Of a stretch of 64,000 nucleotides of DNA, positions 1-64,000 are shown piece after piece. The stretch spans positions 310,001 to 374,000 of the forward strand of contig CALSPC010000003.1 in the NCBI GenBank assembly GCA_943788135.1, given 5' to 3'. The notes beneath the pieces are model-generated. The model did no database searches, had not been told where the DNA came from, and was given only the letters and a program-made list of their open reading frames with translations. The DNA is from an uncultured Paracoccaceae bacterium. Lineage in GTDB: Bacteria; Bacteroidota; Bacteroidia; Flavobacteriales; Flavobacteriaceae. Each line of letters begins with the position of its first letter. Position 1 is the first letter of the stretch. Both the position numbers and the translations under genes were made by a program.

Positions 1-2202
1 ACGATCATTATTGTAAGCTCCTAAGAAACCGAATTCAAATGAGGGTTTTAAAATTAATTTTCCAGCAATTTTAGTGTACCAATCCCCTTTAAAATTGATT
101 TTATAAAACTCCAACCATTTATAGCGTTCTTGATCAATTTCACTTACTCGAGTAGAGGCATTATTTCGCTCGTCTATTTCAGAAGGATTAGTACTAGCTG
201 AATAGCGAGAGATAATATCTAACTGTGCCTCTCTTTCATTTTTTAAACTTGTATAATCAATGTCACTGAACGAAGAGTAAGGTAAGCTAAATTTTGCACT
301 GACACTAAAGTTCGATCCGCCTTCAGGATAAATCGGGTCATTAAATGTATTATTTCTGCTCAGACCAACTGTATAAGCGAGATTGTTGGAATTTCCATTT
401 CCGAAAGTGAATAAGCCAGTGTTATAATTATTTAAGTCATAGTACTGAAAGCTTAACGCTTGAGATAATACAAAATAATCATCTGGGACAGATAGTTTTT
501 TTGCAATTCCAATAGTTAGCCCTGTTATGTTAAAGCTTCTATTTTTGTCAGCATTTCGAGTTGCTGGATTATATAAAAATTGTTTTGTTTGAGAGAGTGA
601 TGTAGAAAACTGTACAGGCTTTTCTCCACCAAGCCAAGGTTCGGAAATTGACAAACTATAGGTTTGAAAAAATCGACTGGCTTGTAAACGGAGTGCTAGG
701 CTTTGGCCATCACCCATAGGGAAAGGCTTGTAAGCTTCTTTATTAAAAAGATCTTTCATTGCAAAGTTATTGAACGATAGCCCTAGGGTTCCAATGAATC
801 CACCACCACCATAACCACCTTGCAATTCGATTTGGCTAGCTCCTTTTTCAACAACAGTATAATTAACGTCTAATGTACCATCCGTTGGATTTACATTTTT
901 TAAGTCTGGTGAAATTTGTTGTGCATCAAAATAACCAAGTTGTCCAAGTTCACGAATGGTTCTTACAATATTACTTTTGCTATAAAGCTGTCCTGGACGC
1001 GTTCGAAGCTCTCTGTAGATCACAGCATCATTTGTTTTATCATTTCCAGAAACTGAAATATTTTTGAAATACGCTGGCTTCCCTTCAGTAACGCGTATTT
1101 CCATATCAATGATATTGCCGTCTGTTTTCACTTCAACAGGTGTTATTGTGGAAAACAAATAGCCATTATTCTGATATAAATTTGTCAAATCAAAAGCATC
1201 TGGATCTGAAGTGTCTGCGATTCTTTTTTCTAATTCAACTCCATTATAGGTATCTCCCTTTTTAATTTTTAAAACTTGGTTGAGTTGTGAGTCTGAGTAC
1301 ACGGTATTTCCCAGGAAATTAATGACCCCATAATAATATTTCTCGCCTTCCTCTACATCAATTGCTAGCGTGATTGTGTTATTGTTGTTTACAATGAGCG
1401 TATCTGAAATAATTCGAGCATCTCTGTATCCTTTTTCTTTATATTTATCGACGACACTTTGTAAATCTTCACTGTAGTCTGCTTCTATATATTTAGAACG
1501 TTTAAGAACACGAAGAGGGTTTTTCTGTTTGGTGTTTTTCATTGCCTTACGCAGTTTTTTGGCGCTTAATTTGTCTGCTCCGGTGAAGGCGATACTTTTT
1601 ATTTTTATTTTCTGACCTTTATCAATTCTTACTAGCATGTCCACTCTAGACTTGGCAACAGAATCGATTACTTTGGTTGTTGTAACGGTCGCTTTGGTAT
1701 TTAAAAACCCTAACTTTCTATATTTACTTTCAAGATAGTTTTTGGTTGTGGTTATCAAATTTTCGGTAACCTTTACTCCTGAAGTGAGGTTATTTTCATC
1801 AATAATCTCTTTTACTTTCCCTTTTTTTACACCAACTATTTTAACCTCTTTTAATTCGGGCAAATCATTTAAGGCCACTTCTAAGTAAACATTACGACCT
1901 TCTGTTTTGGTTGCAAAAACTTCAATACTACTAAATAAATTCGAATCCCATAATTTTTTGATCGCAGCGCTTATTTTTACGCTTCCAGGAATTATGACCG
2001 TTTCTCCTTTTCGTAGTCCAGAATAGGTCAGGATAGTTTCCGCACCATAAGCTGTTTGTCCAGTGACCGTAATATCTGCGATAGTAAACTCTGAAATTGA
2101 TGGGTTATTTTGTTGGGACAACACTGCAAAACTGCTTAAAAGTAAGCAAAAGCAAAGGATTGTATTTTTATATCTAAAAGCTCTGTTAATTAAGCTGTTC
2201 AC
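1..2202 (-). CDS. bamA: Outer membrane protein assembly factor BamA (partial, 3' end outside window)
   Basis: Reading the minus strand from a GTG at 2202 gives 734 codons open to the left edge, so the C-terminal barrel end is missing and the ORF track omits it. The product starts with a hydrophobic signal peptide (about residues 12-30), continues through POTRA-like repeats (for example ADITVTGQTAYG and KSIAFTGADKLSAKKLRKAM) and enters an Omp85 barrel (GGYGGGGFIGTLGLSFNNFA). BamA inserts beta-barrel proteins into the outer membrane. The GTG overlaps the end of uppS by 17 bases, suggesting translational coupling; no ATG lies nearby. The uppS-bamA order is common in Bacteroidota. Confidence 0.93.
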   Translation of the reverse strand, partial: MNSLINRAFRYKNTILCFCLLLSSFAVLSQQNNPSISEFTIADITVTGQTAYGAETILTYSGLRKGETVIIPGSVKISAAIKKLWDSNLFSSIEVFATKTEGRNVYLEVALNDLPELKEVKIVGVKKGKVKEIIDENNLTSGVKVTENLITTTKNYLESKYRKLGFLNTKATVTTTKVIDSVAKSRVDMLVRIDKGQKIKIKSIAFTGADKLSAKKLRKAMKNTKQKNPLRVLKRSKYIEADYSEDLQSVVDKYKEKGYRDARIISDTLIVNNNNTITLAIDVEEGEKYYYGVINFLGNTVYSDSQLNQVLKIKKGDTYNGVELEKRIADTSDPDAFDLTNLYQNNGYLFSTITPVEVKTDGNIIDMEIRVTEGKPAYFKNISVSGNDKTNDAVIYRELRTRPGQLYSKSNIVRTIRELGQLGYFDAQQISPDLKNVNPTDGTLDVNYTVVEKGASQIELQGGYGGGGFIGTLGLSFNNFAMKDLFNKEAYKPFPMGDGQSLALRLQASRFFQTYSLSISEPWLGGEKPVQFSTSLSQTKQFLYNPATRNADKNRSFNITGLTIGIAKKLSVPDDYFVLSQALSFQYYDLNNYNTGLFTFGNGNSNNLAYTVGLSRNNTFNDPIYPEGGSNFSVSAKFSLPYSSFSDIDYTSLKNEREAQLDIISRYSASTNPSEIDERNNASTRVSEIDQERYKWLEFYKINFKGDWYTKIAGKLILKPSFEFGFLGAYNNDR

Positions 2203-2926
2203 TTGTTTTTCCAAATCGTCTTTCTCTTTTTTGATAATTTATTATGGCTTCGTACAAGTTTTCATTTGTAAAATCGGGCCAATATACATCAGTAAAATAT
2301 AATTCTGCATAAGCAATCTGCCATAACAGAAAATTACTGATGCGTTTCTCACCACTTGTACGGATTAATAAATCAACATCTGGCAAATTCTGGGTGTAAA
2401 GATGCTGATTAATTAGCGTTTCATCAATTTTTTCAACTGAAATTATATTATTTTTAACTTTTTCACTTATTTGTCGTGTCGCATTTACAAGTTCATCTCT
2501 AGAGCCATAGCTCAATGCCAGGGTCAAGGTCATTCGAGAATTGTCTTTAGTTTCAGCCATGACATGTAACAATTCTTTTCTAACTTTTTCGGGGAGGTGC
2601 TCAAGATTTCCAATAGCATTTAATCGAATACTATTTTTTTGCATTGTATTTATTTCTTTTCTCAATGAAGAAATTAAAAGTTGCATTAAGGTTTTAACCT
2701 CCAACTTTGGGCGATTCCAATTTTCGGTGGAAAATGCATACAATGTTAAGTTTTCTATACCGAGTTCAGCACAGGTCTCAACGGTAGTTCTTACAGATTT
2801 AGTTCCATTTTCATGTCCAAACACTCTGCGGAGGCCTTTTTCTTTTGCCCAGCGTCCATTTCCATCCATGATGATGGCAATGTGCTTGGGAAGATTTTGC
2901 AAATGAATACTAGTTTTAAGGCTCAT
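2186..2926 (-). CDS. uppS: Isoprenyl transferase (undecaprenyl pyrophosphate synthase)
   Basis: Makes the C55 lipid carrier used for peptidoglycan and O-antigen by cis-condensing isopentenyl diphosphate onto farnesyl diphosphate. Visible motifs are the catalytic IIMDGNGRWAKEKG near the N-terminus, TLYAFSTENWNRP, and the C-terminal LLIRTSGEKRISNFLLWQ substrate-binding block; length is normal for the family. The ORF track begins at 2959, but MSLKTS at 2926 is preferred because it starts one base after the stop of the upstream gene, whereas the longer form would overlap it by about 30 bases. It is followed by bamA with a short overlap, so this is one envelope-biogenesis operon. Confidence 0.95.
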   Translation of the reverse strand: MSLKTSIHLQNLPKHIAIIMDGNGRWAKEKGLRRVFGHENGTKSVRTTVETCAELGIENLTLYAFSTENWNRPKLEVKTLMQLLISSLRKEINTMQKNSIRLNAIGNLEHLPEKVRKELLHVMAETKDNSRMTLTLALSYGSRDELVNATRQISEKVKNNIISVEKIDETLINQHLYTQNLPDVDLLIRTSGEKRISNFLLWQIAYAELYFTDVYWPDFTNENLYEAIINYQKRERRFGKTSEQLN

Positions 2927-2927
2927 A

Positions 2928-3617
2928 TTAAAAGTCACAATAACAAGGTTTTCTACCAAAGGTGTAAGTTAATGTAAAACCACTAAACATATACCAATCG
3001 GTATTATTAAAATTACCAAAACGCATTCTTTTTTTCAAGTTATCAGGTTCTGGATCATTTCCGTCGATGCTGTCAGAAAATGAATAGCGTGCTCCAACCT
3101 CGATAGCAATAATAATATGTGGAGTCAATGTTGTTTTTACACCAAGCGTGATGGGAATACCAAAAGTATTACTTTTTGTTTGCTCTGAAACTAAATCAGT
3201 ACTCGAAAAATAAAAATTGGGATGATTTAGGATACTTATTCCTGTGTAAAGGTAGGGTGTTGTTAACGGTACAGCCGAATGTAAATCGAAATCTAAAAAA
3301 TTAAACTCAATTCCAAGAGACGCTTCTAAGGCTCCTGCACTAAAAGAGTATCCGCGTAATTTTCTTCTAGGATCACTTGATTCTACATCATTTGCGGACA
3401 ATTTGGTATAAATTAGACTCGCTCTAAAAGCGTGCCTCTGACTTCTATTCCATTTTATAACACCACCAAAAGCGGGCTCATTTGGGTTAATATATGTCGT
3501 GGAACCTACATCTCCAATAAAATTGCTACCCCCAATAAAACCGCCTATTTCATAAATTTGAGAAAAACTCAAAGCTGAAATAAAACAAATACATATGTTG
3601 ATTAAAATTAGTTTCAT
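2928..3617 (-). CDS. DUF6089 family secreted/outer-membrane protein
   Basis: 229 residues with an N-terminal signal peptide (cleavage plausible around LSFSQ) followed by short alternating beta segments such as YEIGGFIGGSNFIGDVGS and a C-terminal FTLTYTFGRK strand ending in an aromatic-rich pattern, consistent with a small outer-membrane barrel. The family is widespread in Bacteroidota next to uppS and bamA, as here, with only one base between its stop and the uppS start. Its precise role is unknown; context suggests envelope biogenesis. It has two cysteines near the very end (CYC). Confidence 0.82.
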   Translation of the reverse strand: MKLILINICICFISALSFSQIYEIGGFIGGSNFIGDVGSTTYINPNEPAFGGVIKWNRSQRHAFRASLIYTKLSANDVESSDPRRKLRGYSFSAGALEASLGIEFNFLDFDLHSAVPLTTPYLYTGISILNHPNFYFSSTDLVSEQTKSNTFGIPITLGVKTTLTPHIIIAIEVGARYSFSDSIDGNDPEPDNLKKRMRFGNFNNTDWYMFSGFTLTYTFGRKPCYCDF

Positions 3618-3712
3618 TGTAATTTCAAAGGCTGCAAATATAAGAATTTAGAGGGCTAACAAATAATTGTTTTCTCGCTAATCACTAAACTTGATTTTTG
3701 AAGATATATTGC

Positions 3713-4594
3713 TTAATTGCGTGGGTCTGCTCCCCAAAGTAGTTTTTTGCGCAGTGTTTCCACAAATCCATCGGCTTCTAATTCAATCATATGAATATAA
3801 AAAGGCGCTTTTTGAATGGTAATAGTGGTGTTATTTTCTAAAGTATTTATTCTTGAATCCAGTGAAACAAGGTGCTGGTTTTCTCGACCACTTACTTTTA
3901 ACTTAATAATTTTATCACTTGAAATTACCAACGGTCGAGCATTCAGATTATGAGGCGCAATTGGGGTGAGAACCAAACTGTCGGATTCAGGAAGAATCAC
4001 GGGCCCTCCACAACTTAAGGAATAGCCTGTGGATCCTGTAGGAGTAGAAATAATGAGACCGTCTGCCCAATATGAGGTCAGGTAGTCGTCGTCTAACCAT
4101 GTTTCAACAGAGATCATTGATGTGGTGTTTTTTCGGCTTACAGCAATTTCATTTAATGCAAAATCTAAATCCAAAGCTGCGGCGTTGCTATCGGTACCTA
4201 TTGTTAGCAAACTCCGTTTAGAAATTCTATAATTTCCCTCAAAAATTTCGTCCATTGCTTTATGAATGGTGTTCATCGGTATGGTTGCCAAAAACCCTAA
4301 ACGTCCCGTATTGATCCCTACAATTGGAATATTCAAGTTTTTTACAAATGTTATGGCCCTTAAAATAGTGCCGTCGCCTCCGATACTAATCAGTAAGTTG
4401 AAGGAAGCTTCTAAGACCTCAAACGTGTCAAACGAATACGCCTCAATGTCAATGTCAGAATCCGCTGAAATGGAGGTATGGAAGTTTTTTTCAAAAACAA
4501 CTTTGGCATCACGTTTTGTGAGATACGCGATTAGTGTTTGAATTGTGCTTTTTGAGCGTTCATTATAAAGGGGGCCGTAAACAGCGATTTTCAT
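3713..4594 (-). CDS. nadK: NAD kinase
   Basis: Phosphorylates NAD to NADP. The 293-residue protein has the defining SIGGDGTILRA phosphate-binding motif at about residues 90-101, the GRLGFLATIP block, ADGLIISTPTGSTGYSLSCGGP in the C-terminal domain, and an LNARPLVISSD segment, all typical of bacterial NadK. Located in the cytoplasm. It follows the CBS-domain gene by 17 bases on the same strand, so the two are probably co-transcribed; the pair next to pdxJ on the opposite strand is a familiar flavobacterial arrangement. Confidence 0.96.
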   Translation of the reverse strand: MKIAVYGPLYNERSKSTIQTLIAYLTKRDAKVVFEKNFHTSISADSDIDIEAYSFDTFEVLEASFNLLISIGGDGTILRAITFVKNLNIPIVGINTGRLGFLATIPMNTIHKAMDEIFEGNYRISKRSLLTIGTDSNAAALDLDFALNEIAVSRKNTTSMISVETWLDDDYLTSYWADGLIISTPTGSTGYSLSCGGPVILPESDSLVLTPIAPHNLNARPLVISSDKIIKLKVSGRENQHLVSLDSRINTLENNTTITIQKAPFYIHMIELEADGFVETLRKKLLWGADPRN

Positions 4595-4611
4595 TTCAGG
4601 TATTTTTTTAC

Positions 4612-5268
4612 TTATATATTTAAATAGTTGTCTAAGTACGCCGATCGTTCTTTAAGAGTTTTCAAAAACGTATCGTCTTCATGACCGGAAATAATCGTAT
4701 AACCGTATCGTCTAAAGTCTTGTAAAATTGCACTTAATCCTATGTTTCCGATTTTAAGTGTAATTTGTGTCAAGTCGTTTTCTTTTTTGGAGATAAAGGC
4801 CCCTAATATTGTGGCGTCATTAGATTCTACAATTTGACTAATTTCGCTAAAAGAAAAATCAGTATTCCCTTTTTCAACTACGATAAATCCGCCGTGTTCC
4901 GAAAAAAACGGCGTCTTATTAAACAATGAAATTATATCAATTAATTGGTAATAACCAATGTAATTGTTATCGGCGTCCAAAACAGGCATGATATTACAAT
5001 TGTTCTGTGCAAATGCTTCCAAAACATCTAACCACAAAGAAGAATCTCTAACATAAAAACCTTCCACGGCATAGAACACTTCTGAAAGCGGTTGGTCGGG
5101 TTCAAAACAATAGGCATCCGTTTCCGATAAGCATCCTAGATAGACCTGATCTTTTAAGATTGGAACATGGGAGTAGGTTAGTTGTTTGAAAATAGTCTGT
5201 ACCTCCGCTACAAGTGTGCTAGGACTTGATGGGCTTAGATCATTTATAATAAATTGATTTAAAGGCAT
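4612..5268 (-). CDS. CBS domain-containing protein
   Basis: About 218 residues with two CBS-type modules in the N-terminal half (YSHVPILKDQVYLGCLSETDAY and NIMPVLDADNNYIGYYQLIDII) and a C-terminal region resembling an ACT-like beta-alpha fold (FIVVEKGNTDFSFSEISQIV). CBS pairs bind adenosyl nucleotides and regulate partners; the target is not evident. The ORF track starts at 5301, but MPLNQFIINDL at 5268 matches where I expect this family to start, and the extra upstream residues look non-coding. Likely co-transcribed with nadK. Similar proteins are often annotated as acetoin-utilisation AcuB-like, which I do not take as a function here. Confidence 0.85.
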   Translation of the reverse strand: MPLNQFIINDLSPSSPSTLVAEVQTIFKQLTYSHVPILKDQVYLGCLSETDAYCFEPDQPLSEVFYAVEGFYVRDSSLWLDVLEAFAQNNCNIMPVLDADNNYIGYYQLIDIISLFNKTPFFSEHGGFIVVEKGNTDFSFSEISQIVESNDATILGAFISKKENDLTQITLKIGNIGLSAILQDFRRYGYTIISGHEDDTFLKTLKERSAYLDNYLNI

Positions 5269-5357
5269 GAGTTCATTTATAATCAGATGCAAATTAATCA
5301 AAAATAATAGACTTTAAGCGTTAAGTACTTTGTATTTTTGTTTCAAATTTAATTTTA

Positions 5358-6071
5358 ATGACAAAGTTAAGCGTAAATATCAATAAGATCGCGACTCTAC
5401 GAAACTCAAGAGGTGGAGACACACCCAATGTTGTTCAGTTTGCCAAAGATGTTCAGGAGTTTGGTGCACAAGGCGTCACAATTCATCCGCGTCCAGATCA
5501 ACGTCATATTCGATACCAAGATGCCTACGATTTAAAACAAGTCGTACATACAGAGTATAATATTGAAGGAAATCCGATTCCAGAATTTATAGATATGGTA
5601 CTTAAAATTAAACCAACACAGGTTACTTTAGTGCCAGATGCCGAAGATGCAATCACTTCAAATGCAGGTTGGGACACAATTAAGCACAAAGGATTTTTAA
5701 CGGAAATCATTCAAGAATTTAAGCAAAATGATATTCGAACCTCTGTGTTTTTAGATCCAAACCTAACACAAGTTGATGGCGCAAAGGCAACTGGAACCGA
5801 CCGTATCGAATTGTACACTGAGGCTTTTGCACATCAATATGCGCTCGGTAATAAAGATGCGATGATGCCATATACTGAATGTGCGCAACACGCTATGCAA
5901 TTAGATCTCGGTTTAAATGCAGGTCATGATTTGTCCCTCGATAATATTAAATTTTTTAAAGAAAATGCTCCAGGACTTCTAGAAGTTTCTATTGGACATG
6001 CGCTCATTTCGGAGAGTTTGTATTTAGGGATAGATAATGTGATCAACATGTATTTGAATAAATTAAAATAA
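5358..6071 (+). CDS. pdxJ: Pyridoxine 5'-phosphate synthase
   Basis: Condenses 1-deoxyxylulose 5-phosphate with aminoacetone 3-phosphate in the DXP-dependent pathway to vitamin B6. The 237-residue protein shows the family signature from its start (LSVNINKIATLRNSRG), GVTIHPRPDQRHI, QVTLVPDA, and the glycine/histidine motif LNAGHDLSLDN followed by EVSIGHALISESLYLG near the C-terminus. A TATTTTTG element at 5333-5340 upstream resembles a Bacteroidota -7 box, though no good -33 TTG precedes it. Its stop overlaps the start of the next gene by one base (TAATG). Confidence 0.97.
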   Translation: MTKLSVNINKIATLRNSRGGDTPNVVQFAKDVQEFGAQGVTIHPRPDQRHIRYQDAYDLKQVVHTEYNIEGNPIPEFIDMVLKIKPTQVTLVPDAEDAITSNAGWDTIKHKGFLTEIIQEFKQNDIRTSVFLDPNLTQVDGAKATGTDRIELYTEAFAHQYALGNKDAMMPYTECAQHAMQLDLGLNAGHDLSLDNIKFFKENAPGLLEVSIGHALISESLYLGIDNVINMYLNKLK

Positions 6072-6835
6072 TGCTTTTACATTCAAATCGTATTGGAGAA
6101 GGCCCTCCATTTATTATACTTCATGGGTTTTTGGGAATGGGAGACAATTGGAAAACACTTGCAAAGCAGTTTTCAACTTTAGGGTTTCAAGTTCATCTTG
6201 TAGACCAACGAAACCATGGCCGCAGTTTTCATGATTCCGAATTTAATTATGAGGTATTAGCCCAAGATTTGAAAGCCTATTGTAGCCATCACAACCTAGA
6301 AAACATCGTTCTTTTGGGGCATTCTATGGGCGGAAAAACAGCCATGCTTTTTGCAGCACTTTATCCAGAACTAGTTTCAAAATTGATTGTCGCTGATATT
6401 GCACCTCGATTTTATCCTGTTCATCACGATGCAATTTTGGAAGGCTTGTCGTCATTAGATTTTAGAACACTAACCTCAAGAAAAGAAGCAGAAGTTCAAC
6501 TGTCCAAATATGTTCAAGATGTTGGAACACGACAGTTTTTATTAAAAAATATATATAGAGTATCCTCAGAAATTTTAGGACTCCGAATAAATTTAGAAAC
6601 ACTAAAAACTCATGTTTCTGAAGTTGGTGAAGCCTTACCATCGGCGTTAAACTTTCAAAAAGACAGCTTATTTTTAAGAGGAGATAAGTCAGAGTATATT
6701 TCTGTTCAGGACGAAACGCTCATAAAGCATCAATTTCCAGCTGCGGTTATCAAAACCATTTCAAATGCAGGGCATTGGTTACACGCTGAAAATCCAGCAG
6801 AATTTTTCCATAATGTCCGTACGTTTATCACTTGA
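6071..6835 (+). CDS. Alpha/beta fold hydrolase (YbfF-type esterase)
   Basis: 254 residues with an alpha/beta hydrolase layout: oxyanion segment ILHGFLGMGDNW, VDQRNHGRS, nucleophile elbow GHSMGGKT (Ser at about residue 97), an acid region FLRGDKSEYI and catalytic histidine in NAGHWLHAENP. Resembles the YbfF-like acyl-CoA/ester hydrolases; the natural substrate cannot be told from sequence. It is translationally coupled to pdxJ by a one-base overlap, an arrangement common in flavobacteria. No signal peptide, so cytoplasmic. Confidence 0.9.
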   Translation: MLLHSNRIGEGPPFIILHGFLGMGDNWKTLAKQFSTLGFQVHLVDQRNHGRSFHDSEFNYEVLAQDLKAYCSHHNLENIVLLGHSMGGKTAMLFAALYPELVSKLIVADIAPRFYPVHHDAILEGLSSLDFRTLTSRKEAEVQLSKYVQDVGTRQFLLKNIYRVSSEILGLRINLETLKTHVSEVGEALPSALNFQKDSLFLRGDKSEYISVQDETLIKHQFPAAVIKTISNAGHWLHAENPAEFFHNVRTFIT

Positions 6836-6856
6836 TTCACATAAGTTTAAAAATGT

Positions 6857-6886
6857 TTGTGAGGCGATAAAAATATTGTATTTTTG
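6857..6886 (+). promoter_or_regulatory. Bacteroidota-type promoter for trigger factor
   Basis: TTG at 6857-6859, a 19-base spacer, then TATTTTTG at 6879-6886 match the TTG / TAnnTTTG promoter described for Flavobacterium sigma-A. Its position decides the tig start: the track's TTG at 6884 lies inside the -7 box, so the ATG at 6911 is the real start. Confidence 0.65.
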
Positions 6887-6910
6887 CCACCCAATTTTTA
6901 TTTCATTACA

Positions 6911-8236
6911 ATGAATATTACAAGAGAAAACATTGACACGTTAAATGCCGTTGTTAAGATTGATATTGCGAAAGCTGATTATTCTGAAAACGTAGAGAAA
7001 ATTTTAGCAAACTACCGTAAAACAGCTAATATCCCTGGCTTTAGAAAAGGTCAAGTCCCAATGGGATTGGTCAAGAAGCAATATGGAAAATCTGTGTTGG
7101 CAGACGAAGTTAATAAAACCCTTCAAGAGGCTTTAGGAAAATACCTAACTGATGAAAAGCTAGATGTTTTAGGGAGTCCATTACCAAAAGCACAAGACGA
7201 TTTGGATTGGAGTGCAGAGGATTTTTCATTTGAATTTGAAATCGGGTTAAGTCCAGAATTTGAAATCAAATTAAAAGCTAAAAAAGCACTTACAAAATAT
7301 ACCATCACTGCCGATAAAAAAATGATTGATGATCAAGTGATTAACATTCAAAAACAATACGGAAAATTAGTAACTAAAACTGTAGTTGCTAATGAGGATG
7401 AGGTTACTGGGGTGTTTTTCAATGATGCGGAAGGAATTGAAGCCACTGCAACCTTGACTCTAGACAAACTAAAAGGCAAATCAAATTTAAATGCCTTTTT
7501 AGGAGCAAATGTTGATGATGTGTTGACTTTAAAAACCAAAGGCCTATTTAAAGATGCTCAGGATTTGATGACCTATTTGAAAGTAGATCATGACACGGCT
7601 GATGGATTAGATGTTCAGGTCACTTTTACTATCAATGAAGTAAATACAAGAGAATTAGCAGATTTAGATCAAGAATTGTTTGACAAGTTATTTGGTCCAG
7701 GAGTTGTGACTTCGGTTACAGAGCTCAGAACTAAAATTACAGAAGATGCCGAAAAACAATTTGTACAACAAGCAGATCAAAAATTCCTGAACGATGTTAC
7801 GGAATATCTTGTAGAAAACACAAAATTTGATTTACCCGTTGCGTTTCTACAAAAATGGATTCAAACTGCTGGTGAAACAGAACTAAACGAGGAACAAGCC
7901 AAAGAGGAGTTTGAGAAGTCAGAAAAAAGCATGCGCTATCAATTGATCGAAAGTAAGCTTGTTGTAGATAACAACCTTCAAGTTAACTTTGAAGATTTGA
8001 AAGCCTATACTTCTGAAATGATTAAAGGACAAATGGCACAGTACGGTCAAATGAACCCTACAGAAAAAGAAATTGACGATATCGTTGCACGTGTACTTTC
8101 CAACCAAGAGGAGGTTAAGCGTATTTCTGAGCAGCTGACAAGTCAAAAATTATTAGAGTTCTACAAAGAAAATGCTAATTTTAAAGACAAAAAATTAACC
8201 TATGAAGCCTTCGTCAAAGAGGTTTATGGAAAGTAA
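6911..8236 (+). CDS. tig: Trigger factor
   Basis: Ribosome-associated chaperone for nascent chains. The N-terminal ribosome-binding signature is visible as IPGFRKGQVP (about residues 39-48), preceded by the usual MNITRENIDTL start. A degenerate FKBP-like middle domain and a long helical, charged C-terminal domain follow; 441 residues is normal. The track's nine-residue N-terminal extension begins at a TTG inside the promoter and is rejected. It stands upstream of clpP and clpX, the classical tig-clpP-clpX order, separated from clpP by a terminator-like hairpin. Confidence 0.95.
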   Translation: MNITRENIDTLNAVVKIDIAKADYSENVEKILANYRKTANIPGFRKGQVPMGLVKKQYGKSVLADEVNKTLQEALGKYLTDEKLDVLGSPLPKAQDDLDWSAEDFSFEFEIGLSPEFEIKLKAKKALTKYTITADKKMIDDQVINIQKQYGKLVTKTVVANEDEVTGVFFNDAEGIEATATLTLDKLKGKSNLNAFLGANVDDVLTLKTKGLFKDAQDLMTYLKVDHDTADGLDVQVTFTINEVNTRELADLDQELFDKLFGPGVVTSVTELRTKITEDAEKQFVQQADQKFLNDVTEYLVENTKFDLPVAFLQKWIQTAGETELNEEQAKEEFEKSEKSMRYQLIESKLVVDNNLQVNFEDLKAYTSEMIKGQMAQYGQMNPTEKEIDDIVARVLSNQEEVKRISEQLTSQKLLEFYKENANFKDKKLTYEAFVKEVYGK

Positions 8237-8256
8237 TTTTTAAAATATATCAACTC

Positions 8257-8284
8257 AAAAACACTTCTTAGGAAGTGTTTTTTT
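8257..8284 (+). terminator. Rho-independent terminator after tig
   Basis: Eleven-base-pair stem AAAAACACTTC / GAAGTGTTTTT with a TTAG loop, running into a T tract, 20 bases after the tig stop. Confidence 0.85.
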
Positions 8285-8354
8285 ATACCTTTAAAACAAG
8301 TATTAAATTAGAAATAGTTTTATATTTACAGTCTAAAAACCTAAAAAAAGCATT

Positions 8355-9029
8355 ATGGATTACGGAAATGAATTTAAAAAATTCGCCATCAAAGATCAAG
8401 GGATTAGCAGCACGTATTATGATAAGATCGTAAGTAGCATGACGCCAATGGGTTTGACACCAAACATTATTGAAGAACGTCAAATGAATGTTGCTGTTTT
8501 TGATGTGTTTTCTAGGTTAATGATGGATCGTATCATATTTATGGGTACAGGAATCAATGATCAAGTGGCCAATATTATTCAAGCACAGTTACTCTTTCTA
8601 GAAAGTACCGATGCGAGTAAGGATATCCAAATATACATCAACTCTCCAGGAGGAAGTGTGTATGCAGGTTTAGGAATTTATGATACAATGCAACTGATTA
8701 AACCCGACGTTGCAACGATTTGTACTGGAATGGCAGCCTCTATGGGTGCGGTATTATTGTGTGCAGGTGCCAAGGGAAAACGTAGCGGATTAACACACTC
8801 AAGAGTGATGATTCACCAGCCATTAGGTGGTGCGCAAGGCCAAGCCAGTGATATCGAAATTACGGCACGTGAAATTTTAATTTTAAAAGAAGAACTTTAT
8901 AAGATCATTAGTAAACACTCTGGCCAAGATTATGACAAAGTGTATGCGGATAGTGATCGTGATTATTGGATGAAATCAGAAAAAGCCTTAGAATATGGAA
9001 TGATTGATGAAATCCTAACTCGAAGTTAA
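8355..9029 (+). CDS. clpP: ATP-dependent Clp protease proteolytic subunit
   Basis: Serine protease of the ClpXP/ClpAP chambered complex. Motifs: NSPGGSVYAGLGIYD, nucleophile Ser129 in GMAASMGA, catalytic His154 in RVMIHQPLGG, and the Asp region DSDRDYWM near residue 203. At 224 residues the length is normal with a slightly long N-terminal extension typical of flavobacterial ClpP. It is followed by clpX after 18 bases, so the protease and its unfoldase are co-expressed. Confidence 0.97.
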   Translation: MDYGNEFKKFAIKDQGISSTYYDKIVSSMTPMGLTPNIIEERQMNVAVFDVFSRLMMDRIIFMGTGINDQVANIIQAQLLFLESTDASKDIQIYINSPGGSVYAGLGIYDTMQLIKPDVATICTGMAASMGAVLLCAGAKGKRSGLTHSRVMIHQPLGGAQGQASDIEITAREILILKEELYKIISKHSGQDYDKVYADSDRDYWMKSEKALEYGMIDEILTRS

Positions 9030-9047
9030 ACCCCTTTCTAATACGTT

Positions 9048-10280
9048 ATGGCAAAAGAAGAATTAGACTGTTCATTTTGTGGCAAGAAAAAAGCCGATAC
9101 CAATTTACTCATAGCTGGTATTGATGCGCATATTTGCGACCGTTGTATAGAGCAAGCCAATGGGATTGTTATCGAAGAAGCCAAGCAAGACAAAAGTGCT
9201 GGCCTTACTTCGGATGTCATGCTTAAAAAACCACAGGAAATCAAAGCTTTTTTGGACGACTATATTATTGGTCAAGACCAAACCAAAAAAGTAATGTCTG
9301 TTGCGGTTTATAACCATTACAAGCGTTTATTACAACCGCCCAACGACGACGATATTGAAATCCAAAAAAGTAATATTATTATGGTAGGGCAAACAGGGAC
9401 TGGAAAAACCTTGATGGCCAAAACCATAGCAAAAATGCTGAACGTTCCACTAGCCATTGTCGATGCAACAGTACTAACCGAAGCAGGCTATGTGGGTGAG
9501 GATGTAGAAAGTATGCTGACACGTTTACTGCAAGCTGCCGATTACGATCAAGAAAAAGCAGAACGAGGCATTGTATTTATTGATGAAATTGATAAAATTG
9601 CCCGCAAAAGTGATAACCCGTCCATTACTAGAGATGTCTCTGGAGAAGGAGTACAACAAGCCCTTTTGAAATTATTAGAAGGCACCGTTGTGAATGTACC
9701 CCCAAAAGGCGGTCGAAAACATCCAGATCAAAAATTCATAGAAGTCAATACAGAAAATATTTTATTTATTGCTGGAGGTGCTTTTGATGGCGTCGATCGT
9801 CATATTTCTAAGCGGCTTAACATGTCCGCAATTGGCTATAAAGCTTCACATGACGAAGAGCAAATTGACACTGAAAACTTAGTACAATATATCATTCCTA
9901 AAGATTTAAAAGATTTTGGTTTAATCCCTGAAATCATTGGACGTTTACCCGTGCTTACTTACATGAATCCGTTGGACGAAAATACCTTAAGAGCGATTTT
10001 AACCGAGCCTAAAAACTCACTTATAAAACAATATAAAAAGCTTTTTGAGATGGATGAGATTGCACTCTCTTTCAAAGATGATGCTTTAGATTTTATTGTG
10101 AAAAAAGCGATTGAATATAAACTAGGAGCTCGTGGATTACGATCCTTGTGTGAAGAAATTCTAACCGATGCGATGTTTGTGCTTCCAAGTAGCGATCAAA
10201 CGGCTTTGGTAGTAGATAAAGCCTATGTTAAAAAACACTTGACACGAACACAAATTAAGCGTCTAAAAGCCGTTTCCTAA
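9048..10280 (+). CDS. clpX: ATP-dependent Clp protease ATP-binding subunit ClpX
   Basis: AAA+ unfoldase that feeds ClpP. The N-terminal zinc-binding domain has paired cysteines CSFC and CDRC (residues 8-33); Walker A GQTGTGKT lies at about 114-121, Walker B VFIDEIDK at 176-183, and the pore motif GYVG at 147-150. A small C-terminal domain with [13 protein letters not shown] follows. Length 410 is normal. The stop overlaps the end of the convergent GH3-family gene by four bases. Confidence 0.98.
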
Positions 10281-11788
10281 ATCATTTCTAAGAGTTCTTC
10301 TAAAAATTGACGCGAATTAGACAGCCGTGGCACTTTGTGCTGACCTCCCAATTTATTGTTTCGTTTCATCCATTTATAGAACAAGTCCTCTTGTGCTACG
10401 TGAACTTTAGGTTCATTTAGTGTAATGTTATTGTAGCGTTTGGCTTCGTAGTCAGAATTTAAGGCTTTTAAAGCATTATCCAAAAGCTCCACAAAATACT
10501 GTAAATCTTTTGGGGGCGTTTTAAAGGCTATAATCCATTCATGAGCTCCTTTAGATTTTCCTTCCATAAATATGGGGGCGACCGTATAATCGATAAGCTC
10601 TGTTTTGGTTTTTTTAGTGACGATTTTTATTGCTTTATCTGTATTTTCAATAATTAATTCTTCACCAAAAACATTTATAAAATGCTTTGTTCTCCCTGTA
10701 ATTTTGAGGCGATAGGGTGCCGTTGAGGTAAACGTTACTGTATCTCCAATTTTATAGCGCCATAAGCCCGCATTGGTCGTCACTATTATCGCATAATTTT
10801 TTCCTTTTTCAACTTCAGATAATGGGATGACTTTTTCAGTAGCTGTTCCATAAGTTTGCATAGGAATAAACTCATAAAATATACCGTAATCTAACATCAA
10901 TAAAAGTTCGTCAGAATTATTGCGGTCTTGAATTGCAAAAAAGCCCTCGGAAGCATTATAGATTTCATAATACTTCACCGAATTTGAAGGGATGATCGAT
11001 TTAAACTGATCGGCGTAGGGCAAGAAACTTACGCCACCATGAAAATAGACTTCTAGATTTGGCCAAACATCTAGAATCGTTTTTGATCCAGAAGTTTCTA
11101 AGACATTGTTAAGCAACACCAACATCCAAGACGGAACCCCAGCCAAGCTGGTTACATTTTCATTGATCGTTTCATTAACAATCGCCTGCATTTTATATTC
11201 CCAATCACTCATCAAGGAAACTTTATTGCTAGGCGTGCTGCTAAATTCTGCCCAAAACGGCATGTTATGAATTAAAATTGCAGATAAATCTCCAAAAATG
11301 GTTCCATTTTCTTCATACAGTTCTTTACTTCCGCCTAAGCGTAAATTTTTTCCGTTAAAAAGAGTAGAGCCCTCATTATTATTCAAATACATACACAATA
11401 AGTCTTTACTCGCTGCATAATGACAATCTTCTAAAGAATCGGAGCTAACAGGGATAAATTTACTTTTTGCGCCTGTTGTTCCACTCGATTTTGCAAACCA
11501 TTTGATCGGTTTTGGCCAAAAGATATTACGCTCTCCTTTTCGAGAACGTTCTATTAAATTCTGATAATCTTCATAGGTGGAAATAGGAATACGTTGAGAA
11601 AATTCGCGATACGTTCGAATTGACTTAAAATCATAGGTTTTTCCAATTTCTGTATCTCTAGAGATTGATATCAGATACATAAGCAATTCATTTTGAACTT
11701 CATGAGGGTATTTTAGAAACAAATCAATTTGATGAAATCGCTTCTTTAAAAACCATGATACCACAGAATTTACTAATGGAATTGCCAT
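10277..11788 (-). CDS. GH3 auxin-responsive promoter family protein (acyl-adenylating enzyme fold)
   Basis: 503 residues of the GH3 family, related to plant acyl-acid amido synthetases of the ANL adenylating superfamily. Recognisable blocks are [19 protein letters not shown] (nucleotide-binding loop), [22 protein letters not shown] and [11 protein letters not shown] (adenylation core), and [10 protein letters not shown]. Bacteroidota chromosomes commonly carry such a gene, but its substrate is not established; amide bond formation between a carboxylic acid and an amine is an inference from the family. It converges on clpX and is divergent from the DUF2797 gene. Confidence 0.9.
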
Positions 11789-11833
11789 ATAATTGCATAT
11801 ATTTACAATGCTAAATGTAATAAAAATCTGCTA

Positions 11834-12628
11834 ATGCTGTATCAAGGTGTTTTGACTAAAATGGAAACGGAATTTTCTCAGCCTATTCAATATTTTTTAA
11901 TACTTGAAAACGAGGTCCTAAACATGAATCAGCTGTTAAACAAAACATTGACTTTGTCTTTTGTAAAGTATCAGTGTTTAAGTTGTAGTAGTGCAGCGCC
12001 CATTTTTCGACAAGGCTTTTGTAAATCGTGTTTTTTCGAACTCCCGCAAGCTGCCGATTGGGTCATGCGCCCAGAACTTAGCAAAGCACATCTCGACCAA
12101 GAAGAGCGCGATTTGGACTATGAAAAACGCGTACAGCTTCAGCCTCATATTGTGTATTTAGCTAATTCTAGTAATGTCAAAGTAGGCGTTACTCGTAAAA
12201 CTCAAGTGCCTACACGTTGGATCGATCAAGGTGCACAAGAAGCCCTCGAGATTGTAGAAGTGCCCAACCGCTATTTGGCAGGTGTCACAGAAGTAGCACT
12301 TAAAAATTATGTGAGCGATAAAACCAATTGGCGCGAAATGCTCAAAGGCATAGCAACCGCAGAAAATTTAGAAGACTGGCGACAGCGTTTAGAACCCTAT
12401 ATTCCTGAAGAAACGAAACCCTATTTTTTGGCCAATCAAAACGCATTAAAATTAGAATTCCCTGTTCATAAATACCCTGAAAAACCAAAAAGTTTAAACC
12501 TCTCCAAAACCCCTGTCTATTCGGGAGTTCTAAAAGGCATTAAAGGGCAATACCTTATTTTTGAAGACAGTACGGTCTTTAATATACGAAGTAATGAAGG
12601 GTTGGTTATAGGGCTTAATATCTCCTAG
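11834..12628 (+). CDS. DUF2797 domain-containing protein
   Basis: 264 residues with a zinc-ribbon-like pair CLSC ... CKSC around residues 48-67, then conserved HIVYLANSSNVKVGVTRKTQVPTRWIDQGA, a segment resembling a GIY-YIG-like fold in this family. The start MLYQGVLTKMETEF fits remembered homologues. Function unknown; a nucleic-acid role is plausible from the zinc ribbon but not shown. It overlaps the convergent transporter gene by four bases. Confidence 0.87.
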   Translation: MLYQGVLTKMETEFSQPIQYFLILENEVLNMNQLLNKTLTLSFVKYQCLSCSSAAPIFRQGFCKSCFFELPQAADWVMRPELSKAHLDQEERDLDYEKRVQLQPHIVYLANSSNVKVGVTRKTQVPTRWIDQGAQEALEIVEVPNRYLAGVTEVALKNYVSDKTNWREMLKGIATAENLEDWRQRLEPYIPEETKPYFLANQNALKLEFPVHKYPEKPKSLNLSKTPVYSGVLKGIKGQYLIFEDSTVFNIRSNEGLVIGLNIS

Positions 12629-13341
12629 TCGATTTGTATTTCTTGATTCACTTCGAGATTAAATCGGTTTCTAAACCAACACACACCTAGGTATAAAAAC
12701 GGCGTATCTAAAGCGGCGATGATTACTTTAAAACTAAGGCCGGCAATGAGCAGTCCTAAGAATAAATTCCATTCTATTTCCCCAAACAAACACAGCAGTA
12801 GCAAAACAGTGGCCGTATCTATAAATTGAGACAAAAATGTAGAGCAATTATTGCGCAACCAAAGGTGTTTGCCTTTAGTGAGTTGTTTCCAGTAATGGTA
12901 AATCTGAATGTCTATAAATTGTGCGAATAAATAGGCCAACATACTGGCCAATACGGCAATTGAGGTGCTGCCAAATACTTCCGAAAACATTCCATCCGAT
13001 ACGGGAGACCAGTCTGTTGCAGGAGCTAAGTTTGCAATAAAAACAATTCCCATAGAAAAAATAGAGGCTAAAACACCACCAACCACTACTTCATTTGCTT
13101 TTTGTTTGCCATAAATTTCACTAATCAAATCGGTCAAAAGAAATGTTATGGGATAGGGGAGGATTCCTACCGATAATTCAAACAATTGGACGCCAAAAAC
13201 GGGCGTTTCTATAGGATAGAAATAAAAGAATTTTTTAAAAATTAAATTCGACACTACCAATGAGGTGATAAATAATATCCCAAGAAGTAAATAAATGCGT
13301 CGCGCTAATACCTTATCTTTAATAGTCATGTAAATTGTCAA
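12625..13341 (-). CDS. Queuosine precursor transporter (YhhQ/VUT family)
   Basis: 238-residue inner-membrane protein with about six hydrophobic segments and the family signature PITFLLTDLISEIYGKQKAN followed by VVVGG, plus FLSQFIDTATVLLL in the C-terminal half. Family members import preQ0/preQ1 for tRNA queuosine modification. No preQ1 riboswitch is evident upstream. It is transcribed divergently from the folK fusion gene. Confidence 0.9.
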   Translation of the reverse strand: MTIYMTIKDKVLARRIYLLLGILFITSLVVSNLIFKKFFYFYPIETPVFGVQLFELSVGILPYPITFLLTDLISEIYGKQKANEVVVGGVLASIFSMGIVFIANLAPATDWSPVSDGMFSEVFGSTSIAVLASMLAYLFAQFIDIQIYHYWKQLTKGKHLWLRNNCSTFLSQFIDTATVLLLLCLFGEIEWNLFLGLLIAGLSFKVIIAALDTPFLYLGVCWFRNRFNLEVNQEIQID

Positions 13342-13399
13342 TAAATACTTTGGTAAAGATATATTATTAATTTTTCTTTTACTTATTTTGCTAGCTCAT

Positions 13400-14527
13400 A
13401 TGATGCACGAACAAACGGTTTTAATTGGGATTGGAAGTAACACGGGAGACCGGCTAGATCACCTTCAATCGGCTATAGATGCGATTCATACTCAAATTGG
13501 GAGTATCGATCAGATTTCTAGGTTGTATCAAACGCCAGCTTTAGGATTTGAAGGCGCAGATTTCATAAATGGATGCCTAAAAGTATCCACCCAACTTGAA
13601 GCGTCGCAAGTGTTGGATAAACTATTGGTAATTGAGCAGCATTTAGGGCGAATTCGTCACGATGATGGCCAATACCACTCCCGTACTATTGATTTAGACT
13701 TGTTGTTTTTTGACAGCTTGATTTCCAAATCAGAGCGTTTAGAATTGCCACATCCAAGACTTCATGAACGGCGTTTTGTGTTGCAACCCTTAGCGGATAT
13801 TACTTCCGATTTTGAACACCCAATTTTAAAACAAACTATTAGCAAGCTGCTTGAAAACTGCGAAGATGATAGTGTGTTGACACCTCTAGGGGACCAGTTA
13901 ACAAATCCCATGCAATCTTTTGATTTTTCAAATTATAATTTTATTGCTATTGAAGGAAATATTGGCGCAGGAAAAACCAGTTTGACCCATATGATGTCTC
14001 ATGATTTTAATGCCAAAAAAATCTTGGAACGTTTTGCAGACAATCCATTTTTGCCAAAATTCTATGAAGATGCGACCCGTTATGCCTTTACTTTAGAAAT
14101 GTCTTTTTTGGCCGACCGCTACCAACAAATATCAGATGATTTATCGCAATTAGATTTATTTAAAGATTTTATTATTAGTGATTACGATGTATTTAAGTCG
14201 CTTATTTTTTCTAAGATTACGTTAAGTGAAGATGAGTTTATGTTGTATCGAAAATTATTTTATCAGGTTTATAAAGATATTGCACGTCCCGATTTATACA
14301 TTTATCTCTATCAAAACACCGAACGTTTACAGGAGAATATCCGACTCAGAGGGCGCGACTATGAACAAACCATCGAATCAAGTTATTTAGATAAAATCAA
14401 CTCGGGCTATTTGGAGTTTATACAAAAACACCCTGAGTTTAACGTCAAAATTATTGATATTTCGAACCGCGATTTTATCAAAAACAGAGTTGATTATCTC
14501 TGGATTTTAGAGCAAATATGTGCCTAG
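13400..14527 (+). CDS. folK: HPPK-deoxynucleoside kinase fusion
   Basis: One 375-residue polypeptide joins two enzymes. Residues 1-150 are 6-hydroxymethyl-7,8-dihydropterin pyrophosphokinase (IGIGSNTGDRLDHL, RHDDGQYHSRTIDLDLLFF, LPHPRLHERRFVLQPLADI) for folate synthesis. Residues 175-375 form a deoxynucleoside kinase with P-loop IEGNIGAGKTS, a DRY-like ADRYQQ and the lid LRGRDYEQTIESSYL. The track starts at a TTG (13388); the ATG pair at 13400 is preferred. The fusion links folate and deoxynucleotide salvage and, as far as I recall, recurs in flavobacteria. Confidence 0.93.
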   Translation: MMHEQTVLIGIGSNTGDRLDHLQSAIDAIHTQIGSIDQISRLYQTPALGFEGADFINGCLKVSTQLEASQVLDKLLVIEQHLGRIRHDDGQYHSRTIDLDLLFFDSLISKSERLELPHPRLHERRFVLQPLADITSDFEHPILKQTISKLLENCEDDSVLTPLGDQLTNPMQSFDFSNYNFIAIEGNIGAGKTSLTHMMSHDFNAKKILERFADNPFLPKFYEDATRYAFTLEMSFLADRYQQISDDLSQLDLFKDFIISDYDVFKSLIFSKITLSEDEFMLYRKLFYQVYKDIARPDLYIYLYQNTERLQENIRLRGRDYEQTIESSYLDKINSGYLEFIQKHPEFNVKIIDISNRDFIKNRVDYLWILEQICA

Positions 14528-15051
14528 TTTAATTTGCTAAACAAATCCCATAAAACCACCCCACAACTCACCGAAATATTTAGCGAATGTTTGGTGCCAT
14601 ATTGTGGAATTTCAATCACATCATCACTCAAATTTACTACGTCTTGCGACACCCCTTTCACTTCGTTTCCAAAAACTAAAGCATAAGTTTGGCTAGGTTT
14701 AGGCGTGAATGTATTAAGCATCGTAGCATTTTCTGCTTGCTCAATGGACAGCACTTGAACCTTATCGGCTTGTAATTTCTGAACAAGCTCGATAGTACTT
14801 TCAGCATATGCCCAATCAACAGACTCGGTGCTTCCTAAGGCTGTTTTTTGAATGTCCTTATGAGGTGGAGTAGCGGTAATGCCACAGAGGTAAATTTTTT
14901 GAATCCGAAAAGCGTCACTGGTTCTAAAGACACTTCCAATATTATTTAAACTTCGAATATTATCCAAAATCACAATTAAAGGCGTCTTTTCAACGGCCTT
15001 AAATCCTTCTACTGATAAGCGCTCTAACTCGCTGTTTTCTAACTTTCGCAT
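14524..15051 (-). CDS. TrmH/SpoU-family RNA 2'-O-methyltransferase
   Basis: 175 residues from MRKLENSELERL. The SPOUT motifs are visible: ILDNIRSLNNIGSVFRTSDAF (motif 1), YALVFGNEVKGVS (motif 2) and IPQYGTKHSLNISVSCGVVLWD (motif 3, SAM-binding knot). It probably methylates tRNA or rRNA ribose; the exact target is not predictable. The track's 26 extra N-terminal residues begin close to the mutS leader and lack family character, so 15051 is chosen. It is divergent from mutS and overlaps the end of the folK fusion by four bases. Confidence 0.9.
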   Translation of the reverse strand: MRKLENSELERLSVEGFKAVEKTPLIVILDNIRSLNNIGSVFRTSDAFRIQKIYLCGITATPPHKDIQKTALGSTESVDWAYAESTIELVQKLQADKVQVLSIEQAENATMLNTFTPKPSQTYALVFGNEVKGVSQDVVNLSDDVIEIPQYGTKHSLNISVSCGVVLWDLFSKLN

Positions 15052-15156
15052 TTGTGTTTTAAATCTTAAGACCTTAGGCTTTATAAAAAGACTAAAATTA
15101 ATTACTTTAGCATTCGTACTACCACACAAAAGTAAGGTATAAAAATCAAAAACCCA

Positions 15157-17766
15157 TTGGCAAAAAAAGCGAAGAAAGTCACGCCTCTAATGAAGCAATA
15201 CAATGCCATCAAGGTCAAGTACCCTGATGCATTGCTCTTGTTCCGTGTTGGCGATTTTTATGAAACTTTTGGAAGTGATGCAGTTAAGGCAGCTAATATA
15301 TTAGATATTATTTTGACCAAGCGTGGTGCTGGCAGCGAGAGTGAAACCGAATTGGCAGGATTTCCACACCATTCACTCAACACCTATTTGCCCAAACTGG
15401 TCAAAGCAGGGGAACGGGTGGCTATTTGTGACCAATTAGAAGATCCAAAACTCACAAAATCTATTGTGAAACGCGGCGTTACTGAACTTGTTACACCAGG
15501 AGTCGCACTGAATGATGAGGTATTAAGCTCTAAGTCAAACAACTTTTTGGCAGCCGTCTATTTTGGAAAAACCATTGGTGTAGCCTTTTTAGATGTGTCT
15601 ACAGGCGAATTTCTCACTGCGCAAGGCTCCGCCGAATATATAGGAAAACTCCTGCAAAATTTTAACCCGAGTGAAGTTCTTATAGAAAAGCAGAAACGAG
15701 TACTTTTCAATACCACCTTTGGAGCTGATTTCCATACCTTTTATTTAGAAGATTGGGTGTTTCAGGACGATTATGCGAACGAAACCCTTTGTAAACATTT
15801 TCAAACTAAAACTCTTAAAGGCTTTGGAATTGAAGCTTTAGCGCAAGGAGTTGTGGCTTCAGGTGCGGTCATGCATTATTTGGCTGAAACCCAACACCAC
15901 AAGCTGCAACACATCACCGCGATTGAGCGCATTTTGGAAGGCGACTATGTGTGGATGGATAAATTTACCATACGAAACTTAGAGCTGTACCATTCGACCA
16001 ATACCAATGCCGTGACTTTAATTGATGTGATCGACCATACGATTTCTCCTATGGGAGCTCGTCTTTTAAAACGCTGGTTGGCATTACCTTTAAAATCACA
16101 AGAAAAAATAAAAGCACGCCACGAAGTGGTACAGTATTTTTTGAACCATGAAGAAGCGCTTCAGAGGATTCAAAATTATATCAAACAAGTTGGCGATTTG
16201 GAACGCTTGATCTCAAAAGTGGCCACCGGAAAAGTCAACCCACGTGAAGTGGTGCAGTTGAAAAATTCTTTAGAAGCGATTGTCCCTATCAAAGCCTTGG
16301 CGTCTAACTGTGACAATACCGATTTAAAACGTATTGGCGAGCAGATTCAAGACTGTGAATTGTTGCGAGAAAAAATTAAAGCCACCCTAAACGAAGATGC
16401 GCCGGTAAATATCCTCAAAGGAAACAGTATTGCCTCTTCAGCTTCAGAAGAATTGGAAAGTTTGCGTGCCATTGCATTTTCAGGAAAAGACTACTTAGAC
16501 AAAATGTTGGAACGTGAGAGTGAAGCGACAGGGATTACGTCGCTTAAAATCGCCTCAAACAATGTGTTTGGGTACTATATTGAAGTTCGAAACACGCATA
16601 AAGATAAGGTGCCCGAAAACTGGATTCGAAAGCAAACCTTGGTCAATGCCGAACGGTATATTACGGAAGAGCTTAAAGAATATGAAGCTAAAATATTAGG
16701 TGCTGAAGACCGTATTTTAGAGATCGAACAAACCCTGTTCTCCGAATTGGTGTCATGGATGCATTCGTACATTTTAGACGTGCAGCAAAATGCACAATTG
16801 ATTGCCCAATTGGATTGTTTGGGGGCTTTTGCGCATTTGGCACAACACAACAACTATGTGTATCCAGAGCTTGATGCGTCTTTTGATTTAGACATTAAGC
16901 AAGGGCGTCACCCAGTGATTGAAAAGCAGTTGCCGTTGGGAGAATCCTATGTGGCAAATGATGTGTTTTTGGATCGAAACACCCAACAAATCATTATGAT
17001 TACGGGGCCTAATATGTCTGGAAAGTCAGCCATTTTACGGCAAACGGCGTTGATTGTACTCTTGGCGCAAATTGGAAGTTTTGTGCCTGCTCAAAGTGCA
17101 CGCATTGGCGTAATTGACAAGCTTTTTACGCGGGTAGGGGCGAGTGATAATATTTCTATGGGCGAATCCACCTTTATGGTAGAGATGAATGAAACCGCTT
17201 CGATCCTAAACAACGTTTCAGAACGCAGTTTGGTATTGTTGGATGAAATTGGACGTGGGACCAGTACCTACGATGGCATCTCAATTGCATGGGCGATTAG
17301 CGAATACTTGCACGAACATCCGTCGCATGCCAAAACCTTATTTGCAACACATTACCACGAGTTAAATGAAATGACCGAAACCTTTGATCGTATTAAAAAT
17401 TATAATGTATCTGTCAAAGAACTGAAAGACAATGTGTTGTTTTTAAGAACGTTGGTAAAGGGAGGTAGCCACCACAGTTTTGGAATTCATGTGGCAAAGA
17501 TGGCAGGAATGCCGCCACAGGTTTTACACCGCGCACAACAAATTTTGAAACAGCTGGAGAAATCACATTCGAGTGATGAGCTAACAGCCAAAGTCAAAGA
17601 TTTAGATGGTGAGATGCAACTGAGTTTTTTCAATTTAGACGATCCCATGTTAGAGGCCTTAAAAACAGATATTGAGGCGATTGATATTGACACCTTAACA
17701 CCCGTTGAGGCCTTAATGAAATTGAATGAAATCAAACGGATGTTGACCAAAAAGAAAAGCACATAA
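15157..17766 (+). CDS. mutS: DNA mismatch repair protein MutS
   Basis: 869-residue mismatch-recognition ATPase. The N-terminal mismatch-binding domain has the Phe-X-Glu motif in [13 protein letters not shown]; the ATPase has Walker [15 protein letters not shown] (Ser in place of the more common Gly), signature [12 protein letters not shown] and ATHYHEL. The start codon is TTG at 15157 with no ATG in frame upstream before a stop-rich leader, so translation may be weak. Divergent from the SpoU gene; followed by the tRNA-Gly/Leu operon. Confidence 0.97.
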
Positions 17767-17782
17767 AAAGTTTAAAAAAACT

Positions 17783-17811
17783 TTGCTATTCTAAGAATTG
17801 TGTTAAATTTG
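17783..17811 (+). promoter_or_regulatory. Promoter of the tRNA-Gly/tRNA-Leu operon
   Basis: TTG at 17783-17785, an 18-base spacer and TAAATTTG at 17804-17811 give the best Bacteroidota-type promoter in the window, about 42 bases before tRNA-Gly. Confidence 0.75.
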
Positions 17812-17853
17812 CACCTCTCTATATAATAGTAGAGAAGCGTTCATTACAAAACT

Positions 17854-17925
17854 GCGAAAGTAGCTCAGGGGTAGAGCATCACCTTGCCAAGGTGGGGGTC
17901 GCGAGTTCAAATCTCGTCTTTCGCT
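17854..17925 (+). tRNA. tRNA-Gly (anticodon GCC)
   Basis: Cloverleaf by eye: acceptor GCGAAAG pairs with CTTTCGC, D-arm GCTCAGGGGTAGAGC, anticodon loop TTGCCAA on a CACC/GGTG stem, T-arm with GTTCAAATC. The discriminator is T, as expected for glycine, and CCA is not encoded. Confidence 0.95.
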
Positions 17926-17953
17926 CTGAAACTTTTTTAAAACATACCAAGAT

Positions 17954-18037
17954 GCTGAAGTGGTGGAATTGGTAGACACGTTGGACTTAAAATCCAATGT
18001 CCTTTGGGACGTACGGGTTCAAGTCCCGTCTTCAGTA
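17954..18037 (+). tRNA. tRNA-Leu (anticodon TAA), integration target
   Basis: Acceptor GCTGAAG pairs with CTTCAGT (one G-T), anticodon loop CTTAAAA on a TTGGA/TCCAA stem, long variable arm GTCCTTTGGGAC typical of leucine, T-arm GGGTTCAAGTCCC, discriminator A. Its 3' part is the left boundary of the integrative element: TTCAAGTCCCGTCTTCAGTAC recurs with two differences at 26220-26240. The gene remains whole after insertion. Confidence 0.95.
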
Positions 18038-18038
18038 C
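18018..18038 (+). repeat. attL, left copy of attachment direct repeat
   Basis: TTCAAGTCCCGTCTTCAGTAC, the tRNA-Leu T-arm and acceptor 3' strand. It matches 26220-26240 at 19 of 21 positions. Confidence 0.85.
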
Positions 18039-18044
18039 GATAAG

Positions 18045-18085
18045 AATCCGTAATTACTTTATTTATAGAGTATTACGGATTTTTT
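18045..18085 (+). terminator. Element-borne terminator after tRNA-Leu
   Basis: AATCCGTAAT / ATTACGGATT, a perfect 10-bp stem with a 17-base loop followed by TTTT, lies just inside attL. It probably ends the tRNA operon now that the host terminator has been moved 8.2 kb away (see 26246-26282). Confidence 0.7.
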
Positions 18086-18093
18086 AGTTTAAT

Positions 18094-18116
18094 ATTTGTA
18101 CGAATTTTGTACGAAT
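18094..18116 (+). repeat. Candidate integrase arm-type site, left end
   Basis: ATTTGTACGAATTTTGTACGAAT contains two copies of TTGTACGAAT(T) spaced 11 bases apart, about one helical turn. The same 23 bases occur without mismatch at 26088-26110, in the same orientation, near the other end of the element. Integrase or excisionase binding is inferred from position and symmetry. Confidence 0.65.
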
Positions 18117-18312
18117 TTACTATTTTAAGCATTAATTTATAGTCGTTATTAGCTTATTGTTTCTTTTGATTTCAATCAATATTTAAATCGCTCTATTCAC
18201 AACCAAAGGCTTTTTTTAAAGTGAAGTTTTCGTCTAAAAGGTTGAGTGTGTTTCTGAATTACCGTTATCATCTATTACAGTTATTTCAAATTTTCGAGGC
18301 TCTTCGCTTGTT
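18117..18312. other. Left-end region with an out-of-frame coding remnant
   Basis: No complete gene. On the minus strand, codons down to a TAG at 18234-18236 encode RTSEEPRKFEITVIDDNGN, which looks like real protein and continues the 70-aa gene if one A is removed from the run CGAAAAATC at its end. The rest of the stretch is AT-rich and shows nothing else I can name. Confidence 0.5.
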
Positions 18313-18525
18313 CTATTGATTTTTCGATTGATAAACGAGGTAAGAATATTTAAGTGCCAAATCTAAAAGTTTAATTTTCTGTGATGCGTTTAGGCTCTCA
18401 TAGTTTAATTCATTTAATATTTTATCCACTAATTCGTACAAGCTACCACGCAATTCCACACCAATTGCAGAACCCCTTTTAGATATTTTGCCAGCTTCTT
18501 TACCACTTTCACTATCAAATCTCAT
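18313..18525 (-). CDS. Hypothetical element protein, probably frameshifted
   Basis: 70 residues, basic N-terminus (SGKEAGKISKRGSA) then two helical stretches (YELVDKILNELN and QKIKLLDLALKYSYLVYQS). It vaguely recalls small DNA-binding proteins of Bacteroidota phages and islands, sometimes called terminase-small-like, but I cannot name it. A one-base shift at the A run near its stop would add about 30 residues ending near 18234 with a plausible beta segment, so the gene is probably broken or frameshifted. It is last of five closely packed minus-strand genes. Confidence 0.55.
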   Translation of the reverse strand: MRFDSESGKEAGKISKRGSAIGVELRGSLYELVDKILNELNYESLNASQKIKLLDLALKYSYLVYQSKNQ

Positions 18526-18540
18526 CGTTATTTTACGTTA

Positions 18541-18945
18541 TTATTTAAAATATTGAGGATTGATTATCCACTGACTGGTTCGCATATCCCAACGAACAGC
18601 GTTTGAAGTTACACGTTGTAAATCGCCTTTATAAACGTGATAGTATTGTTGTAAATCTTCAATAGATGCTAGCAAATTCTGGATAGCTTGTAAGCGCTCA
18701 TTTTCTTCTTCACTTTTAGTGTATTGAATGAACTGCTCTTTATCTACTCTAGTGTAAGGAGAGCCTTCCTTGTCGAAATAAACTTTTGTTTTATTCTCTT
18801 CAAACTCGACTTGAATATTGTATAATTTGTTTAGGTCAATATCAAGTAAACTCAGCACTTTATCTGGTGACAAATTCAGTGATTTGAGGCTTTTATTTTT
18901 ATCTATTATCTTCTTAGTGGTATAAGATATAAAGTCCTCGCTCAA
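18541..18945 (-). CDS. Hypothetical element protein
   Basis: 134 residues, acidic and helical in the centre (EENERLQAIQNLLASIEDLQQYYHVY), ending with an aromatic tail (SQWIINPQYFK). No signal peptide or membrane segment, so cytoplasmic. No family recognised. Its start lies 32 bases inside the preceding 57-aa gene in another frame, which suggests translational coupling within the five-gene cluster. Confidence 0.65.
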   Translation of the reverse strand: MSEDFISYTTKKIIDKNKSLKSLNLSPDKVLSLLDIDLNKLYNIQVEFEENKTKVYFDKEGSPYTRVDKEQFIQYTKSEEENERLQAIQNLLASIEDLQQYYHVYKGDLQRVTSNAVRWDMRTSQWIINPQYFK

Positions 18946-19087
18946 ACGCTTTTAAATCATCAACAGTGACGTGTTTTTTAGCCTCATCTATTGCTATCTG
19001 TAGTAAAGTGATTTTAGCTTCTGCTACCTTTTCAGCTTGCTTTAACCCTTCGTTGCTAATCGTTATTACTTTCTTTTTAAATCCCAT
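18914..19087 (-). CDS. Small hypothetical element protein (57 aa, below track cutoff)
   Basis: ATG at 19087, one base after the stop of the 64-aa gene, reads MGFKKKVITISNEGLKQAEK and ends GLYILYH at a TAA at 18914-18916. It is a basic, helix-rich peptide. The tight spacing upstream and a 32-base overlap with the 134-aa gene downstream support real translation. Function unknown; helical content and position suit a DNA-associated accessory protein. Confidence 0.6.
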   Translation of the reverse strand: MGFKKKVITISNEGLKQAEKVAEAKITLLQIAIDEAKKHVTVDDLKAFERGLYILYH

Positions 19088-19088
19088 A

Positions 19089-19283
19089 TTATCCTTTTAT
19101 TACTTTTACTGTTGATTTACCAGCTCTCTGGTTTATTAAATTTCTAATAATCTGGTTAAATGTGTCCGATGCTCTACTATCGGTTACTTTTCTGAGTGTT
19201 ATTAATTCATCTGTGGTTAGTTTAAGTTTTACCTCAATCATTTCAGGTGTATCGTTGCTAAGTTGTGTATAATATTTACTCAT
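19089..19283 (-). CDS. Ribbon-helix-helix-like small protein
   Basis: 64 residues: MIEVKLKLTTDELITLRKVTD gives a short beta strand followed by a helix, then SRASDTFNQIIRNLINQRAG a second helix, the order expected for ribbon-helix-helix DNA-binding proteins. It overlaps the preceding 43-aa gene by eight bases and its stop is one base from the next start. Could be a relaxosome accessory, a partition factor or an autoregulator of this operon. Confidence 0.6.
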   Translation of the reverse strand: MSKYYTQLSNDTPEMIEVKLKLTTDELITLRKVTDSRASDTFNQIIRNLINQRAGKSTVKVIKG

Positions 19284-19407
19284 TGGATAGGTTTTTTGTT
19301 AGTTCGTGTCGCAAGTAAGACGATAGTTTTAATCGGTTTTGTTTAGCTTTCTCTTGAAGTTTGGCTTTGTCCTTTGTGGACATTCTAATTGGCACTATTT
19401 CATTCAT
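19276..19407 (-). CDS. MobC-like ribbon-helix-helix small protein (43 aa, below track cutoff)
   Basis: ATG at 19407 encodes MNEIVPIRMSTKDKAKLQEK followed by AKQNRLKLSSYLRHEL. A beta strand with IPIRMS-like wording followed by a helix and a second helix around LSSYLR is characteristic of small MobC/Arc-type proteins. It is first gene of the minus-strand five-gene cluster and overlaps the next by eight bases. No relaxase accompanies it, unless the Rep protein at 23.1-24.3 kb does that job. Confidence 0.6.
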   Translation of the reverse strand: MNEIVPIRMSTKDKAKLQEKAKQNRLKLSSYLRHELTKNLSNE

Positions 19408-19488
19408 AGGATTTATTTTAGGTTCGTATATTAATATATAAACGATGTAATATTATTTTGTATTTTTGAATTATACTTTATTTAAAAA

Positions 19489-20010
19489 ATGACAACTATG
19501 GAAGTAATTTTAGGCTTGTTAAACTTTGTATTATTTATTACATTTATCGTAGGACTTGTAAAACCATCTTTAATTTTGAGATGGTCAAGTAAACCAACTC
19601 GTTTAAAAGTTTTTGGATATTGGATTTTAAGCATTATAGTGATAAGCATCTTATCGTTTATGGTTATTGATACAGAGCCAAGCATTGAAGATGAAATTAA
19701 AAAAGAGGTCGCAAAACCAAGCATTGAAGATGAAGTAATTAATTCACTTTCTGAAAACGAAAAAATTGAACTGTTTAATCTAATTTTAAAGGCACAAGAC
19801 CGAGCAGCAAATGAAGCTAAAATAGCTGTTCCTGACGATTATAAATGGGAAGAGAGAGTTGATGTTGAAAGAGAACTTCAAAGTAAATATGAACTTGAGG
19901 TTTATAAAAAGCAATCTTGGTGGATAGAAATTTATGAGGATGTAAAAATCGCAAACAAAATAAGAAATAATATAAGTAAAATTGGAGTTACTTCTGGTTG
20001 GCTCGACTAA
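19489..20010 (+). CDS. Hypothetical membrane protein with cytoplasmic tail
   Basis: 173 residues. Two N-terminal transmembrane helices (about 5-24 and 42-61), then a soluble charged tail that begins with a duplicated PSIEDE motif (PSIEDEIKKEVAK then PSIEDEVINS) and continues as helices rich in Glu and Lys with a WWIEIYEDV segment. No family recognised. First of three plus-strand genes (TM, TM, TPR) on the element, opposite to and divergent from the ribbon-helix-helix cluster. Confidence 0.6.
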   Translation: MTTMEVILGLLNFVLFITFIVGLVKPSLILRWSSKPTRLKVFGYWILSIIVISILSFMVIDTEPSIEDEIKKEVAKPSIEDEVINSLSENEKIELFNLILKAQDRAANEAKIAVPDDYKWEERVDVERELQSKYELEVYKKQSWWIEIYEDVKIANKIRNNISKIGVTSGWLD

Positions 20011-20068
20011 CCAAATAACCACTCAATTAAAAGCATTGATAAAATACTAACAGAAAAAGCAGAAAAGA

Positions 20069-20350
20069 ATGGGAATATTTAAATCAGAATTTGCTATTTG
20101 GTGGTTTTTATTCATTTGCATCATTGCTGCCAAATATATTTTTATTGGAAATCCTAATGATTCCATTTTTGAAACGCCAACATATAAAGATTATGGGGTT
20201 ATATTTAAAATTGCGGCAGTAATCATATGGTCAACTATTTTAGGATCATTATTGAATTGGATTTATAAACTAATATCAAAAAACTACAACCCAAAAGTTC
20301 ATTTATCCATAATTGGTGCTTTAGTTATTGTTCAAATATTTACACTTTAG
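20069..20350 (+). CDS. Hypothetical small membrane protein
   Basis: 93 residues with three predicted transmembrane helices (about 8-26, 47-66 and 79-93) and short charged loops. No signal peptide cleavage site and no recognised family. It follows the 173-aa membrane protein by 58 bases and precedes the TPR gene by 19 bases, so the three probably act together at the inner membrane. Confidence 0.6.
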   Translation: MGIFKSEFAIWWFLFICIIAAKYIFIGNPNDSIFETPTYKDYGVIFKIAAVIIWSTILGSLLNWIYKLISKNYNPKVHLSIIGALVIVQIFTL

Positions 20351-20369
20351 TAATAAAAATTAAAAAGGA

Positions 20370-20771
20370 ATGGGACTATTTGATTGGTTATTTGGAAATG
20401 TTGAAGTTAAAGAAGAAGATTTTTCAAAAGAATTGAAAGATGAAATAAAAAAGCAGGAGATTGAAGACAAGGCATATTCAAAACTCGTAAATAGAAATAT
20501 TAAGGGGACTAAACACGAAAAAGAAGGTAGAGTTGATTTAGCAATTAAATTATATGAAAAGAATATTAATGATAACTTTGATGGCAGTCACCCATATAAC
20601 AGGTTAGCAATCATATATAGAAAGCAAAAAGATTACCATAATGAAATTAGGGTATTGAATAAAGCAATTGAAGTGTTTTCTAATTTAATGTCCACAAGTC
20701 CAAGATTAGATATTGAAACTAAACTTGAGAAGTTCAAAAAAAGATTGGAGAAATCTAAAACTGCCAAATAA
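20370..20771 (+). CDS. TPR-like soluble protein
   Basis: 133 residues starting MGLFDWLFGNVEVKEEDF, a short amphipathic start often seen on membrane-associating proteins, then a helical region with TPR wording: GRVDLAIKLYEKNINDNF, HPYNRLAIIYRKQKDYHNEI and VLNKAIEVFSNL. Probably a scaffold for protein contacts. Third gene of the TM/TM/TPR trio. No enzymatic motif seen. Confidence 0.6.
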   Translation: MGLFDWLFGNVEVKEEDFSKELKDEIKKQEIEDKAYSKLVNRNIKGTKHEKEGRVDLAIKLYEKNINDNFDGSHPYNRLAIIYRKQKDYHNEIRVLNKAIEVFSNLMSTSPRLDIETKLEKFKKRLEKSKTAK

Positions 20772-20833
20772 CTGCCAAGAATATTACTATCTTTACTGTA
20801 AGTTCTATGTAATAAAAACGCTCAAAATTCAAC

Positions 20834-21553
20834 CTATTGATTACATATTTTTTCAATAAAATTTATTTGCTCTTTTACTAAAGATTCCCTAAACTCTAGA
20901 GCTAAATTAAAATCATCACAATAATCGCCTTTATTTAATGAATATTTTGAAACCCCCTTCATATATAATATTGAACTCAAAATCAAAGGGTTTTTAATTT
21001 GTTGTTTTTCGTATTCATTTTGGGCTTGGTTTAATAATTTTAACCCACTTAAATAATCTCTTTTTTGTATTTTAAGTCTTGCTAAATTATATATCGTATC
21101 TATATCATAGGGATTGAGTCCCAATGCAAAATTAAAATCGTTGATTGCTAAATCAAATTCTTCTTGAAATCCATATATCCCTCCCCTGCCGACATAAGCA
21201 ACTATCAAATATGATTTATCTTTTTCATTTTCAACAACTGAAGTATAGTCAATTATTGCATTATTATAATCTCCTAATTGTGTGTAAGCTGATGCTCTAT
21301 TAATAAATGCATCTGTAGATAAATAATTTTGTTTATTGTCTTCTTCAATTGTTACAGTAAAATGAAATATCGCATTTTTAAAATCTCCGCTATTATAAAA
21401 ATCTCTTCCTGTATTAAAAGCATTATTAGATTTAGTTGTTGATGTGAACTTATTTTTTTGTCCCTCATAGTCCCTAAATTCACTGTTTTGTGAATTGACT
21501 GAAAAACAAAAAAACATAATTATTTTGAAGAGGACTATTGTCTTAATTTTCAT
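20834..21553 (-). CDS. Secreted tetratricopeptide repeat protein
   Basis: 239 residues with a signal peptide ending near FSVNSQ and at least four TPR units, e.g. FYNSGDFKNAIFHFTVTIEE, YTQLGDYNNAIIDYTSVVE, FQEEFDLAINDFNFALGLNP and KRDYLSGLKLLNQAQNEY. Probably periplasmic or surface-exposed and used for protein contacts. It faces the TM/TM/TPR trio and is separated from it by 62 bases with no clear terminator. Confidence 0.7.
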   Translation of the reverse strand: MKIKTIVLFKIIMFFCFSVNSQNSEFRDYEGQKNKFTSTTKSNNAFNTGRDFYNSGDFKNAIFHFTVTIEEDNKQNYLSTDAFINRASAYTQLGDYNNAIIDYTSVVENEKDKSYLIVAYVGRGGIYGFQEEFDLAINDFNFALGLNPYDIDTIYNLARLKIQKRDYLSGLKLLNQAQNEYEKQQIKNPLILSSILYMKGVSKYSLNKGDYCDDFNLALEFRESLVKEQINFIEKICNQ

Positions 21554-21613
21554 TAGCTATTTATTTAAAACAAATATAGTAAAACAACTTACAAATCCCA
21601 ATCCAACGGTTCA

Positions 21614-21801
21614 TTAGTCGTATGCAATACGCTTTACTTTACTAATAGGAAGTGGCAAGTCCGTAGCTTCTACTTTATAGTCTCCGTTGTCTGTTTTAAG
21701 CGTGTATTTGAATTTATCTGTTTGGTCTATACTAATAATCGTTTTAACGCTATTTTCGGTTAATTTAAAGGCTACATAGCGGCATTGAATGGTGTCTATT
21801 T
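21614..21801 (-). pseudogene. Truncated copy of the 83-aa element gene
   Basis: Minus-strand codons read DTIQCRYVAFKLTENSVKTI, ISIDQTDKFKYTLKTDNGDY and KVEATDLPLPISKVKR before a TAA at 21614-21616, clearly paralogous to the C-terminal two thirds of the intact gene at 22778-23029. The similarity stops abruptly after TGTCTATTT at about 21801 and there is no start codon. The lipoprotein gene pair begins immediately beyond the break. The copies differ at many positions, so the duplication is not recent. Confidence 0.8.
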
Positions 21802-21840
21802 ATTTTTTTTGATATATTTGAAGTATAAACTAATTTAACT

Positions 21841-22257
21841 ATGAAAAATATACTTTACTTATTTTTAGCAGTAACAATCTTCGCTTGTAGCACAGATAGT
21901 GATGGAAACTCAAATACCTCATCAGTTGAAGGAAGATGGAATTTAACATTGTTAAGTAATAATGGTATAGAAGAAAATTTAAATTACTGTGATTTAGAAA
22001 CGTACATAGAATTAAACAATGACGGTTCTGGTATAGGCTATGTTTATTACACGGATACTCCTGATAATTCTGAAACTTGTGGTTTAGATTTCACATTTGA
22101 TATTACTTTTTCAGAAACTTCTAATAATGTATATTCAATGAATTGGGAGGATAATGACTTTAATGTCACTGGAACTGCTGATGTAAATAATAATATATTA
22201 ACATTCAATTATACTGATGAGGGAGAATATTTTGAAAGTAATTTTACAAAAAACTAA
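21841..22257 (+). CDS. Small lipoprotein, lipocalin-like
   Basis: 138 residues with a lipoprotein signal peptide (lipobox IFAC, Cys16) followed by an acidic Ser/Asp linker (STDSDGNSN) and a region starting VEGRWNLTLLSNNG, typical of lipocalin-like domains in Bacteroidota lipoproteins. Alternating strands continue to the C-terminus. A TATATTTG element at 21813-21820 may be a -7 box. It precedes a similar lipoprotein gene by four bases. Confidence 0.7.
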   Translation: MKNILYLFLAVTIFACSTDSDGNSNTSSVEGRWNLTLLSNNGIEENLNYCDLETYIELNNDGSGIGYVYYTDTPDNSETCGLDFTFDITFSETSNNVYSMNWEDNDFNVTGTADVNNNILTFNYTDEGEYFESNFTKN

Positions 22258-22261
22258 CTAA

Positions 22262-22678
22262 ATGAAAAAACTAATCTTACTCTCCGCCTTTCTCATCTTC
22301 GCTTGTAGTGATAGTTCGGATACGAATGATAACTCTAATCAGACCTTTTTAGAGAGATATGATGGTGTTGTATGGGAAAGCCAAGAAAATGGCACTCGTC
22401 GTGTTTATTTCAATTCACCACCATCAACAGCTATAGATGTAATTGATAATGGACAATATAGTGGCTGTGAACTATCTATTTTTGGGATAGAAGATGAAGC
22501 TGAATATTTATATGAACTATTAGAAAATAATTTTGATAATTTAAGAGTTAAAGTTACAGACTTAATTTTAAACGAATATGTGATATGGAATGTTACTGTA
22601 TCGTCCAATGATAATATATTAACTGTAGATGGTAATAATGTAGCAATCAGGACAGGTTTGCAATTAATTTGCCAATAG
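22262..22678 (+). CDS. Small lipoprotein
   Basis: 138 residues with lipobox IFAC (Cys15) and an acidic linker (SDSSDTNDNSN), then a beta-rich domain (VVWESQENGTRRVYFNSPP, NVTVSSNDNILTVDGNNV) and a C-terminal cysteine. The first 15 residues and the NDNILTVDG wording parallel the preceding lipoprotein (NNNILTFNY), suggesting an old tandem duplication. Acidic residues after Cys are the known surface-export signal for flavobacterial lipoproteins, so both may be displayed outside the cell. Confidence 0.7.
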   Translation: MKKLILLSAFLIFACSDSSDTNDNSNQTFLERYDGVVWESQENGTRRVYFNSPPSTAIDVIDNGQYSGCELSIFGIEDEAEYLYELLENNFDNLRVKVTDLILNEYVIWNVTVSSNDNILTVDGNNVAIRTGLQLICQ

Positions 22679-22777
22679 TATTAAATCATATGAATAAACT
22701 TCTTCATATAGTTAACTTCTTAAACTACTACGGACTATACTTTGACTTGAAAATTAACAGAACTAATTATATTAGAA

Positions 22778-23029
22778 TTAGATTGTTTTAAACTTCTCAA
22801 CTCTACTAATAGGAAGTGGTAATTCTGTAGCTTCTACTTTATAGCTTCCATTGTCCGTTTTAAGACTGTATTTAAGCGGTTCTATTCGTTCTATACTGAT
22901 AATGGTTTTAACGCTGTTTTCAGCTAATTTAAAGGCAACATATCTGCATTGAATGTTGTCTATTTCAGTAGCTTCTAAAAGGTGCTTAAAAAGGCTGTTT
23001 TGAGTGCTTATTGGTGTTGTGTTTTTCAT
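22778..23029 (-). CDS. Hypothetical element protein (83 aa)
   Basis: 83 residues with helical N-terminus (STQNSLFKHLLEATEIDN) and beta-rich remainder (CRYVAFKLAENSVKTIIS, KYSLKTDNGSYKVEATELP). No family known. It lies 75 bases downstream of rep on the same strand, so it is probably co-transcribed and may belong to replication or maintenance of the element. A 5'-truncated paralogue lies at 21614-21801, with two lipoprotein genes between the copies. Confidence 0.65.
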   Translation of the reverse strand: MKNTTPISTQNSLFKHLLEATEIDNIQCRYVAFKLAENSVKTIISIERIEPLKYSLKTDNGSYKVEATELPLPISRVEKFKTI

Positions 23030-23104
23030 TTATTTAACTGTTGGTTTTATTGTTATGCTGGTACACGATTTTGTGTATTATGTACATACATCATAGTAAG
23101 CACA

Positions 23105-24253
23105 TTAGTCATTATTAGGAATTATCTTTTTGGCTTCAATTTCAGTTATAAAATCATCCCATACTTGAGTGTTGTGTTTGTGAGTTTTTTTTACAACTTG
23201 ATTCATTTGAATTACGCTATAAAGACGTGTTCTTAAATTACTGCGACTGCTGGACTTTTTAATGTCTGGATAAAAAGTGTTAACGTAATAAGGGATAGTT
23301 TCCTCAACGTTGACATTCGTTATTTTAGCTTGTTTTAGCATTGCGTAATACTGCCATTTATCAAGTGAAGTCATTCCTTCTGTGTGTTTAATAATTCTGT
23401 AGCCAGTCATATAAGTGCTCATAGGTCTAATGAATACTTGCAGAAACTTTGGATTTAAATTAAGGGTTAGCAAATCTTTTAAAGTCTTGACCTTATAACC
23501 ATAAGTGTCGAAATGTCTACTGTCTTTAATTGTGGTTTCTACACGAAGCAGTCTGTCATCCTCAAAGAAGTTTTTATGTGGAACTTTGTCTCCGTTTAAA
23601 TCAATTAAATCTGAATTTAGATTGTCTTTTAAATAAGTTTCATAAAATGCAGTACTATTATATTTTAATTCAATAGCTTTTGCATAATATTTTAAAAATT
23701 GTTTGGACTTATAAGCATTGCCAACCTTATCTCTTTTACCCCACCATATACCGAGATTGTTATTTTCTCTTTTAGTTCCAACATTAAGTTTTTTACTTGG
23801 AATTGTTAGCTCATTACAAATTCTTACAACTTCTTTTATAGAAGCATCAGCAGAATCTAAATAATAATCTACACAGAAGTCAACATCAACTACAAGAGCA
23901 GCTAAGAACGATTCTTTTGATATCGTGATTAATCCTTCATTATTTATAAATTGGAAACATTGATGAATAGTCTTTCTGTCGATTCCATTAAAATACCTGC
24001 TCTTTAGAGTCTTTGACGAAAAGCCAATAAAAAGCCTTTGTTCTCCAAATTGATTTCTTACTGCGTAGCTGCAACTTATAACAGCATCTGAATTAAAATA
24101 AGTTGTTTTCACGTGCTCGTTCAACACCTCTCCATCATCATTCGTGGTTGTTAATGACCTCATAAATGAGTTGTGCTCTGGGTTTACGATAACTTCGCTT
24201 AATGGAAGGTGTATCCGCAAACTGTCAATTTTTGGTTTTCCTAAAGGAATCAT
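23105..24253 (-). CDS. Phage gpII/gpX-like replication initiation protein
   Basis: 382 residues. The start IDSLRIHLPLSEV, the central FLKYYAKAIEL segment and LLRVETTIKDSRHFDTYG followed by VKTLKDLLTL match the pattern I remember for filamentous-phage gene II/X type rolling-circle initiators (Phage_CRI/Phage_X families). Such proteins nick one strand through a tyrosine; the catalytic tyrosine cannot be assigned with certainty, YY in KYYAK being a candidate. The ATG directly follows the stop of the helix-turn-helix gene, so the two are coupled. The protein could allow extrachromosomal replication after excision. Confidence 0.7.
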   Translation of the reverse strand: MIPLGKPKIDSLRIHLPLSEVIVNPEHNSFMRSLTTTNDDGEVLNEHVKTTYFNSDAVISCSYAVRNQFGEQRLFIGFSSKTLKSRYFNGIDRKTIHQCFQFINNEGLITISKESFLAALVVDVDFCVDYYLDSADASIKEVVRICNELTIPSKKLNVGTKRENNNLGIWWGKRDKVGNAYKSKQFLKYYAKAIELKYNSTAFYETYLKDNLNSDLIDLNGDKVPHKNFFEDDRLLRVETTIKDSRHFDTYGYKVKTLKDLLTLNLNPKFLQVFIRPMSTYMTGYRIIKHTEGMTSLDKWQYYAMLKQAKITNVNVEETIPYYVNTFYPDIKKSSSRSNLRTRLYSVIQMNQVVKKTHKHNTQVWDDFITEIEAKKIIPNND

Positions 24254-24535
24254 TTATCCCTTGTTTAGAATCCCCATTAACTCACTTCGTTTGTAGAGTT
24301 TCTTTCTACCAATTCTAACAAAAGGAATTTCGTTTGCTTTTTCCTTTCGCCACAACGTAGCGTGACTTATACTAAATAGGTTTTGAACTTCTTTTGCAGT
24401 TAGAAAGTCATCGTCAGATTTTCCTTTGGCTAAAATTTCTTTTAGCTTTTTCTCGATAATTACTTCGACTTGATTTGCAAATGCTTGTGATAATTCGGAA
24501 GGAGTGACTCCTTGTACTTGAGTGATTGTGCTCAT
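24254..24535 (-). CDS. Helix-turn-helix (excisionase-like) protein
   Basis: 93 residues. The C-terminal half is a winged-helix HTH_17/Xis-type domain: LTAKEVQNLFSISHATLWRK then IPFVRIGRKKLYKRSELMGIL. The N-terminal half is a helix (ELSQAFANQVEVIIEKKLKEIL). Similar proteins serve as excisionases or as regulators of rep in Bacteroidota elements. It sits directly before rep (no gap) and 302 bases from the integrase, with a structured intergenic region upstream. Confidence 0.8.
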   Translation of the reverse strand: MSTITQVQGVTPSELSQAFANQVEVIIEKKLKEILAKGKSDDDFLTAKEVQNLFSISHATLWRKEKANEIPFVRIGRKKLYKRSELMGILNKG

Positions 24536-24836
24536 TTAATTAAAAAATTTAAGTTAATAATTAAAAGAGTACTCGCTAAGTTTTCTATATTTGTAATTGT
24601 ATTTGACCTCAGAAATTAAATACTTTTACAATTAAGAGTTGCTTTTGCGAGTGACTCTTTTTTCTTTTTATGTTATACAATATTACTGCATATCAATACT
24701 TTGTGCAATAGGCAAAAATCGTGATTAATTAACATCAAGTAGGTTTTATCTTACAGTCATATGATTCAATTATAGTGTTTAAAACTTTTTGTGAAAGTTT
24801 TCGCAATCAAGTAAACTTGAGTCCTCAAACTGTCTT
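24536..24836. other. Structured intergenic region between integrase and rep operon
   Basis: No ORF, but several inverted repeats. The main one pairs AAAAGAGT-A-CTCGC (24563-24576) with GCGAG-TG-ACTCTTTT (24647-24661), 13 pairs around an inner imperfect stem AATTGTATTT / AAATAC...AATT (24595-24633). Two smaller perfect stems, AAAACTTT/AAAGTTTT (24781-24801) and TCAAGT/ACTTGA (24807-24820), lie near the integrase stop. Candidates: rep control RNA, replication origin, or terminators. TATATTTG at 24586-24593 could start a short plus-strand transcript. Confidence 0.5.
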
Positions 24837-26060
24837 TTACATATATTTTTCCCATTCGCTAAAATCAGGTCTTGCTTCACGAACATAGTTCATTAACATT
24901 TCCTTGCTTTTGTGTCCACTTATTTTTCTAATTTCTGCTTCATCAACACCCATCTCCATATAGTAAGTGCAAAAGGTTCTTCTAAAAATGTGAGAAGCTA
25001 TATACTCGTATTTAGGTCTTGTTTTTTGAACGTGACGCATTACTTGTTTCCCATTTACACTAACTTTCTCTTTTAATTTCCAGTCTATTAAGTCTTCTAT
25101 TTTAGCTTTTTCTCCAAGTGTTTTTAGGTGGTTGTTTAGTTTTTGAATAGATATCTTATATGGGAGTTCTTCTGACTCATATAATTTCTTAACTCTTTTT
25201 AGTGCTGGTATTCTCATAGCTTGACCGACCTTACTTTGGTTAAAATCAATTACAAGACTTCCGCTCTTATCATATTTGAAGGAGTCTTTAGTAAGTTCAA
25301 GTAATTCACTTCCTCTTTGTGCAGTATTAACCCCAATAATTAGCCATTTACGAGCATTTATTAAGTGTTTTTCTGTTAGCTCTAAGTTTTCTATTCTTTC
25401 TATCTCATCTTTAGTTAATGTGATAATCTTCTTTGTTTTAAATTTAGATGCTTTTGTTTGCTTGTATTTTTTCCAATAAATGTAGTCGTTAGGAAATTGA
25501 ATTTTTGGAGTTGCTTCTCTACAAACTGTTTTAATGTCTGCTATTATTCCATTGGCTGTATTTATGCCATATTTTTGCTCTTTCATCAACCATAATTTAA
25601 ACTTATCTAATTCATCTAAAGTTAAATCTGTCATTTCTAAATGAGAGTCATAGTTGTTTACTATAGTAATTAATTGTTTAAGGTTTTTTATTCTGCGAAT
25701 TGAGTTATCTTGAAATTCGCATTGTTCGATTTTGTTGTTTACCCAATCAATTAATAATGGCTTAGTTTCCTCTTTGTTGTTGAAGAACTTATTACATTTT
25801 TTATGCATCCACTCTTTGTTTGGAATAAAGTTTTCGCCTTTAGATAGAAATTCTTTAGTAATATAATCAATACACTTATTTATTGCGTAGTTGGTGTCAG
25901 TGCCAATTGTATTTTTGTTATGGTCTTTTTTTGTAACTATAAATTTAGTTTTAAAGTGGAGTTGAATTTCTCCTTGAGTCACATCTTTTTTGTAGTGTCT
26001 TAACTGTATTGACAATTGAGCCTTGTCTTTATTGCTTCTATATACTGCTTTGAGTTTCAT
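24837..26060 (-). CDS. Tyrosine-type site-specific integrase
   Basis: 407 residues with the usual Bacteroidota layout: N-terminal arm-binding domain (about 1-90), core-binding SAM-like domain (100-200) and catalytic domain. Catalytic residues are visible: Arg249 (NTAQRGSELLEL), His357-x-x-Arg360 (SHIFRRTFCTYY), His383 (SGHKSKEMLMNYV) and nucleophile Tyr392. All are present, so the enzyme appears intact. The gene ends the element on its right side and reads inward; candidate arm sites (26088-26110) lie 28 bases before its start, so integrase binding could repress its own promoter. Confidence 0.95.
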   Translation of the reverse strand: MKLKAVYRSNKDKAQLSIQLRHYKKDVTQGEIQLHFKTKFIVTKKDHNKNTIGTDTNYAINKCIDYITKEFLSKGENFIPNKEWMHKKCNKFFNNKEETKPLLIDWVNNKIEQCEFQDNSIRRIKNLKQLITIVNNYDSHLEMTDLTLDELDKFKLWLMKEQKYGINTANGIIADIKTVCREATPKIQFPNDYIYWKKYKQTKASKFKTKKIITLTKDEIERIENLELTEKHLINARKWLIIGVNTAQRGSELLELTKDSFKYDKSGSLVIDFNQSKVGQAMRIPALKRVKKLYESEELPYKISIQKLNNHLKTLGEKAKIEDLIDWKLKEKVSVNGKQVMRHVQKTRPKYEYIASHIFRRTFCTYYMEMGVDEAEIRKISGHKSKEMLMNYVREARPDFSEWEKYM

Positions 26061-26087
26061 TCATTGCAAATATACTGTTTTGTATTA

Positions 26088-26110
26088 ATTTGTACGAATT
26101 TTGTACGAAT
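26088..26110 (+). repeat. Candidate integrase arm-type site, right end
   Basis: Perfect 23-base copy of 18094-18116 (two 11-base units of TTGTACGAATT type), located between the integrase start and attR. Same orientation as the left copy. Confidence 0.65.
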
Positions 26111-26219
26111 AATTAACATAATTTGACACAATATGAAATCTAATGAAATTTAATATTTTATTTTTAACCTGTTAATTACTGATTAATTCAGTGTTTAGTA
26201 GTTTCTTAGTGTTTAGGGA

Positions 26220-26240
26220 TTCAACTACCGTCTTCAGTAC
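26220..26240 (+). repeat. attR, right copy of attachment direct repeat
   Basis: TTCAACTACCGTCTTCAGTAC; differs from the tRNA-Leu copy at two positions, and the last 13 bases (CCGTCTTCAGTAC) are identical. Crossover is therefore likely within the 13-base core. Confidence 0.85.
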
Positions 26241-26245
26241 ACAAC

Positions 26246-26282
26246 GGGATAAATCTTCTTTTTTAGATTTATCCCTTTTTTT
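26246..26282 (+). terminator. Probable original tRNA-Leu terminator, displaced
   Basis: Perfect 11-bp stem GGGATAAATCT / AGATTTATCCC followed by TTTTTTT, five bases beyond attR. Before the 8.2-kb element arrived it would have directly followed tRNA-Leu. It also lies inside the recombinase remnant's reading frame. Confidence 0.7.
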
Positions 26283-26604
26283 ATTTTTTCGATTTACTCT
26301 GTTAAAACGGGCTATTTTGTGCAAAATGGGGTTAATATCAGCGGTTCGAACTTTTTTATTTTCAAATTGAAAATTTTCAGGAAATATCGAACCAATTAGC
26401 CTTCTTTTATTGTCTAAATCACTTTTAATGTATTGATTTTCAATACTTTCAAGTCCTTTTAGACCGTTTTTGTACAACTGAAAAACTTCTTGTTTTTTCT
26501 CCAACTGTTTTTCTTTTTCTCTTAGCTCATCTATAAGGTTTTGGCACCTCATTTTGGCTTTTTGATATTCCTCTTTTGAAAGATCACCATCAATGTCTAT
26601 TGCT

Positions 26605-26985
26605 CCACAAAAACGGATGCTGAGCTCCATGTCGCCTACCATCGTCGTGAACAATGGGCAACTTAAAATGGTATTAGGTTCGCCAGGTGGTTCAACAATT
26701 ATTACGTCCGTTATTCAAAACATTTTAAACGTGTTAGAGTACGATATGACCATGCAAGAAGCAGTTTCTGCTCCACGGTTTCATCACCAATGGTTGCCCG
26801 ATAGTATAAAAGTTGAAACGTCATTTGATACGCTTAACTTTCCATCACTTAAGAGATTAGGCTATAATATTGATCAGAGTAACTCTCCTATAATTGGAAA
26901 AGTCGATGCTATTTTGGTTCTGCCTGATGGAACTTTAGAAGGCGGTGCAGATCCTAGAGGCGATGATAGCGCAGTGGGGTTTTAG
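26605..26985 (+). pseudogene. Gamma-glutamyltransferase C-terminal fragment
   Basis: The plus-strand codons from IAPQKRMLSSMSPTIV through VLGSPGGSTIITSVIQNIL, AVSAPRFHHQWLPDSIKVE and GGADPRGDDSAVGF match the last ~125 residues of GGT, including the oxyanion GGS. The N-terminal three quarters, with the autoprocessing catalytic threonine, are absent; the break falls at about 26600 where the recombinase remnant begins on the other strand. A complete enzyme has about 570 residues, so this is a dead remnant. The C-terminus itself is intact. Confidence 0.88.
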
Positions 26986-27108
26986 GACATAAGACAGTAT
27001 AACAGTTGCTTTTCTCATATTTTGTAATATTCAATTTTATGAAAAGAATAGCTTTTTAAATTTCATTTTTAAGTGGAACTGTCTAACTTTGTAGATTAAA
27101 CCAACGAA

Positions 27109-29391
27109 ATGTCAAAATTAAGTAAACACGATTTAGAAGCTTTAGCATATCACGAAAAACCTTCGCCCGGAAAAATCCAAGTAGTACCTACCAAAAAATA
27201 TGCAACTCAAAGAGATTTAGCGTTGGCCTATTCACCAGGAGTAGCGGCGCCTTGTTTAGCCATCGAAAAGAACCCATCGGATGCTTATAAATATACATCA
27301 AAAGGAAATTTAGTTGCCGTAATCTCCAATGGAACTGCTGTTTTAGGTTTAGGGAATATTGGCGCAGAAGCGTCTAAACCCGTAATGGAAGGTAAAGGGT
27401 TACTTTTCAAAATATTTGCAGATATTGATGTATTTGATGTAGAAGTTGATACCGAAAATGTAGAAGAATTTATTCAAACGGTTAAAAATATAGCACCGAC
27501 TTTTGGTGGAATTAATTTAGAAGATATCAAAGCACCTGAGGCCTTTGAAATTGAAAAACGATTAAAAGAGGAACTCGATATTCCTGTGATGCACGACGAT
27601 CAGCACGGAACAGCAATTATTTCTGCAGCCGCTTTATTGAACGCTTTAGAAATTGCAGAAAAAAATATTCAAGACGTCACAATAGTAGTTAGTGGTGCTG
27701 GTGCAGCGGCCATATCATGTACGCGTTTATACCAATCATTTGGGGCAAAGCGCGAAAATATAGTGATGCTCGATAGTAAAGGAGTTATTAGAAAAGATCG
27801 CGACAATTTAACGTCTCAGAAAGCAGAGTTCGCGACCCATAGAAAAATAGACACATTAGAAGATGCAATGCGTTCTGCCGACGTATTTATTGGTTTGTCA
27901 ACCTCTGATATTGTGAGCCCTGAGATGCTCTTGTCAATGGCAAATAATCCAATTGTCTTCGCAATGGCGAATCCAGATCCAGAAATAAAATACAACCTCG
28001 CCGTAAAAACACGAGACGATATCATTATGGCTACGGGACGAAGTGACACTCCTAATCAAGTCAATAATGTACTTGGTTTTCCGTTTATATTTAGAGGCGC
28101 TTTAGATGTTAGAGCGACAACTATTAATGAAGAAATGAAAAAGGCAGCTGTAATTGCACTAGCTGACTTAGCAAAAGAACCCGTTCCAGAACAAGTGAAT
28201 ATTGCGTATGGCGAAACCCGCCTCACTTTTGGAAAAGACTACATCATTCCAAAACCATTTGATCCGCGCTTAATCGCAGCAATTCCGCCAGCAGTAGCCA
28301 AAGCAGCAATAGAAAGTGGTGTCGCCTTAGCTCCAATTTCTGATTGGGAGCACTACGAAGACACCCTTTTGGAACGTATGGGCTCCGATAATAAAATTGT
28401 CAGACTTTTATTTAATAGAGCTAAGCTTAATCCAAAGCGTGTTGTCTTTGCAGAAGCCGATCAGATAAGTGTACTGAAAGCTGCACAAATTGTTTTAGAA
28501 GAAGGAATTGCGACCCCTATTTTACTAGGTCGTCGCGAGGAGATCAAACGCCTGATGGAAGAACTGGAATTTGTTGAAGATGTTCAAATTATCGATCCTA
28601 AGGATGATGAAAGTAGCATTCAAAAAAATAAATATGCTGAAACCTATTGGAAGCAAGAGCAACGTAAAGGGATTACGCTTTTGGCTGCTCAAAAATTAAT
28701 GCGCGAACGGAATCACTTTGCAGCAATGATGGTAAATGAAGGCGATGCAGATGCACTTATTACAGGCTATTCGAGTAATTATGGCTCTGTTGTAAAGCCA
28801 ATGTTAAATTTGATTGGCTTGGCGCCTGGGTCAACACGTATTGCAACCACTAACGTCATGATTACACAAAGAGGCCCTATGTTTTTGAGTGATACAGCGA
28901 TCAATATTAATCCATCAGCAAATGATTTAATTAAAATTGCTCAAATGACCTCTGGAGTGGTAAAAATGTTTGGTTTAGAGCCTGTAATGGCAATGATTTC
29001 ATACTCTAATTTTGGATCTTCAAAAGACAAAACAGCGACTAAAGTAAAAGAGGCAGTATCGTATTTGCACCGAAGACATCCAGATTTATTAGTAGATGGC
29101 GAATTGCAGACCGATTTTGCTTTGAATCGTGAAATGCTTAAAGCGAATTTTCCGTTTTCTAGATTGGCAGATAAAAAAGTAAATACGCTAATTTTTCCAA
29201 ACTTAGAATCGGCTAATATTACGTATAAATTGTTAAAAGAACTCAACAAATCGGAGTCCATTGGACCAATAATGATGGGCTTACGAAAGCCCGTACATAT
29301 TTTACAATTAGGGGCTAGTGTCGATGAAATTGTGAACATGACGGCAGTTGCAGTTGTAGATGCACAACAAAAAGAAAAAGCTGTAAATTAA
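27109..29391 (+). CDS. maeB: NADP-dependent malic enzyme with phosphate acetyltransferase-like domain
   Basis: 760-residue hybrid. Residues 1-430 form malic enzyme ([22 protein letters not shown](P)-binding [34 protein letters not shown]); residues 430-760 form a phosphotransacetylase-like domain ([37 protein letters not shown]-like end). It decarboxylates malate to pyruvate with NADPH; the second domain is usually regulatory (acetyl-CoA sensing) and not catalytic. Normal length for the type. TAACTTTG at 27084-27091 may be its -7 box. Confidence 0.95.
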
Positions 29392-29469
29392 TGCTTTAAA
29401 CCACATTCTTTTTTCGGCCTAAAATATTGTATAATTTTAGTACATTTGGAATTCAAAGAAAGTGAAGCT

Positions 29470-30051
29470 ATGATTACACACATTCAAGGTAAATTAGTCG
29501 AAAAAACACCAACACATGTCATTGTAGATTGTAATGGCACAGGCTATTTTATCAATATTTCTCTTCACACCTTTTCTCAACTTACAGATCAAGAGTCGAT
29601 TAAAATCCTCACCCATCTTCAAGTAAAAGAAGATTCTCATACTTTGTACGGGTTTATGAGTTCTGCTGAAAGAGAAATTTTTAGGCTTCTAATTTCTGTT
29701 AGTGGAATTGGAGCTAATACAGCCCGAACAATGCTTTCGTCACTGACACCCATACAAATACGAGAAGGAATTGCCGTTGGAGATGCGCCCTTAATACAAT
29801 CTGTAAAAGGCATCGGTCTTAAAACAGCCCAGCGTGTCATCATAGATCTAAAAGATAAAATACTTAAAATTTACGATATTGACGAAACTTCTTTATCTCA
29901 AAACAATACAAACAAAGATGAAGCGTTATCTGCTTTAGAAGTTTTAGGTTTTATGAAAAAACAATCCGAACGCGTTGTAGATAAAATAGTAAAAGAGACC
30001 CCGGATGCTTCTGTAGAATTTATTATCAAAGAAGCATTGAAAAACCTATAA
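29470..30051 (+). CDS. ruvA: Holliday junction branch migration protein RuvA
   Basis: 193 residues from MITHIQGKLVEKTPTHVIVD. Domain I OB-fold is followed by two helix-hairpin-helix motifs (LISVSGIGANTARTMLS and IQSVKGIGLKTAQRVIIDLKDK) and the small domain III that contacts RuvB (ALSALEVLGFMKKQ). It targets the RuvB motor to Holliday junctions. The track's TTG start at 29446 adds eight unlikely residues; ATG at 29470 fits the family. Followed five bases later by sprA, as in many flavobacteria. Confidence 0.95.
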   Translation: MITHIQGKLVEKTPTHVIVDCNGTGYFINISLHTFSQLTDQESIKILTHLQVKEDSHTLYGFMSSAEREIFRLLISVSGIGANTARTMLSSLTPIQIREGIAVGDAPLIQSVKGIGLKTAQRVIIDLKDKILKIYDIDETSLSQNNTNKDEALSALEVLGFMKKQSERVVDKIVKETPDASVEFIIKEALKNL

Positions 30052-30056
30052 TACAT

Positions 30057-33000
30057 TTGGAACTCTATAACAGCAAATCATATATTAAAAGACTCTTTTT
30101 TGCAGCTCTGTTTTTGGGTTTTAATCTTGCTCTATTTGCCCAACAACCCGCGACTGTAAGAGATTCTACCTCCACAACATTTTCATTTGGAACACTAGAC
30201 ACTCCAAACCCAGAAAGTATAGAGAGCAAGTACACCTATGACCCTTTAACCGATCGGTATTTCTATACTTCCACTATTGGAGATTTTAATATTAATTACC
30301 CCGTTATTTTATCTCCAAAAGAATTTCAAGAATTAGTCTTAAAGGAAAGCTTAAAATCCTATTACAAAGAAAAATTGGATGCTATCGATGGAAAAAAAGA
30401 AGGTTCTGAAAAAGCAAAGAAAAATCTAATTCCGGATCTTTATGTCAATTCCAAATTTTTTGAAACCATATTTGGGAGTAATGTAATCTCAGTTGTACCA
30501 CAGGGTTCTGTTGAAATCGACCTTGGAGCGATGTACACCAAACAAGAAAACCCTGCATTTTCACCAAGAAATCAGAGTAATTTTACTTTTGACTTTGACC
30601 AACGCATCAGTCTAAGTTTGACAGGTAAAGTGGGAACCCGATTAAGTGTAAATGCCAATTATGATACACAGTCAACTTTTGATTTTCAGAATTTATTTAA
30701 AATTGAATATACCCCACTTAATAATCCAGAAGAACTGCTTGGCGATAAAGGAAAAAAATTACTTGGCAAAGGAAGAGAATTGACGAATCAAGGAAGACAA
30801 CTGCTCGAAAATCCTCAAGGAGTTGCGAGTGGTCTAGCCCAGAAACAATTAAATAAACTTAATTCAGACAACGAAGATTCTATTTTACAAAACTTAGAGC
30901 TTGGTAATGTAAGCATGCCCTTAAATAGCTCTTTGATTACTGGCGCACAAAGTTTGTTTGGAGTCAAAACAGAACTACAATTTGGTAAAACAAGAGTAAC
31001 GGCAGTATTTTCTGAGCAACAGTCCGAAACCCGTTCCGTAACTGCACAAGGCGGTGGAACCTTAGAAGATTTTGAGTTTTTTGGCTTAGATTATGATGAG
31101 AATAGACACTTTTTTCTGGGACACTATTTTAGGTCAGCATATGATTCAGCCCTAGAAAACTATCCGTTTATTCAGTCACAAGTTCAAATTACTAGAATAG
31201 AAGTCTGGGTGACCAACCGCACAAATCGTACGGATAATATTAGAAACATTGTTGCATTACAAGATTTAGGAGAGTCTTCAGAGATCGGCTTAAACCCTAT
31301 TCCTCCAGGATTTGCGAATGTGGGGTCAACTGCGTATCCTGATAACAAAAACAATAATTTTGATCCTACAACTATCGGTTCGGGTTCCTTGCTAACCAGT
31401 GCTATTCGAGATATTTCTACAGTACAGTCAGGATTTTCTTCATTAAACGTCAATGAAGGCTTTGATTATGCTAAACTTGAAAATGCGCGAAAATTAACAG
31501 AAGGCAGCGAATATACAGTCGATACACAGTTAGGATATATTTCTTTAAATCAACGTCTTCAAAATGATGAAATCCTCGCCGTTGCTTACCAATATACTGT
31601 TGCAGGTGAAGTCTATCAAGTTGGAGAATTTGCAAACGATGGCGTTACTGCTACGGATTCAAGCGTCGACTCCACAACTGGGAACACTACGGTTACAAAT
31701 CAAAGCTTAGTCTTAAAAATGCTGAAAAGTGCGGTAACCAACGTCAATCTTCCAGTCTGGGATTTGATGATGAAAAATATTTATAATACAGGTGCTTATC
31801 AATTATCTCAAGAGGATTTTAAATTAAATATTTTTTACAACGAAACCTCAGCACTTAACTTTATTACGCCCGTAGGAACTACTGCGTTTCCAGCCCCTAC
31901 AGGAAACAATGATCCTATTGAAGAAACCCCTTTAATTCGATTATTTAATTTTGACCGACTAAATTTTAATAATGATCCTCAGAACAACGGAGATGGTTTT
32001 TTTGATTTTGTACCAGGAATAACAGTGCTGCCTCAAAACGGAAAAATTGTATTCACCAAAGTGGAGCCTTTTGGAAGCTATTTGTTCGAAACCCTCAGAA
32101 CAACGAGTGCTGAAAACTATGAAGGCGATGAATCCACGTATAACGAAAATCAAGAAAAATACGTTTACAGGTCACTCTACAAAAACACTAAAACAGCCGC
32201 TCTACAAGACAGTGATAAAAATAAGTTTTTAATGCGTGGGCGTTATAAATCTTCTGGAAGTTCAGGAATTCCGATCGGTGCTTTTAATGTGCCAAGAGGT
32301 TCTGTAAAAGTAACTGCCGGTGGTCGAGTCCTCGTTGAAGGCGTAGATTATACTGTTAATTATCAGATTGGAACAGTTCAAATTTTGGATCCATCGCTAC
32401 AAGCTTCAAATACTCCAATAGAAGTTTCAGTCGAAAATAATGCTGCTTTTGGGCAACAAACAAAACGCTTTACAGGGTTTAATGTAGAACATCAATTTAA
32501 TGAAAACTTTGTATTAGGTGCAACGTTCTTAAATTTAAATGAACGTCCGATTACTCAGAAAGCAAATCTTGGCACTGAATCTATCAACAACTCCATTTTT
32601 GGGTTTAATGGAAACTATTCCACCGAAGTTCCATTTTTGACGCGATTGGCCAATAAACTCCCTAATATTGATACAGATGTGGTATCCAATCTTTCGCTTC
32701 GTGGTGAGTTCGCTTATTTAAGACCCGGCGCTCCCAAGGGCACTGATTTTGATAATGAAGTCACCTCTTACGTTGATGATTTTGAAGGTACACAAAATGG
32801 AATCAGTTTATTAAGCCCGCAATCTTGGACGTTGTCAAGTCGCCCTAAAGATTTAGGGCGGACGTATGCTGAAGGGTCTGAAAACGACTTAGGGTATCAA
32901 AATGGATTCGACAGAGCACTTCTAAATTGGTACTCGGTAGATCCAATTTTTTATAGCAGCCGTCGTCCAGATGGCATCTCAGATGATGATATTTCCGATA

Positions 33001-36000
33001 ATTATTCACGACGAATTTTTATAAATGAATTGTTTCCGCAAGTCGATTTAGTTACTGGACAGTTTTCGGCGATTAACTCCTTAGATTTGGTCTATAGCCC
33101 TACTGAAAGAGGTCCCTATAATTATAAAGCTGATGCGGTTGATGGGATTTTAGAAACCCCCAAAGACAGTTGGGCAGGAATTACAAGACAACTTACCACC
33201 ACTGATTTAGAACAATCTAATGTAGAGTATATTGAGTTTTGGCTTTTAGATCCCTTCTTGAATAATCCGTCAAATACAGGTGGAAAATTAATTTTAAATT
33301 TAGGAAACATCTCAGAAGATGTGATTAAGGACGGAAAAAAACAATATGAAAATGGACTTCCTGAGGATGGTGACATCAATTTTCTACCAGCAACATCATG
33401 GGGGACTGTAACGCCTCAAAACCAATCTTTAGTTTACGCCTTTTCATCGCAAGGCGATGCGCGAAGCAACCAAGATGTTGGGCTCGACGGGTATGACGAT
33501 TCGGAAGAAAAAGCTATAACTGACCCACGATTTTCAGCGTTTACCACCCTTTCTGACCCTGCCAATGACAACTACAATTATTATCTAAATACTAAAGGAA
33601 ATATCTTTGAGCGTTATAAACGTTATAATGGTTTAGAGGGTAATTCTCCAGATACATTTTCAGAAACCAATCGTGGATCTACAACCTTACCTGATGTAGA
33701 AGATATCAATCGCGATAATACGATGAATACTATTGACAGTTATTATGAATATGAAATAGACATTACTCCCTCTGAGCTAAGCAACCCTAGTGCTTCATAT
33801 ATCGTCGATAGAAAGGCAGCGGATTCTAATATTATTTTGCCAAATGGATCTCCACTAGGACCAGGTGTCAATTGGTATCAATATCGAATACCATTATCAG
33901 AATTTTCAAGCGAAATTGGAGGTATATCCGATTTTAGGTCGATTCGTTTTGTGCGTATGTATTTAACAGAGTTTTCAGAAACCACCGTATTGCGATTTGG
34001 AACGTTGGATTTAGTACGAAGCGATTGGCGACGTTATCAGTTGTCATTAGATGACGAATCTGACGAAGCCACTCAATCCGACCCCACTGATTTTACGGTT
34101 GGTATTGTAGGCGTTCAAGAGAATGACGGCGGCTATGTGTCTCCTCCAGGCATCGTTCGTGAGCAGTTAAATAACAACAACACTATTGTGCGTCAAAACG
34201 AACAATCCTTAGTAGTTGATGTTTGTGAGTTGGAATCGAAAGATGCCAGAGGTGTTTTTAAAAATATTAATGTGGATATGCGTCAGTATAAAAAGCTGAA
34301 AATGTTTATTCATGCCGAGGACGGTGAAACCGATAGTTTCGAAGAAGGCAGCATGGTGGCCTTTGTCCGTATGGGGAATGATTTCACTCAAAATTATTAC
34401 CAAATAGAAGTGCCTTTACGCAAATCATCAGGAGCTAATAGAACAGCTCCAAATGAAGTTTGGCCAGAAGAAAACCAGTTGGATATTTCTTTAGAATTTC
34501 TCAAGAAAATAAAAGCTTTGGGGATCAGTCAAGGAACTTTAGGAGACGAAACTCCAGCCTTTTACAATATTGTTGATGGGGTCTTACAAGAAAATCCTAT
34601 TGATGAATTTGCGCCATTTTCTTTAGGTTCAAACGCTGGTCCAGTTGAACAACGGATTGCAGTAAAAGGAAATCCAAACTTTGGTGATATTCGAACCTTA
34701 ATGATAGGAATCAAGAATATCAGTGATTCGAACCAATGTGCCGAAGTTTGGTTTAATGAACTTCGACTAGCCGACATGGACAATGAAGGTGGATGGGCAG
34801 CCATTATGAGCATGGATTCTAATGTTGCCGATTTCATGAATTTGAATGCCACAGCCAAGCGTAGCACAACGGGGTTTGGAAGTCTAGAGCAAGGCCCTAA
34901 TGAGCGAAGTCGTGAAGATTTGAAACAATATGATGTGGTAACCAACATGAATCTTGGGCAGTTATTACCAAAAAAATGGGGCTTAGAAATTCCGTTTAAC
35001 TATGGACAAAGTGAAGCGCTGATCACGCCTGAATTTGATCAACAATACAAGGATCAAAAACTCCAAACGCGTTTGGATGCTGCCGCAAGTCCTGAAGAGC
35101 GTGAACGCATCAAAACCCAATCGGAAGATTACACGAAACGACAAAGCATCAATTTTATAGGCGTCAGAAAACAACGTACTGGTGATGCCAAACCTAGAAT
35201 TTATGATGTTGAAAATTTAACATTGAACTATTCTTATAATAGCGTAAAGCATCGCGATTTCGAAATTGAAAATGCGTTGGATCAAAATGTGAAAGTAGGC
35301 GCCAATTACAATTACAGTTTTAATCCTTTAAAAATTGAGCCGTTCAAGAAAAATGACTCTCTTTTCATGAATAAATATTGGAAACTTATTAAAGATTTTA
35401 ATCTAAATCTTTTGCCTTCAAGCTTAGCTGTAAAGTCAGACTTTATTAGACAATTTAACAGTCAGAAATTTAGAGATGCGGATTTAGGAGCAAGCAATAT
35501 TACCGTAGATGAATTGATCAGAAGGAACTATACTTTTGATTTTCAATACACGATTAATTATGATATTACGGATGGGCTACGCGTTAATTTCACGGCTTCC
35601 AACAACAACATTGTAAGAAATTATTTCATTAATGATGAATTAAATGGCGATCAAGATCCAAACCTCGGCGTATGGGACCGCTTTTTTGATTTTGGAGATC
35701 CCAACCGACATACCCAACAACTTGGTGTGAATTATACTCTGCCACTAAATAAATTTCCAGCATTGAGTTTCATTACGTCTAATTATTCTTACGTTGGCGA
35801 TTTTCAATGGAACAAAGGTTCAGATTTATTAGTGGATAACAATACAACGAGTTTAGGGAATTCGATATCAAATGCTAGTCAGCATAATTTGAATACGTCC
35901 TTAGATATGCGAAAATTGTATCGTTATTTAGGATTAAAAACCAACTCCAGAAGGCGTTCGTCCAAAGCTAAAAAATTCAATCTAAAAGATTTTGGACTAG

Positions 36001-37352
36001 GGGTGTTAACGGGTATTAACCGAATGCAAGTCAATTATTCAGAAAGCAATAGCTCCTTTTTACCGGGCTACCTTCCAGCGCCTGGGTTTTTAGGAACCCT
36101 TAGACCAACAGCAGGTTACACTTTTGGAAGTCAACGCGACATCAGAAGAATTGCTGCAGAAAATGGATGGCTAACGACGTATTCGCAATTTAATCAACAG
36201 TACACGGAGACCTACAACCAAGACATCGACTTTTCTATTAATATGGAGCCTATTCCAGATCTAAAAATTGATTTGAATGGTGGTAAAACATTAGCAACTA
36301 ACTTTGCAGAAAATTTTAATGCGGTAGGAGATACCTATAATTCGCTAACACGTAATACTTTTGGAAATTACAACATATCTACCATCTTAATAAAAACAGC
36401 CTTTAGTCAAAGTGATGAGCTTAAATCGGCGCCGTTTGAAGAATTTAAGAGCAACCGTTTGGTTATTGCGAATCGCTTAGCTCAAAATTTCTATGGTGGC
36501 AATGGGTTTACAACTGATGCAGAAGGCTATCCCGAAGGCTTTGGAAAAAATAGTCAAGCGGTATTATTACCTTCGTTTTTGGCCGCATATTCCGGAACAA
36601 AATCAAACAAAACAAGTTTGGATGCTATTAAAGAGATCCCACTTCCAAACTGGACCTTGAAATATACTGGATTTATGAAAAACAAATGGTTTAGAAAACG
36701 CTTTAGAAGGTTTTCTATAACCCATGGCTATAACGCTTCATACACCATCAATCAGTTTCGTACAAATTTAGATTATACTGCGGCAAATCCAAACATAGCC
36801 TACGAAGATCAAAGTGATAAAACCAAAGATCAATCCGGGAATTATAAAGCTGAAACCTTATACAGTAACATCAATTTGGTAGAACAGTTTAGCCCTTTAG
36901 TTAAGATTGATTTTGAAATGAAAAACTCGATTAAAGTTTCAGCAGAAATTAAAAAAGACCGAAGTTTATCGTTAAGTTTTGACAATAATCTTCTAACTGA
37001 AATTCATGGAGACGAATATATTTTTGGATTGGGGTATCGCATCAAAGATTTAAAAATCCGATCAAAATTAGCGGGTCCTCGAAAAATTATAAAAAGTGAT
37101 TTAAACATGAAAGCGGATATTTCTATGAGAGATAATAGAACGATTATTCGCTATTTAGACTTAGATAACAATCAAGTAAGTGCGGGTCAAACCATATGGA
37201 GTATGCGTTATGCAGCAGATTATGCGTTCAGTAAAAACCTAACCGCCATTTTCTTCTTTGACTATGCTTTTTCAGAATATGCAATCTCAACGGCATTTCC
37301 TCAAACGACAATTCGTTCAGGATTTACGTTGCGCTATAATTTCGGTAATTAA
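30057..37352 (+). CDS. sprA: Cell surface protein SprA, type IX secretion translocon / gliding motility
   Basis: 2431 residues, the size expected for SprA, the 36-stranded outer-membrane barrel through which T9SS cargo such as gliding adhesins exits. A signal peptide (KRLFFAALFLGFNLALFAQ) precedes SprA_N-type regions and thousands of residues of beta-strand-rich sequence with frequent Asn/Asp loops, ending FTLRYNFGN. The ruvA-sprA-gcvH order is a conserved flavobacterial arrangement. The start is TTG at 30057, with no ATG between it and the signal peptide; it overlaps a TACATTTG element (30052-30059). Confidence 0.96.
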   Translation: MELYNSKSYIKRLFFAALFLGFNLALFAQQPATVRDSTSTTFSFGTLDTPNPESIESKYTYDPLTDRYFYTSTIGDFNINYPVILSPKEFQELVLKESLKSYYKEKLDAIDGKKEGSEKAKKNLIPDLYVNSKFFETIFGSNVISVVPQGSVEIDLGAMYTKQENPAFSPRNQSNFTFDFDQRISLSLTGKVGTRLSVNANYDTQSTFDFQNLFKIEYTPLNNPEELLGDKGKKLLGKGRELTNQGRQLLENPQGVASGLAQKQLNKLNSDNEDSILQNLELGNVSMPLNSSLITGAQSLFGVKTELQFGKTRVTAVFSEQQSETRSVTAQGGGTLEDFEFFGLDYDENRHFFLGHYFRSAYDSALENYPFIQSQVQITRIEVWVTNRTNRTDNIRNIVALQDLGESSEIGLNPIPPGFANVGSTAYPDNKNNNFDPTTIGSGSLLTSAIRDISTVQSGFSSLNVNEGFDYAKLENARKLTEGSEYTVDTQLGYISLNQRLQNDEILAVAYQYTVAGEVYQVGEFANDGVTATDSSVDSTTGNTTVTNQSLVLKMLKSAVTNVNLPVWDLMMKNIYNTGAYQLSQEDFKLNIFYNETSALNFITPVGTTAFPAPTGNNDPIEETPLIRLFNFDRLNFNNDPQNNGDGFFDFVPGITVLPQNGKIVFTKVEPFGSYLFETLRTTSAENYEGDESTYNENQEKYVYRSLYKNTKTAALQDSDKNKFLMRGRYKSSGSSGIPIGAFNVPRGSVKVTAGGRVLVEGVDYTVNYQIGTVQILDPSLQASNTPIEVSVENNAAFGQQTKRFTGFNVEHQFNENFVLGATFLNLNERPITQKANLGTESINNSIFGFNGNYSTEVPFLTRLANKLPNIDTDVVSNLSLRGEFAYLRPGAPKGTDFDNEVTSYVDDFEGTQNGISLLSPQSWTLSSRPKDLGRTYAEGSENDLGYQNGFDRALLNWYSVDPIFYSSRRPDGISDDDISDNYSRRIFINELFPQVDLVTGQFSAINSLDLVYSPTERGPYNYKADAVDGILETPKDSWAGITRQLTTTDLEQSNVEYIEFWLLDPFLNNPSNTGGKLILNLGNISEDVIKDGKKQYENGLPEDGDINFLPATSWGTVTPQNQSLVYAFSSQGDARSNQDVGLDGYDDSEEKAITDPRFSAFTTLSDPANDNYNYYLNTKGNIFERYKRYNGLEGNSPDTFSETNRGSTTLPDVEDINRDNTMNTIDSYYEYEIDITPSELSNPSASYIVDRKAADSNIILPNGSPLGPGVNWYQYRIPLSEFSSEIGGISDFRSIRFVRMYLTEFSETTVLRFGTLDLVRSDWRRYQLSLDDESDEATQSDPTDFTVGIVGVQENDGGYVSPPGIVREQLNNNNTIVRQNEQSLVVDVCELESKDARGVFKNINVDMRQYKKLKMFIHAEDGETDSFEEGSMVAFVRMGNDFTQNYYQIEVPLRKSSGANRTAPNEVWPEENQLDISLEFLKKIKALGISQGTLGDETPAFYNIVDGVLQENPIDEFAPFSLGSNAGPVEQRIAVKGNPNFGDIRTLMIGIKNISDSNQCAEVWFNELRLADMDNEGGWAAIMSMDSNVADFMNLNATAKRSTTGFGSLEQGPNERSREDLKQYDVVTNMNLGQLLPKKWGLEIPFNYGQSEALITPEFDQQYKDQKLQTRLDAAASPEERERIKTQSEDYTKRQSINFIGVRKQRTGDAKPRIYDVENLTLNYSYNSVKHRDFEIENALDQNVKVGANYNYSFNPLKIEPFKKNDSLFMNKYWKLIKDFNLNLLPSSLAVKSDFIRQFNSQKFRDADLGASNITVDELIRRNYTFDFQYTINYDITDGLRVNFTASNNNIVRNYFINDELNGDQDPNLGVWDRFFDFGDPNRHTQQLGVNYTLPLNKFPALSFITSNYSYVGDFQWNKGSDLLVDNNTTSLGNSISNASQHNLNTSLDMRKLYRYLGLKTNSRRRSSKAKKFNLKDFGLGVLTGINRMQVNYSESNSSFLPGYLPAPGFLGTLRPTAGYTFGSQRDIRRIAAENGWLTTYSQFNQQYTETYNQDIDFSINMEPIPDLKIDLNGGKTLATNFAENFNAVGDTYNSLTRNTFGNYNISTILIKTAFSQSDELKSAPFEEFKSNRLVIANRLAQNFYGGNGFTTDAEGYPEGFGKNSQAVLLPSFLAAYSGTKSNKTSLDAIKEIPLPNWTLKYTGFMKNKWFRKRFRRFSITHGYNASYTINQFRTNLDYTAANPNIAYEDQSDKTKDQSGNYKAETLYSNINLVEQFSPLVKIDFEMKNSIKVSAEIKKDRSLSLSFDNNLLTEIHGDEYIFGLGYRIKDLKIRSKLAGPRKIIKSDLNMKADISMRDNRTIIRYLDLDNNQVSAGQTIWSMRYAADYAFSKNLTAIFFFDYAFSEYAISTAFPQTTIRSGFTLRYNFGN

Positions 37353-37379
37353 AATCCACTACACTAATATTAGATACTT

Positions 37380-37760
37380 ATGAATGTTCCTTCAGAATTA
37401 AAATACACAAAAGACCACGAATGGGTCAACATAGACGGTGCTATTGTAACCGTAGGAATCACTGATTTTGCGCAAAGCGAATTAGGAGATATTGTTTATG
37501 TTGAAGTAGATACTCTAGATGAAACCTTAGAAGCTGACGCCGTTTTTGGAACGGTAGAAGCGGTAAAAACAGTTTCAGATTTGTTTTTGCCCGTAACCGG
37601 TGAAATTATAGCGTTTAATGAGGCTTTAGAAGACGAGCCAGAAAAAGTAAATGAAGACCCTTATGGCGCTGGATGGATGATTAAAATTAAAGTTGCAGAC
37701 ACCGCAGATTTAGAAGCACTGCTAAGTGCAGAAGAGTATAAAGCCATCATTGGTGCTTAA
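37380..37760 (+). CDS. gcvH: Glycine cleavage system H protein
   Basis: 126-residue lipoyl carrier of the glycine cleavage complex, shuttling the aminomethyl group between P, T and L proteins. Lipoylated lysine is Lys63 in GTVEAVKTVSD; the surrounding YTKDHEWVNIDGAIVTVGITDFAQSELGD and NEDPYGAGWMIKIKV are family signatures. It follows sprA by 27 bases and overlaps the start of a VanZ-like gene. Confidence 0.96.
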   Translation: MNVPSELKYTKDHEWVNIDGAIVTVGITDFAQSELGDIVYVEVDTLDETLEADAVFGTVEAVKTVSDLFLPVTGEIIAFNEALEDEPEKVNEDPYGAGWMIKIKVADTADLEALLSAEEYKAIIGA

Positions 37761-38124
37761 AGCAATTCTGATACATAGTACCACTATAATTTATACCATC
37801 TCAATTGGTGTCTTGAGTTTAATTCGCCTTACAAATGTGCCGAAACTTAACACTGGATTTGATGATAAAATCGCCCATTTTTTAATGTATGCGCTGCTTG
37901 GTTTTTTGTGGTTTATCAGTTTAGAAACGTTAAAAAAAAAGTCAAGTTTAGGTATCGCTGTAATATTGGCTATCGGATTTGGCACGGTAATTGAAATTTT
38001 GCAAAGCCTAGTTTCTAGCTATAGAACAACAGAGATTTTAGACATTGTCGCAAATTGCTTAGGAGTCATCACAATGGCTTTTATTGTTCACATCAAAAAA
38101 GAAGATATAGTTAAAAAACTATAA
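37753..38124 (+). CDS. VanZ-like membrane protein
   Basis: About 123 residues with four transmembrane helices and the VanZ-family pattern: KLNTGFDDKIAHFLMYALLGF, then GTVIEILQSLVSSYRTTEILDIVANCLGVI. The track begins at a GTG inside gcvH (37726); a GTG at 37753 (or TTG at 37750) gives an eight-base overlap with the gcvH stop and a better N-terminus. VanZ homologues in teicoplanin clusters alter glycopeptide sensitivity, but lone copies like this one have no established role. Confidence 0.82.
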   Translation: MLKAILIHSTTIIYTISIGVLSLIRLTNVPKLNTGFDDKIAHFLMYALLGFLWFISLETLKKKSSLGIAVILAIGFGTVIEILQSLVSSYRTTEILDIVANCLGVITMAFIVHIKKEDIVKKL

Positions 38125-38183
38125 ACATTTGTATATGTATTAAATTTTTAAGTAATTTAACCCTCGGAAAAATAACACCAAAA

Positions 38184-38900
38184 ATGGAATCAAAGAAAAA
38201 CTCAAAAGCAGACGTCAGTAGAAATGGATCTATCTATTTTGCAGTCGGTTTAGCACTCATGTTGTTTTTAACATACAGCACCATTAACTATAAGACTTAT
38301 GACAAGTCATTAATTGATATCGGAAAGCTAGATCTGGATTCAGAACTTGACGAAGAAATTCCATTAATAGATCAATTAAAGCCACCACCACCACCGCCAC
38401 CGCCACCAGCTGCACCGGAGGTTATCGAGATTGTGGAAGATGAAGAAGAGATTGAAGAAACGGTGATTGAATCTACTGAAACTGATCAGGATGAGGAAAT
38501 TGAAGTTGAAGATATTGAAGTTGAAGAGGTCTATGAAGACGTTGAAGTCCCATTTTCCGTAATTGAAAATGTACCAGAATATCCTGGTTGTGAAAAAGGG
38601 TCTAATGCTGACAAAAGAAAATGTATGTCTGCTAAGATTGCCAAATTTGTACAGCGTAAGTTCAATACAGATTTAGCAGGGGACTTAGGGCTCTCAGGAA
38701 GACAACGTATTAGTGTAATTTTTAAAATTAATAAATCAGGAGATGTTGTTGGTGTACGTTCAAGAGCACCACACCCACGCTTAGAAAAAGAAGCCGCACG
38801 TGTGATTAACTTATTGCCAAAAATGAAACCTGGACGTCAGCGTGGAAAAGCGGTGGTTGTGCCTTACTCATTACCAATTACATTTCAAGTCCAAGATTAA
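38184..38900 (+). CDS. tonB: TonB family energy transducer, copy 1
   Basis: 238 residues: one N-terminal membrane anchor (about 15-33), a periplasmic linker with a run of eight or nine prolines after DQLK, a highly acidic segment (EDEEEIEETVIESTETDQ), then a C-terminal TonB domain (VPFSVIENVPEYPGC to ITFQVQD) that contacts TonB boxes of outer-membrane receptors. Two cysteines in EYPGCEKGSNADKRKCM are typical of flavobacterial TonB proteins and may form a disulfide. Nearly the same gene follows at 39000, each with the same terminator. Confidence 0.94.
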   Translation: MESKKNSKADVSRNGSIYFAVGLALMLFLTYSTINYKTYDKSLIDIGKLDLDSELDEEIPLIDQLKPPPPPPPPPAAPEVIEIVEDEEEIEETVIESTETDQDEEIEVEDIEVEEVYEDVEVPFSVIENVPEYPGCEKGSNADKRKCMSAKIAKFVQRKFNTDLAGDLGLSGRQRISVIFKINKSGDVVGVRSRAPHPRLEKEAARVINLLPKMKPGRQRGKAVVVPYSLPITFQVQD

Positions 38901-38925
38901 GGTCTTTTAACGTTCTATAATTTAT

Positions 38926-38950
38926 AAATCCCGCCTCGGCGGGATTTTTT
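38926..38950 (+). terminator. Terminator after tonB copy 1
   Basis: AAATCCCGCC / GGCGGGATTT stem with a two-base TC spacer and T tail. The same hairpin sequence follows the second tonB. Confidence 0.9.
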
Positions 38951-38999
38951 GGTATGTTTATTGTTGTATTAAGACCATAACCCCCTTAAATACAATGTA

Positions 39000-39749
39000 A
39001 TGAAAGCTCCTCCAAAAAAATCCGAACCCCGATTACCCAAAAAAGCACCTAAAGCAGACGTCAGTAGAAATGGGTCTATTTATTTTGCTGTTGGACTACT
39101 CGTGATGCTGTTTATCTCCAATCAAATGATTAACTACAAAACGTATGATAAACTAGACATTGATATTGGCTCTTTAGATCTCGAGAAAGAAATTGAACAA
39201 GAAATTCCAATTATAGACCTTAAATTACCGCCACCACCGCCACCGCCACCACCCGTTGCACCTCAGGTTATTGATATTGTAGATGACGAAGAAGAGGTCG
39301 AAGAAACGGTGATTGAATCTACCGAGACGGATCAGGAAGATGAGATTTTAGAAGTTGAAGATGTTGAAGTCGAAGAGGTTAATGAAGAGGTTGAAGTCCC
39401 ATTTTCCGTAATTGAAAACGTACCAGAATATCCAGGTTGTGAAAAAGGGTCCAATGCCGACAAAAGAAAATGCATGTCTGATAAAATCGCCAAATTTGTA
39501 CAACGTAAGTTTAATACAGATTTAGCGGGGGACTTAGGCTTGTCTGGAAAACAACGAATAAATGTAATTTTTAAAATTGATAAAAATGGAAATGTAACTG
39601 GGGTGCGTTCTAGAGCACCACATCCGCGCTTAGAAAAAGAAGCCGCGCGTGTGATTAACTTGTTGCCAAAAATGAAGCCTGGACGTCAACGTGGAAAAGC
39701 GGTAGTTGTGCCCTACTCATTACCAATTACCTTTAAAGTTCAAGAGTAA
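39000..39749 (+). CDS. tonB: TonB family energy transducer, copy 2
   Basis: 249 residues, same layout as copy 1: membrane anchor (about 24-44), proline run, acidic linker (DDEEEVEETVIESTETDQ) and TonB C-terminal domain. The C-terminal 130 residues differ from copy 1 at only a handful of positions, while the first 25 residues are longer and more basic (KAPPKKSEPRLPKKAPK). Tandem duplication is evident, and the different N-termini may change ExbB/ExbD pairing or level. The downstream terminator is shared with the convergent retropepsin gene. Confidence 0.94.
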   Translation: MKAPPKKSEPRLPKKAPKADVSRNGSIYFAVGLLVMLFISNQMINYKTYDKLDIDIGSLDLEKEIEQEIPIIDLKLPPPPPPPPPVAPQVIDIVDDEEEVEETVIESTETDQEDEILEVEDVEVEEVNEEVEVPFSVIENVPEYPGCEKGSNADKRKCMSDKIAKFVQRKFNTDLAGDLGLSGKQRINVIFKIDKNGNVTGVRSRAPHPRLEKEAARVINLLPKMKPGRQRGKAVVVPYSLPITFKVQE

Positions 39750-39773
39750 ATTCTTTGTATTTATGTATACTTT

Positions 39774-39799
39774 AAAAATCCCGCCTCGGCGGGATTTTT
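39774..39799. terminator. Bidirectional terminator between tonB copy 2 and the retropepsin gene
   Basis: AAAAATCCCGCC / GGCGGGATTTTT around TC, with T runs on both strands. It can end transcription from either side. Confidence 0.88.
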
Positions 39800-39800
39800 A

Positions 39801-40256
39801 TTAGTTATGTTTTAAGTATATATATTTTTTTTCATAATCGATCACAGCATGCCCCTTTTTGAGTATATCTGCACCAATGATTCCATCAATGGGGGCTGAA
39901 TCAACAGCGTTGAATGCAGTGTTAATATAGCTCAAATCTATCAATGCAATTGGAAAACGTTTTTTTATCCATCCACCAATTTTAATGGTATTATTTTTAG
40001 AATGAAAAGTGTCAATTTGATCAGGGCCAGCTCCGCTGGCTTTAATACTTGAAGGACTCGAATGTAGCTTGAAATGGTCTTTACGCTCAAGGTCTAAAAA
40101 GGTTGTAGAAGCACCGGTGTCTAAGATGAAAACGCCTTTTACGCCATTAATTTTACAAATGATCTTAAAATGATTAGAGACCATAGCGTGCATTTTTATT
40201 CTAAAATAGGATTTCTCCATGAGAAATTCGGACAACGGAACTTGAGGTGTTTTCAA
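39801..40256 (-). CDS. Retropepsin-like aspartic protease family protein
   Basis: 151 residues. A single aspartyl active-site motif, FILDTGASTTFLD (about residues 45-57), and a later conserved IDGIIGADILKKGHAVIDYEKKYIYL mark the clan AA retropepsin-like fold, which works as a dimer. No signal peptide or anchor is seen, so it is probably cytoplasmic. Proteolytic activity of such small bacterial proteins is inferred only from the family. It converges on tonB copy 2 and is divergent from tatD. Confidence 0.88.
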   Translation of the reverse strand: MKTPQVPLSEFLMEKSYFRIKMHAMVSNHFKIICKINGVKGVFILDTGASTTFLDLERKDHFKLHSSPSSIKASGAGPDQIDTFHSKNNTIKIGGWIKKRFPIALIDLSYINTAFNAVDSAPIDGIIGADILKKGHAVIDYEKKYIYLKHN

Positions 40257-40305
40257 AGTAAAATATTTTTAACAAAGATACTATTCAAAATCTTACTTTT
40301 GCACT

Positions 40306-41073
40306 ATGATAATCACAGATACACATACTCACCTATATAGCGAAGCTTTTGACGAAGACCGAACAGAAGTTATTGAGCGAGCACTCGCTGCGGGTGTCAC
40401 ACGGTTTTTTATTCCAGCAATTGATTCTACATATACACAAGCAATGTATGCACTAGAACAAAGCTATCCAGAACATATGTTTTTGATGATGGGGCTTCAT
40501 CCCACGCATGTTAAAGAAAATTATTTAGAAGAGTTGTCACACATTAAAGATCAACTGGCTGCTCGAAAATTTGTAGCAATTGGCGAAATTGGGATTGACC
40601 TTTACTGGGACAAAAGCACATTGCCGCTTCAGCAACAGTTGTTTAGAGCGCAAATTCAGTTGGCCAAACAGTATAAATTACCTATTGTGATCCATTGTCG
40701 AGATGCTTTTGATGAGGTGTTTGAAATTTTAGAAGAAGAAAAAGGACCAGATCTTTTTGGTATTTTTCATTGTTTTACAGGAAGTTTGGAGCAGGCCAAA
40801 CAAGCGATCTCCTATAATATGAAACTAGGAATCGGTGGTGTTGTGACATTTAAAAACGGAAAAATTGATCAATTTTTAAATCAAATCGATTTAAAACACA
40901 TTGTTCTAGAAACCGACGCACCTTACTTATCACCGGTACCTTACAGAGGAAAACGCAATGAAAGTAGTTATGTTTTGAATGTTTTAGAAAAGGTAGCGGA
41001 TATTTATGGCGCCTCAAAAGCGTATATTGCAGAGGTCACGACCCAAAACTCAAAAACTGTTTTTAAATTTTAA
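40306..41073 (+). CDS. tatD: TatD family metal-dependent DNase
   Basis: 255-residue TIM-barrel hydrolase. Metal-binding motifs: DTHTHL at the extreme N-terminus, GEIGIDLYWDKS, VIHCRDAFDE, FHCFTGS and ETDAPYLSPVPYRGKRNES. It cleaves DNA 3'-5' and may act in repair or RNA turnover. TACTTTTG at 40294-40301 resembles a -7 box only five bases before the ATG, which would give a very short or no leader, or may be fortuitous. Followed after five bases by the asparaginase gene. Confidence 0.93.
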   Translation: MIITDTHTHLYSEAFDEDRTEVIERALAAGVTRFFIPAIDSTYTQAMYALEQSYPEHMFLMMGLHPTHVKENYLEELSHIKDQLAARKFVAIGEIGIDLYWDKSTLPLQQQLFRAQIQLAKQYKLPIVIHCRDAFDEVFEILEEEKGPDLFGIFHCFTGSLEQAKQAISYNMKLGIGGVVTFKNGKIDQFLNQIDLKHIVLETDAPYLSPVPYRGKRNESSYVLNVLEKVADIYGASKAYIAEVTTQNSKTVFKF

Positions 41074-41078
41074 ATCCA

Positions 41079-42101
41079 ATGAAACCACAAATCCTACTTA
41101 TTTATACTGGCGGTACTATTGGGATGATGAAAGACCCCGTTACCGGGACTCTACAAGCATTTGATTTTGCAGCTCTCTTAGATAAAATTCCAGAACTAAA
41201 TTTGTTAGACTGTAATATTGATACGGTATCTTTTGAAACCCCAATAGATTCGTCTAATATCAACCCTTCGCATTGGATTTCAATTGCAACTCTTATAGAG
41301 GATAATTACAAGACTCATGACGGGTTTGTAGTCCTTCATGGTAGTGATACAATGAGCTATACTGCATCAGCACTAAGTTTTATGTTAGAAAATCTTTCGA
41401 AACCTGTTATTTTTACGGGATCACAATTGCCAATAGGCGATTTAAGAACAGATGCAAAAGAAAATTTAATTACATCTATCCAAATTGCAGCCCTTCATAA
41501 CAACAATACACCAATTATAAAAGAAGTGGGATTGTATTTTGAATATAAATTATTAAGAGGAAATAGAACAACAAAAATTAATGCCGAACATTTTGAGGCG
41601 TTTGCGTCCTTAAATTTTCCGGCGCTTCTAACCTCTGGAGTCCACTTGACGGTTCATCATGAATTGTTACATAAACACTATGCTCAGGCCCCATTAATGG
41701 TGCATAAAAAACTGGACCCAAATATTGTGCTGATAAAGCTATTTCCAGGAATTACAGCAGTTATATTACAATCAATATTAGAAATTCCAAATTTAAAAGC
41801 CTGTGTTATAGAAAGCTACGGTAGTGGGAATGCCACTACTGAAACCTGGTTTTTAGAAGGTATTCAAGATGCAATATCCAAAGGGGTATATGTAATTAAT
41901 GTCACCCAATGCGCAGGAGGCAGTGTTCATATGCGTAAATATCAGACGGGAAAACGCCTTGAGGAAATGGGTGTCATTTCTGGAAAGGACATGACAACCG
42001 AGTCTGCAATCACTAAATTAATGTACATGTTGGGGCTTCAAATTCCAAAAAATATGTTCAAAACTGTTTTTGAAACCGGGATTCGTGGCGAAATATCATA
42101 A
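41079..42101 (+). CDS. ansA: Type I asparaginase
   Basis: 340 residues, cytoplasmic (no signal peptide). First catalytic threonine in YTGGTIGMM (about residues 8-16) and the second in VLHGSDTMSYTASALSFML; GSQLPIGDLRTDAKENL and the C-terminal GKDMTTESAITKLMYMLG complete the family pattern. It hydrolyses asparagine to aspartate and ammonia. Probably co-transcribed with tatD. Confidence 0.95.
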   Translation: MKPQILLIYTGGTIGMMKDPVTGTLQAFDFAALLDKIPELNLLDCNIDTVSFETPIDSSNINPSHWISIATLIEDNYKTHDGFVVLHGSDTMSYTASALSFMLENLSKPVIFTGSQLPIGDLRTDAKENLITSIQIAALHNNNTPIIKEVGLYFEYKLLRGNRTTKINAEHFEAFASLNFPALLTSGVHLTVHHELLHKHYAQAPLMVHKKLDPNIVLIKLFPGITAVILQSILEIPNLKACVIESYGSGNATTETWFLEGIQDAISKGVYVINVTQCAGGSVHMRKYQTGKRLEEMGVISGKDMTTESAITKLMYMLGLQIPKNMFKTVFETGIRGEIS

Positions 42102-42172
42102 AATTAACGCTTAAAAATTTTAGCAATCAAACAATTTTTTCTTTATTTGGCAAGCAATAAAAGCAATAAACT

Positions 42173-42257
42173 AGAGAGGTGGCCGAGTGGCTTAAGGCGC
42201 ACGCTTGGAAAGCGTGTATACGGCAACGTATCGAGGGTTCGAATCCCTTCCTCTCTG
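42173..42257 (+). tRNA. tRNA-Ser (anticodon GGA)
   Basis: Acceptor AGAGAGG pairs with CCTCTCT, D-arm GGCCGAGTGGCTTAAGGC, anticodon loop TTGGAAA on CACGC/GCGTG, long variable arm, T-arm GAGGGTTCGAATCCCTT, discriminator G. The class II variable arm confirms serine. CCA is not encoded (GCA follows). Confidence 0.96.
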
Positions 42258-42448
42258 CAATTACTTAAGTATTAATAACGTATCTTTTTTTCTGAAGCGG
42301 ATTAATAGATTTCTTTTTTAAGATGATTAGTTTAAGTTCAATTAAAATTTATCGAGTTTTGTTGTTTTTATTTTTGTAATTACATTTTTTTTATATCTTT
42401 AACATCTTATACAAACATTATAATTTTAATAAAAATCAATAAATAACA

Positions 42449-43234
42449 ATGAAAAGACTAATTCCAATCCTAGCTATCGCATTCATGACAGCATTCGGGT
42501 CTCTAAACGCGACTTCTTACACGAACATGAGCACGAACTCTTTTGTATCTACAATTGTAAACCCAGTTCAAGATGAAGCAGCTTCGGCCGATGCTGAAGA
42601 ATCTTTAGGGTTTCACCAAGAACTTAAAAAACGATTTATTGAAGGTGGTCCAGGATTTATGGGCATCGTTTTATTGTGTCTTATTTTAGGACTCGCAATT
42701 GCAATTGAAAGAATTATATTTTTAAACCTTTCAACGACCAATTCAAAAAAATTAATTGATGAAGTAGAAGGCGCATTAGCTTCTGGAGGTTTAGATGCCG
42801 CTAAGGAAGTTTGTAGAAATACAAAAGGTCCTATTGCTTCTATCTTCTATCAAGGTTTAGACCGTGCAAACGAAGATTTAGATGCCGCTGAAAAAGCAGT
42901 TGTTGCTTACGGTGGTGTTCAAATGGGACAGCTGGAGAAAAACGTATCTTGGATCTCTTTATTTATCGCTTTAGCACCAATGTTAGGATTCATGGGAACT
43001 GTAATCGGAATGATTCAAGCCTTTGATAAAATTGAAGCTGCAGGAGATATGCAACCTTCACTTGTTGCCGGTGGTATTAAAGTAGCACTTTTAACAACCG
43101 TATTTGGTCTGATTGTTGCCATTATATTACAAATATTCTATAATTATATTATTGCTAAAATTGATAGCATTGTAAACAACATGGAAGACTCCTCTATATC
43201 ATTAATGGATATATTGGTAAAAAACAAAAAATAA
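42449..43234 (+). CDS. exbB: MotA/TolQ/ExbB proton channel family protein
   Basis: 261 residues. N-terminal hydrophobic segment, a spacer rich in Ala/Asp (DEAASADAEES), then three transmembrane helices: GFMGIVLLCLILGLAIAIE, ISLFIALAPMLGFMGTVIGMI and VALLTTVFGLIVAIILQIF. The LAPMLGFMGTVIGMI and GGIKVALLTT wording is typical of ExbB/TolQ channel cores, which use the proton gradient to energise TonB. First gene of the exbB-TM-exbD-exbD cluster. The 190-base leader after tRNA-Ser is AT-rich, with a TATTTTTG element near 42370 but no clear -33. Confidence 0.93.
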   Translation: MKRLIPILAIAFMTAFGSLNATSYTNMSTNSFVSTIVNPVQDEAASADAEESLGFHQELKKRFIEGGPGFMGIVLLCLILGLAIAIERIIFLNLSTTNSKKLIDEVEGALASGGLDAAKEVCRNTKGPIASIFYQGLDRANEDLDAAEKAVVAYGGVQMGQLEKNVSWISLFIALAPMLGFMGTVIGMIQAFDKIEAAGDMQPSLVAGGIKVALLTTVFGLIVAIILQIFYNYIIAKIDSIVNNMEDSSISLMDILVKNKK

Positions 43235-43262
43235 TAACACCACAATACGAAATCAAATAATT

Positions 43263-43703
43263 ATGGATTTACAAAAATTATTGAAGATTGTAGCTATTGT
43301 CATCGGTGTGATTTCAATCTTTTTCCTTGGCAGTATTATATCTACAGGGGATGAAGCTATAAAAGCAGGCGAAGCCAGCGGTACAATTGATGTCTTTATG
43401 AATGTATCTTACATCATTTTAGGCATTGCGGTTCTCGTTGTCTTAATTTTCTCAGTACTTAACTTAGTGTCCAATACTGCAGGGCTTAAAAACACACTTA
43501 TGGGTGTTGGTGCATTTGTAGTACTTGCTTTACTGTGTTACTTTGGGTTTGCTACTGGCGTCGAAACAACGCTTAAAGACGGAGATATTCTTTCTGAAAG
43601 CGGATCTAAACTCGTAGGAGCAGGTTTGTACTTATTCTATTTCTTGGCAGTTATTGCTGGAGGAATAATGTTAGGCTTCGGAATCAAAAAAATGGCAAAA
43701 TAA
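43263..43703 (+). CDS. Hypothetical four-helix membrane protein in exb cluster
   Basis: 146 residues with four hydrophobic segments (about 8-26, 45-65, 76-95, 117-138) and short charged loops. It lies between exbB and the first exbD, 28 bases after exbB and one base before exbD. Proteins of this kind are regularly found at this place in flavobacterial exb clusters and have no known function; a role in the ExbBD complex is inferred from position. Confidence 0.8.
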   Translation: MDLQKLLKIVAIVIGVISIFFLGSIISTGDEAIKAGEASGTIDVFMNVSYIILGIAVLVVLIFSVLNLVSNTAGLKNTLMGVGAFVVLALLCYFGFATGVETTLKDGDILSESGSKLVGAGLYLFYFLAVIAGGIMLGFGIKKMAK

Positions 43704-43704
43704 T

Positions 43705-44310
43705 ATGGCAAAGCGATCCGCACCTGAAGTCAATGCCGGTTCAATGGCCGATATTGCCTTCTTACTGTTAATATTTTTCTTGGTGACAACAACTATAGAA
43801 AAGGACTCTGGTATCAACCGGAAACTTCCTCCTATAGAAGAAACTGAAGAAGACGTTGTAATCAAACAAAAAAACATTTTCACAGTACTGTTGAATGGTA
43901 AAGATCAATTGCTTGTTGAAGAGGAATTGATGGAGCTCAAAGATTTGAGAGCTGCGGCTGTTGAGTTTTTGGATAATAATGGAGATCAATCTTGTACCTA
44001 TTGTAATGGTGCTAAAGATCCTTCGTCATCAGATAATCCAGACAAAGCAATTATTTCTTTGAAAAATGAACGTGAGACGTCTTATGCAGCCTACATATCG
44101 GTTCAAAATGAATTGGTAGCTGCCTATAATGTGCTTCGTAATAAAAGAGCACTTGTACTCGGATCACAAGAGGGCTTCTTGGATATGAATTTTGTACAAA
44201 TGCAAAAGAATTATAAAGATGCGCGTTTCGTTGGAAATAAAACGAAACTGAAAGAGATAATCGATCAGATAAAGATAGAGTATCCACAAAAACTTTCTGA
44301 AGTTCAGTAG
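43705..44310 (+). CDS. exbD: Biopolymer transporter ExbD/TolR, copy 1
   Basis: 201 residues. One N-terminal helix with the essential aspartate motif NAGSMADIAFLLLIFFLVTTTIE, then a periplasmic domain (TVLLNGKDQLLVEEELMELKD). The periplasmic part contains an insertion with a CxxC pair, QSCTYCNGAKDPSSSDNPD, unusual for ExbD, before a return to KAIISLKNERETSYAAYIS. Works with exbB to energise TonB-dependent uptake. Confidence 0.92.
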   Translation: MAKRSAPEVNAGSMADIAFLLLIFFLVTTTIEKDSGINRKLPPIEETEEDVVIKQKNIFTVLLNGKDQLLVEEELMELKDLRAAAVEFLDNNGDQSCTYCNGAKDPSSSDNPDKAIISLKNERETSYAAYISVQNELVAAYNVLRNKRALVLGSQEGFLDMNFVQMQKNYKDARFVGNKTKLKEIIDQIKIEYPQKLSEVQ

Positions 44311-44335
44311 TTTAATTTAAAAGAAAACAAACAAA

Positions 44336-44815
44336 ATGTCAAAATTTAAAAAGAAAACGGACGGCGGCATACCAGCGATTTCCACAGCTTCGCTTCCAGA
44401 TATTGTATTTATGTTACTGTTCTTTTTTATGGTAGCTACGGTGATGCGCGAAAATTCACTTAAAATCAAAAACGCGCTTCCTGTTGCAAATCAAGTTGAG
44501 AAACTCGACAAGAAAAACCCTGTTAGTTATATCTACATGGGAAAACCAAGTACGGGCTATGAGAAATTTGGAACAGAATCAAGAATTCAATTGAACGACC
44601 AGTTTGCAGAGCTTTCAGAAGTTGGTGCATTTATCAGTGCTGAAAGAGCAGCTTTAAGAGAGGAATTAATTCCATTTCTTACCGTTGCCCTTAAAGTTGA
44701 TAAAGAAGCTAATATGGGAATTGTAGGCGATGTCAAACAAGAACTTAGAAAAGTCAATGCGCTCAAAATTAACTACACCACCGGTGTTGGAGATGCAATG
44801 ACTAATATGAACTAG
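44336..44815 (+). CDS. exbD: Biopolymer transporter ExbD/TolR, copy 2
   Basis: 159 residues with the same N-terminal topology, IPAISTASLPDIVFMLLFFFMVATVM carrying the channel aspartate, and a shorter periplasmic domain ending NALKINYTTGVGDAM. It lacks the CxxC insertion of copy 1. Two ExbD types per ExbB is common in Bacteroidota. Its end is followed by a strong terminator. Confidence 0.92.
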   Translation: MSKFKKKTDGGIPAISTASLPDIVFMLLFFFMVATVMRENSLKIKNALPVANQVEKLDKKNPVSYIYMGKPSTGYEKFGTESRIQLNDQFAELSEVGAFISAERAALREELIPFLTVALKVDKEANMGIVGDVKQELRKVNALKINYTTGVGDAMTNMN

Positions 44816-44835
44816 TATTCGATCTAAAACAATTA

Positions 44836-44864
44836 AAAGGCATTCTATTAGAATGCCTTTTTTT
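44836..44864 (+). terminator. Terminator after exbD copy 2
   Basis: AAAGGCATTC / GAATGCCTTT stem with a TATTA loop and TTTTTT tail; ends the exbB-exbD operon. Confidence 0.9.
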
Positions 44865-44899
44865 ATTTATTTTAGTACCATTAAACAAAGCTACCCTGT

Positions 44900-45583
44900 A
44901 TGAATTCACGTCTATTTTTAGTGTTTTTTTGGAATTGTTTTGTGTGTGTAAGCGCACAATCCAATACAGAAATTGGTTCTGACAGTTTGTATAGAGAAGA
45001 TCAAATTTATGTAGGGGTTACTTATAATGCTCTTAATAATTTACCAACTGGTGTCTCTCAAAATAGTTTCTCTACAGGCTTTAACCTTGGGGTGATAAGA
45101 GACTTTCCTATTAATAAACGTCGGAATATAGCCATTGGTTTAGGGCTTGGGTATTCCGTTAACCTCTTTAATCAAAACATAAAAATTGGGTCATCATCAC
45201 CTTCAAGTTATACTATTTTAGAGGGTATTGAATACTCAAAAAATAATTTTTCACAACAGTTATTCGAAGTTCCTTTAGAATTGCGTTGGCGAACATCTAA
45301 CGCTGAAACCTATAAATTTTGGCGAATATACACTGGAGTTAAGTTGGGATATGTGATCGCTTCAAAATCTGTTTATGAGGACAGTTCAGGTCGTGAAACC
45401 CAACACGGTTTAGAAGGGATGAATTCATGGCAATACGGCCTAACAATGAGTGTTGGGTATAATACGTGGAACGGCTATATTTATTACGGTTTAAATCCGA
45501 TTTTTGATTCTGTGTCGACAACAACTTCACAGCCTATAGAAATGACAGCTCTAAAAATTGGTCTTATTTTCTATATGTTATAG
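44900..45583 (+). CDS. Outer-membrane beta-barrel (porin/PorT-like) protein
   Basis: 227 residues with a signal peptide ending CVSAQS and repeated aromatic/glycine beta strands (YVGVTYNALNNLPTG, NIAIGLGLGYSVNLF, WRIYTGVKLGYVIA, MTALKIGLIFYML) closing on a C-terminal hydrophobic strand. This is the usual porin-family protein found after exbD in flavobacteria; it resembles PorT/SprT of the type IX secretion system in size and topology, but I cannot equate them without a search. Convergent with the next gene with a six-base overlap. Confidence 0.8.
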   Translation: MNSRLFLVFFWNCFVCVSAQSNTEIGSDSLYREDQIYVGVTYNALNNLPTGVSQNSFSTGFNLGVIRDFPINKRRNIAIGLGLGYSVNLFNQNIKIGSSSPSSYTILEGIEYSKNNFSQQLFEVPLELRWRTSNAETYKFWRIYTGVKLGYVIASKSVYEDSSGRETQHGLEGMNSWQYGLTMSVGYNTWNGYIYYGLNPIFDSVSTTTSQPIEMTALKIGLIFYML

Positions 45584-46186
45584 CCAATAGTTCACTACTA
45601 GAAGTTGCGGAATCACCCCAAGAACAAGTCCAACTACTAATTCTTTTACGGTATGTGCATTTAAATGTAAGCGAGAACTTGCCATTGCGCCCATAATAAC
45701 AATAAAAAGCGCAAAAGTACTCATAAAGGAATGTCCATAGTGCAAATCTATAAGTACCATAAAAAAGAAAACGCCTCCGGTACTCATCATATGAATGCTT
45801 GATTTGAATTTAAGAAATGCTAAAAACAACCCTCCTAAAGAGGTGATCGTCATCCCCAAAAACAAATAATGTAATTCTACACTTGTAGATTTGGATAAAA
45901 CATTGAAACTTAAGTTTCCAATAATTAAACTATTAAGAAGTAAAGGCCAGATTCGTTCTTTAGATGTTTTAAGATGAATGGTTTGTACGACATTCATTTT
46001 TTTTAAAATATAATACAATATGAGTGGAAGAATAACACTCCAAAAAATAATTGAAACCAACCAAAAGCTGATGTTAATTGCGGGATATTGGATTGGAGTT
46101 ACTGAGAAGTAATACACAGCACCAATCCATGGCATCAATAACGGATGTAAAAGATAAGAGATACTTTTCAAAAAGGATGTTAACAT
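45578..46186 (-). CDS. Integral membrane protein, PAP2-like
   Basis: 202 residues with about six transmembrane helices. The C-terminal half has FKSSIHMMSTGGVFF and MASSRLHLNAHTVKELVVGLVLG, recalling the SxxxH and HxxxxxD/E-type active-site motifs of PAP2 phosphatases, although the first KxxxxxxRP motif is not evident. It may be a PAP2-like lipid phosphatase or an inactive relative. Faces ileS divergently. Confidence 0.7.
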   Translation of the reverse strand: MLTSFLKSISYLLHPLLMPWIGAVYYFSVTPIQYPAINISFWLVSIIFWSVILPLILYYILKKMNVVQTIHLKTSKERIWPLLLNSLIIGNLSFNVLSKSTSVELHYLFLGMTITSLGGLFLAFLKFKSSIHMMSTGGVFFFMVLIDLHYGHSFMSTFALFIVIMGAMASSRLHLNAHTVKELVVGLVLGVIPQLLVVNYWL

Positions 46187-46355
46187 AGTAGGGTTTTCTT
46201 ATGTAATAGTACTAAAAAATAAGGATTAAAGTTACTCCTAAAGATAAAATAAGCCAGAAAATTTCGGGAATACCATCAAAACACAAAATGACTCGCTTAA
46301 TTCAGCGACGTTTTGTTTAAATTTCTTAATTTTGCGAACTTAATAACAACGAAGA

Positions 46356-49300
46356 ATGAGCGCGACATTTCCTGAGTATAAAGGACTTAACTTACCAAAT
46401 CTAGCAAGTGAGATGCTACAGTTTTGGGAAGACCATGATATTTTTGATAAAAGTATCAGCACAAGAGAGGGGAAAACACCTTATGTGTTTTTTGAGGGTC
46501 CGCCATCTGCTAATGGATTGCCAGGCGTACACCATGTGTTGGCACGTGCTATAAAAGATATATTTCCCCGTTACAAAACCATGAAAGGCTTTCAGGTAAA
46601 ACGAAAAGCAGGATGGGATACCCATGGTCTGCCTATAGAATTGGGAGTTGAAAAAGAACTGGGAATTACAAAAGAAGATATTGGTAAAACCATTTCTATT
46701 GAAGATTATAATGCGGCTTGTCGAACCGCAGTAATGCGTTATACAGATATTTGGAATGATCTTACTCAGAAAATGGGCTACTGGGTCAATATGGATGACC
46801 CCTATATTACTTACGATTCAAAATACATGGAAAGTGTATGGTGGTTGCTCAAACAAATTTATAATAAAAAACTAATTTATAAAGGCTATACAATCCAGCC
46901 CTATTCGCCAAAAGCAGGAACTGGATTAAGCTCTCATGAGCTAAATCAACCTGGGACATACCAGGATGTTACCGATACAACTATTGTAGCGCAATTCAAA
47001 GCGATTTCGGAGTCACTCCCTGAATTTCTGCAAAACGAAGGTCCTATTTTGTTTTTAGCATGGACAACAACTCCTTGGACTTTACCTAGTAATACCGCGC
47101 TCACTGTTGGGCCTAAAATAGAATATGTACTGGTTAAAACCTATAACCAATATACTTTTGAGCCCTCTAATGTAGTGGTTGCAAAAGCGTTGGTAGGAAA
47201 ACAGTTTAGTGGAAAATTTAAAGAAGTCGATAGTTTAAATGGTTTGGAAGGTTATACCTCTTCAGACAAGACGATTCCATTTCATGTCGTCAAATCATTC
47301 ACAGGAAAAGAATTGGTTGGAATCGTCTATGAACAATTGTTAGACTATGCGTTACCAAACGACAATCCACAAGATGCTTTTAGAATTATTTCAGGGGATT
47401 TTGTAACCACGGAAGATGGAACAGGAATTGTGCATACTGCACCAACGTTTGGAGCAGATGATGCGCTTGTTGCTAAGCAAGCCAGTCCTGAAATTCCACC
47501 ACTATTGGTAAAAGATGAAGACGATAACTTGGTGCCTCTAGTCGATTTACAAGGACGGTTTAGACCTGAAGTTGCAGAATTTGCTGGACGTTTTGTGAAA
47601 AATGAATATTACCCTAATGGAGAAGCTCCCCAAAAATCGGTAGATGTTGAGTTGGCAATTAAATTAAAAACAGAAAACAAAGCCTTTAAAGTTGAAAAAT
47701 ATAAGCATAGTTATCCAAATTGTTGGAGAACTGATAAGCCTATTTTATATTATCCACTAGACTCTTGGTTTATCAAAGTGACCGACGTTAAAGAACGGAT
47801 GTTCGATTTGAACAAAACCATTAATTGGAAACCTAAAAGTACGGGTGAAGGACGTTTTGGAAACTGGTTAGCAAATGCAAACGATTGGAATTTGTCGCGT
47901 TCGCGGTATTGGGGTATTCCACTTCCAATTTGGAGAACAGAAGACGGAAAAGAAGAAATTTGTATTGGTTCTGTTGAAGAATTGAAAACAGAAATGCAAA
48001 AAGCAGTGCAAGCTGGTGTTTTAGAACATGCTATTTTTGAGGATTTTGTAGTTGGGGATTATTCCCTTGAAAATTATGCTAAAATCGACCTGCATAAAAA
48101 TATTGTAGATACTATTATATTAGTATCCCCATCAGGACAACCAATGCATCGTGAGCGTGATTTAATTGATGTATGGTTCGATTCAGGGAGTATGCCGTAT
48201 GCGCAATGGCATTATCCATTTGAAAATAAAGACCTAATTGATGATCAAAAAGCTTTTCCAGCTGACTTTATTGCTGAAGGAGTCGATCAAACACGAGGGT
48301 GGTTTTATACGCTTCATGCGATTGCAACCATGGTTTTCGATTCTGTTGCCTATAAAAATGTGGTTTCTAATGGGCTTGTACTCGACAAAAATGGACAAAA
48401 AATGTCTAAACGTTTAGGGAATGCAACGGATCCTTTTGAAACCTTATCAACATATGGACCAGATGCTACGCGATGGTATATGATTAGTAATGCTAATCCG
48501 TGGGACAATTTAAAGTTTGATCCGGAAGGAATTGAAGAAGTGAAACGAAAGTTTTTTGGAACGTTATATAACACCTATTCTTTTTTTACACTCTATGCTA
48601 ATATTGATAAGTTCAATTATTCTGAGAAGGAAATTCCAAGTCAAGAACGCCCAGAAATTGACCGTTGGATTTTATCAGAATTAAATTCATTAATTGAGAA
48701 AGTGGATGCGTATTACGCAGACTATGAGCCTACAAAAGCTGCGCGGGTTATTTCCGAGTTCACTCAAGAATATTTGAGTAACTGGTATGTTCGTCTAAGT
48801 AGAAGACGTTTTTGGAAAGGGGCGTATGAAACGGATAAAATATCGGCCTATCAAACCTTATATACTTGCATGGTTACCATTGCAAAGCTTGGCGCACCCA
48901 TTGCACCGTTTTTTATGGATCGCCTCTATTTAGATTTGAACGCTGTAACAAACAAAGAAACTTTCGAAAGTGTTCATTTAGCAAATTTCCCCTCATCAGA
49001 TTCTACACTGATAGATAAAAATCTGGAACGTAAAATGGAGCAAGCTCAAACGATTTCATCACTAGTATTATCGTTACGCGCAAAAGAAAAAATTAAAGTG
49101 CGTCAGCCTCTGCAAAAAATAATGATTCCAGTAAACTCTGCCTCTCAAAAAGAGGAAATATTAGCCATTGCAGATCTTGTTAAGCACGAAGTTAACGTCA
49201 AAGAAGTCGAGCTTTTAGAAGATGCTTCAGATATTTTGGTGAAACAAATTAAACCCAACTTTAAAGCCCTCGGCCCTCGGTTTGGTAAGGCTATGAAGTC

Positions 49301-49763
49301 TATTGCAAATGTTATTCAAAACTTGCAAGCTACGGATATCAAACAAATTGAAGAAAAAGGCGTTTTAGGTATTGAGATTAATGGAAAAAGTATTAATTTG
49401 GAACGCAATGATGTAGAGATTACCTCTCAAGATATTGAAGGTTGGTTGGTAGCCAATCAGGGTTCAACTACAGTCGCTCTGGATGTTACAATTACAGCGC
49501 CATTAAGAGACGAGGGTGTGGCAAGAGAATTAGTCAATAGGATTCAAAATTTAAGAAAAGATTCTGGACTTGAAGTTACTGATAGAATCGAGGTTTATTT
49601 ACAATCTGAAGATGCAATTGAGAGTGCTATAAAACAAAATTTAGAATATATTAAACTTGAAACATTAACGGAGTCGCTACATTTGGTAGCACAACTTGAT
49701 AAAGGGATTGAGGTGTCTTTTGATACCATCAACACCAAGTTGCACATCCAAAAATCCATATAA
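46356..49763 (+). CDS. ileS: Isoleucine--tRNA ligase, eukaryote-like (IleRS2) type
   Basis: 1135 residues. Class I motifs: the HIGH-equivalent GLPGVHHVLAR near residue 55 and KMSKRLGNATDPF near 690. The editing CP1 domain contains WTTTPWTLPSN and EDGTGIVHTAPTFG. The length, the C-terminal tail without a visible cysteine zinc finger, and YPNCWRTDKPILYYP wording point to the type 2 (eukaryote-like) enzyme, which tolerates mupirocin in known cases. TAATTTTG at 46327-46334 is a plausible -7 box. It is followed by dksA-like and lspA genes in one operon. Confidence 0.96.
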   Translation: MSATFPEYKGLNLPNLASEMLQFWEDHDIFDKSISTREGKTPYVFFEGPPSANGLPGVHHVLARAIKDIFPRYKTMKGFQVKRKAGWDTHGLPIELGVEKELGITKEDIGKTISIEDYNAACRTAVMRYTDIWNDLTQKMGYWVNMDDPYITYDSKYMESVWWLLKQIYNKKLIYKGYTIQPYSPKAGTGLSSHELNQPGTYQDVTDTTIVAQFKAISESLPEFLQNEGPILFLAWTTTPWTLPSNTALTVGPKIEYVLVKTYNQYTFEPSNVVVAKALVGKQFSGKFKEVDSLNGLEGYTSSDKTIPFHVVKSFTGKELVGIVYEQLLDYALPNDNPQDAFRIISGDFVTTEDGTGIVHTAPTFGADDALVAKQASPEIPPLLVKDEDDNLVPLVDLQGRFRPEVAEFAGRFVKNEYYPNGEAPQKSVDVELAIKLKTENKAFKVEKYKHSYPNCWRTDKPILYYPLDSWFIKVTDVKERMFDLNKTINWKPKSTGEGRFGNWLANANDWNLSRSRYWGIPLPIWRTEDGKEEICIGSVEELKTEMQKAVQAGVLEHAIFEDFVVGDYSLENYAKIDLHKNIVDTIILVSPSGQPMHRERDLIDVWFDSGSMPYAQWHYPFENKDLIDDQKAFPADFIAEGVDQTRGWFYTLHAIATMVFDSVAYKNVVSNGLVLDKNGQKMSKRLGNATDPFETLSTYGPDATRWYMISNANPWDNLKFDPEGIEEVKRKFFGTLYNTYSFFTLYANIDKFNYSEKEIPSQERPEIDRWILSELNSLIEKVDAYYADYEPTKAARVISEFTQEYLSNWYVRLSRRRFWKGAYETDKISAYQTLYTCMVTIAKLGAPIAPFFMDRLYLDLNAVTNKETFESVHLANFPSSDSTLIDKNLERKMEQAQTISSLVLSLRAKEKIKVRQPLQKIMIPVNSASQKEEILAIADLVKHEVNVKEVELLEDASDILVKQIKPNFKALGPRFGKAMKSIANVIQNLQATDIKQIEEKGVLGIEINGKSINLERNDVEITSQDIEGWLVANQGSTTVALDVTITAPLRDEGVARELVNRIQNLRKDSGLEVTDRIEVYLQSEDAIESAIKQNLEYIKLETLTESLHLVAQLDKGIEVSFDTINTKLHIQKSI

Positions 49764-49765
49764 TT

Positions 49766-50149
49766 ATGTCCATAGAAAATACAAGTAGATACTCGGATAA
49801 ACAATTAGAAGAATTTAAAGCGTTAATCCTTAAGAAAATTGAGAAAGCAAAACACGATCTAGACCTTATCAAAAGCGCCTACATGAACGACCTAAACAAT
49901 GGTACAGAGGACACCTCGCCAACGTTTAAAGCTTTTGATGAAGGCAGTCAAGTGATGAGCAAAGAATCAAATTCGCAATTAGCTATCCGTCAAGAGAAAT
50001 TTATTAGAGATCTTAAAAATGCTTTAATCAGAATTGAAAACAAAACCTATGGGATTTGTAGAGTGACGGGTAAACTCATCAATAAAAAACGTTTAGAGCT
50101 CGTGCCTCACGCAACTCTTAGCATCGAAGCAAAGAATATGCAACAATAA
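49766..50149 (+). CDS. TraR/DksA-family regulator
   Basis: 127 residues starting two bases after the ileS stop. An N-terminal coiled coil (LEEFKALILKKIEKAKHDLDLI) is followed by the acidic stretch of the DksA fold and the C-terminal globular region KTYGICRVTGKLINKKRLELVPHAT. Only one of the usual four zinc cysteines remains, as in many Bacteroidota relatives. It likely binds RNA polymerase in the secondary channel, but effects are not predictable. Next gene follows by one base. Confidence 0.88.
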   Translation: MSIENTSRYSDKQLEEFKALILKKIEKAKHDLDLIKSAYMNDLNNGTEDTSPTFKAFDEGSQVMSKESNSQLAIRQEKFIRDLKNALIRIENKTYGICRVTGKLINKKRLELVPHATLSIEAKNMQQ

Positions 50150-50150
50150 A

Positions 50151-50777
50151 ATGTCTAGGAGAAAGACATTTTTATTAATCGCGGTCATTCTTTTTGTTGA
50201 TCAAGCCTCCAAAATATATATCAAAACACATTTTGAACTTGGTCAAGAACTCAAGGTTTTTGAGTGGTTCCGCCTTTTTTTTATCGAAAATGAAGGCATG
50301 GCATGGGGTGCTAAATTAAGCGATATTTCCTCTCATATCAATGATTCAACCGCAAAGCTATTTTTAACAATTTTCAGAGTATTTGCTGTTTGTGGTATTG
50401 GATATTGGCTACATAAAAGCCTACAGAAACCGGCCTCTAAAATGCTGATTATCTCCTTAGCATTAGTGTTCTCAGGTGCACTTGGCAACATTATAGATTC
50501 TGTTTTTTATGGCGTTTTATTTGACGGGAGCTTAGGTCAAACATCAACTTTGTTTGCTGCTGAAGGCTATGCAAGTGTGTTTCATGGTAATGTCGTAGAT
50601 ATGCTTTATTTCCCTTTATTTAAGGGGTATTTCCCAGAATGGTTTCCAGTTATAGGTGGGAATTACTTTTCTTTCTTTGATCCCGTTTTCAATATTGCTG
50701 ATATGGCGATTAGTACTGGTGTTGGATTACTTTTAGTATTTAATAAAAAAATATTCCCTAAGCCTACAACGCCTTAA
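50151..50777 (+). CDS. lspA: Lipoprotein signal peptidase (signal peptidase II)
   Basis: 208 residues with four transmembrane helices. Catalytic aspartates lie in GALGNIIDSVFYG and DPVFNIADMAIS; the first block FVDQASKIYIKTHFE and FFIENEGMAWG are also family features. It removes signal peptides from diacylated prolipoproteins. There is a longer loop (FDGSLGQTSTLFAAEGY) than in proteobacterial enzymes, typical of Bacteroidota. Ends convergently with the cyclo-ligase gene, overlapping four bases. Confidence 0.95.
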   Translation: MSRRKTFLLIAVILFVDQASKIYIKTHFELGQELKVFEWFRLFFIENEGMAWGAKLSDISSHINDSTAKLFLTIFRVFAVCGIGYWLHKSLQKPASKMLIISLALVFSGALGNIIDSVFYGVLFDGSLGQTSTLFAAEGYASVFHGNVVDMLYFPLFKGYFPEWFPVIGGNYFSFFDPVFNIADMAISTGVGLLLVFNKKIFPKPTTP

Positions 50778-51337
50778 AAAGTGTAAATTTTAGTTGGAGT
50801 GACACAATAATCTAAGGGGATATCATGGGGCTCTACGTCTGCTATATTCGCTTCTGCTTCAAAAAACGAAAGTCCAATTTTTAGGGTATCTTTTGAACAG
50901 TTATTTAGAAAGTCATCGTAAAATCCTTTTCCATAACCCACACGATTTCCGCGCAGATCAAAAGCTAAAAGAGGAATAAATACAACTTCGATTTGTTCAG
51001 TGCTTATTGCAATACCATTTTCGGGCTCAGGAATGTTCCATGAATTTATTTTGAGTGGTGTATTGTCTTGCAGTAAAATATGCGAAAGTGTTCGGGTTTC
51101 AAAGTTACTTTTAGAGACTACAATATGTTTATCTTTTCCAGAAAGAATGGAAAGTAAAGGTTCTGTTGCGATTTCCTTTAAGGAATCAATTGTCAAAAAT
51201 ATATGAAAAAATGAATGCTTCCATATCGGCAGCTGTAGTGTTAAGTTCGCAATCTGAAGACTTAAATTGTCAATCTGTTTAGAGCTTAATGCGCTTCGTA
51301 GTTTTTTATAATGGACTCTTAAGTGTTGTTTTTTCAC
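50774..51337 (-). CDS. 5-formyltetrahydrofolate cyclo-ligase
   Basis: 187 residues. Converts 5-formyl-THF to 5,10-methenyl-THF with ATP. The family signature RGNRVGYGKGFYDDFL is present near residue 130, with MKKQHLRVHYKKLRSAL at the start and EVVFIPLLAFD before the signature. It follows the RimK-like gene by 18 bases on the minus strand and probably shares its transcript. Confidence 0.93.
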   Translation of the reverse strand: MKKQHLRVHYKKLRSALSSKQIDNLSLQIANLTLQLPIWKHSFFHIFLTIDSLKEIATEPLLSILSGKDKHIVVSKSNFETRTLSHILLQDNTPLKINSWNIPEPENGIAISTEQIEVVFIPLLAFDLRGNRVGYGKGFYDDFLNNCSKDTLKIGLSFFEAEANIADVEPHDIPLDYCVTPTKIYTF

Positions 51338-51355
51338 GCTACAATATGTGTTGGA

Positions 51356-52234
51356 CTATAAATTGCGATTTCTTTCTATATAGGTTATAATGGCTTTCGC
51401 TATATTTTTTTTCGAGGCAACTTCAATCCCTTCAAGTCCAGGTGTGGAATTAATTTCCATGACTAAAGGCCCACGATTAGATTGTAAAATATCAACTCCA
51501 CAAATCGGGAGTTTTAATTTTCGCGCTGCTTTTACGGCAAGCTTAATTTCGTGTTCATCTAATTTATACTGTTCGTAGGTGCCACCTCTGTGTAAGTTTG
51601 ATCTAAATTCACCTTCTTTTCCTTGGCGTTTCATAGCCCCCACAACCTGTCCATCTACAATAAAGGCTCTTAAGTCAGCACCTTTTGCTTCTGCAATATA
51701 CTCCTGAACCAAAGCTCTAGCTTCCAACCCATTAAATGCTTCAAGTACAGATTCAGCTGCATTTTCGGACTCTGCAAGGACCACTCCAATTCCTTGAGTA
51801 CCCTCTAGTAATTTAATCACAACAGGGACTCCTCCAACTTGAGCAATCACTTTGTCGATATCACGTGAATAATTGGTAAACACTGTTTTTGGCATATCAA
51901 TGCCAGCTTTCGAAAGGTGTTGAAAACAACGCAGTTTATCTCTAGACCTAATAATCGCATCTGAGGACACCGTTGAAAATACATTCATCATTTCAAATTG
52001 CCTAACTACTGCACAGCCATAAAAAGTAACTGAAGCCCCAATTCGAGGAATAATAGCATCTATATCTTCTAAATAGCTGTCTCTATATAAAATAGTTGGT
52101 TTTTCTTTTTCAATAATTAAGTCGCATTCCAAGGGATCAATTACTTCTACGTGATGATTTCTATTTTCAGCTTCTTCGATAAGCCGTCGGGTTGAATATA
52201 GGTTTATATTTCGCGACAGTATTACAATATTCAT
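51356..52234 (-). CDS. rimK: RimK-family ATP-grasp ligase
   Basis: 292 residues from [25 protein letters not shown]-grasp features: [40 protein letters not shown] (glycine-rich loop), [31 protein letters not shown] and [17 protein letters not shown] (metal-binding). Related RimK adds glutamates to ribosomal protein S6; a different amino acid or protein target is possible. The track's nine extra N-terminal residues (52261) lack family similarity, so 52234 is preferred. Confidence 0.88.
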
Positions 52235-52320
52235 AAATTTTACAGAGTTATGCTGTTGCAATATACTAAAAATGCAAATTCAATTTTTACAATCGTAGGA
52301 ATTAATATACCTTTGGAATA

Positions 52321-54123
52321 ATGAGTAATTCAAACCTAGAACTTCAATTACAAACCTTACCGAATACGCCTGGTGTCTATCAGTTTTATGATACAGCGGG
52401 AGTGGTCATTTATGTCGGAAAAGCTAAAAATTTAAGATCTAGAGTCCGTTCCTATTTCAATAAAGTACACGACTATGGTAAAACAAATGTTCTTGTTAAA
52501 AAAATTGCAGAAATAAAGCACATTGTCGTAGAGACGGAAACGGATGCCTTGTTGTTAGAAAACAACTTAATTAAAAAATATCAACCGCGCTATAATGTCC
52601 TTTTAAAAGACGACAAATCATATCCTTGGATTTGCATTAAAAAAGAGCCATTTCCACGCGTATTCCAAACCCGGCGTGTCATCAAAGATGGCTCTGAATA
52701 TTTTGGGCCTTATACGAGCATCAAAACAGTGTACACACTTTTAGATCTTATTAAAGGATTATTTCCACTTAGAACTTGCAAGTATGATTTGTCTCAGGAG
52801 AAGATATCAAGTCAAAACTACAAAGTTTGTTTAGAATACCATTTGGGCAATTGTAAAGGCGCTTGTGAAGCTAAAGAAGATGAAGCATCTTACTTAGAAA
52901 ATATTGCAACAATACGTGAAATTTTGAAAGGTAATTTTAAAAATTCAATCACACTTTTTAAATCTCAGATGAAAATTTTTGCAGAAAATTTAGAGTTTGA
53001 GGCTGCACAATCCTTAAAAGAAAAATTACAAATTCTCGAAAATTACCAGGCTAAATCTACTATAGTCAATCCAAAAATTAGCAATGTTGATGTGTTTACT
53101 ATTGTGAGTGATGAAAGCTATGCGTATGTCAATTTTTTGCAACTTTCTTATGGCGCTATTATTCGTTCTCATACAATGGAGCTAAAAAAGAAACTTCAAG
53201 AAAGCGATCAAGCGTTGTTAGAGCTTGCGATTACCGAAATGCGCCAGCGGTTTGCATTAGAATCTAAAGATATTTACGTCCCTTTTGAAGTAAATTTAGG
53301 GCCAGAATTTAGAATAACAATTCCCAAAGTAGGGGATAAAAAACAGCTAATCGATTTGTCGCTTCGAAATGCCAAGTACCAGCGTTTAGAACAATTAAAA
53401 CAAGTCAAAATAACAGATCCAGACCGTCACGTAGAACGAATCATGGCTCAAATGAAATCTGACTTGAGGCTTTCGGAGGCGCCTACACATATTGAGTGTT
53501 TTGACAACTCCAACATTCAAGGGACCCACCCTGTCGCTGCTTGTGTTGTGTTCAAAAATGGAAAACCAAGTAAAAAAGAGTACCGTCATTTCAATATTAA
53601 AACCGTTGAGGGTCCTGATGATTTTGCTTCGATGACAGAAGTAGTTTATCGCCGTTATAAACGCCTACTAGATGAAAAGCAACCCTTGCCACATTTGATT
53701 ATTATTGACGGCGGTAAAGGCCAGTTGTCCGCCGCTCTAAAAAGTTTAGATGATTTGGAGCTTCGTGGAAAAATTGCGATTATCGGAATTGCAAAACGTT
53801 TAGAAGAATTATTCTATCCAAATGATCCAATTCCCTTATATTTAGACAAAAAAAGCGAAACCCTTAAAATTATTCAGCAACTTCGAAACGAAGCACACCG
53901 GTTTGGGATTGAACACCACCGAAATAAGCGAAGCAAAACGGCCCTAAATTCGGAGTTAGAATCGATAACTGGCATCGGAGAAAAAACGATTCTAGAACTA
54001 TTGAAAAAATTTAAATCCGTACAACGTGTTTCATTTGCAGCATTAGATGAGTTAGAGCAAGTGGTAGGTGTTTCGAAAGCCCAAATCATATATAATTATT
54101 ATCAAAATAAAACCCGTGCGTAG
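52321..54123 (+). CDS. uvrC: Excinuclease ABC subunit C
   Basis: 600 residues. N-terminal GIY-YIG nuclease (NTPGVYQFYDTAGVVIYVGKAKNLR), a UvrB-binding UVR motif (FKSQMKIFAENLEFEAAQSLKEKL), the UvrC RNase H-like endonuclease (ECFDNSNIQGTHPVAACVVF, HLIIIDGGKGQLSAAL) and C-terminal tandem helix-hairpin-helix (ITGIGEKTILELLKKF). It makes both incisions in nucleotide excision repair. Its stop overlaps the start of the patatin gene by eight bases. Confidence 0.97.
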   Translation: MSNSNLELQLQTLPNTPGVYQFYDTAGVVIYVGKAKNLRSRVRSYFNKVHDYGKTNVLVKKIAEIKHIVVETETDALLLENNLIKKYQPRYNVLLKDDKSYPWICIKKEPFPRVFQTRRVIKDGSEYFGPYTSIKTVYTLLDLIKGLFPLRTCKYDLSQEKISSQNYKVCLEYHLGNCKGACEAKEDEASYLENIATIREILKGNFKNSITLFKSQMKIFAENLEFEAAQSLKEKLQILENYQAKSTIVNPKISNVDVFTIVSDESYAYVNFLQLSYGAIIRSHTMELKKKLQESDQALLELAITEMRQRFALESKDIYVPFEVNLGPEFRITIPKVGDKKQLIDLSLRNAKYQRLEQLKQVKITDPDRHVERIMAQMKSDLRLSEAPTHIECFDNSNIQGTHPVAACVVFKNGKPSKKEYRHFNIKTVEGPDDFASMTEVVYRRYKRLLDEKQPLPHLIIIDGGKGQLSAALKSLDDLELRGKIAIIGIAKRLEELFYPNDPIPLYLDKKSETLKIIQQLRNEAHRFGIEHHRNKRSKTALNSELESITGIGEKTILELLKKFKSVQRVSFAALDELEQVVGVSKAQIIYNYYQNKTRA

Positions 54124-56338
54124 CGTAGTAATCTTAGTATTTATATTTTTTTGTTCTTGGAGTTTTTCTCAAGAAAACAAGCCCTCTGATCCTAGAGTTG
54201 GATTAGTTCTAAGCGGTGGTGGCGCCAAAGGCTTAGCCCATGTAGGCGTGTTAAAAATATTGGACAGCCTTGGGGTTCGTGTGGATTATGTTGCAGGGAC
54301 GAGTATGGGTGCAGTTGTAGGGGGGCTTTATGCCTCAGGCTATTCTGGAAAACAATTGGATTCTATTATAAGGTCAACAAAATTTGATTTACTGATAAGT
54401 GATGAAATTCCAAGAGAATCCAAAACGTTTTATGAACGTAAAAACGGCGAAAAATACGCTTTAGCCTTACCTTTTAATAATTTTAAAATCAACCTTCCAT
54501 CCTCAATATCGAGAGGTCAAAATGTATTTAATTTAGTATCAAAATTAACATTAGGGGTTAGTGGTATAGAAGATTTTAGCAAATTACCAATTCCATTTTA
54601 TTGTATTGCAACAGATATGGAAACAGGAAATGAAGTGGTTTTAGAGCATGGAAATCTCGCACAAGCAATTGCAGCAAGTAGCGCCTTACCAACCCTTTTT
54701 CAGCCTGTGATATTAGACCATAAACTACTAATGGATGGCGGAATTGTTAATAATTTCCCTATAACTGGACTAGCTTCAAAAAATATAGATATAATCATCG
54801 GAGTTGATGTGCAAGACGACCTTCTTGAAATAGAAGAATTAGAATCCGTTTCTAATATTTTGAATCAAATCAGCAACTTCAGAGCTGCAGAAGAAATGAG
54901 TGAGAAGTCAGTACTGGCAGACATCTATATAAAACCAGACGTAGCGGATTATTCGATTGTTTCTTTTAAAGATGGCATAACAATTATAGACAAAGGAGAA
55001 GCTACAGCCTCGCTTTATTTCAAAGAACTCCAAGCGATAGCAAAGGCACAACGGTTCTCAAGAGCCCCGGTAAACACTCCGGATTTTAAAGAACTTAAAA
55101 TAAACGATATCAGAATTTCAGGTTTAGAAAAATACACCTCTTCTTACGTCAAAGGAAAGCTGCGGTTTAGAAGTGGTGAAAGCATTAGTTTTAATGATTT
55201 TAGCGAAGGAGTTAACAATCTAGTAGCCACCAATAATTTTGATAGTTTTTTATATAAATTCCAGCCCTCAGATCAAGGTTTTGATTTAAGTGCAAAAGTT
55301 ATCGAGGCAAAAAATACGGCTTTTGTAAAATTTGGAGTGCATTTCGATCAACTCTACATGAGTTCGGCTCTTGTCAACCTAACCAAAAAACAATTGTTCC
55401 TAAAAAACGATGTATTATCAATAGATTTTATTCTTGGCGATAATATTCGCTATAATTTCGATTATTATATTGATAAAGGGTTTTACTGGAGCGTAGGGCT
55501 TAATTCTAAATATATAGGCTTCAATAGCTTTAGTAGTCCTGCGGATTTCATAACAGATGAGATATATCCAGAAGTTGATAGAATACGAATGTCTTTTAGC
55601 GAATTCACACATCAGTTTTTTATAGAATCTCTTATTAAAAAAGATTTTGCACAAAAAATTGGACTAGAGTTGAAGCATTTAAAAATTACGACAAACGAAA
55701 ATGGATTTTTAAACGCTTTTGATACTGAAGAATATACTTTTGAAGATAGCGACTTTTACAGCTTTTTTGGCGCTTTAAAATTTGATACTATTGACAATAA
55801 ATTTTTCCCAAAAAGTGGATTTCTTTTTGAAGGTGGGGTTCAGTACTATTTTGCATCCTCTGATTATAATAATAATTTCAACGGATTTTCAATTTTCAAA
55901 TCACAAATTTCCAAAGCATTCAGAATTGGAGATAAATTGGCGATGAACATTGGAGTACAAGGAGGGTTCAAAGTTGGAGACAGTACCACTAAGGCTCTCC
56001 GTTTTGGTCTTGGAGGCTATGGGTCAAATTATTTCAATAATTACACTACGTTTTATGGATATGACTATTTTTCGCTTAGTGGCAATAGTTTTGTAAAATC
56101 ATCTTCGACCCTTGACTTTGAATTTTTAAAAAATCATCATTTTAATTTTTCTGCTAATTTCGCAAATATTGCAGATGATATATTTTTAAATAAGACATGG
56201 GCTGAATCGCCCTCATACAGTGGGTATGCAATTGGGTATGGTTTGGAAACCGTTTTTGGGCCAATCGAATTAAAATACAATTGGGCAGGAGACTCAAGTT
56301 ATTCGGGATTTATTGTGAGTGTTGGGTATTGGTTTTAA
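54116..56338 (+). CDS. Patatin-like phospholipase fused to an Omp85-type barrel (type Vd-like)
   Basis: 740 residues from GTG 54116 (GTGCGTAG overlap with uvrC). A signal peptide (VVILVFIFFCSWSFSQ) is followed by a patatin domain: oxyanion GGGAKG (34-39), nucleophile Ser63 in GTSMG and MDGGIVNNFP as the dyad aspartate. Then a POTRA-like stretch (LKINDIRISGLEKYTSSYVKGKLRF) and a long beta-strand-rich C-terminus (FFPKSGFLFEGGVQYYF, PIELKYNWAGDSSYSGFIVSVGYWF). The build matches PlpD-type type Vd autotransporters, so a surface lipase is likely. The track's 54068 start would lack a clean signal peptide. Confidence 0.9.
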   Translation: MRSVVILVFIFFCSWSFSQENKPSDPRVGLVLSGGGAKGLAHVGVLKILDSLGVRVDYVAGTSMGAVVGGLYASGYSGKQLDSIIRSTKFDLLISDEIPRESKTFYERKNGEKYALALPFNNFKINLPSSISRGQNVFNLVSKLTLGVSGIEDFSKLPIPFYCIATDMETGNEVVLEHGNLAQAIAASSALPTLFQPVILDHKLLMDGGIVNNFPITGLASKNIDIIIGVDVQDDLLEIEELESVSNILNQISNFRAAEEMSEKSVLADIYIKPDVADYSIVSFKDGITIIDKGEATASLYFKELQAIAKAQRFSRAPVNTPDFKELKINDIRISGLEKYTSSYVKGKLRFRSGESISFNDFSEGVNNLVATNNFDSFLYKFQPSDQGFDLSAKVIEAKNTAFVKFGVHFDQLYMSSALVNLTKKQLFLKNDVLSIDFILGDNIRYNFDYYIDKGFYWSVGLNSKYIGFNSFSSPADFITDEIYPEVDRIRMSFSEFTHQFFIESLIKKDFAQKIGLELKHLKITTNENGFLNAFDTEEYTFEDSDFYSFFGALKFDTIDNKFFPKSGFLFEGGVQYYFASSDYNNNFNGFSIFKSQISKAFRIGDKLAMNIGVQGGFKVGDSTTKALRFGLGGYGSNYFNNYTTFYGYDYFSLSGNSFVKSSSTLDFEFLKNHHFNFSANFANIADDIFLNKTWAESPSYSGYAIGYGLETVFGPIELKYNWAGDSSYSGFIVSVGYWF

Positions 56339-56477
56339 ACACGAAAACATCGCCCTTAGCGGTCGTTGATAAATTTGTTGAGACTTATGAGATATTCATT
56401 TTATAATTTGGAATAATAATTGCAATTTTGTAAAAAATAGGATAAAACTTTGAACAGCCTATCTGTTCTGCTTTGAC

Positions 56478-57254
56478 ATGAAAAAATCAGTCTTAATTTT
56501 TCTAGTATTTATAAGTTTTCAGTTCTTGGGAGCTCAAAACGCCTCTTCTTTTCAAGCGGGTGAGTGGCTCAAATTTAAACTTAGTTATAGCAACTGGTTT
56601 AAGGCAGGAAACGCCACTCTTGAAGTATTTGAAAGCACATACAAAGACAAACCCGTTTATAAAGTCATAGGGAAAGGTTGGACAACAGGAGCAATTAAAT
56701 GGTTTTTTAAAGTCGAAGATCATTATGAGAGTCATTTTGACAAACAAACGGGTATCCCCTATAAATTTGTAAGAGACATCGATGAAGGTGGTTACACCAA
56801 AAATAGAATTGTAGAATTTGATCACGAGCAAAACAAGGCACTAATTAAGGATTTGAAGGAGAATACAAACGCTTCAATGGAAATTGAAAAAAATATTCAA
56901 GATTTGGTATCGGCCTATTATTATCTTAGAAATAATTATGACACCGAAACAATTAAACAAGGCGATGTAGTAGCATTAAATATATTTTTTGATAGTGAAA
57001 CCTTTTTGTTCAAACTAAAATACTTGGGTCGAGAAACCATTAGTACAGACTTTGGAAAAATAAAATGTCTCAAATTTAGACCCTACGTTATGGCCGGACG
57101 TGTGTTCAAAGCAGAAGAAAGTTTAACATTATGGGTAACCGCAGATCAAAATAAAATACCAGTAAAAATCAAAGCAGATTTGAGAGTTGGGTCTTTGCGA
57201 GCTGATCTAGAAGCTCAAAAAGGGCTTAAGTATCCCTTCGAAATTCAATTATAA
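56478..57254 (+). CDS. DUF3108 domain-containing protein
   Basis: 258 residues with a signal peptide (LIFLVFISFQFLGAQNA). Domain recognised by wording such as AGEWLKFKLSYSNWFKAGNATLEV, YKVIGKGWTTGAIKWFFKVEDHYESHFD and a late SLTLWVTADQNKIPVKIKADLRVGS. It is a predicted periplasmic or outer-membrane-associated beta protein of unknown function, conserved in Bacteroidota. It precedes the tryptophan dioxygenase gene by six bases. Confidence 0.85.
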   Translation: MKKSVLIFLVFISFQFLGAQNASSFQAGEWLKFKLSYSNWFKAGNATLEVFESTYKDKPVYKVIGKGWTTGAIKWFFKVEDHYESHFDKQTGIPYKFVRDIDEGGYTKNRIVEFDHEQNKALIKDLKENTNASMEIEKNIQDLVSAYYYLRNNYDTETIKQGDVVALNIFFDSETFLFKLKYLGRETISTDFGKIKCLKFRPYVMAGRVFKAEESLTLWVTADQNKIPVKIKADLRVGSLRADLEAQKGLKYPFEIQL

Positions 57255-57260
57255 TAAGTA

Positions 57261-58199
57261 ATGACAAAAAAACCTAGCACTGACAAACTATTAGATCTTC
57301 TGGATGATAAATACAAGGCAATCCATCAAGATCGGGATGTACACTTAGAGGGATTATTACATAGCAATTCAATAACTTACTGGGACTATATTCATACAGA
57401 CGCCTTATTAGGTTTGCAGATTCAGCGTACAGATCTTCCAGACGAAATGGTGTTTATTGCTTACCATCAAATAAATGAATTGATTTTCAAAATGATTCTT
57501 TGGGAAATTAAGCAAGTGTCAGATTCAACGTCATTAGAAGTTGCTTTTTTTCAAGACAAACTTATGCGTATTAGTCGGTATTTCGACATGTTAATCACCT
57601 CATTTAATATAATGCGAGAAGGGATGGATGTGGCGCAGTACAACAAGTTTAGACAGACATTGACGCCCGCTAGTGGATTTCAAAGTGCGCAGTATCGCAA
57701 AATTGAATTTGCTTCAACAGAGTTAGTTAATTTGATAGATATCCGATTTCGTGAAAAAATTGATAGAGAAACCCCATTTGAGCATGCCTTTGAACATTTG
57801 TATTGGCAAGCCGCTGGAAAAGATTATAAAACAGGTCAAAAATCTACATTATTAATTAATTTTGAAAACCGCTATAAAGCCGAATTTATTAACTTTATGA
57901 AAGTTTGTAATACCAAGAATATTTGGACACGATTCAAAGAGCTTTCTGTGGATAGCCAACAAGACAAAAACCTGGTTGACGCCATGCGACACTACGATTA
58001 TACGGTGAATGTTACTTGGGTAATGGCGCATTATAATGCTGCAAAACACTATATTTTGGGTAAAGAAGGCGATGGAGCTGCCACTGGTGGAAGTGATTGG
58101 CAAAAATATATGCATCCAAAATACCAAAAAAGAATATTTTTTCCTGAACTTTGGAGCCAAGAAGAAAAAGACAATTGGGGACATGACGTTGAGCATTAA
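57261..58199 (+). CDS. kynA: Tryptophan 2,3-dioxygenase
   Basis: 312 residues. The heme enzyme that opens the indole ring of tryptophan to N-formylkynurenine. Landmarks are FIAYHQINELIFKMILWEI, FRQTLTPASGFQSAQYR and VTWVMAHYNAAKHYILG with a C-terminal DWQKYMHPKYQKRIFFPELW. It starts six bases after the DUF3108 gene and its last 17 bases overlap the next gene. The rest of a kynurenine pathway is not in the window, so its metabolic use here is open. Confidence 0.93.
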   Translation: MTKKPSTDKLLDLLDDKYKAIHQDRDVHLEGLLHSNSITYWDYIHTDALLGLQIQRTDLPDEMVFIAYHQINELIFKMILWEIKQVSDSTSLEVAFFQDKLMRISRYFDMLITSFNIMREGMDVAQYNKFRQTLTPASGFQSAQYRKIEFASTELVNLIDIRFREKIDRETPFEHAFEHLYWQAAGKDYKTGQKSTLLINFENRYKAEFINFMKVCNTKNIWTRFKELSVDSQQDKNLVDAMRHYDYTVNVTWVMAHYNAAKHYILGKEGDGAATGGSDWQKYMHPKYQKRIFFPELWSQEEKDNWGHDVEH

Positions 58200-59442
58200 C
58201 AAAAAATATTTTAACCTTAAATTTTTTATTTACGGCTTCGTAGCGGTCAGTATTTATAGCACCATAAAAAGTTGTTCTAAAGACCCCGTTGTGGATGATG
58301 ATGTGGTAGAAATAGTCGAAAAAGATAATTTCAAGTTTGGTTACAATCTAAACAATTATAGGGTAGTTAATGATACTGTTAGAAGCGGCGACAGCTTTGG
58401 TGTTTTGTTAGAAAAACACCATTTGTTTTATCCTCAAATACACCACATTGCTGAAAAAACCAAAGCAGTTTTTGATGTTCGTCGCTTAAGAATTGGCAAG
58501 CCCTATTCCGTTTTGTACGCCAAAGATGAGGTTCAAAAGCCTTTAGTTTTTATATATCAGCCCAACAAAATTGAATACATAGTGGTTGAATTTTGTGATT
58601 CTATTATTGCTTATTCAGAAAGAAAACCTATTAAAATTGTTGAGATGGAAACTGCTGGAGTTATCCAAAATACACTCTCAGAAACCATGGAAGAGCAAGG
58701 GTTGCCTACTCAGCTAATTTATGATATGTCAGATGATATTTATGCTTGGACTATTGATTTTTCAAGGCTCCAAAAAGGGGATAATTTTAAAGTTATCTAT
58801 AATAAACGATTTGTAGATGACTCTATATATGCGGGGATTGAAAGTATAAAAGCAGCGTTTTTCGAGCATAAAGGCGAGTCGTTTTACGCTTTTAATTATC
58901 TAAATAAAGATTCTAAAAACAACACAGATTACTTTGATGAAAACGCAAAAAGTCTACGAAAAGCATTTTTAAAAGCACCCTTGCGATTTAGCCGAATTTC
59001 TTCAAGATATAACCTAAGGCGACGTATTGCTTATTATGGAAACAGAGTAAAACCTCATAAAGGCACCGATTTTGCAGCGCCAATCGGTACACCTATTTTA
59101 GCAACTGCAAACGGAACGGTTGTGGAATCAAGGCGAAAAGGCGGAAATGGCAATTATGTCAAAATACGTCACAACGCGACCTACAGTACCCAGTATTTGC
59201 ACATGAGTAAACGCTTGGTAAGTGTTGGCGCATATGTAAAACAAGGCGATGTAATTGGAAAAGTAGGAATGACAGGAAACACTGGAGGTCCTCATGTGTG
59301 CTACCGCTTTTGGAAAAACGGAAAACAAGTTGATCCGTTTCGTCAAAAATTACCAGATGCAAAGGCTTTACCAGCACATCTAAAATCTGATTTTATAGAA
59401 TTTATAGCGCCTTTAAAACAACAACTCGATTCAATCAATTAA
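58183..59442 (+). CDS. M23 family peptidase with OapA-like N-terminal part
   Basis: 419 residues from ATG 58183; the track's longer N-terminus reads through the dioxygenase gene in another frame and is rejected. One N-terminal transmembrane anchor (FNLKFFIYGFVAVSIYSTI) precedes a domain with repeated FKVIYNKRFVDDSIYAG-like segments and a C-terminal LytM/M23 domain: HKGTDFAAPIGTPI (His-x3-Asp zinc ligands), TQYLHMSKRL (catalytic His) and GGPHVCYRFWKNGKQVDP. The last has Cys where the usual HxH zinc ligand stands. It probably acts on peptidoglycan in the periplasm, or is a non-catalytic scaffold. Confidence 0.87.
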   Translation: MTLSINKKYFNLKFFIYGFVAVSIYSTIKSCSKDPVVDDDVVEIVEKDNFKFGYNLNNYRVVNDTVRSGDSFGVLLEKHHLFYPQIHHIAEKTKAVFDVRRLRIGKPYSVLYAKDEVQKPLVFIYQPNKIEYIVVEFCDSIIAYSERKPIKIVEMETAGVIQNTLSETMEEQGLPTQLIYDMSDDIYAWTIDFSRLQKGDNFKVIYNKRFVDDSIYAGIESIKAAFFEHKGESFYAFNYLNKDSKNNTDYFDENAKSLRKAFLKAPLRFSRISSRYNLRRRIAYYGNRVKPHKGTDFAAPIGTPILATANGTVVESRRKGGNGNYVKIRHNATYSTQYLHMSKRLVSVGAYVKQGDVIGKVGMTGNTGGPHVCYRFWKNGKQVDPFRQKLPDAKALPAHLKSDFIEFIAPLKQQLDSIN

Positions 59443-59464
59443 TACTATATTTTAAAATTAACTA

Positions 59465-61084
59465 ATGGCATTACACTCAATAAATCCAACGCAAACAAAA
59501 TCATGGGCAAAATTAAACACCCATTTTGAAGCGATCAAGGACGCGCACATGAAAACACTGTTCGCGGAAAACCCCGGACGTGCAGATCAATTCACAATTC
59601 AATGGGAAGATTTTTATGTGGATTTTTCTAAAAACAGAATCAACCAAGAGACGATGACTCTTTTCAAAGCATTAGCTGAGGAACTTAAATTGAACGATGC
59701 AATTTCGAAATATTTTGAAGGCGATATCATTAATCATACAGAGGGAAGAGCAGTACTTCACACGGCACTTCGTGCTCCAAAAGACGCTAATGTTTTAGTG
59801 GACGGCGCCAACGTTATTCCAGAAATTCATCAGGTAAAGTCCTTAATTAAAAACTTTTCGGAAGCGGTTATTAATGGGACCAAAAAAGGATACACCAACA
59901 AAGCGTTCACCGATGTAGTCAATATAGGAATTGGAGGATCGGATTTAGGGCCTGCAATGGTTGTAGATTCGTTGGCTTTTTATGGCAATCATCTAACGCC
60001 TCATTTTGTGAGTAATGTTGATGGCGATCATGTCAACGAGGTTCTAAAAACTCTTAACCCAGAGACTACACTTTTTGTAATTGTATCAAAAACATTTACA
60101 ACTCAAGAAACGTTATCAAATGCGACAACCATTAGAGAGTGGTTTTTGAATCATGGAAAACAAGAAGATGTTGCAAAGCATTTTGTGGCGGTGTCTACAA
60201 ATACGGCTAAAGTCGAAGCTTTTGGAATTGAATCGTCCAATATTTTTCCGATGTGGGATTGGGTAGGCGGTCGTTTCTCGCTTTGGAGTGCCGTAGGTTT
60301 AAGTATTAGTTTAGCCGTAGGATACGACAATTTTGAATCCCTTTTAGACGGAGCTCATAAAATGGACACCCATTTTAAAGAGGAAGAATTTGAAACCAAT
60401 ATTCCCACAATTTTAGCCTTTTTGAGTATATGGTACAATAATTTTTTTAAGGCAGAAAGTGAAGCAGTTATTCCATACACCCAGTATTTGAATCAATTTG
60501 CCACCTACTTACAACAAGCTATTATGGAAAGTAATGGCAAAAGTATTGACCGCTCTGGCACTGATGTTAACTACCAAACAGGAAATTTAGTTTGGGGAGA
60601 GCCTGGAACAAATTCTCAACATGCTTTTTTTCAGTTAATTCATCAAGGCACAAAATTAATTCCAGCCGATTTTATTGGGTTCACACAATCCCTACATGGA
60701 AATAATGACCATCAAGATAAGTTGATTTCTAACTTTTTTGCTCAAACAGAAGCCTTGTTAAACGGTAAAACTGAAGCAGAAGTTATTGCAGAAGGTACAG
60801 CTAAAGAAATTATTCCTTTTAAGGTTTTTGAGGGCAATAAACCAACCAATACTATTTTTATAAAACAACTCACTCCAGAAAGTTTAGGAAAGCTAATTGC
60901 CATGTATGAGCATAAAATATTTGTTCAAGGTGTGGTATGGAATGTTTTTAGTTATGATCAATTTGGAGTTGAATTAGGTAAACAATTAGCAACCAAAATT
61001 TTACAAGAAATAAATACAGGTGCTATTGCAAATCACGACACCTCAACATCGAATCTTTTGAAACATTACAAAAAAAACAGATAA
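59465..61084 (+). CDS. pgi: Glucose-6-phosphate isomerase
   Basis: 539 residues. Interconverts glucose-6-phosphate and fructose-6-phosphate. Signatures: [69 protein letters not shown] and the C-terminal [16 protein letters not shown] and [13 protein letters not shown]. Single-gene unit ended by a hairpin terminator. Confidence 0.97.
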
Positions 61085-61114
61085 TTTTTTCAACATAATT
61101 TAATTATACATTCT

Positions 61115-61152
61115 AAAAACATTTGATTTTCTATTGGTCAGGTGTTTTTTTT
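61115..61152 (+). terminator. Terminator after pgi
   Basis: AAAAACATTTGA pairs with TCAGGTGTTTTT (two wobble pairs) and runs into a T tract, just before the AT-rich leader of the TonB-dependent receptor. Confidence 0.7.
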
Positions 61153-61247
61153 GTGGATTATTTTAATTGAAATAGGAGAATTTATATGCTAATTATTCAT
61201 ATTTTTGTTTAATCTAATTAACTTAATATCAAAACATAATTACAATT

Positions 61248-63797
61248 ATGAAAAAAATCAAACAAATTTTGTCATTAGCCTTGATGGTGTGTACGTTATC
61301 GGTTGCTGCTCAGAGCACTATAACAGGTACAATTGTCGACGCGAGTCAACAAGCACCATTACCAGGAGCTACTATTGTTGAAAAAGGAACGTCTAACGGC
61401 GTCTCTACCGATTTCGATGGAAATTTCACATTAAACACTAAAAATTCGTCAGGAGAAATTGAAGTGTCCTATGTTGGATTTGTATCGACTACAATTCCTT
61501 TTTCAGGAGATCTTGACCTTGGTTCAGTTTTACTAGAAACAAGTGAATTAGGATTAGAAGAGGTTCAAATTTTTGCTTCTGTTGCTGTGGACAGAAAAAC
61601 ACCAGTTGCAGTATCAACAATTAAAGCATCTGAAATTGAACTTAAACTCGGAACACAAGAGTTTCCAGAAATCTTAAAAGCGACTCCAGGAGTATATGCA
61701 ACCAAGTCTGGTGGTGGATATGGAGATGGTCGTATTAACTTACGTGGTTTTAGTTCTGAAAATGTAGGTGTACTTATTAATGGTATCCCTGTTAATGACA
61801 TGGAAAACGGAAGACTTTACTGGTCAAACTGGGCTGGTTTAGGAGACGTTACAAGCTCAATGCAAGTACAAAGAGGTTTGGGTGCTTCAAAAGTAGCCGT
61901 GCCGTCTATTGGTGGAACGATCAATATTGTAACCAAAACAACCGATGTTGAAGCGGGTGGATCAATTCGAATGGGAACAGCAAATGATGGGTACCAAAAA
62001 TACGGAATAACGTATTCAACTGGTCTTATGGATAACGGCGTAGCTGTTACAGTATCTGGTGCTAAAATTTTAGGTGACGGATATGTAGATGGAACAGAGT
62101 TTGATGGGTTCAACTATTTCCTTAATATCTCTAAAAATATTAACGAGAATCATAAATTATCATTTACTGCATTTGGTGCAAAGCAAACTCATGGACAGCG
62201 TTATAACAGACGTACGATTGAGCAGAACAGAGCAACAGAGCAAGGTGGAAAAAGATTTAATCCAGATTGGGGAATTAGAAATGGAGAAGTAGAGCACTTA
62301 TCGTATAACTTCTATCACAAACCTCAAATATCATTAAACCACTATTGGACTTTAAATGATAATACATCAATATCAACTGCATTATATGCTTCTTTTGGAG
62401 AAGGTGGTGGACGAAGACAACGAGGGTCTAAATTTTATGACGATGCCTACCGTTTAGGAGATAGTGATCAACCAATTGATTTTGATAAAATTGCAGAAGA
62501 AAATAAAGCGCAAGCTGCTTTTGGTTCTACAGATATCTTTGCATCTTCTAGAAATGCACACGAATGGTATGGTTTATTATCAACGATCAAAACAAACTTA
62601 ACTGATGACTTAGTGCTTTCGGGTGGGGTTGATGCACGTTACTACGTGGGATCGCACTGGTACGAAGTTGCAGATCTTTTAGGAGGTCAGTTTTATGTCA
62701 ACGATACTAACGATGAGAATACATCTGGTCAAGCGTTAAAGGTTGGAGATCGTTTCAATAAAGATTATGACGGAATCGTATTAAGAGGGGGGCTTTTTGC
62801 ACAAGCAGAATATTCTCCAAGAGCTGATTTATCAATTTTCCTAGCGTCTGCTATATCTAATACTACTTACAGCAAAAATGAATTCATGTATTATGCTCCT
62901 ACAGATCCAGCTCGTGAGTCCGATAAAGTTGATTTTCTTGGATATAGTGTTAAAGGGGGTGCAAACTACAATTTAAGCGATACAAGAAATGTATTTGTTA
63001 ATATTGGGTACTTCTCAAAAGCACCTTTCTTAGACGGAAACGTTTTCCAAAGCGATAGCTCAACAGATTTCAATGAGGGCGCGTTAAATGAAAAAGTATT
63101 TAGTGCAGAAATAGGATACGGATTCAGAGGCGACAAATTATCAGCAAACGTTAATATTTACAATACCTCTTGGATAGATAAATCTTTGACAGGTAGCGTA
63201 GATGATCCGGATAATCAAGGAGACCGTGTGAATTATAACATTGCTGGTCTTGATGCTTTACACCAGGGTGTAGAAGTTGATTTTGTGTATCGTGCAAGTG
63301 ACATGGTTACTTTTACTGGTATGGCTTCTATTGGAAACTGGAAATGGAAAAACGATGCAAGCGGTAAGTTATTTGACGAAGGTGGACAAATAATCAAATC
63401 TGTTGACGTATATGCAAAAGATTTAAAAGTATCTGATGCTGCACAAACAACATTCGCTTTAGGCTCTAAATTTAAATTGATGGAAAAAACATCTTTTTAT
63501 ATTGATTACAACTATGCTAGCGATTTGTATGCTAGTTACAGAATTACTGATAGAGGTGATGAGACAAACCGTCAAGATTCATGGGAAATGCCCGCCTATG
63601 GTTTATTTGACCTTGGTCTAAATCATGGCTTTAATATTGGTCAATTTGATGCGTCATTATCAGCTAGAATGAACAATGTTCTAAACACTGAATATATTTC
63701 GGATGCTCGAGATGGAGCAGGCTCAATCGCTCAAACTGCTGGCGTTTATTACGGTGCAGGAAGAACATTCAGTCTTGGCATAAAACTTAACTTCTAA
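61248..63797 (+). CDS. TonB-dependent receptor with carboxypeptidase-like regulatory domain
   Basis: 849 residues. Signal peptide (LSLALMVCTLSVAAQS), CarboxypepD_reg-like domain (GTIVDASQQAPLPGATIVEKG), a plug (RKTPVAVSTIKASEIELKLG, GYGDGRINLRGFSSENVGVLING) and a 22-strand barrel ending FSLGIKLNF. This is the outer-membrane receptor class energised by the TonB/Exb genes in this window. The following lipoprotein gene starts 11 bases downstream, in the manner of SusC-partner lipoproteins, though the pair is not clearly SusCD. A TATTTTTG element (61200-61207) may be the promoter -7 box. Confidence 0.95.
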   Translation: MKKIKQILSLALMVCTLSVAAQSTITGTIVDASQQAPLPGATIVEKGTSNGVSTDFDGNFTLNTKNSSGEIEVSYVGFVSTTIPFSGDLDLGSVLLETSELGLEEVQIFASVAVDRKTPVAVSTIKASEIELKLGTQEFPEILKATPGVYATKSGGGYGDGRINLRGFSSENVGVLINGIPVNDMENGRLYWSNWAGLGDVTSSMQVQRGLGASKVAVPSIGGTINIVTKTTDVEAGGSIRMGTANDGYQKYGITYSTGLMDNGVAVTVSGAKILGDGYVDGTEFDGFNYFLNISKNINENHKLSFTAFGAKQTHGQRYNRRTIEQNRATEQGGKRFNPDWGIRNGEVEHLSYNFYHKPQISLNHYWTLNDNTSISTALYASFGEGGGRRQRGSKFYDDAYRLGDSDQPIDFDKIAEENKAQAAFGSTDIFASSRNAHEWYGLLSTIKTNLTDDLVLSGGVDARYYVGSHWYEVADLLGGQFYVNDTNDENTSGQALKVGDRFNKDYDGIVLRGGLFAQAEYSPRADLSIFLASAISNTTYSKNEFMYYAPTDPARESDKVDFLGYSVKGGANYNLSDTRNVFVNIGYFSKAPFLDGNVFQSDSSTDFNEGALNEKVFSAEIGYGFRGDKLSANVNIYNTSWIDKSLTGSVDDPDNQGDRVNYNIAGLDALHQGVEVDFVYRASDMVTFTGMASIGNWKWKNDASGKLFDEGGQIIKSVDVYAKDLKVSDAAQTTFALGSKFKLMEKTSFYIDYNYASDLYASYRITDRGDETNRQDSWEMPAYGLFDLGLNHGFNIGQFDASLSARMNNVLNTEYISDARDGAGSIAQTAGVYYGAGRTFSLGIKLNF

Positions 63798-63808
63798 AAA
63801 ATAAGAAA

Positions 63809-64000
63809 ATGAAAAAAATAGTTTATTTATTAACACTTTCGGCTTTCGTCTTTACGGGATGTAACCCGAATGAAGACATCAATGCAACCATTGATGCACA
63901 AGAAAATGTAATCGTAGGCGATGTTGTTTATACACTTACTGACGACGATTATGATGATTTAGACTTAAGTTATGCAAACTTTAGTTCTACAGATCAAGCG
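63809..64000 (+). CDS. Lipoprotein, partial at right edge
   Basis: ATG at 63809 opens a frame to the window end: MKKIVYLLTLSAFVFTGCN, a lipoprotein signal peptide with lipobox FTGC (Cys18), then an acidic segment (NPNEDINATIDAQENV and YTLTDDDYDDLDLSY). Only 64 codons are visible. Placement directly after a TonB-dependent receptor suggests a surface-exposed partner of that receptor. No domain is recognisable in the visible part. Confidence 0.75.
   Translation, partial: MKKIVYLLTLSAFVFTGCNPNEDINATIDAQENVIVGDVVYTLTDDDYDDLDLSYANFSSTDQA

Follow-up and report, generated by a model that had tools for sequence, protein, structure and literature searches.

An 8.2-kb integrative element in tRNA-Leu(UAA): a divergent representative of a widespread Flavobacteriaceae family of small, probably replicating elements

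The window, the whole 64,000-nt stretch of DNA analysed here, contains an inserted segment of 8,202 bp (18039–26240), which lies between a tRNA-Leu(UAA) gene and a copy of the 3′ end of that tRNA. The segment belongs to a widespread family of small integrating elements, within which it is divergent; it probably replicates and may be transferred between cells. Its most likely identity, in our judgement, is that of a helper-mobilised, Rep-replicating element of a Flavobacteriaceae family that targets the 3′ ends of tRNA-Leu genes. The family is widespread but apparently unnamed: no published name was found in the open-access literature, in line with the suggestion of a first-pass annotation of this DNA that the class is not yet named.

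The first-pass annotation reported direct repeats at both ends of the element, and these stand out clearly from background. Specifically, 18018–18038 and 26220–26240 are identical at 19/21 positions (23/27 when extended to 27 nt), and the final 13 nt (CCGTCTTCAGTAC) are exact in both copies, while the next best match to the 21-nt repeat elsewhere in the window is 16/21 and the best match in 20 shuffles of 8.6 kb is 15/21. The proposed search for an empty site, with 18038 joined to 26241, was also successful. In the sister species G206 (locus L037) and G203 (L043), the tRNA-Leu end runs directly into ACAACGGGATAAATC..., the counterpart of the window from 26241 onward, to which it is 96% identical over 386 bp; the junction is uninterrupted, with none of the element genes there. 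The repeat and the junction together define the inserted segment as 18039–26240, and the empty junction points to a fairly recent gain or loss of the element. The G+C content is 29.7% inside the element and 37.6–37.9% in the flanks. The features of a tRNA-targeted integrative element (a tyrosine integrase, a repeat of the tRNA 3′ end, and an empty site in relatives) are all present. Both the element itself and its boundaries are thereby confirmed, and the empty sites, the integrase family and the recurrent layout are likewise established.

The first-pass annotation also needs correcting at the right flank, which is not an ancestral ggt region. It consists of a truncated serine integrase followed by the last quarter of ggt, with the integrase fused to this C-terminal quarter across 26241–26985. 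The full serine integrase of G206 reads into tRNA-Leu, indicating that tRNA-Leu is also used by a serine-integrase element, and the remnant in the window derives from an earlier insertion at the same tRNA. The tRNA-Leu(UAA) gene is an insertion hotspot, being followed by at least five different sequences across the genus.

Table 1. Features of the element and its immediate flanks, in window coordinates
Feature	Position	Strand	Details
tRNA-Leu(UAA), intact, integration target	17954–18038	+	ARAGORN, Rfam tRNA
attL repeat	18018–18038	+	Exact 13-nt core 18026–18038; empty junction in sister genomes
Terminator-like hairpin, left end	18045–18085	+	Fold z −3.9; conserved in G214, G215, G201, G212
Left arm-type site (putative)	18095–18116	+	TTTGTACGAAT twice, 11 bp apart
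s111 gene, broken	18202–18525	−	Three 1-nt deletions relative to intact relatives of 107–114 aa; open fragment 18313–18525
s181 gene, broken	18541–19087	−	1-nt insertion; intact at 181 aa in G201, G047
64-aa protein, ribbon-helix-helix-like by eye	19089–19283	−	95% identical in G201
43-aa NikA-like ribbon-helix-helix protein, mobilization accessory type	19276–19407	−	Pfam PF21983, E=8e-7, above gathering cut-off
Cargo, three ORFs	19489–20771	+	173 aa, 93 aa, 133 aa
Cargo, 239-aa TPR protein	20834–21553	−	Signal peptide by eye
Truncated second copy of s83 gene	21636–21801	−	DNA 83% identical
Cargo, two small lipoproteins	21841–22678	+	First weakly lipocalin-like
s83, 83-aa protein, no assigned function	22778–23029	−	
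Rep-like protein, 382 aa	23105–24253	−	Motif YAK...LLRVE; homology to G126 prophage Rep and L147 Rep
HTH_17 protein, 93 aa, adjoins rep	24254–24535	−	Pfam PF12728; PHROG excisionase/regulator
Long imperfect hairpin between int and HTH	24563–24661	.	Fold −17.3 kcal/mol, z −5.1
Tyrosine integrase, 407 aa	24837–26060	−	Complete catalytic set
Right arm-type site (putative)	26089–26110	+	Identical to left
attR, displaced copy of tRNA-Leu 3′ end	26220–26240	+	
Remnant of large serine integrase, outside element	26241–26599	−	Full-length 535-aa homologue beside tRNA in G206

The integrase (Pfam PF00589, E=2e-13) retains its complete catalytic set, as the first-pass annotation stated, with R249, K277, H357, R360, H383, and Y392 (6/6) found by motif position. 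Matches at E≤1e-20 are present in 56 of 400 family genomes including the window's own, i.e. in 55 of the 399 others; the best identity among these relatives is ~35%, and the window integrase occupies the longest branch of the relative set. An HTH_17 gene lies downstream of the integrase on the same strand in 23 of the 24 relative loci that were read. Eight of the 24 reach tRNA-Leu in att configuration (six UAA, two CAA), a count that leaves out L143 because its tRNA points the wrong way. In all eight tRNA-Leu loci, the tRNA-end repeat lies just outside the integrase, and the elements measure 5.5–9.6 kb. L140, from another genus, occupies the same mutS-tRNAGly-tRNALeu(UAA) site and carries a Rep and its own paired arm repeats. 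The homologue search at tRNA-Leu in other flavobacteria that had been proposed at first pass finds relatives: across many Flavobacteriaceae genera, elements with comparable boundaries repeat the order tRNA-Leu, cargo, Rep, HTH_17, integrase. The window element shares this layout, with a homologous integrase, HTH_17 downstream, Rep next, a tRNA-Leu att site, and paired arm repeats. Within this integrase family, one tRNA-Leu(CAA) element encodes an Eco57I-type restriction-modification protein (L150, 3756–7067).

A 23-nt repeat containing both TTTGTACGAAT copies is set in from the left end by 57 bp and from the right end by ~130 bp. The 22-nt arm pattern occurs at only six places in 23 genomes, all of them ends of this element family, namely both ends of the window element and left ends in G201 (two), G214, and G047; the pattern reversed, as a control, occurs nowhere in the same 23 genomes. 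The L140 element has the same paired design with a different 11-nt unit (TAGTCAGC...). The paired 11-bp repeats look like arm sites to which the integrase would bind. The hairpin between the integrase and HTH_17 genes is a candidate replication origin or terminator.

The HTH/phage-type Rep pair named by the first-pass annotation is confirmed for HTH_17, and the Rep is identified through its relatives only. The window Rep has no significant match in Pfam, NCBIfam or PHROGs, shows weak profile similarity but no match above the cut-off to Pfam Rep_trans (PF02486), and has no matches in direct searches of phages, plasmids, IMG/VR and GTDB contigs. Eight of the 24 loci carry one homologous group of rolling-circle-like Rep proteins with the motif Y.K...R.E. 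The window Rep belongs to a second, rarer group, which it has in common with the tRNA-Leu(UAA) element L147 and a PhiCjT23-like prophage of G126. Specifically, an iterated HMM started from the L147 Rep reaches the G126 prophage Rep (1e-6) and then the window Rep (1e-15), and in BLAST the nearest Rep comes from a PhiCjT23-like prophage, where it adjoins the capsid genes. The G126 prophage itself (L033, G126:C1:3588000–3607999) is a PhiCjT23/phi18:4-like ssDNA prophage. It encodes capsid, virion, and endolysin proteins, and its Rep is unlike the PhiCjT23 Rep by direct search. PhiCjT23 is a temperate ssDNA phage with a Rep reported as rolling-circle type (PMC9719478).

A first profile comparison of Rep with Rep_trans, built on two sequences, did not reach significance, as 11 of 100 shuffles scored equally well. 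With profiles of the larger groups, comparisons of the window Rep group with the first Rep group and with phage Reps beat 60/60 column shuffles, in a modest test with individually weak scores; the phage Rep proteins compared score close to the Pfam Rep_trans cut-off, one of them above it. Because these comparisons beat shuffles but are individually weak, a role of Rep as a rolling-circle initiator is supported, not proven. The predicted Rep structure is of low confidence (pLDDT 36). In L139, an AAA ATPase and a BT4734/primase-like protein take the place of Rep, so the replication modules look exchangeable.

The description of the element as intact is only partly right, because two conserved left-end genes, s111 and s181, are frame-broken by four indels; the att sites and the integrase, HTH and Rep frames are kept. 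An assembly error behind the indels is possible, though long genes nearby are open. Since these left-end genes are broken, the copy may no longer be fully mobile. In G047 (JAQCDS010000002.1), from another genus, tRNA-Leu(CAA) is followed by the same paired arm repeat and by intact s109 and s181, and the 64-aa gene sits at the contig edge. A terminase small subunit was considered for s111 and dropped (no supporting family match; AlphaFold model pLDDT 64). Small ribbon-helix-helix-like proteins had also been noted at first pass; the 43-aa protein is of this type by Pfam, and the 64-aa protein resembles it by eye. Among the three cargo ORFs at 19489–20771, the 93-aa product has membrane-like segments by eye and the 133-aa product a weak TPR match; a defence-system identity for the cargo was tried and drew weak matches only. 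Leader and signal-peptide DNA is near-identical before otherwise different lipoprotein genes at 21802–21890, L042 4533–4618, and L078 9938–10039, as if lipoprotein cargo were exchanged behind a fixed leader between elements.

Within the genus, the integrase is absent from the other 17 genomes, which leaves a single genome in which the complete element is known. Partial copies take several forms: G214 and G215 retain only ~80–90 bp of the left end at the tRNA, and in G201 two left ends lie apart from the tRNA. The left ends in G201 and G212 (L042 2860–2905 and 11730–11765; L048 7769–7730) follow a conserved GTTTCGAAAA...CTCAAT.GGGTGTAC rather than tRNA-Leu, possibly another attachment site.

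The same genome contains a second element, of 3,941 bp, at G000:C3 about 286484–290424 (L078 7484–11424). It is flanked on either side by a perfect 43-nt copy of the tRNA-Ala(GGC) 5′ half and carries its own integrase, its own end repeat, an s111 homologue, and lipoproteins. In the sister genome G203 the same integrase (98%) occurs together with other lipoproteins, and the stretches read in G204 and G206 have one intact tRNA-Ala copy and no such integrase. The two elements of G000 share lipoprotein leader sequences, suggesting cargo exchange.

It is well supported that the integrase inserts the element at tRNA-Leu. Recombination would take place between a short core sequence at the T-arm/acceptor end of tRNA-Leu(UAA) and the copy on the element, leaving the tRNA intact, and the paired 11-bp arm sites at both ends probably guide the integrase. 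We infer the later steps from the protein families involved, namely excision with the HTH protein, rolling-circle copying, and helper-dependent transfer. In particular, the HTH_17 protein is probably an excisionase or regulator, excision would release an 8,202-bp circle, and Rep probably nicks this circle and starts rolling-circle replication. Because the element is without transfer machinery, movement between cells would need a helper. This would most likely be a conjugative system, for which Rep would serve as a MobT-like relaxase, assisted by the NikA-like protein as an accessory factor.

This gene content bears on how the element is classified. The genes and sites of an integration/excision module of its own, as expected of an IME, are present. 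No canonical relaxase was found in the scan of the element ORFs, nor was an oriT or a helper identified, and Rep and the NikA-like protein are the candidates for mobilization; no mating-pair formation genes, as expected of an ICE, are among the ORFs scanned. No family match in the element corresponds to packaging or capsid-redirecting genes (terS, capsid) of the PICI-like kind, and the capsid gene that is absent here is present in the G126 relative. The scan agrees with the first-pass finding of no standard relaxase, conjugation or phage structural gene. The accompanying proposal of a replicating, mobilisable or satellite element is compatible with all evidence. The element is not a lone oddity, the family being widespread.

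Given the Rep relative beside capsid genes, the element could instead be a phage satellite, replicated by Rep and packaged perhaps as 8.2-kb circular ssDNA by a PhiCjT23-like helper phage. Its size is close to the 7.6-kb genome of such a helper, the int-HTH-rep layout resembles that of satellites, and a satellite of an ssDNA phage, pDolos, is already known (PMC11389934). However, the element yielded no gene for capsid, packaging or phage interference, s111 matches none of the terminase small subunit families, and a common Rep can reflect module exchange. We regard this reading as unlikely; as an alternative, satellite function for ssDNA phages is still live but weaker than helper-dependent transfer. 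It is improbable that the window element and L147 form a lineage that shares its initiator with ssDNA double jelly-roll phages and is packaged as their ssDNA satellites after excision.

The broken s111 and s181, the duplicated and truncated s83 copy, and the sister genomes that keep only left-end remnants would be consistent with decay, leaving a degenerate island that retains only integrase and Rep as a domesticated carrier of lipoprotein and TPR cargo. This is doubtful, in that integrase, HTH and Rep have uninterrupted reading frames, both att sites are well preserved, and sister genomes have an empty junction. The small size and the lack of a canonical relaxase or oriT among the findings could also fit a plain integrating plasmid that spreads by transformation or generalised transduction without helper transfer, but the presence of a NikA-like accessory protein, together with the frequent double role of Rep_trans-type proteins as relaxases (PMC5704250), makes such a plasmid a rather improbable explanation.

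The family has a bearing beyond this genome. Numerous bacterial islands encode an integrase yet show no obvious means of moving, and the Flavobacteriaceae family is a compact, recurrent case with one target gene and a conserved Int-HTH core. Rep modules and cargo both look exchangeable in the family, the Eco57I-type restriction-modification protein of one member being an example of the cargo. The link of one Rep group to ssDNA lipid-containing phages raises the question of whether such elements replicate, and perhaps travel, as single-stranded circles.

Several known systems resemble the element in part. Streptococcal IMEs, e.g. IMESag-rpsI (PMC5704250), likewise combine a tyrosine integrase, a rolling-circle-type Rep and variable cargo with no mating machinery, and Rep_trans proteins that double as relaxases are documented in IMEs (PMC5704250). 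In contrast to these MobT/Rep_trans elements, the window element belongs to another phylum, its Rep lies outside Pfam Rep_trans by direct search, its site is tRNA-Leu rather than a protein gene, and its mobilization is putative. NBU1 and MTnPi4 are Bacteroidetes IMEs at tRNA-Leu (PMC5704250). The window element shares with them the phylum, a tyrosine integrase, and the use of the 3′ end of tRNA-Leu. NBU1 encodes a mobilization protein of the canonical kind, whereas none was found in the window element, which has a phage-like Rep instead. Among Flavobacteriales, the 10K genomic island of Riemerella anatipestifer, for which excision was shown experimentally (PMC6764341), is also an island of ~10 kb at a tRNA gene with a tyrosine integrase. 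It differs in its Arg-tRNA target and 53-bp repeat, and the likeness rests on site and integrase, not on gene content. Tycheposons are small marine islands associated with tRNA genes, in which tyrosine recombinases accompany mixed cargo, and they resemble the element by general description, in another phylum. They have been listed among proposed marine satellites (PMC11389934). PhiCjT23-like phages carry capsid genes and integrate at dif via XerC/XerD (PMC9719478), whereas the window element has no capsid genes and has its own integrase for tRNA-Leu; what it shares with PhiCjT23-like ssDNA prophages is a similar size and a Rep homologous to that of the G126 prophage.
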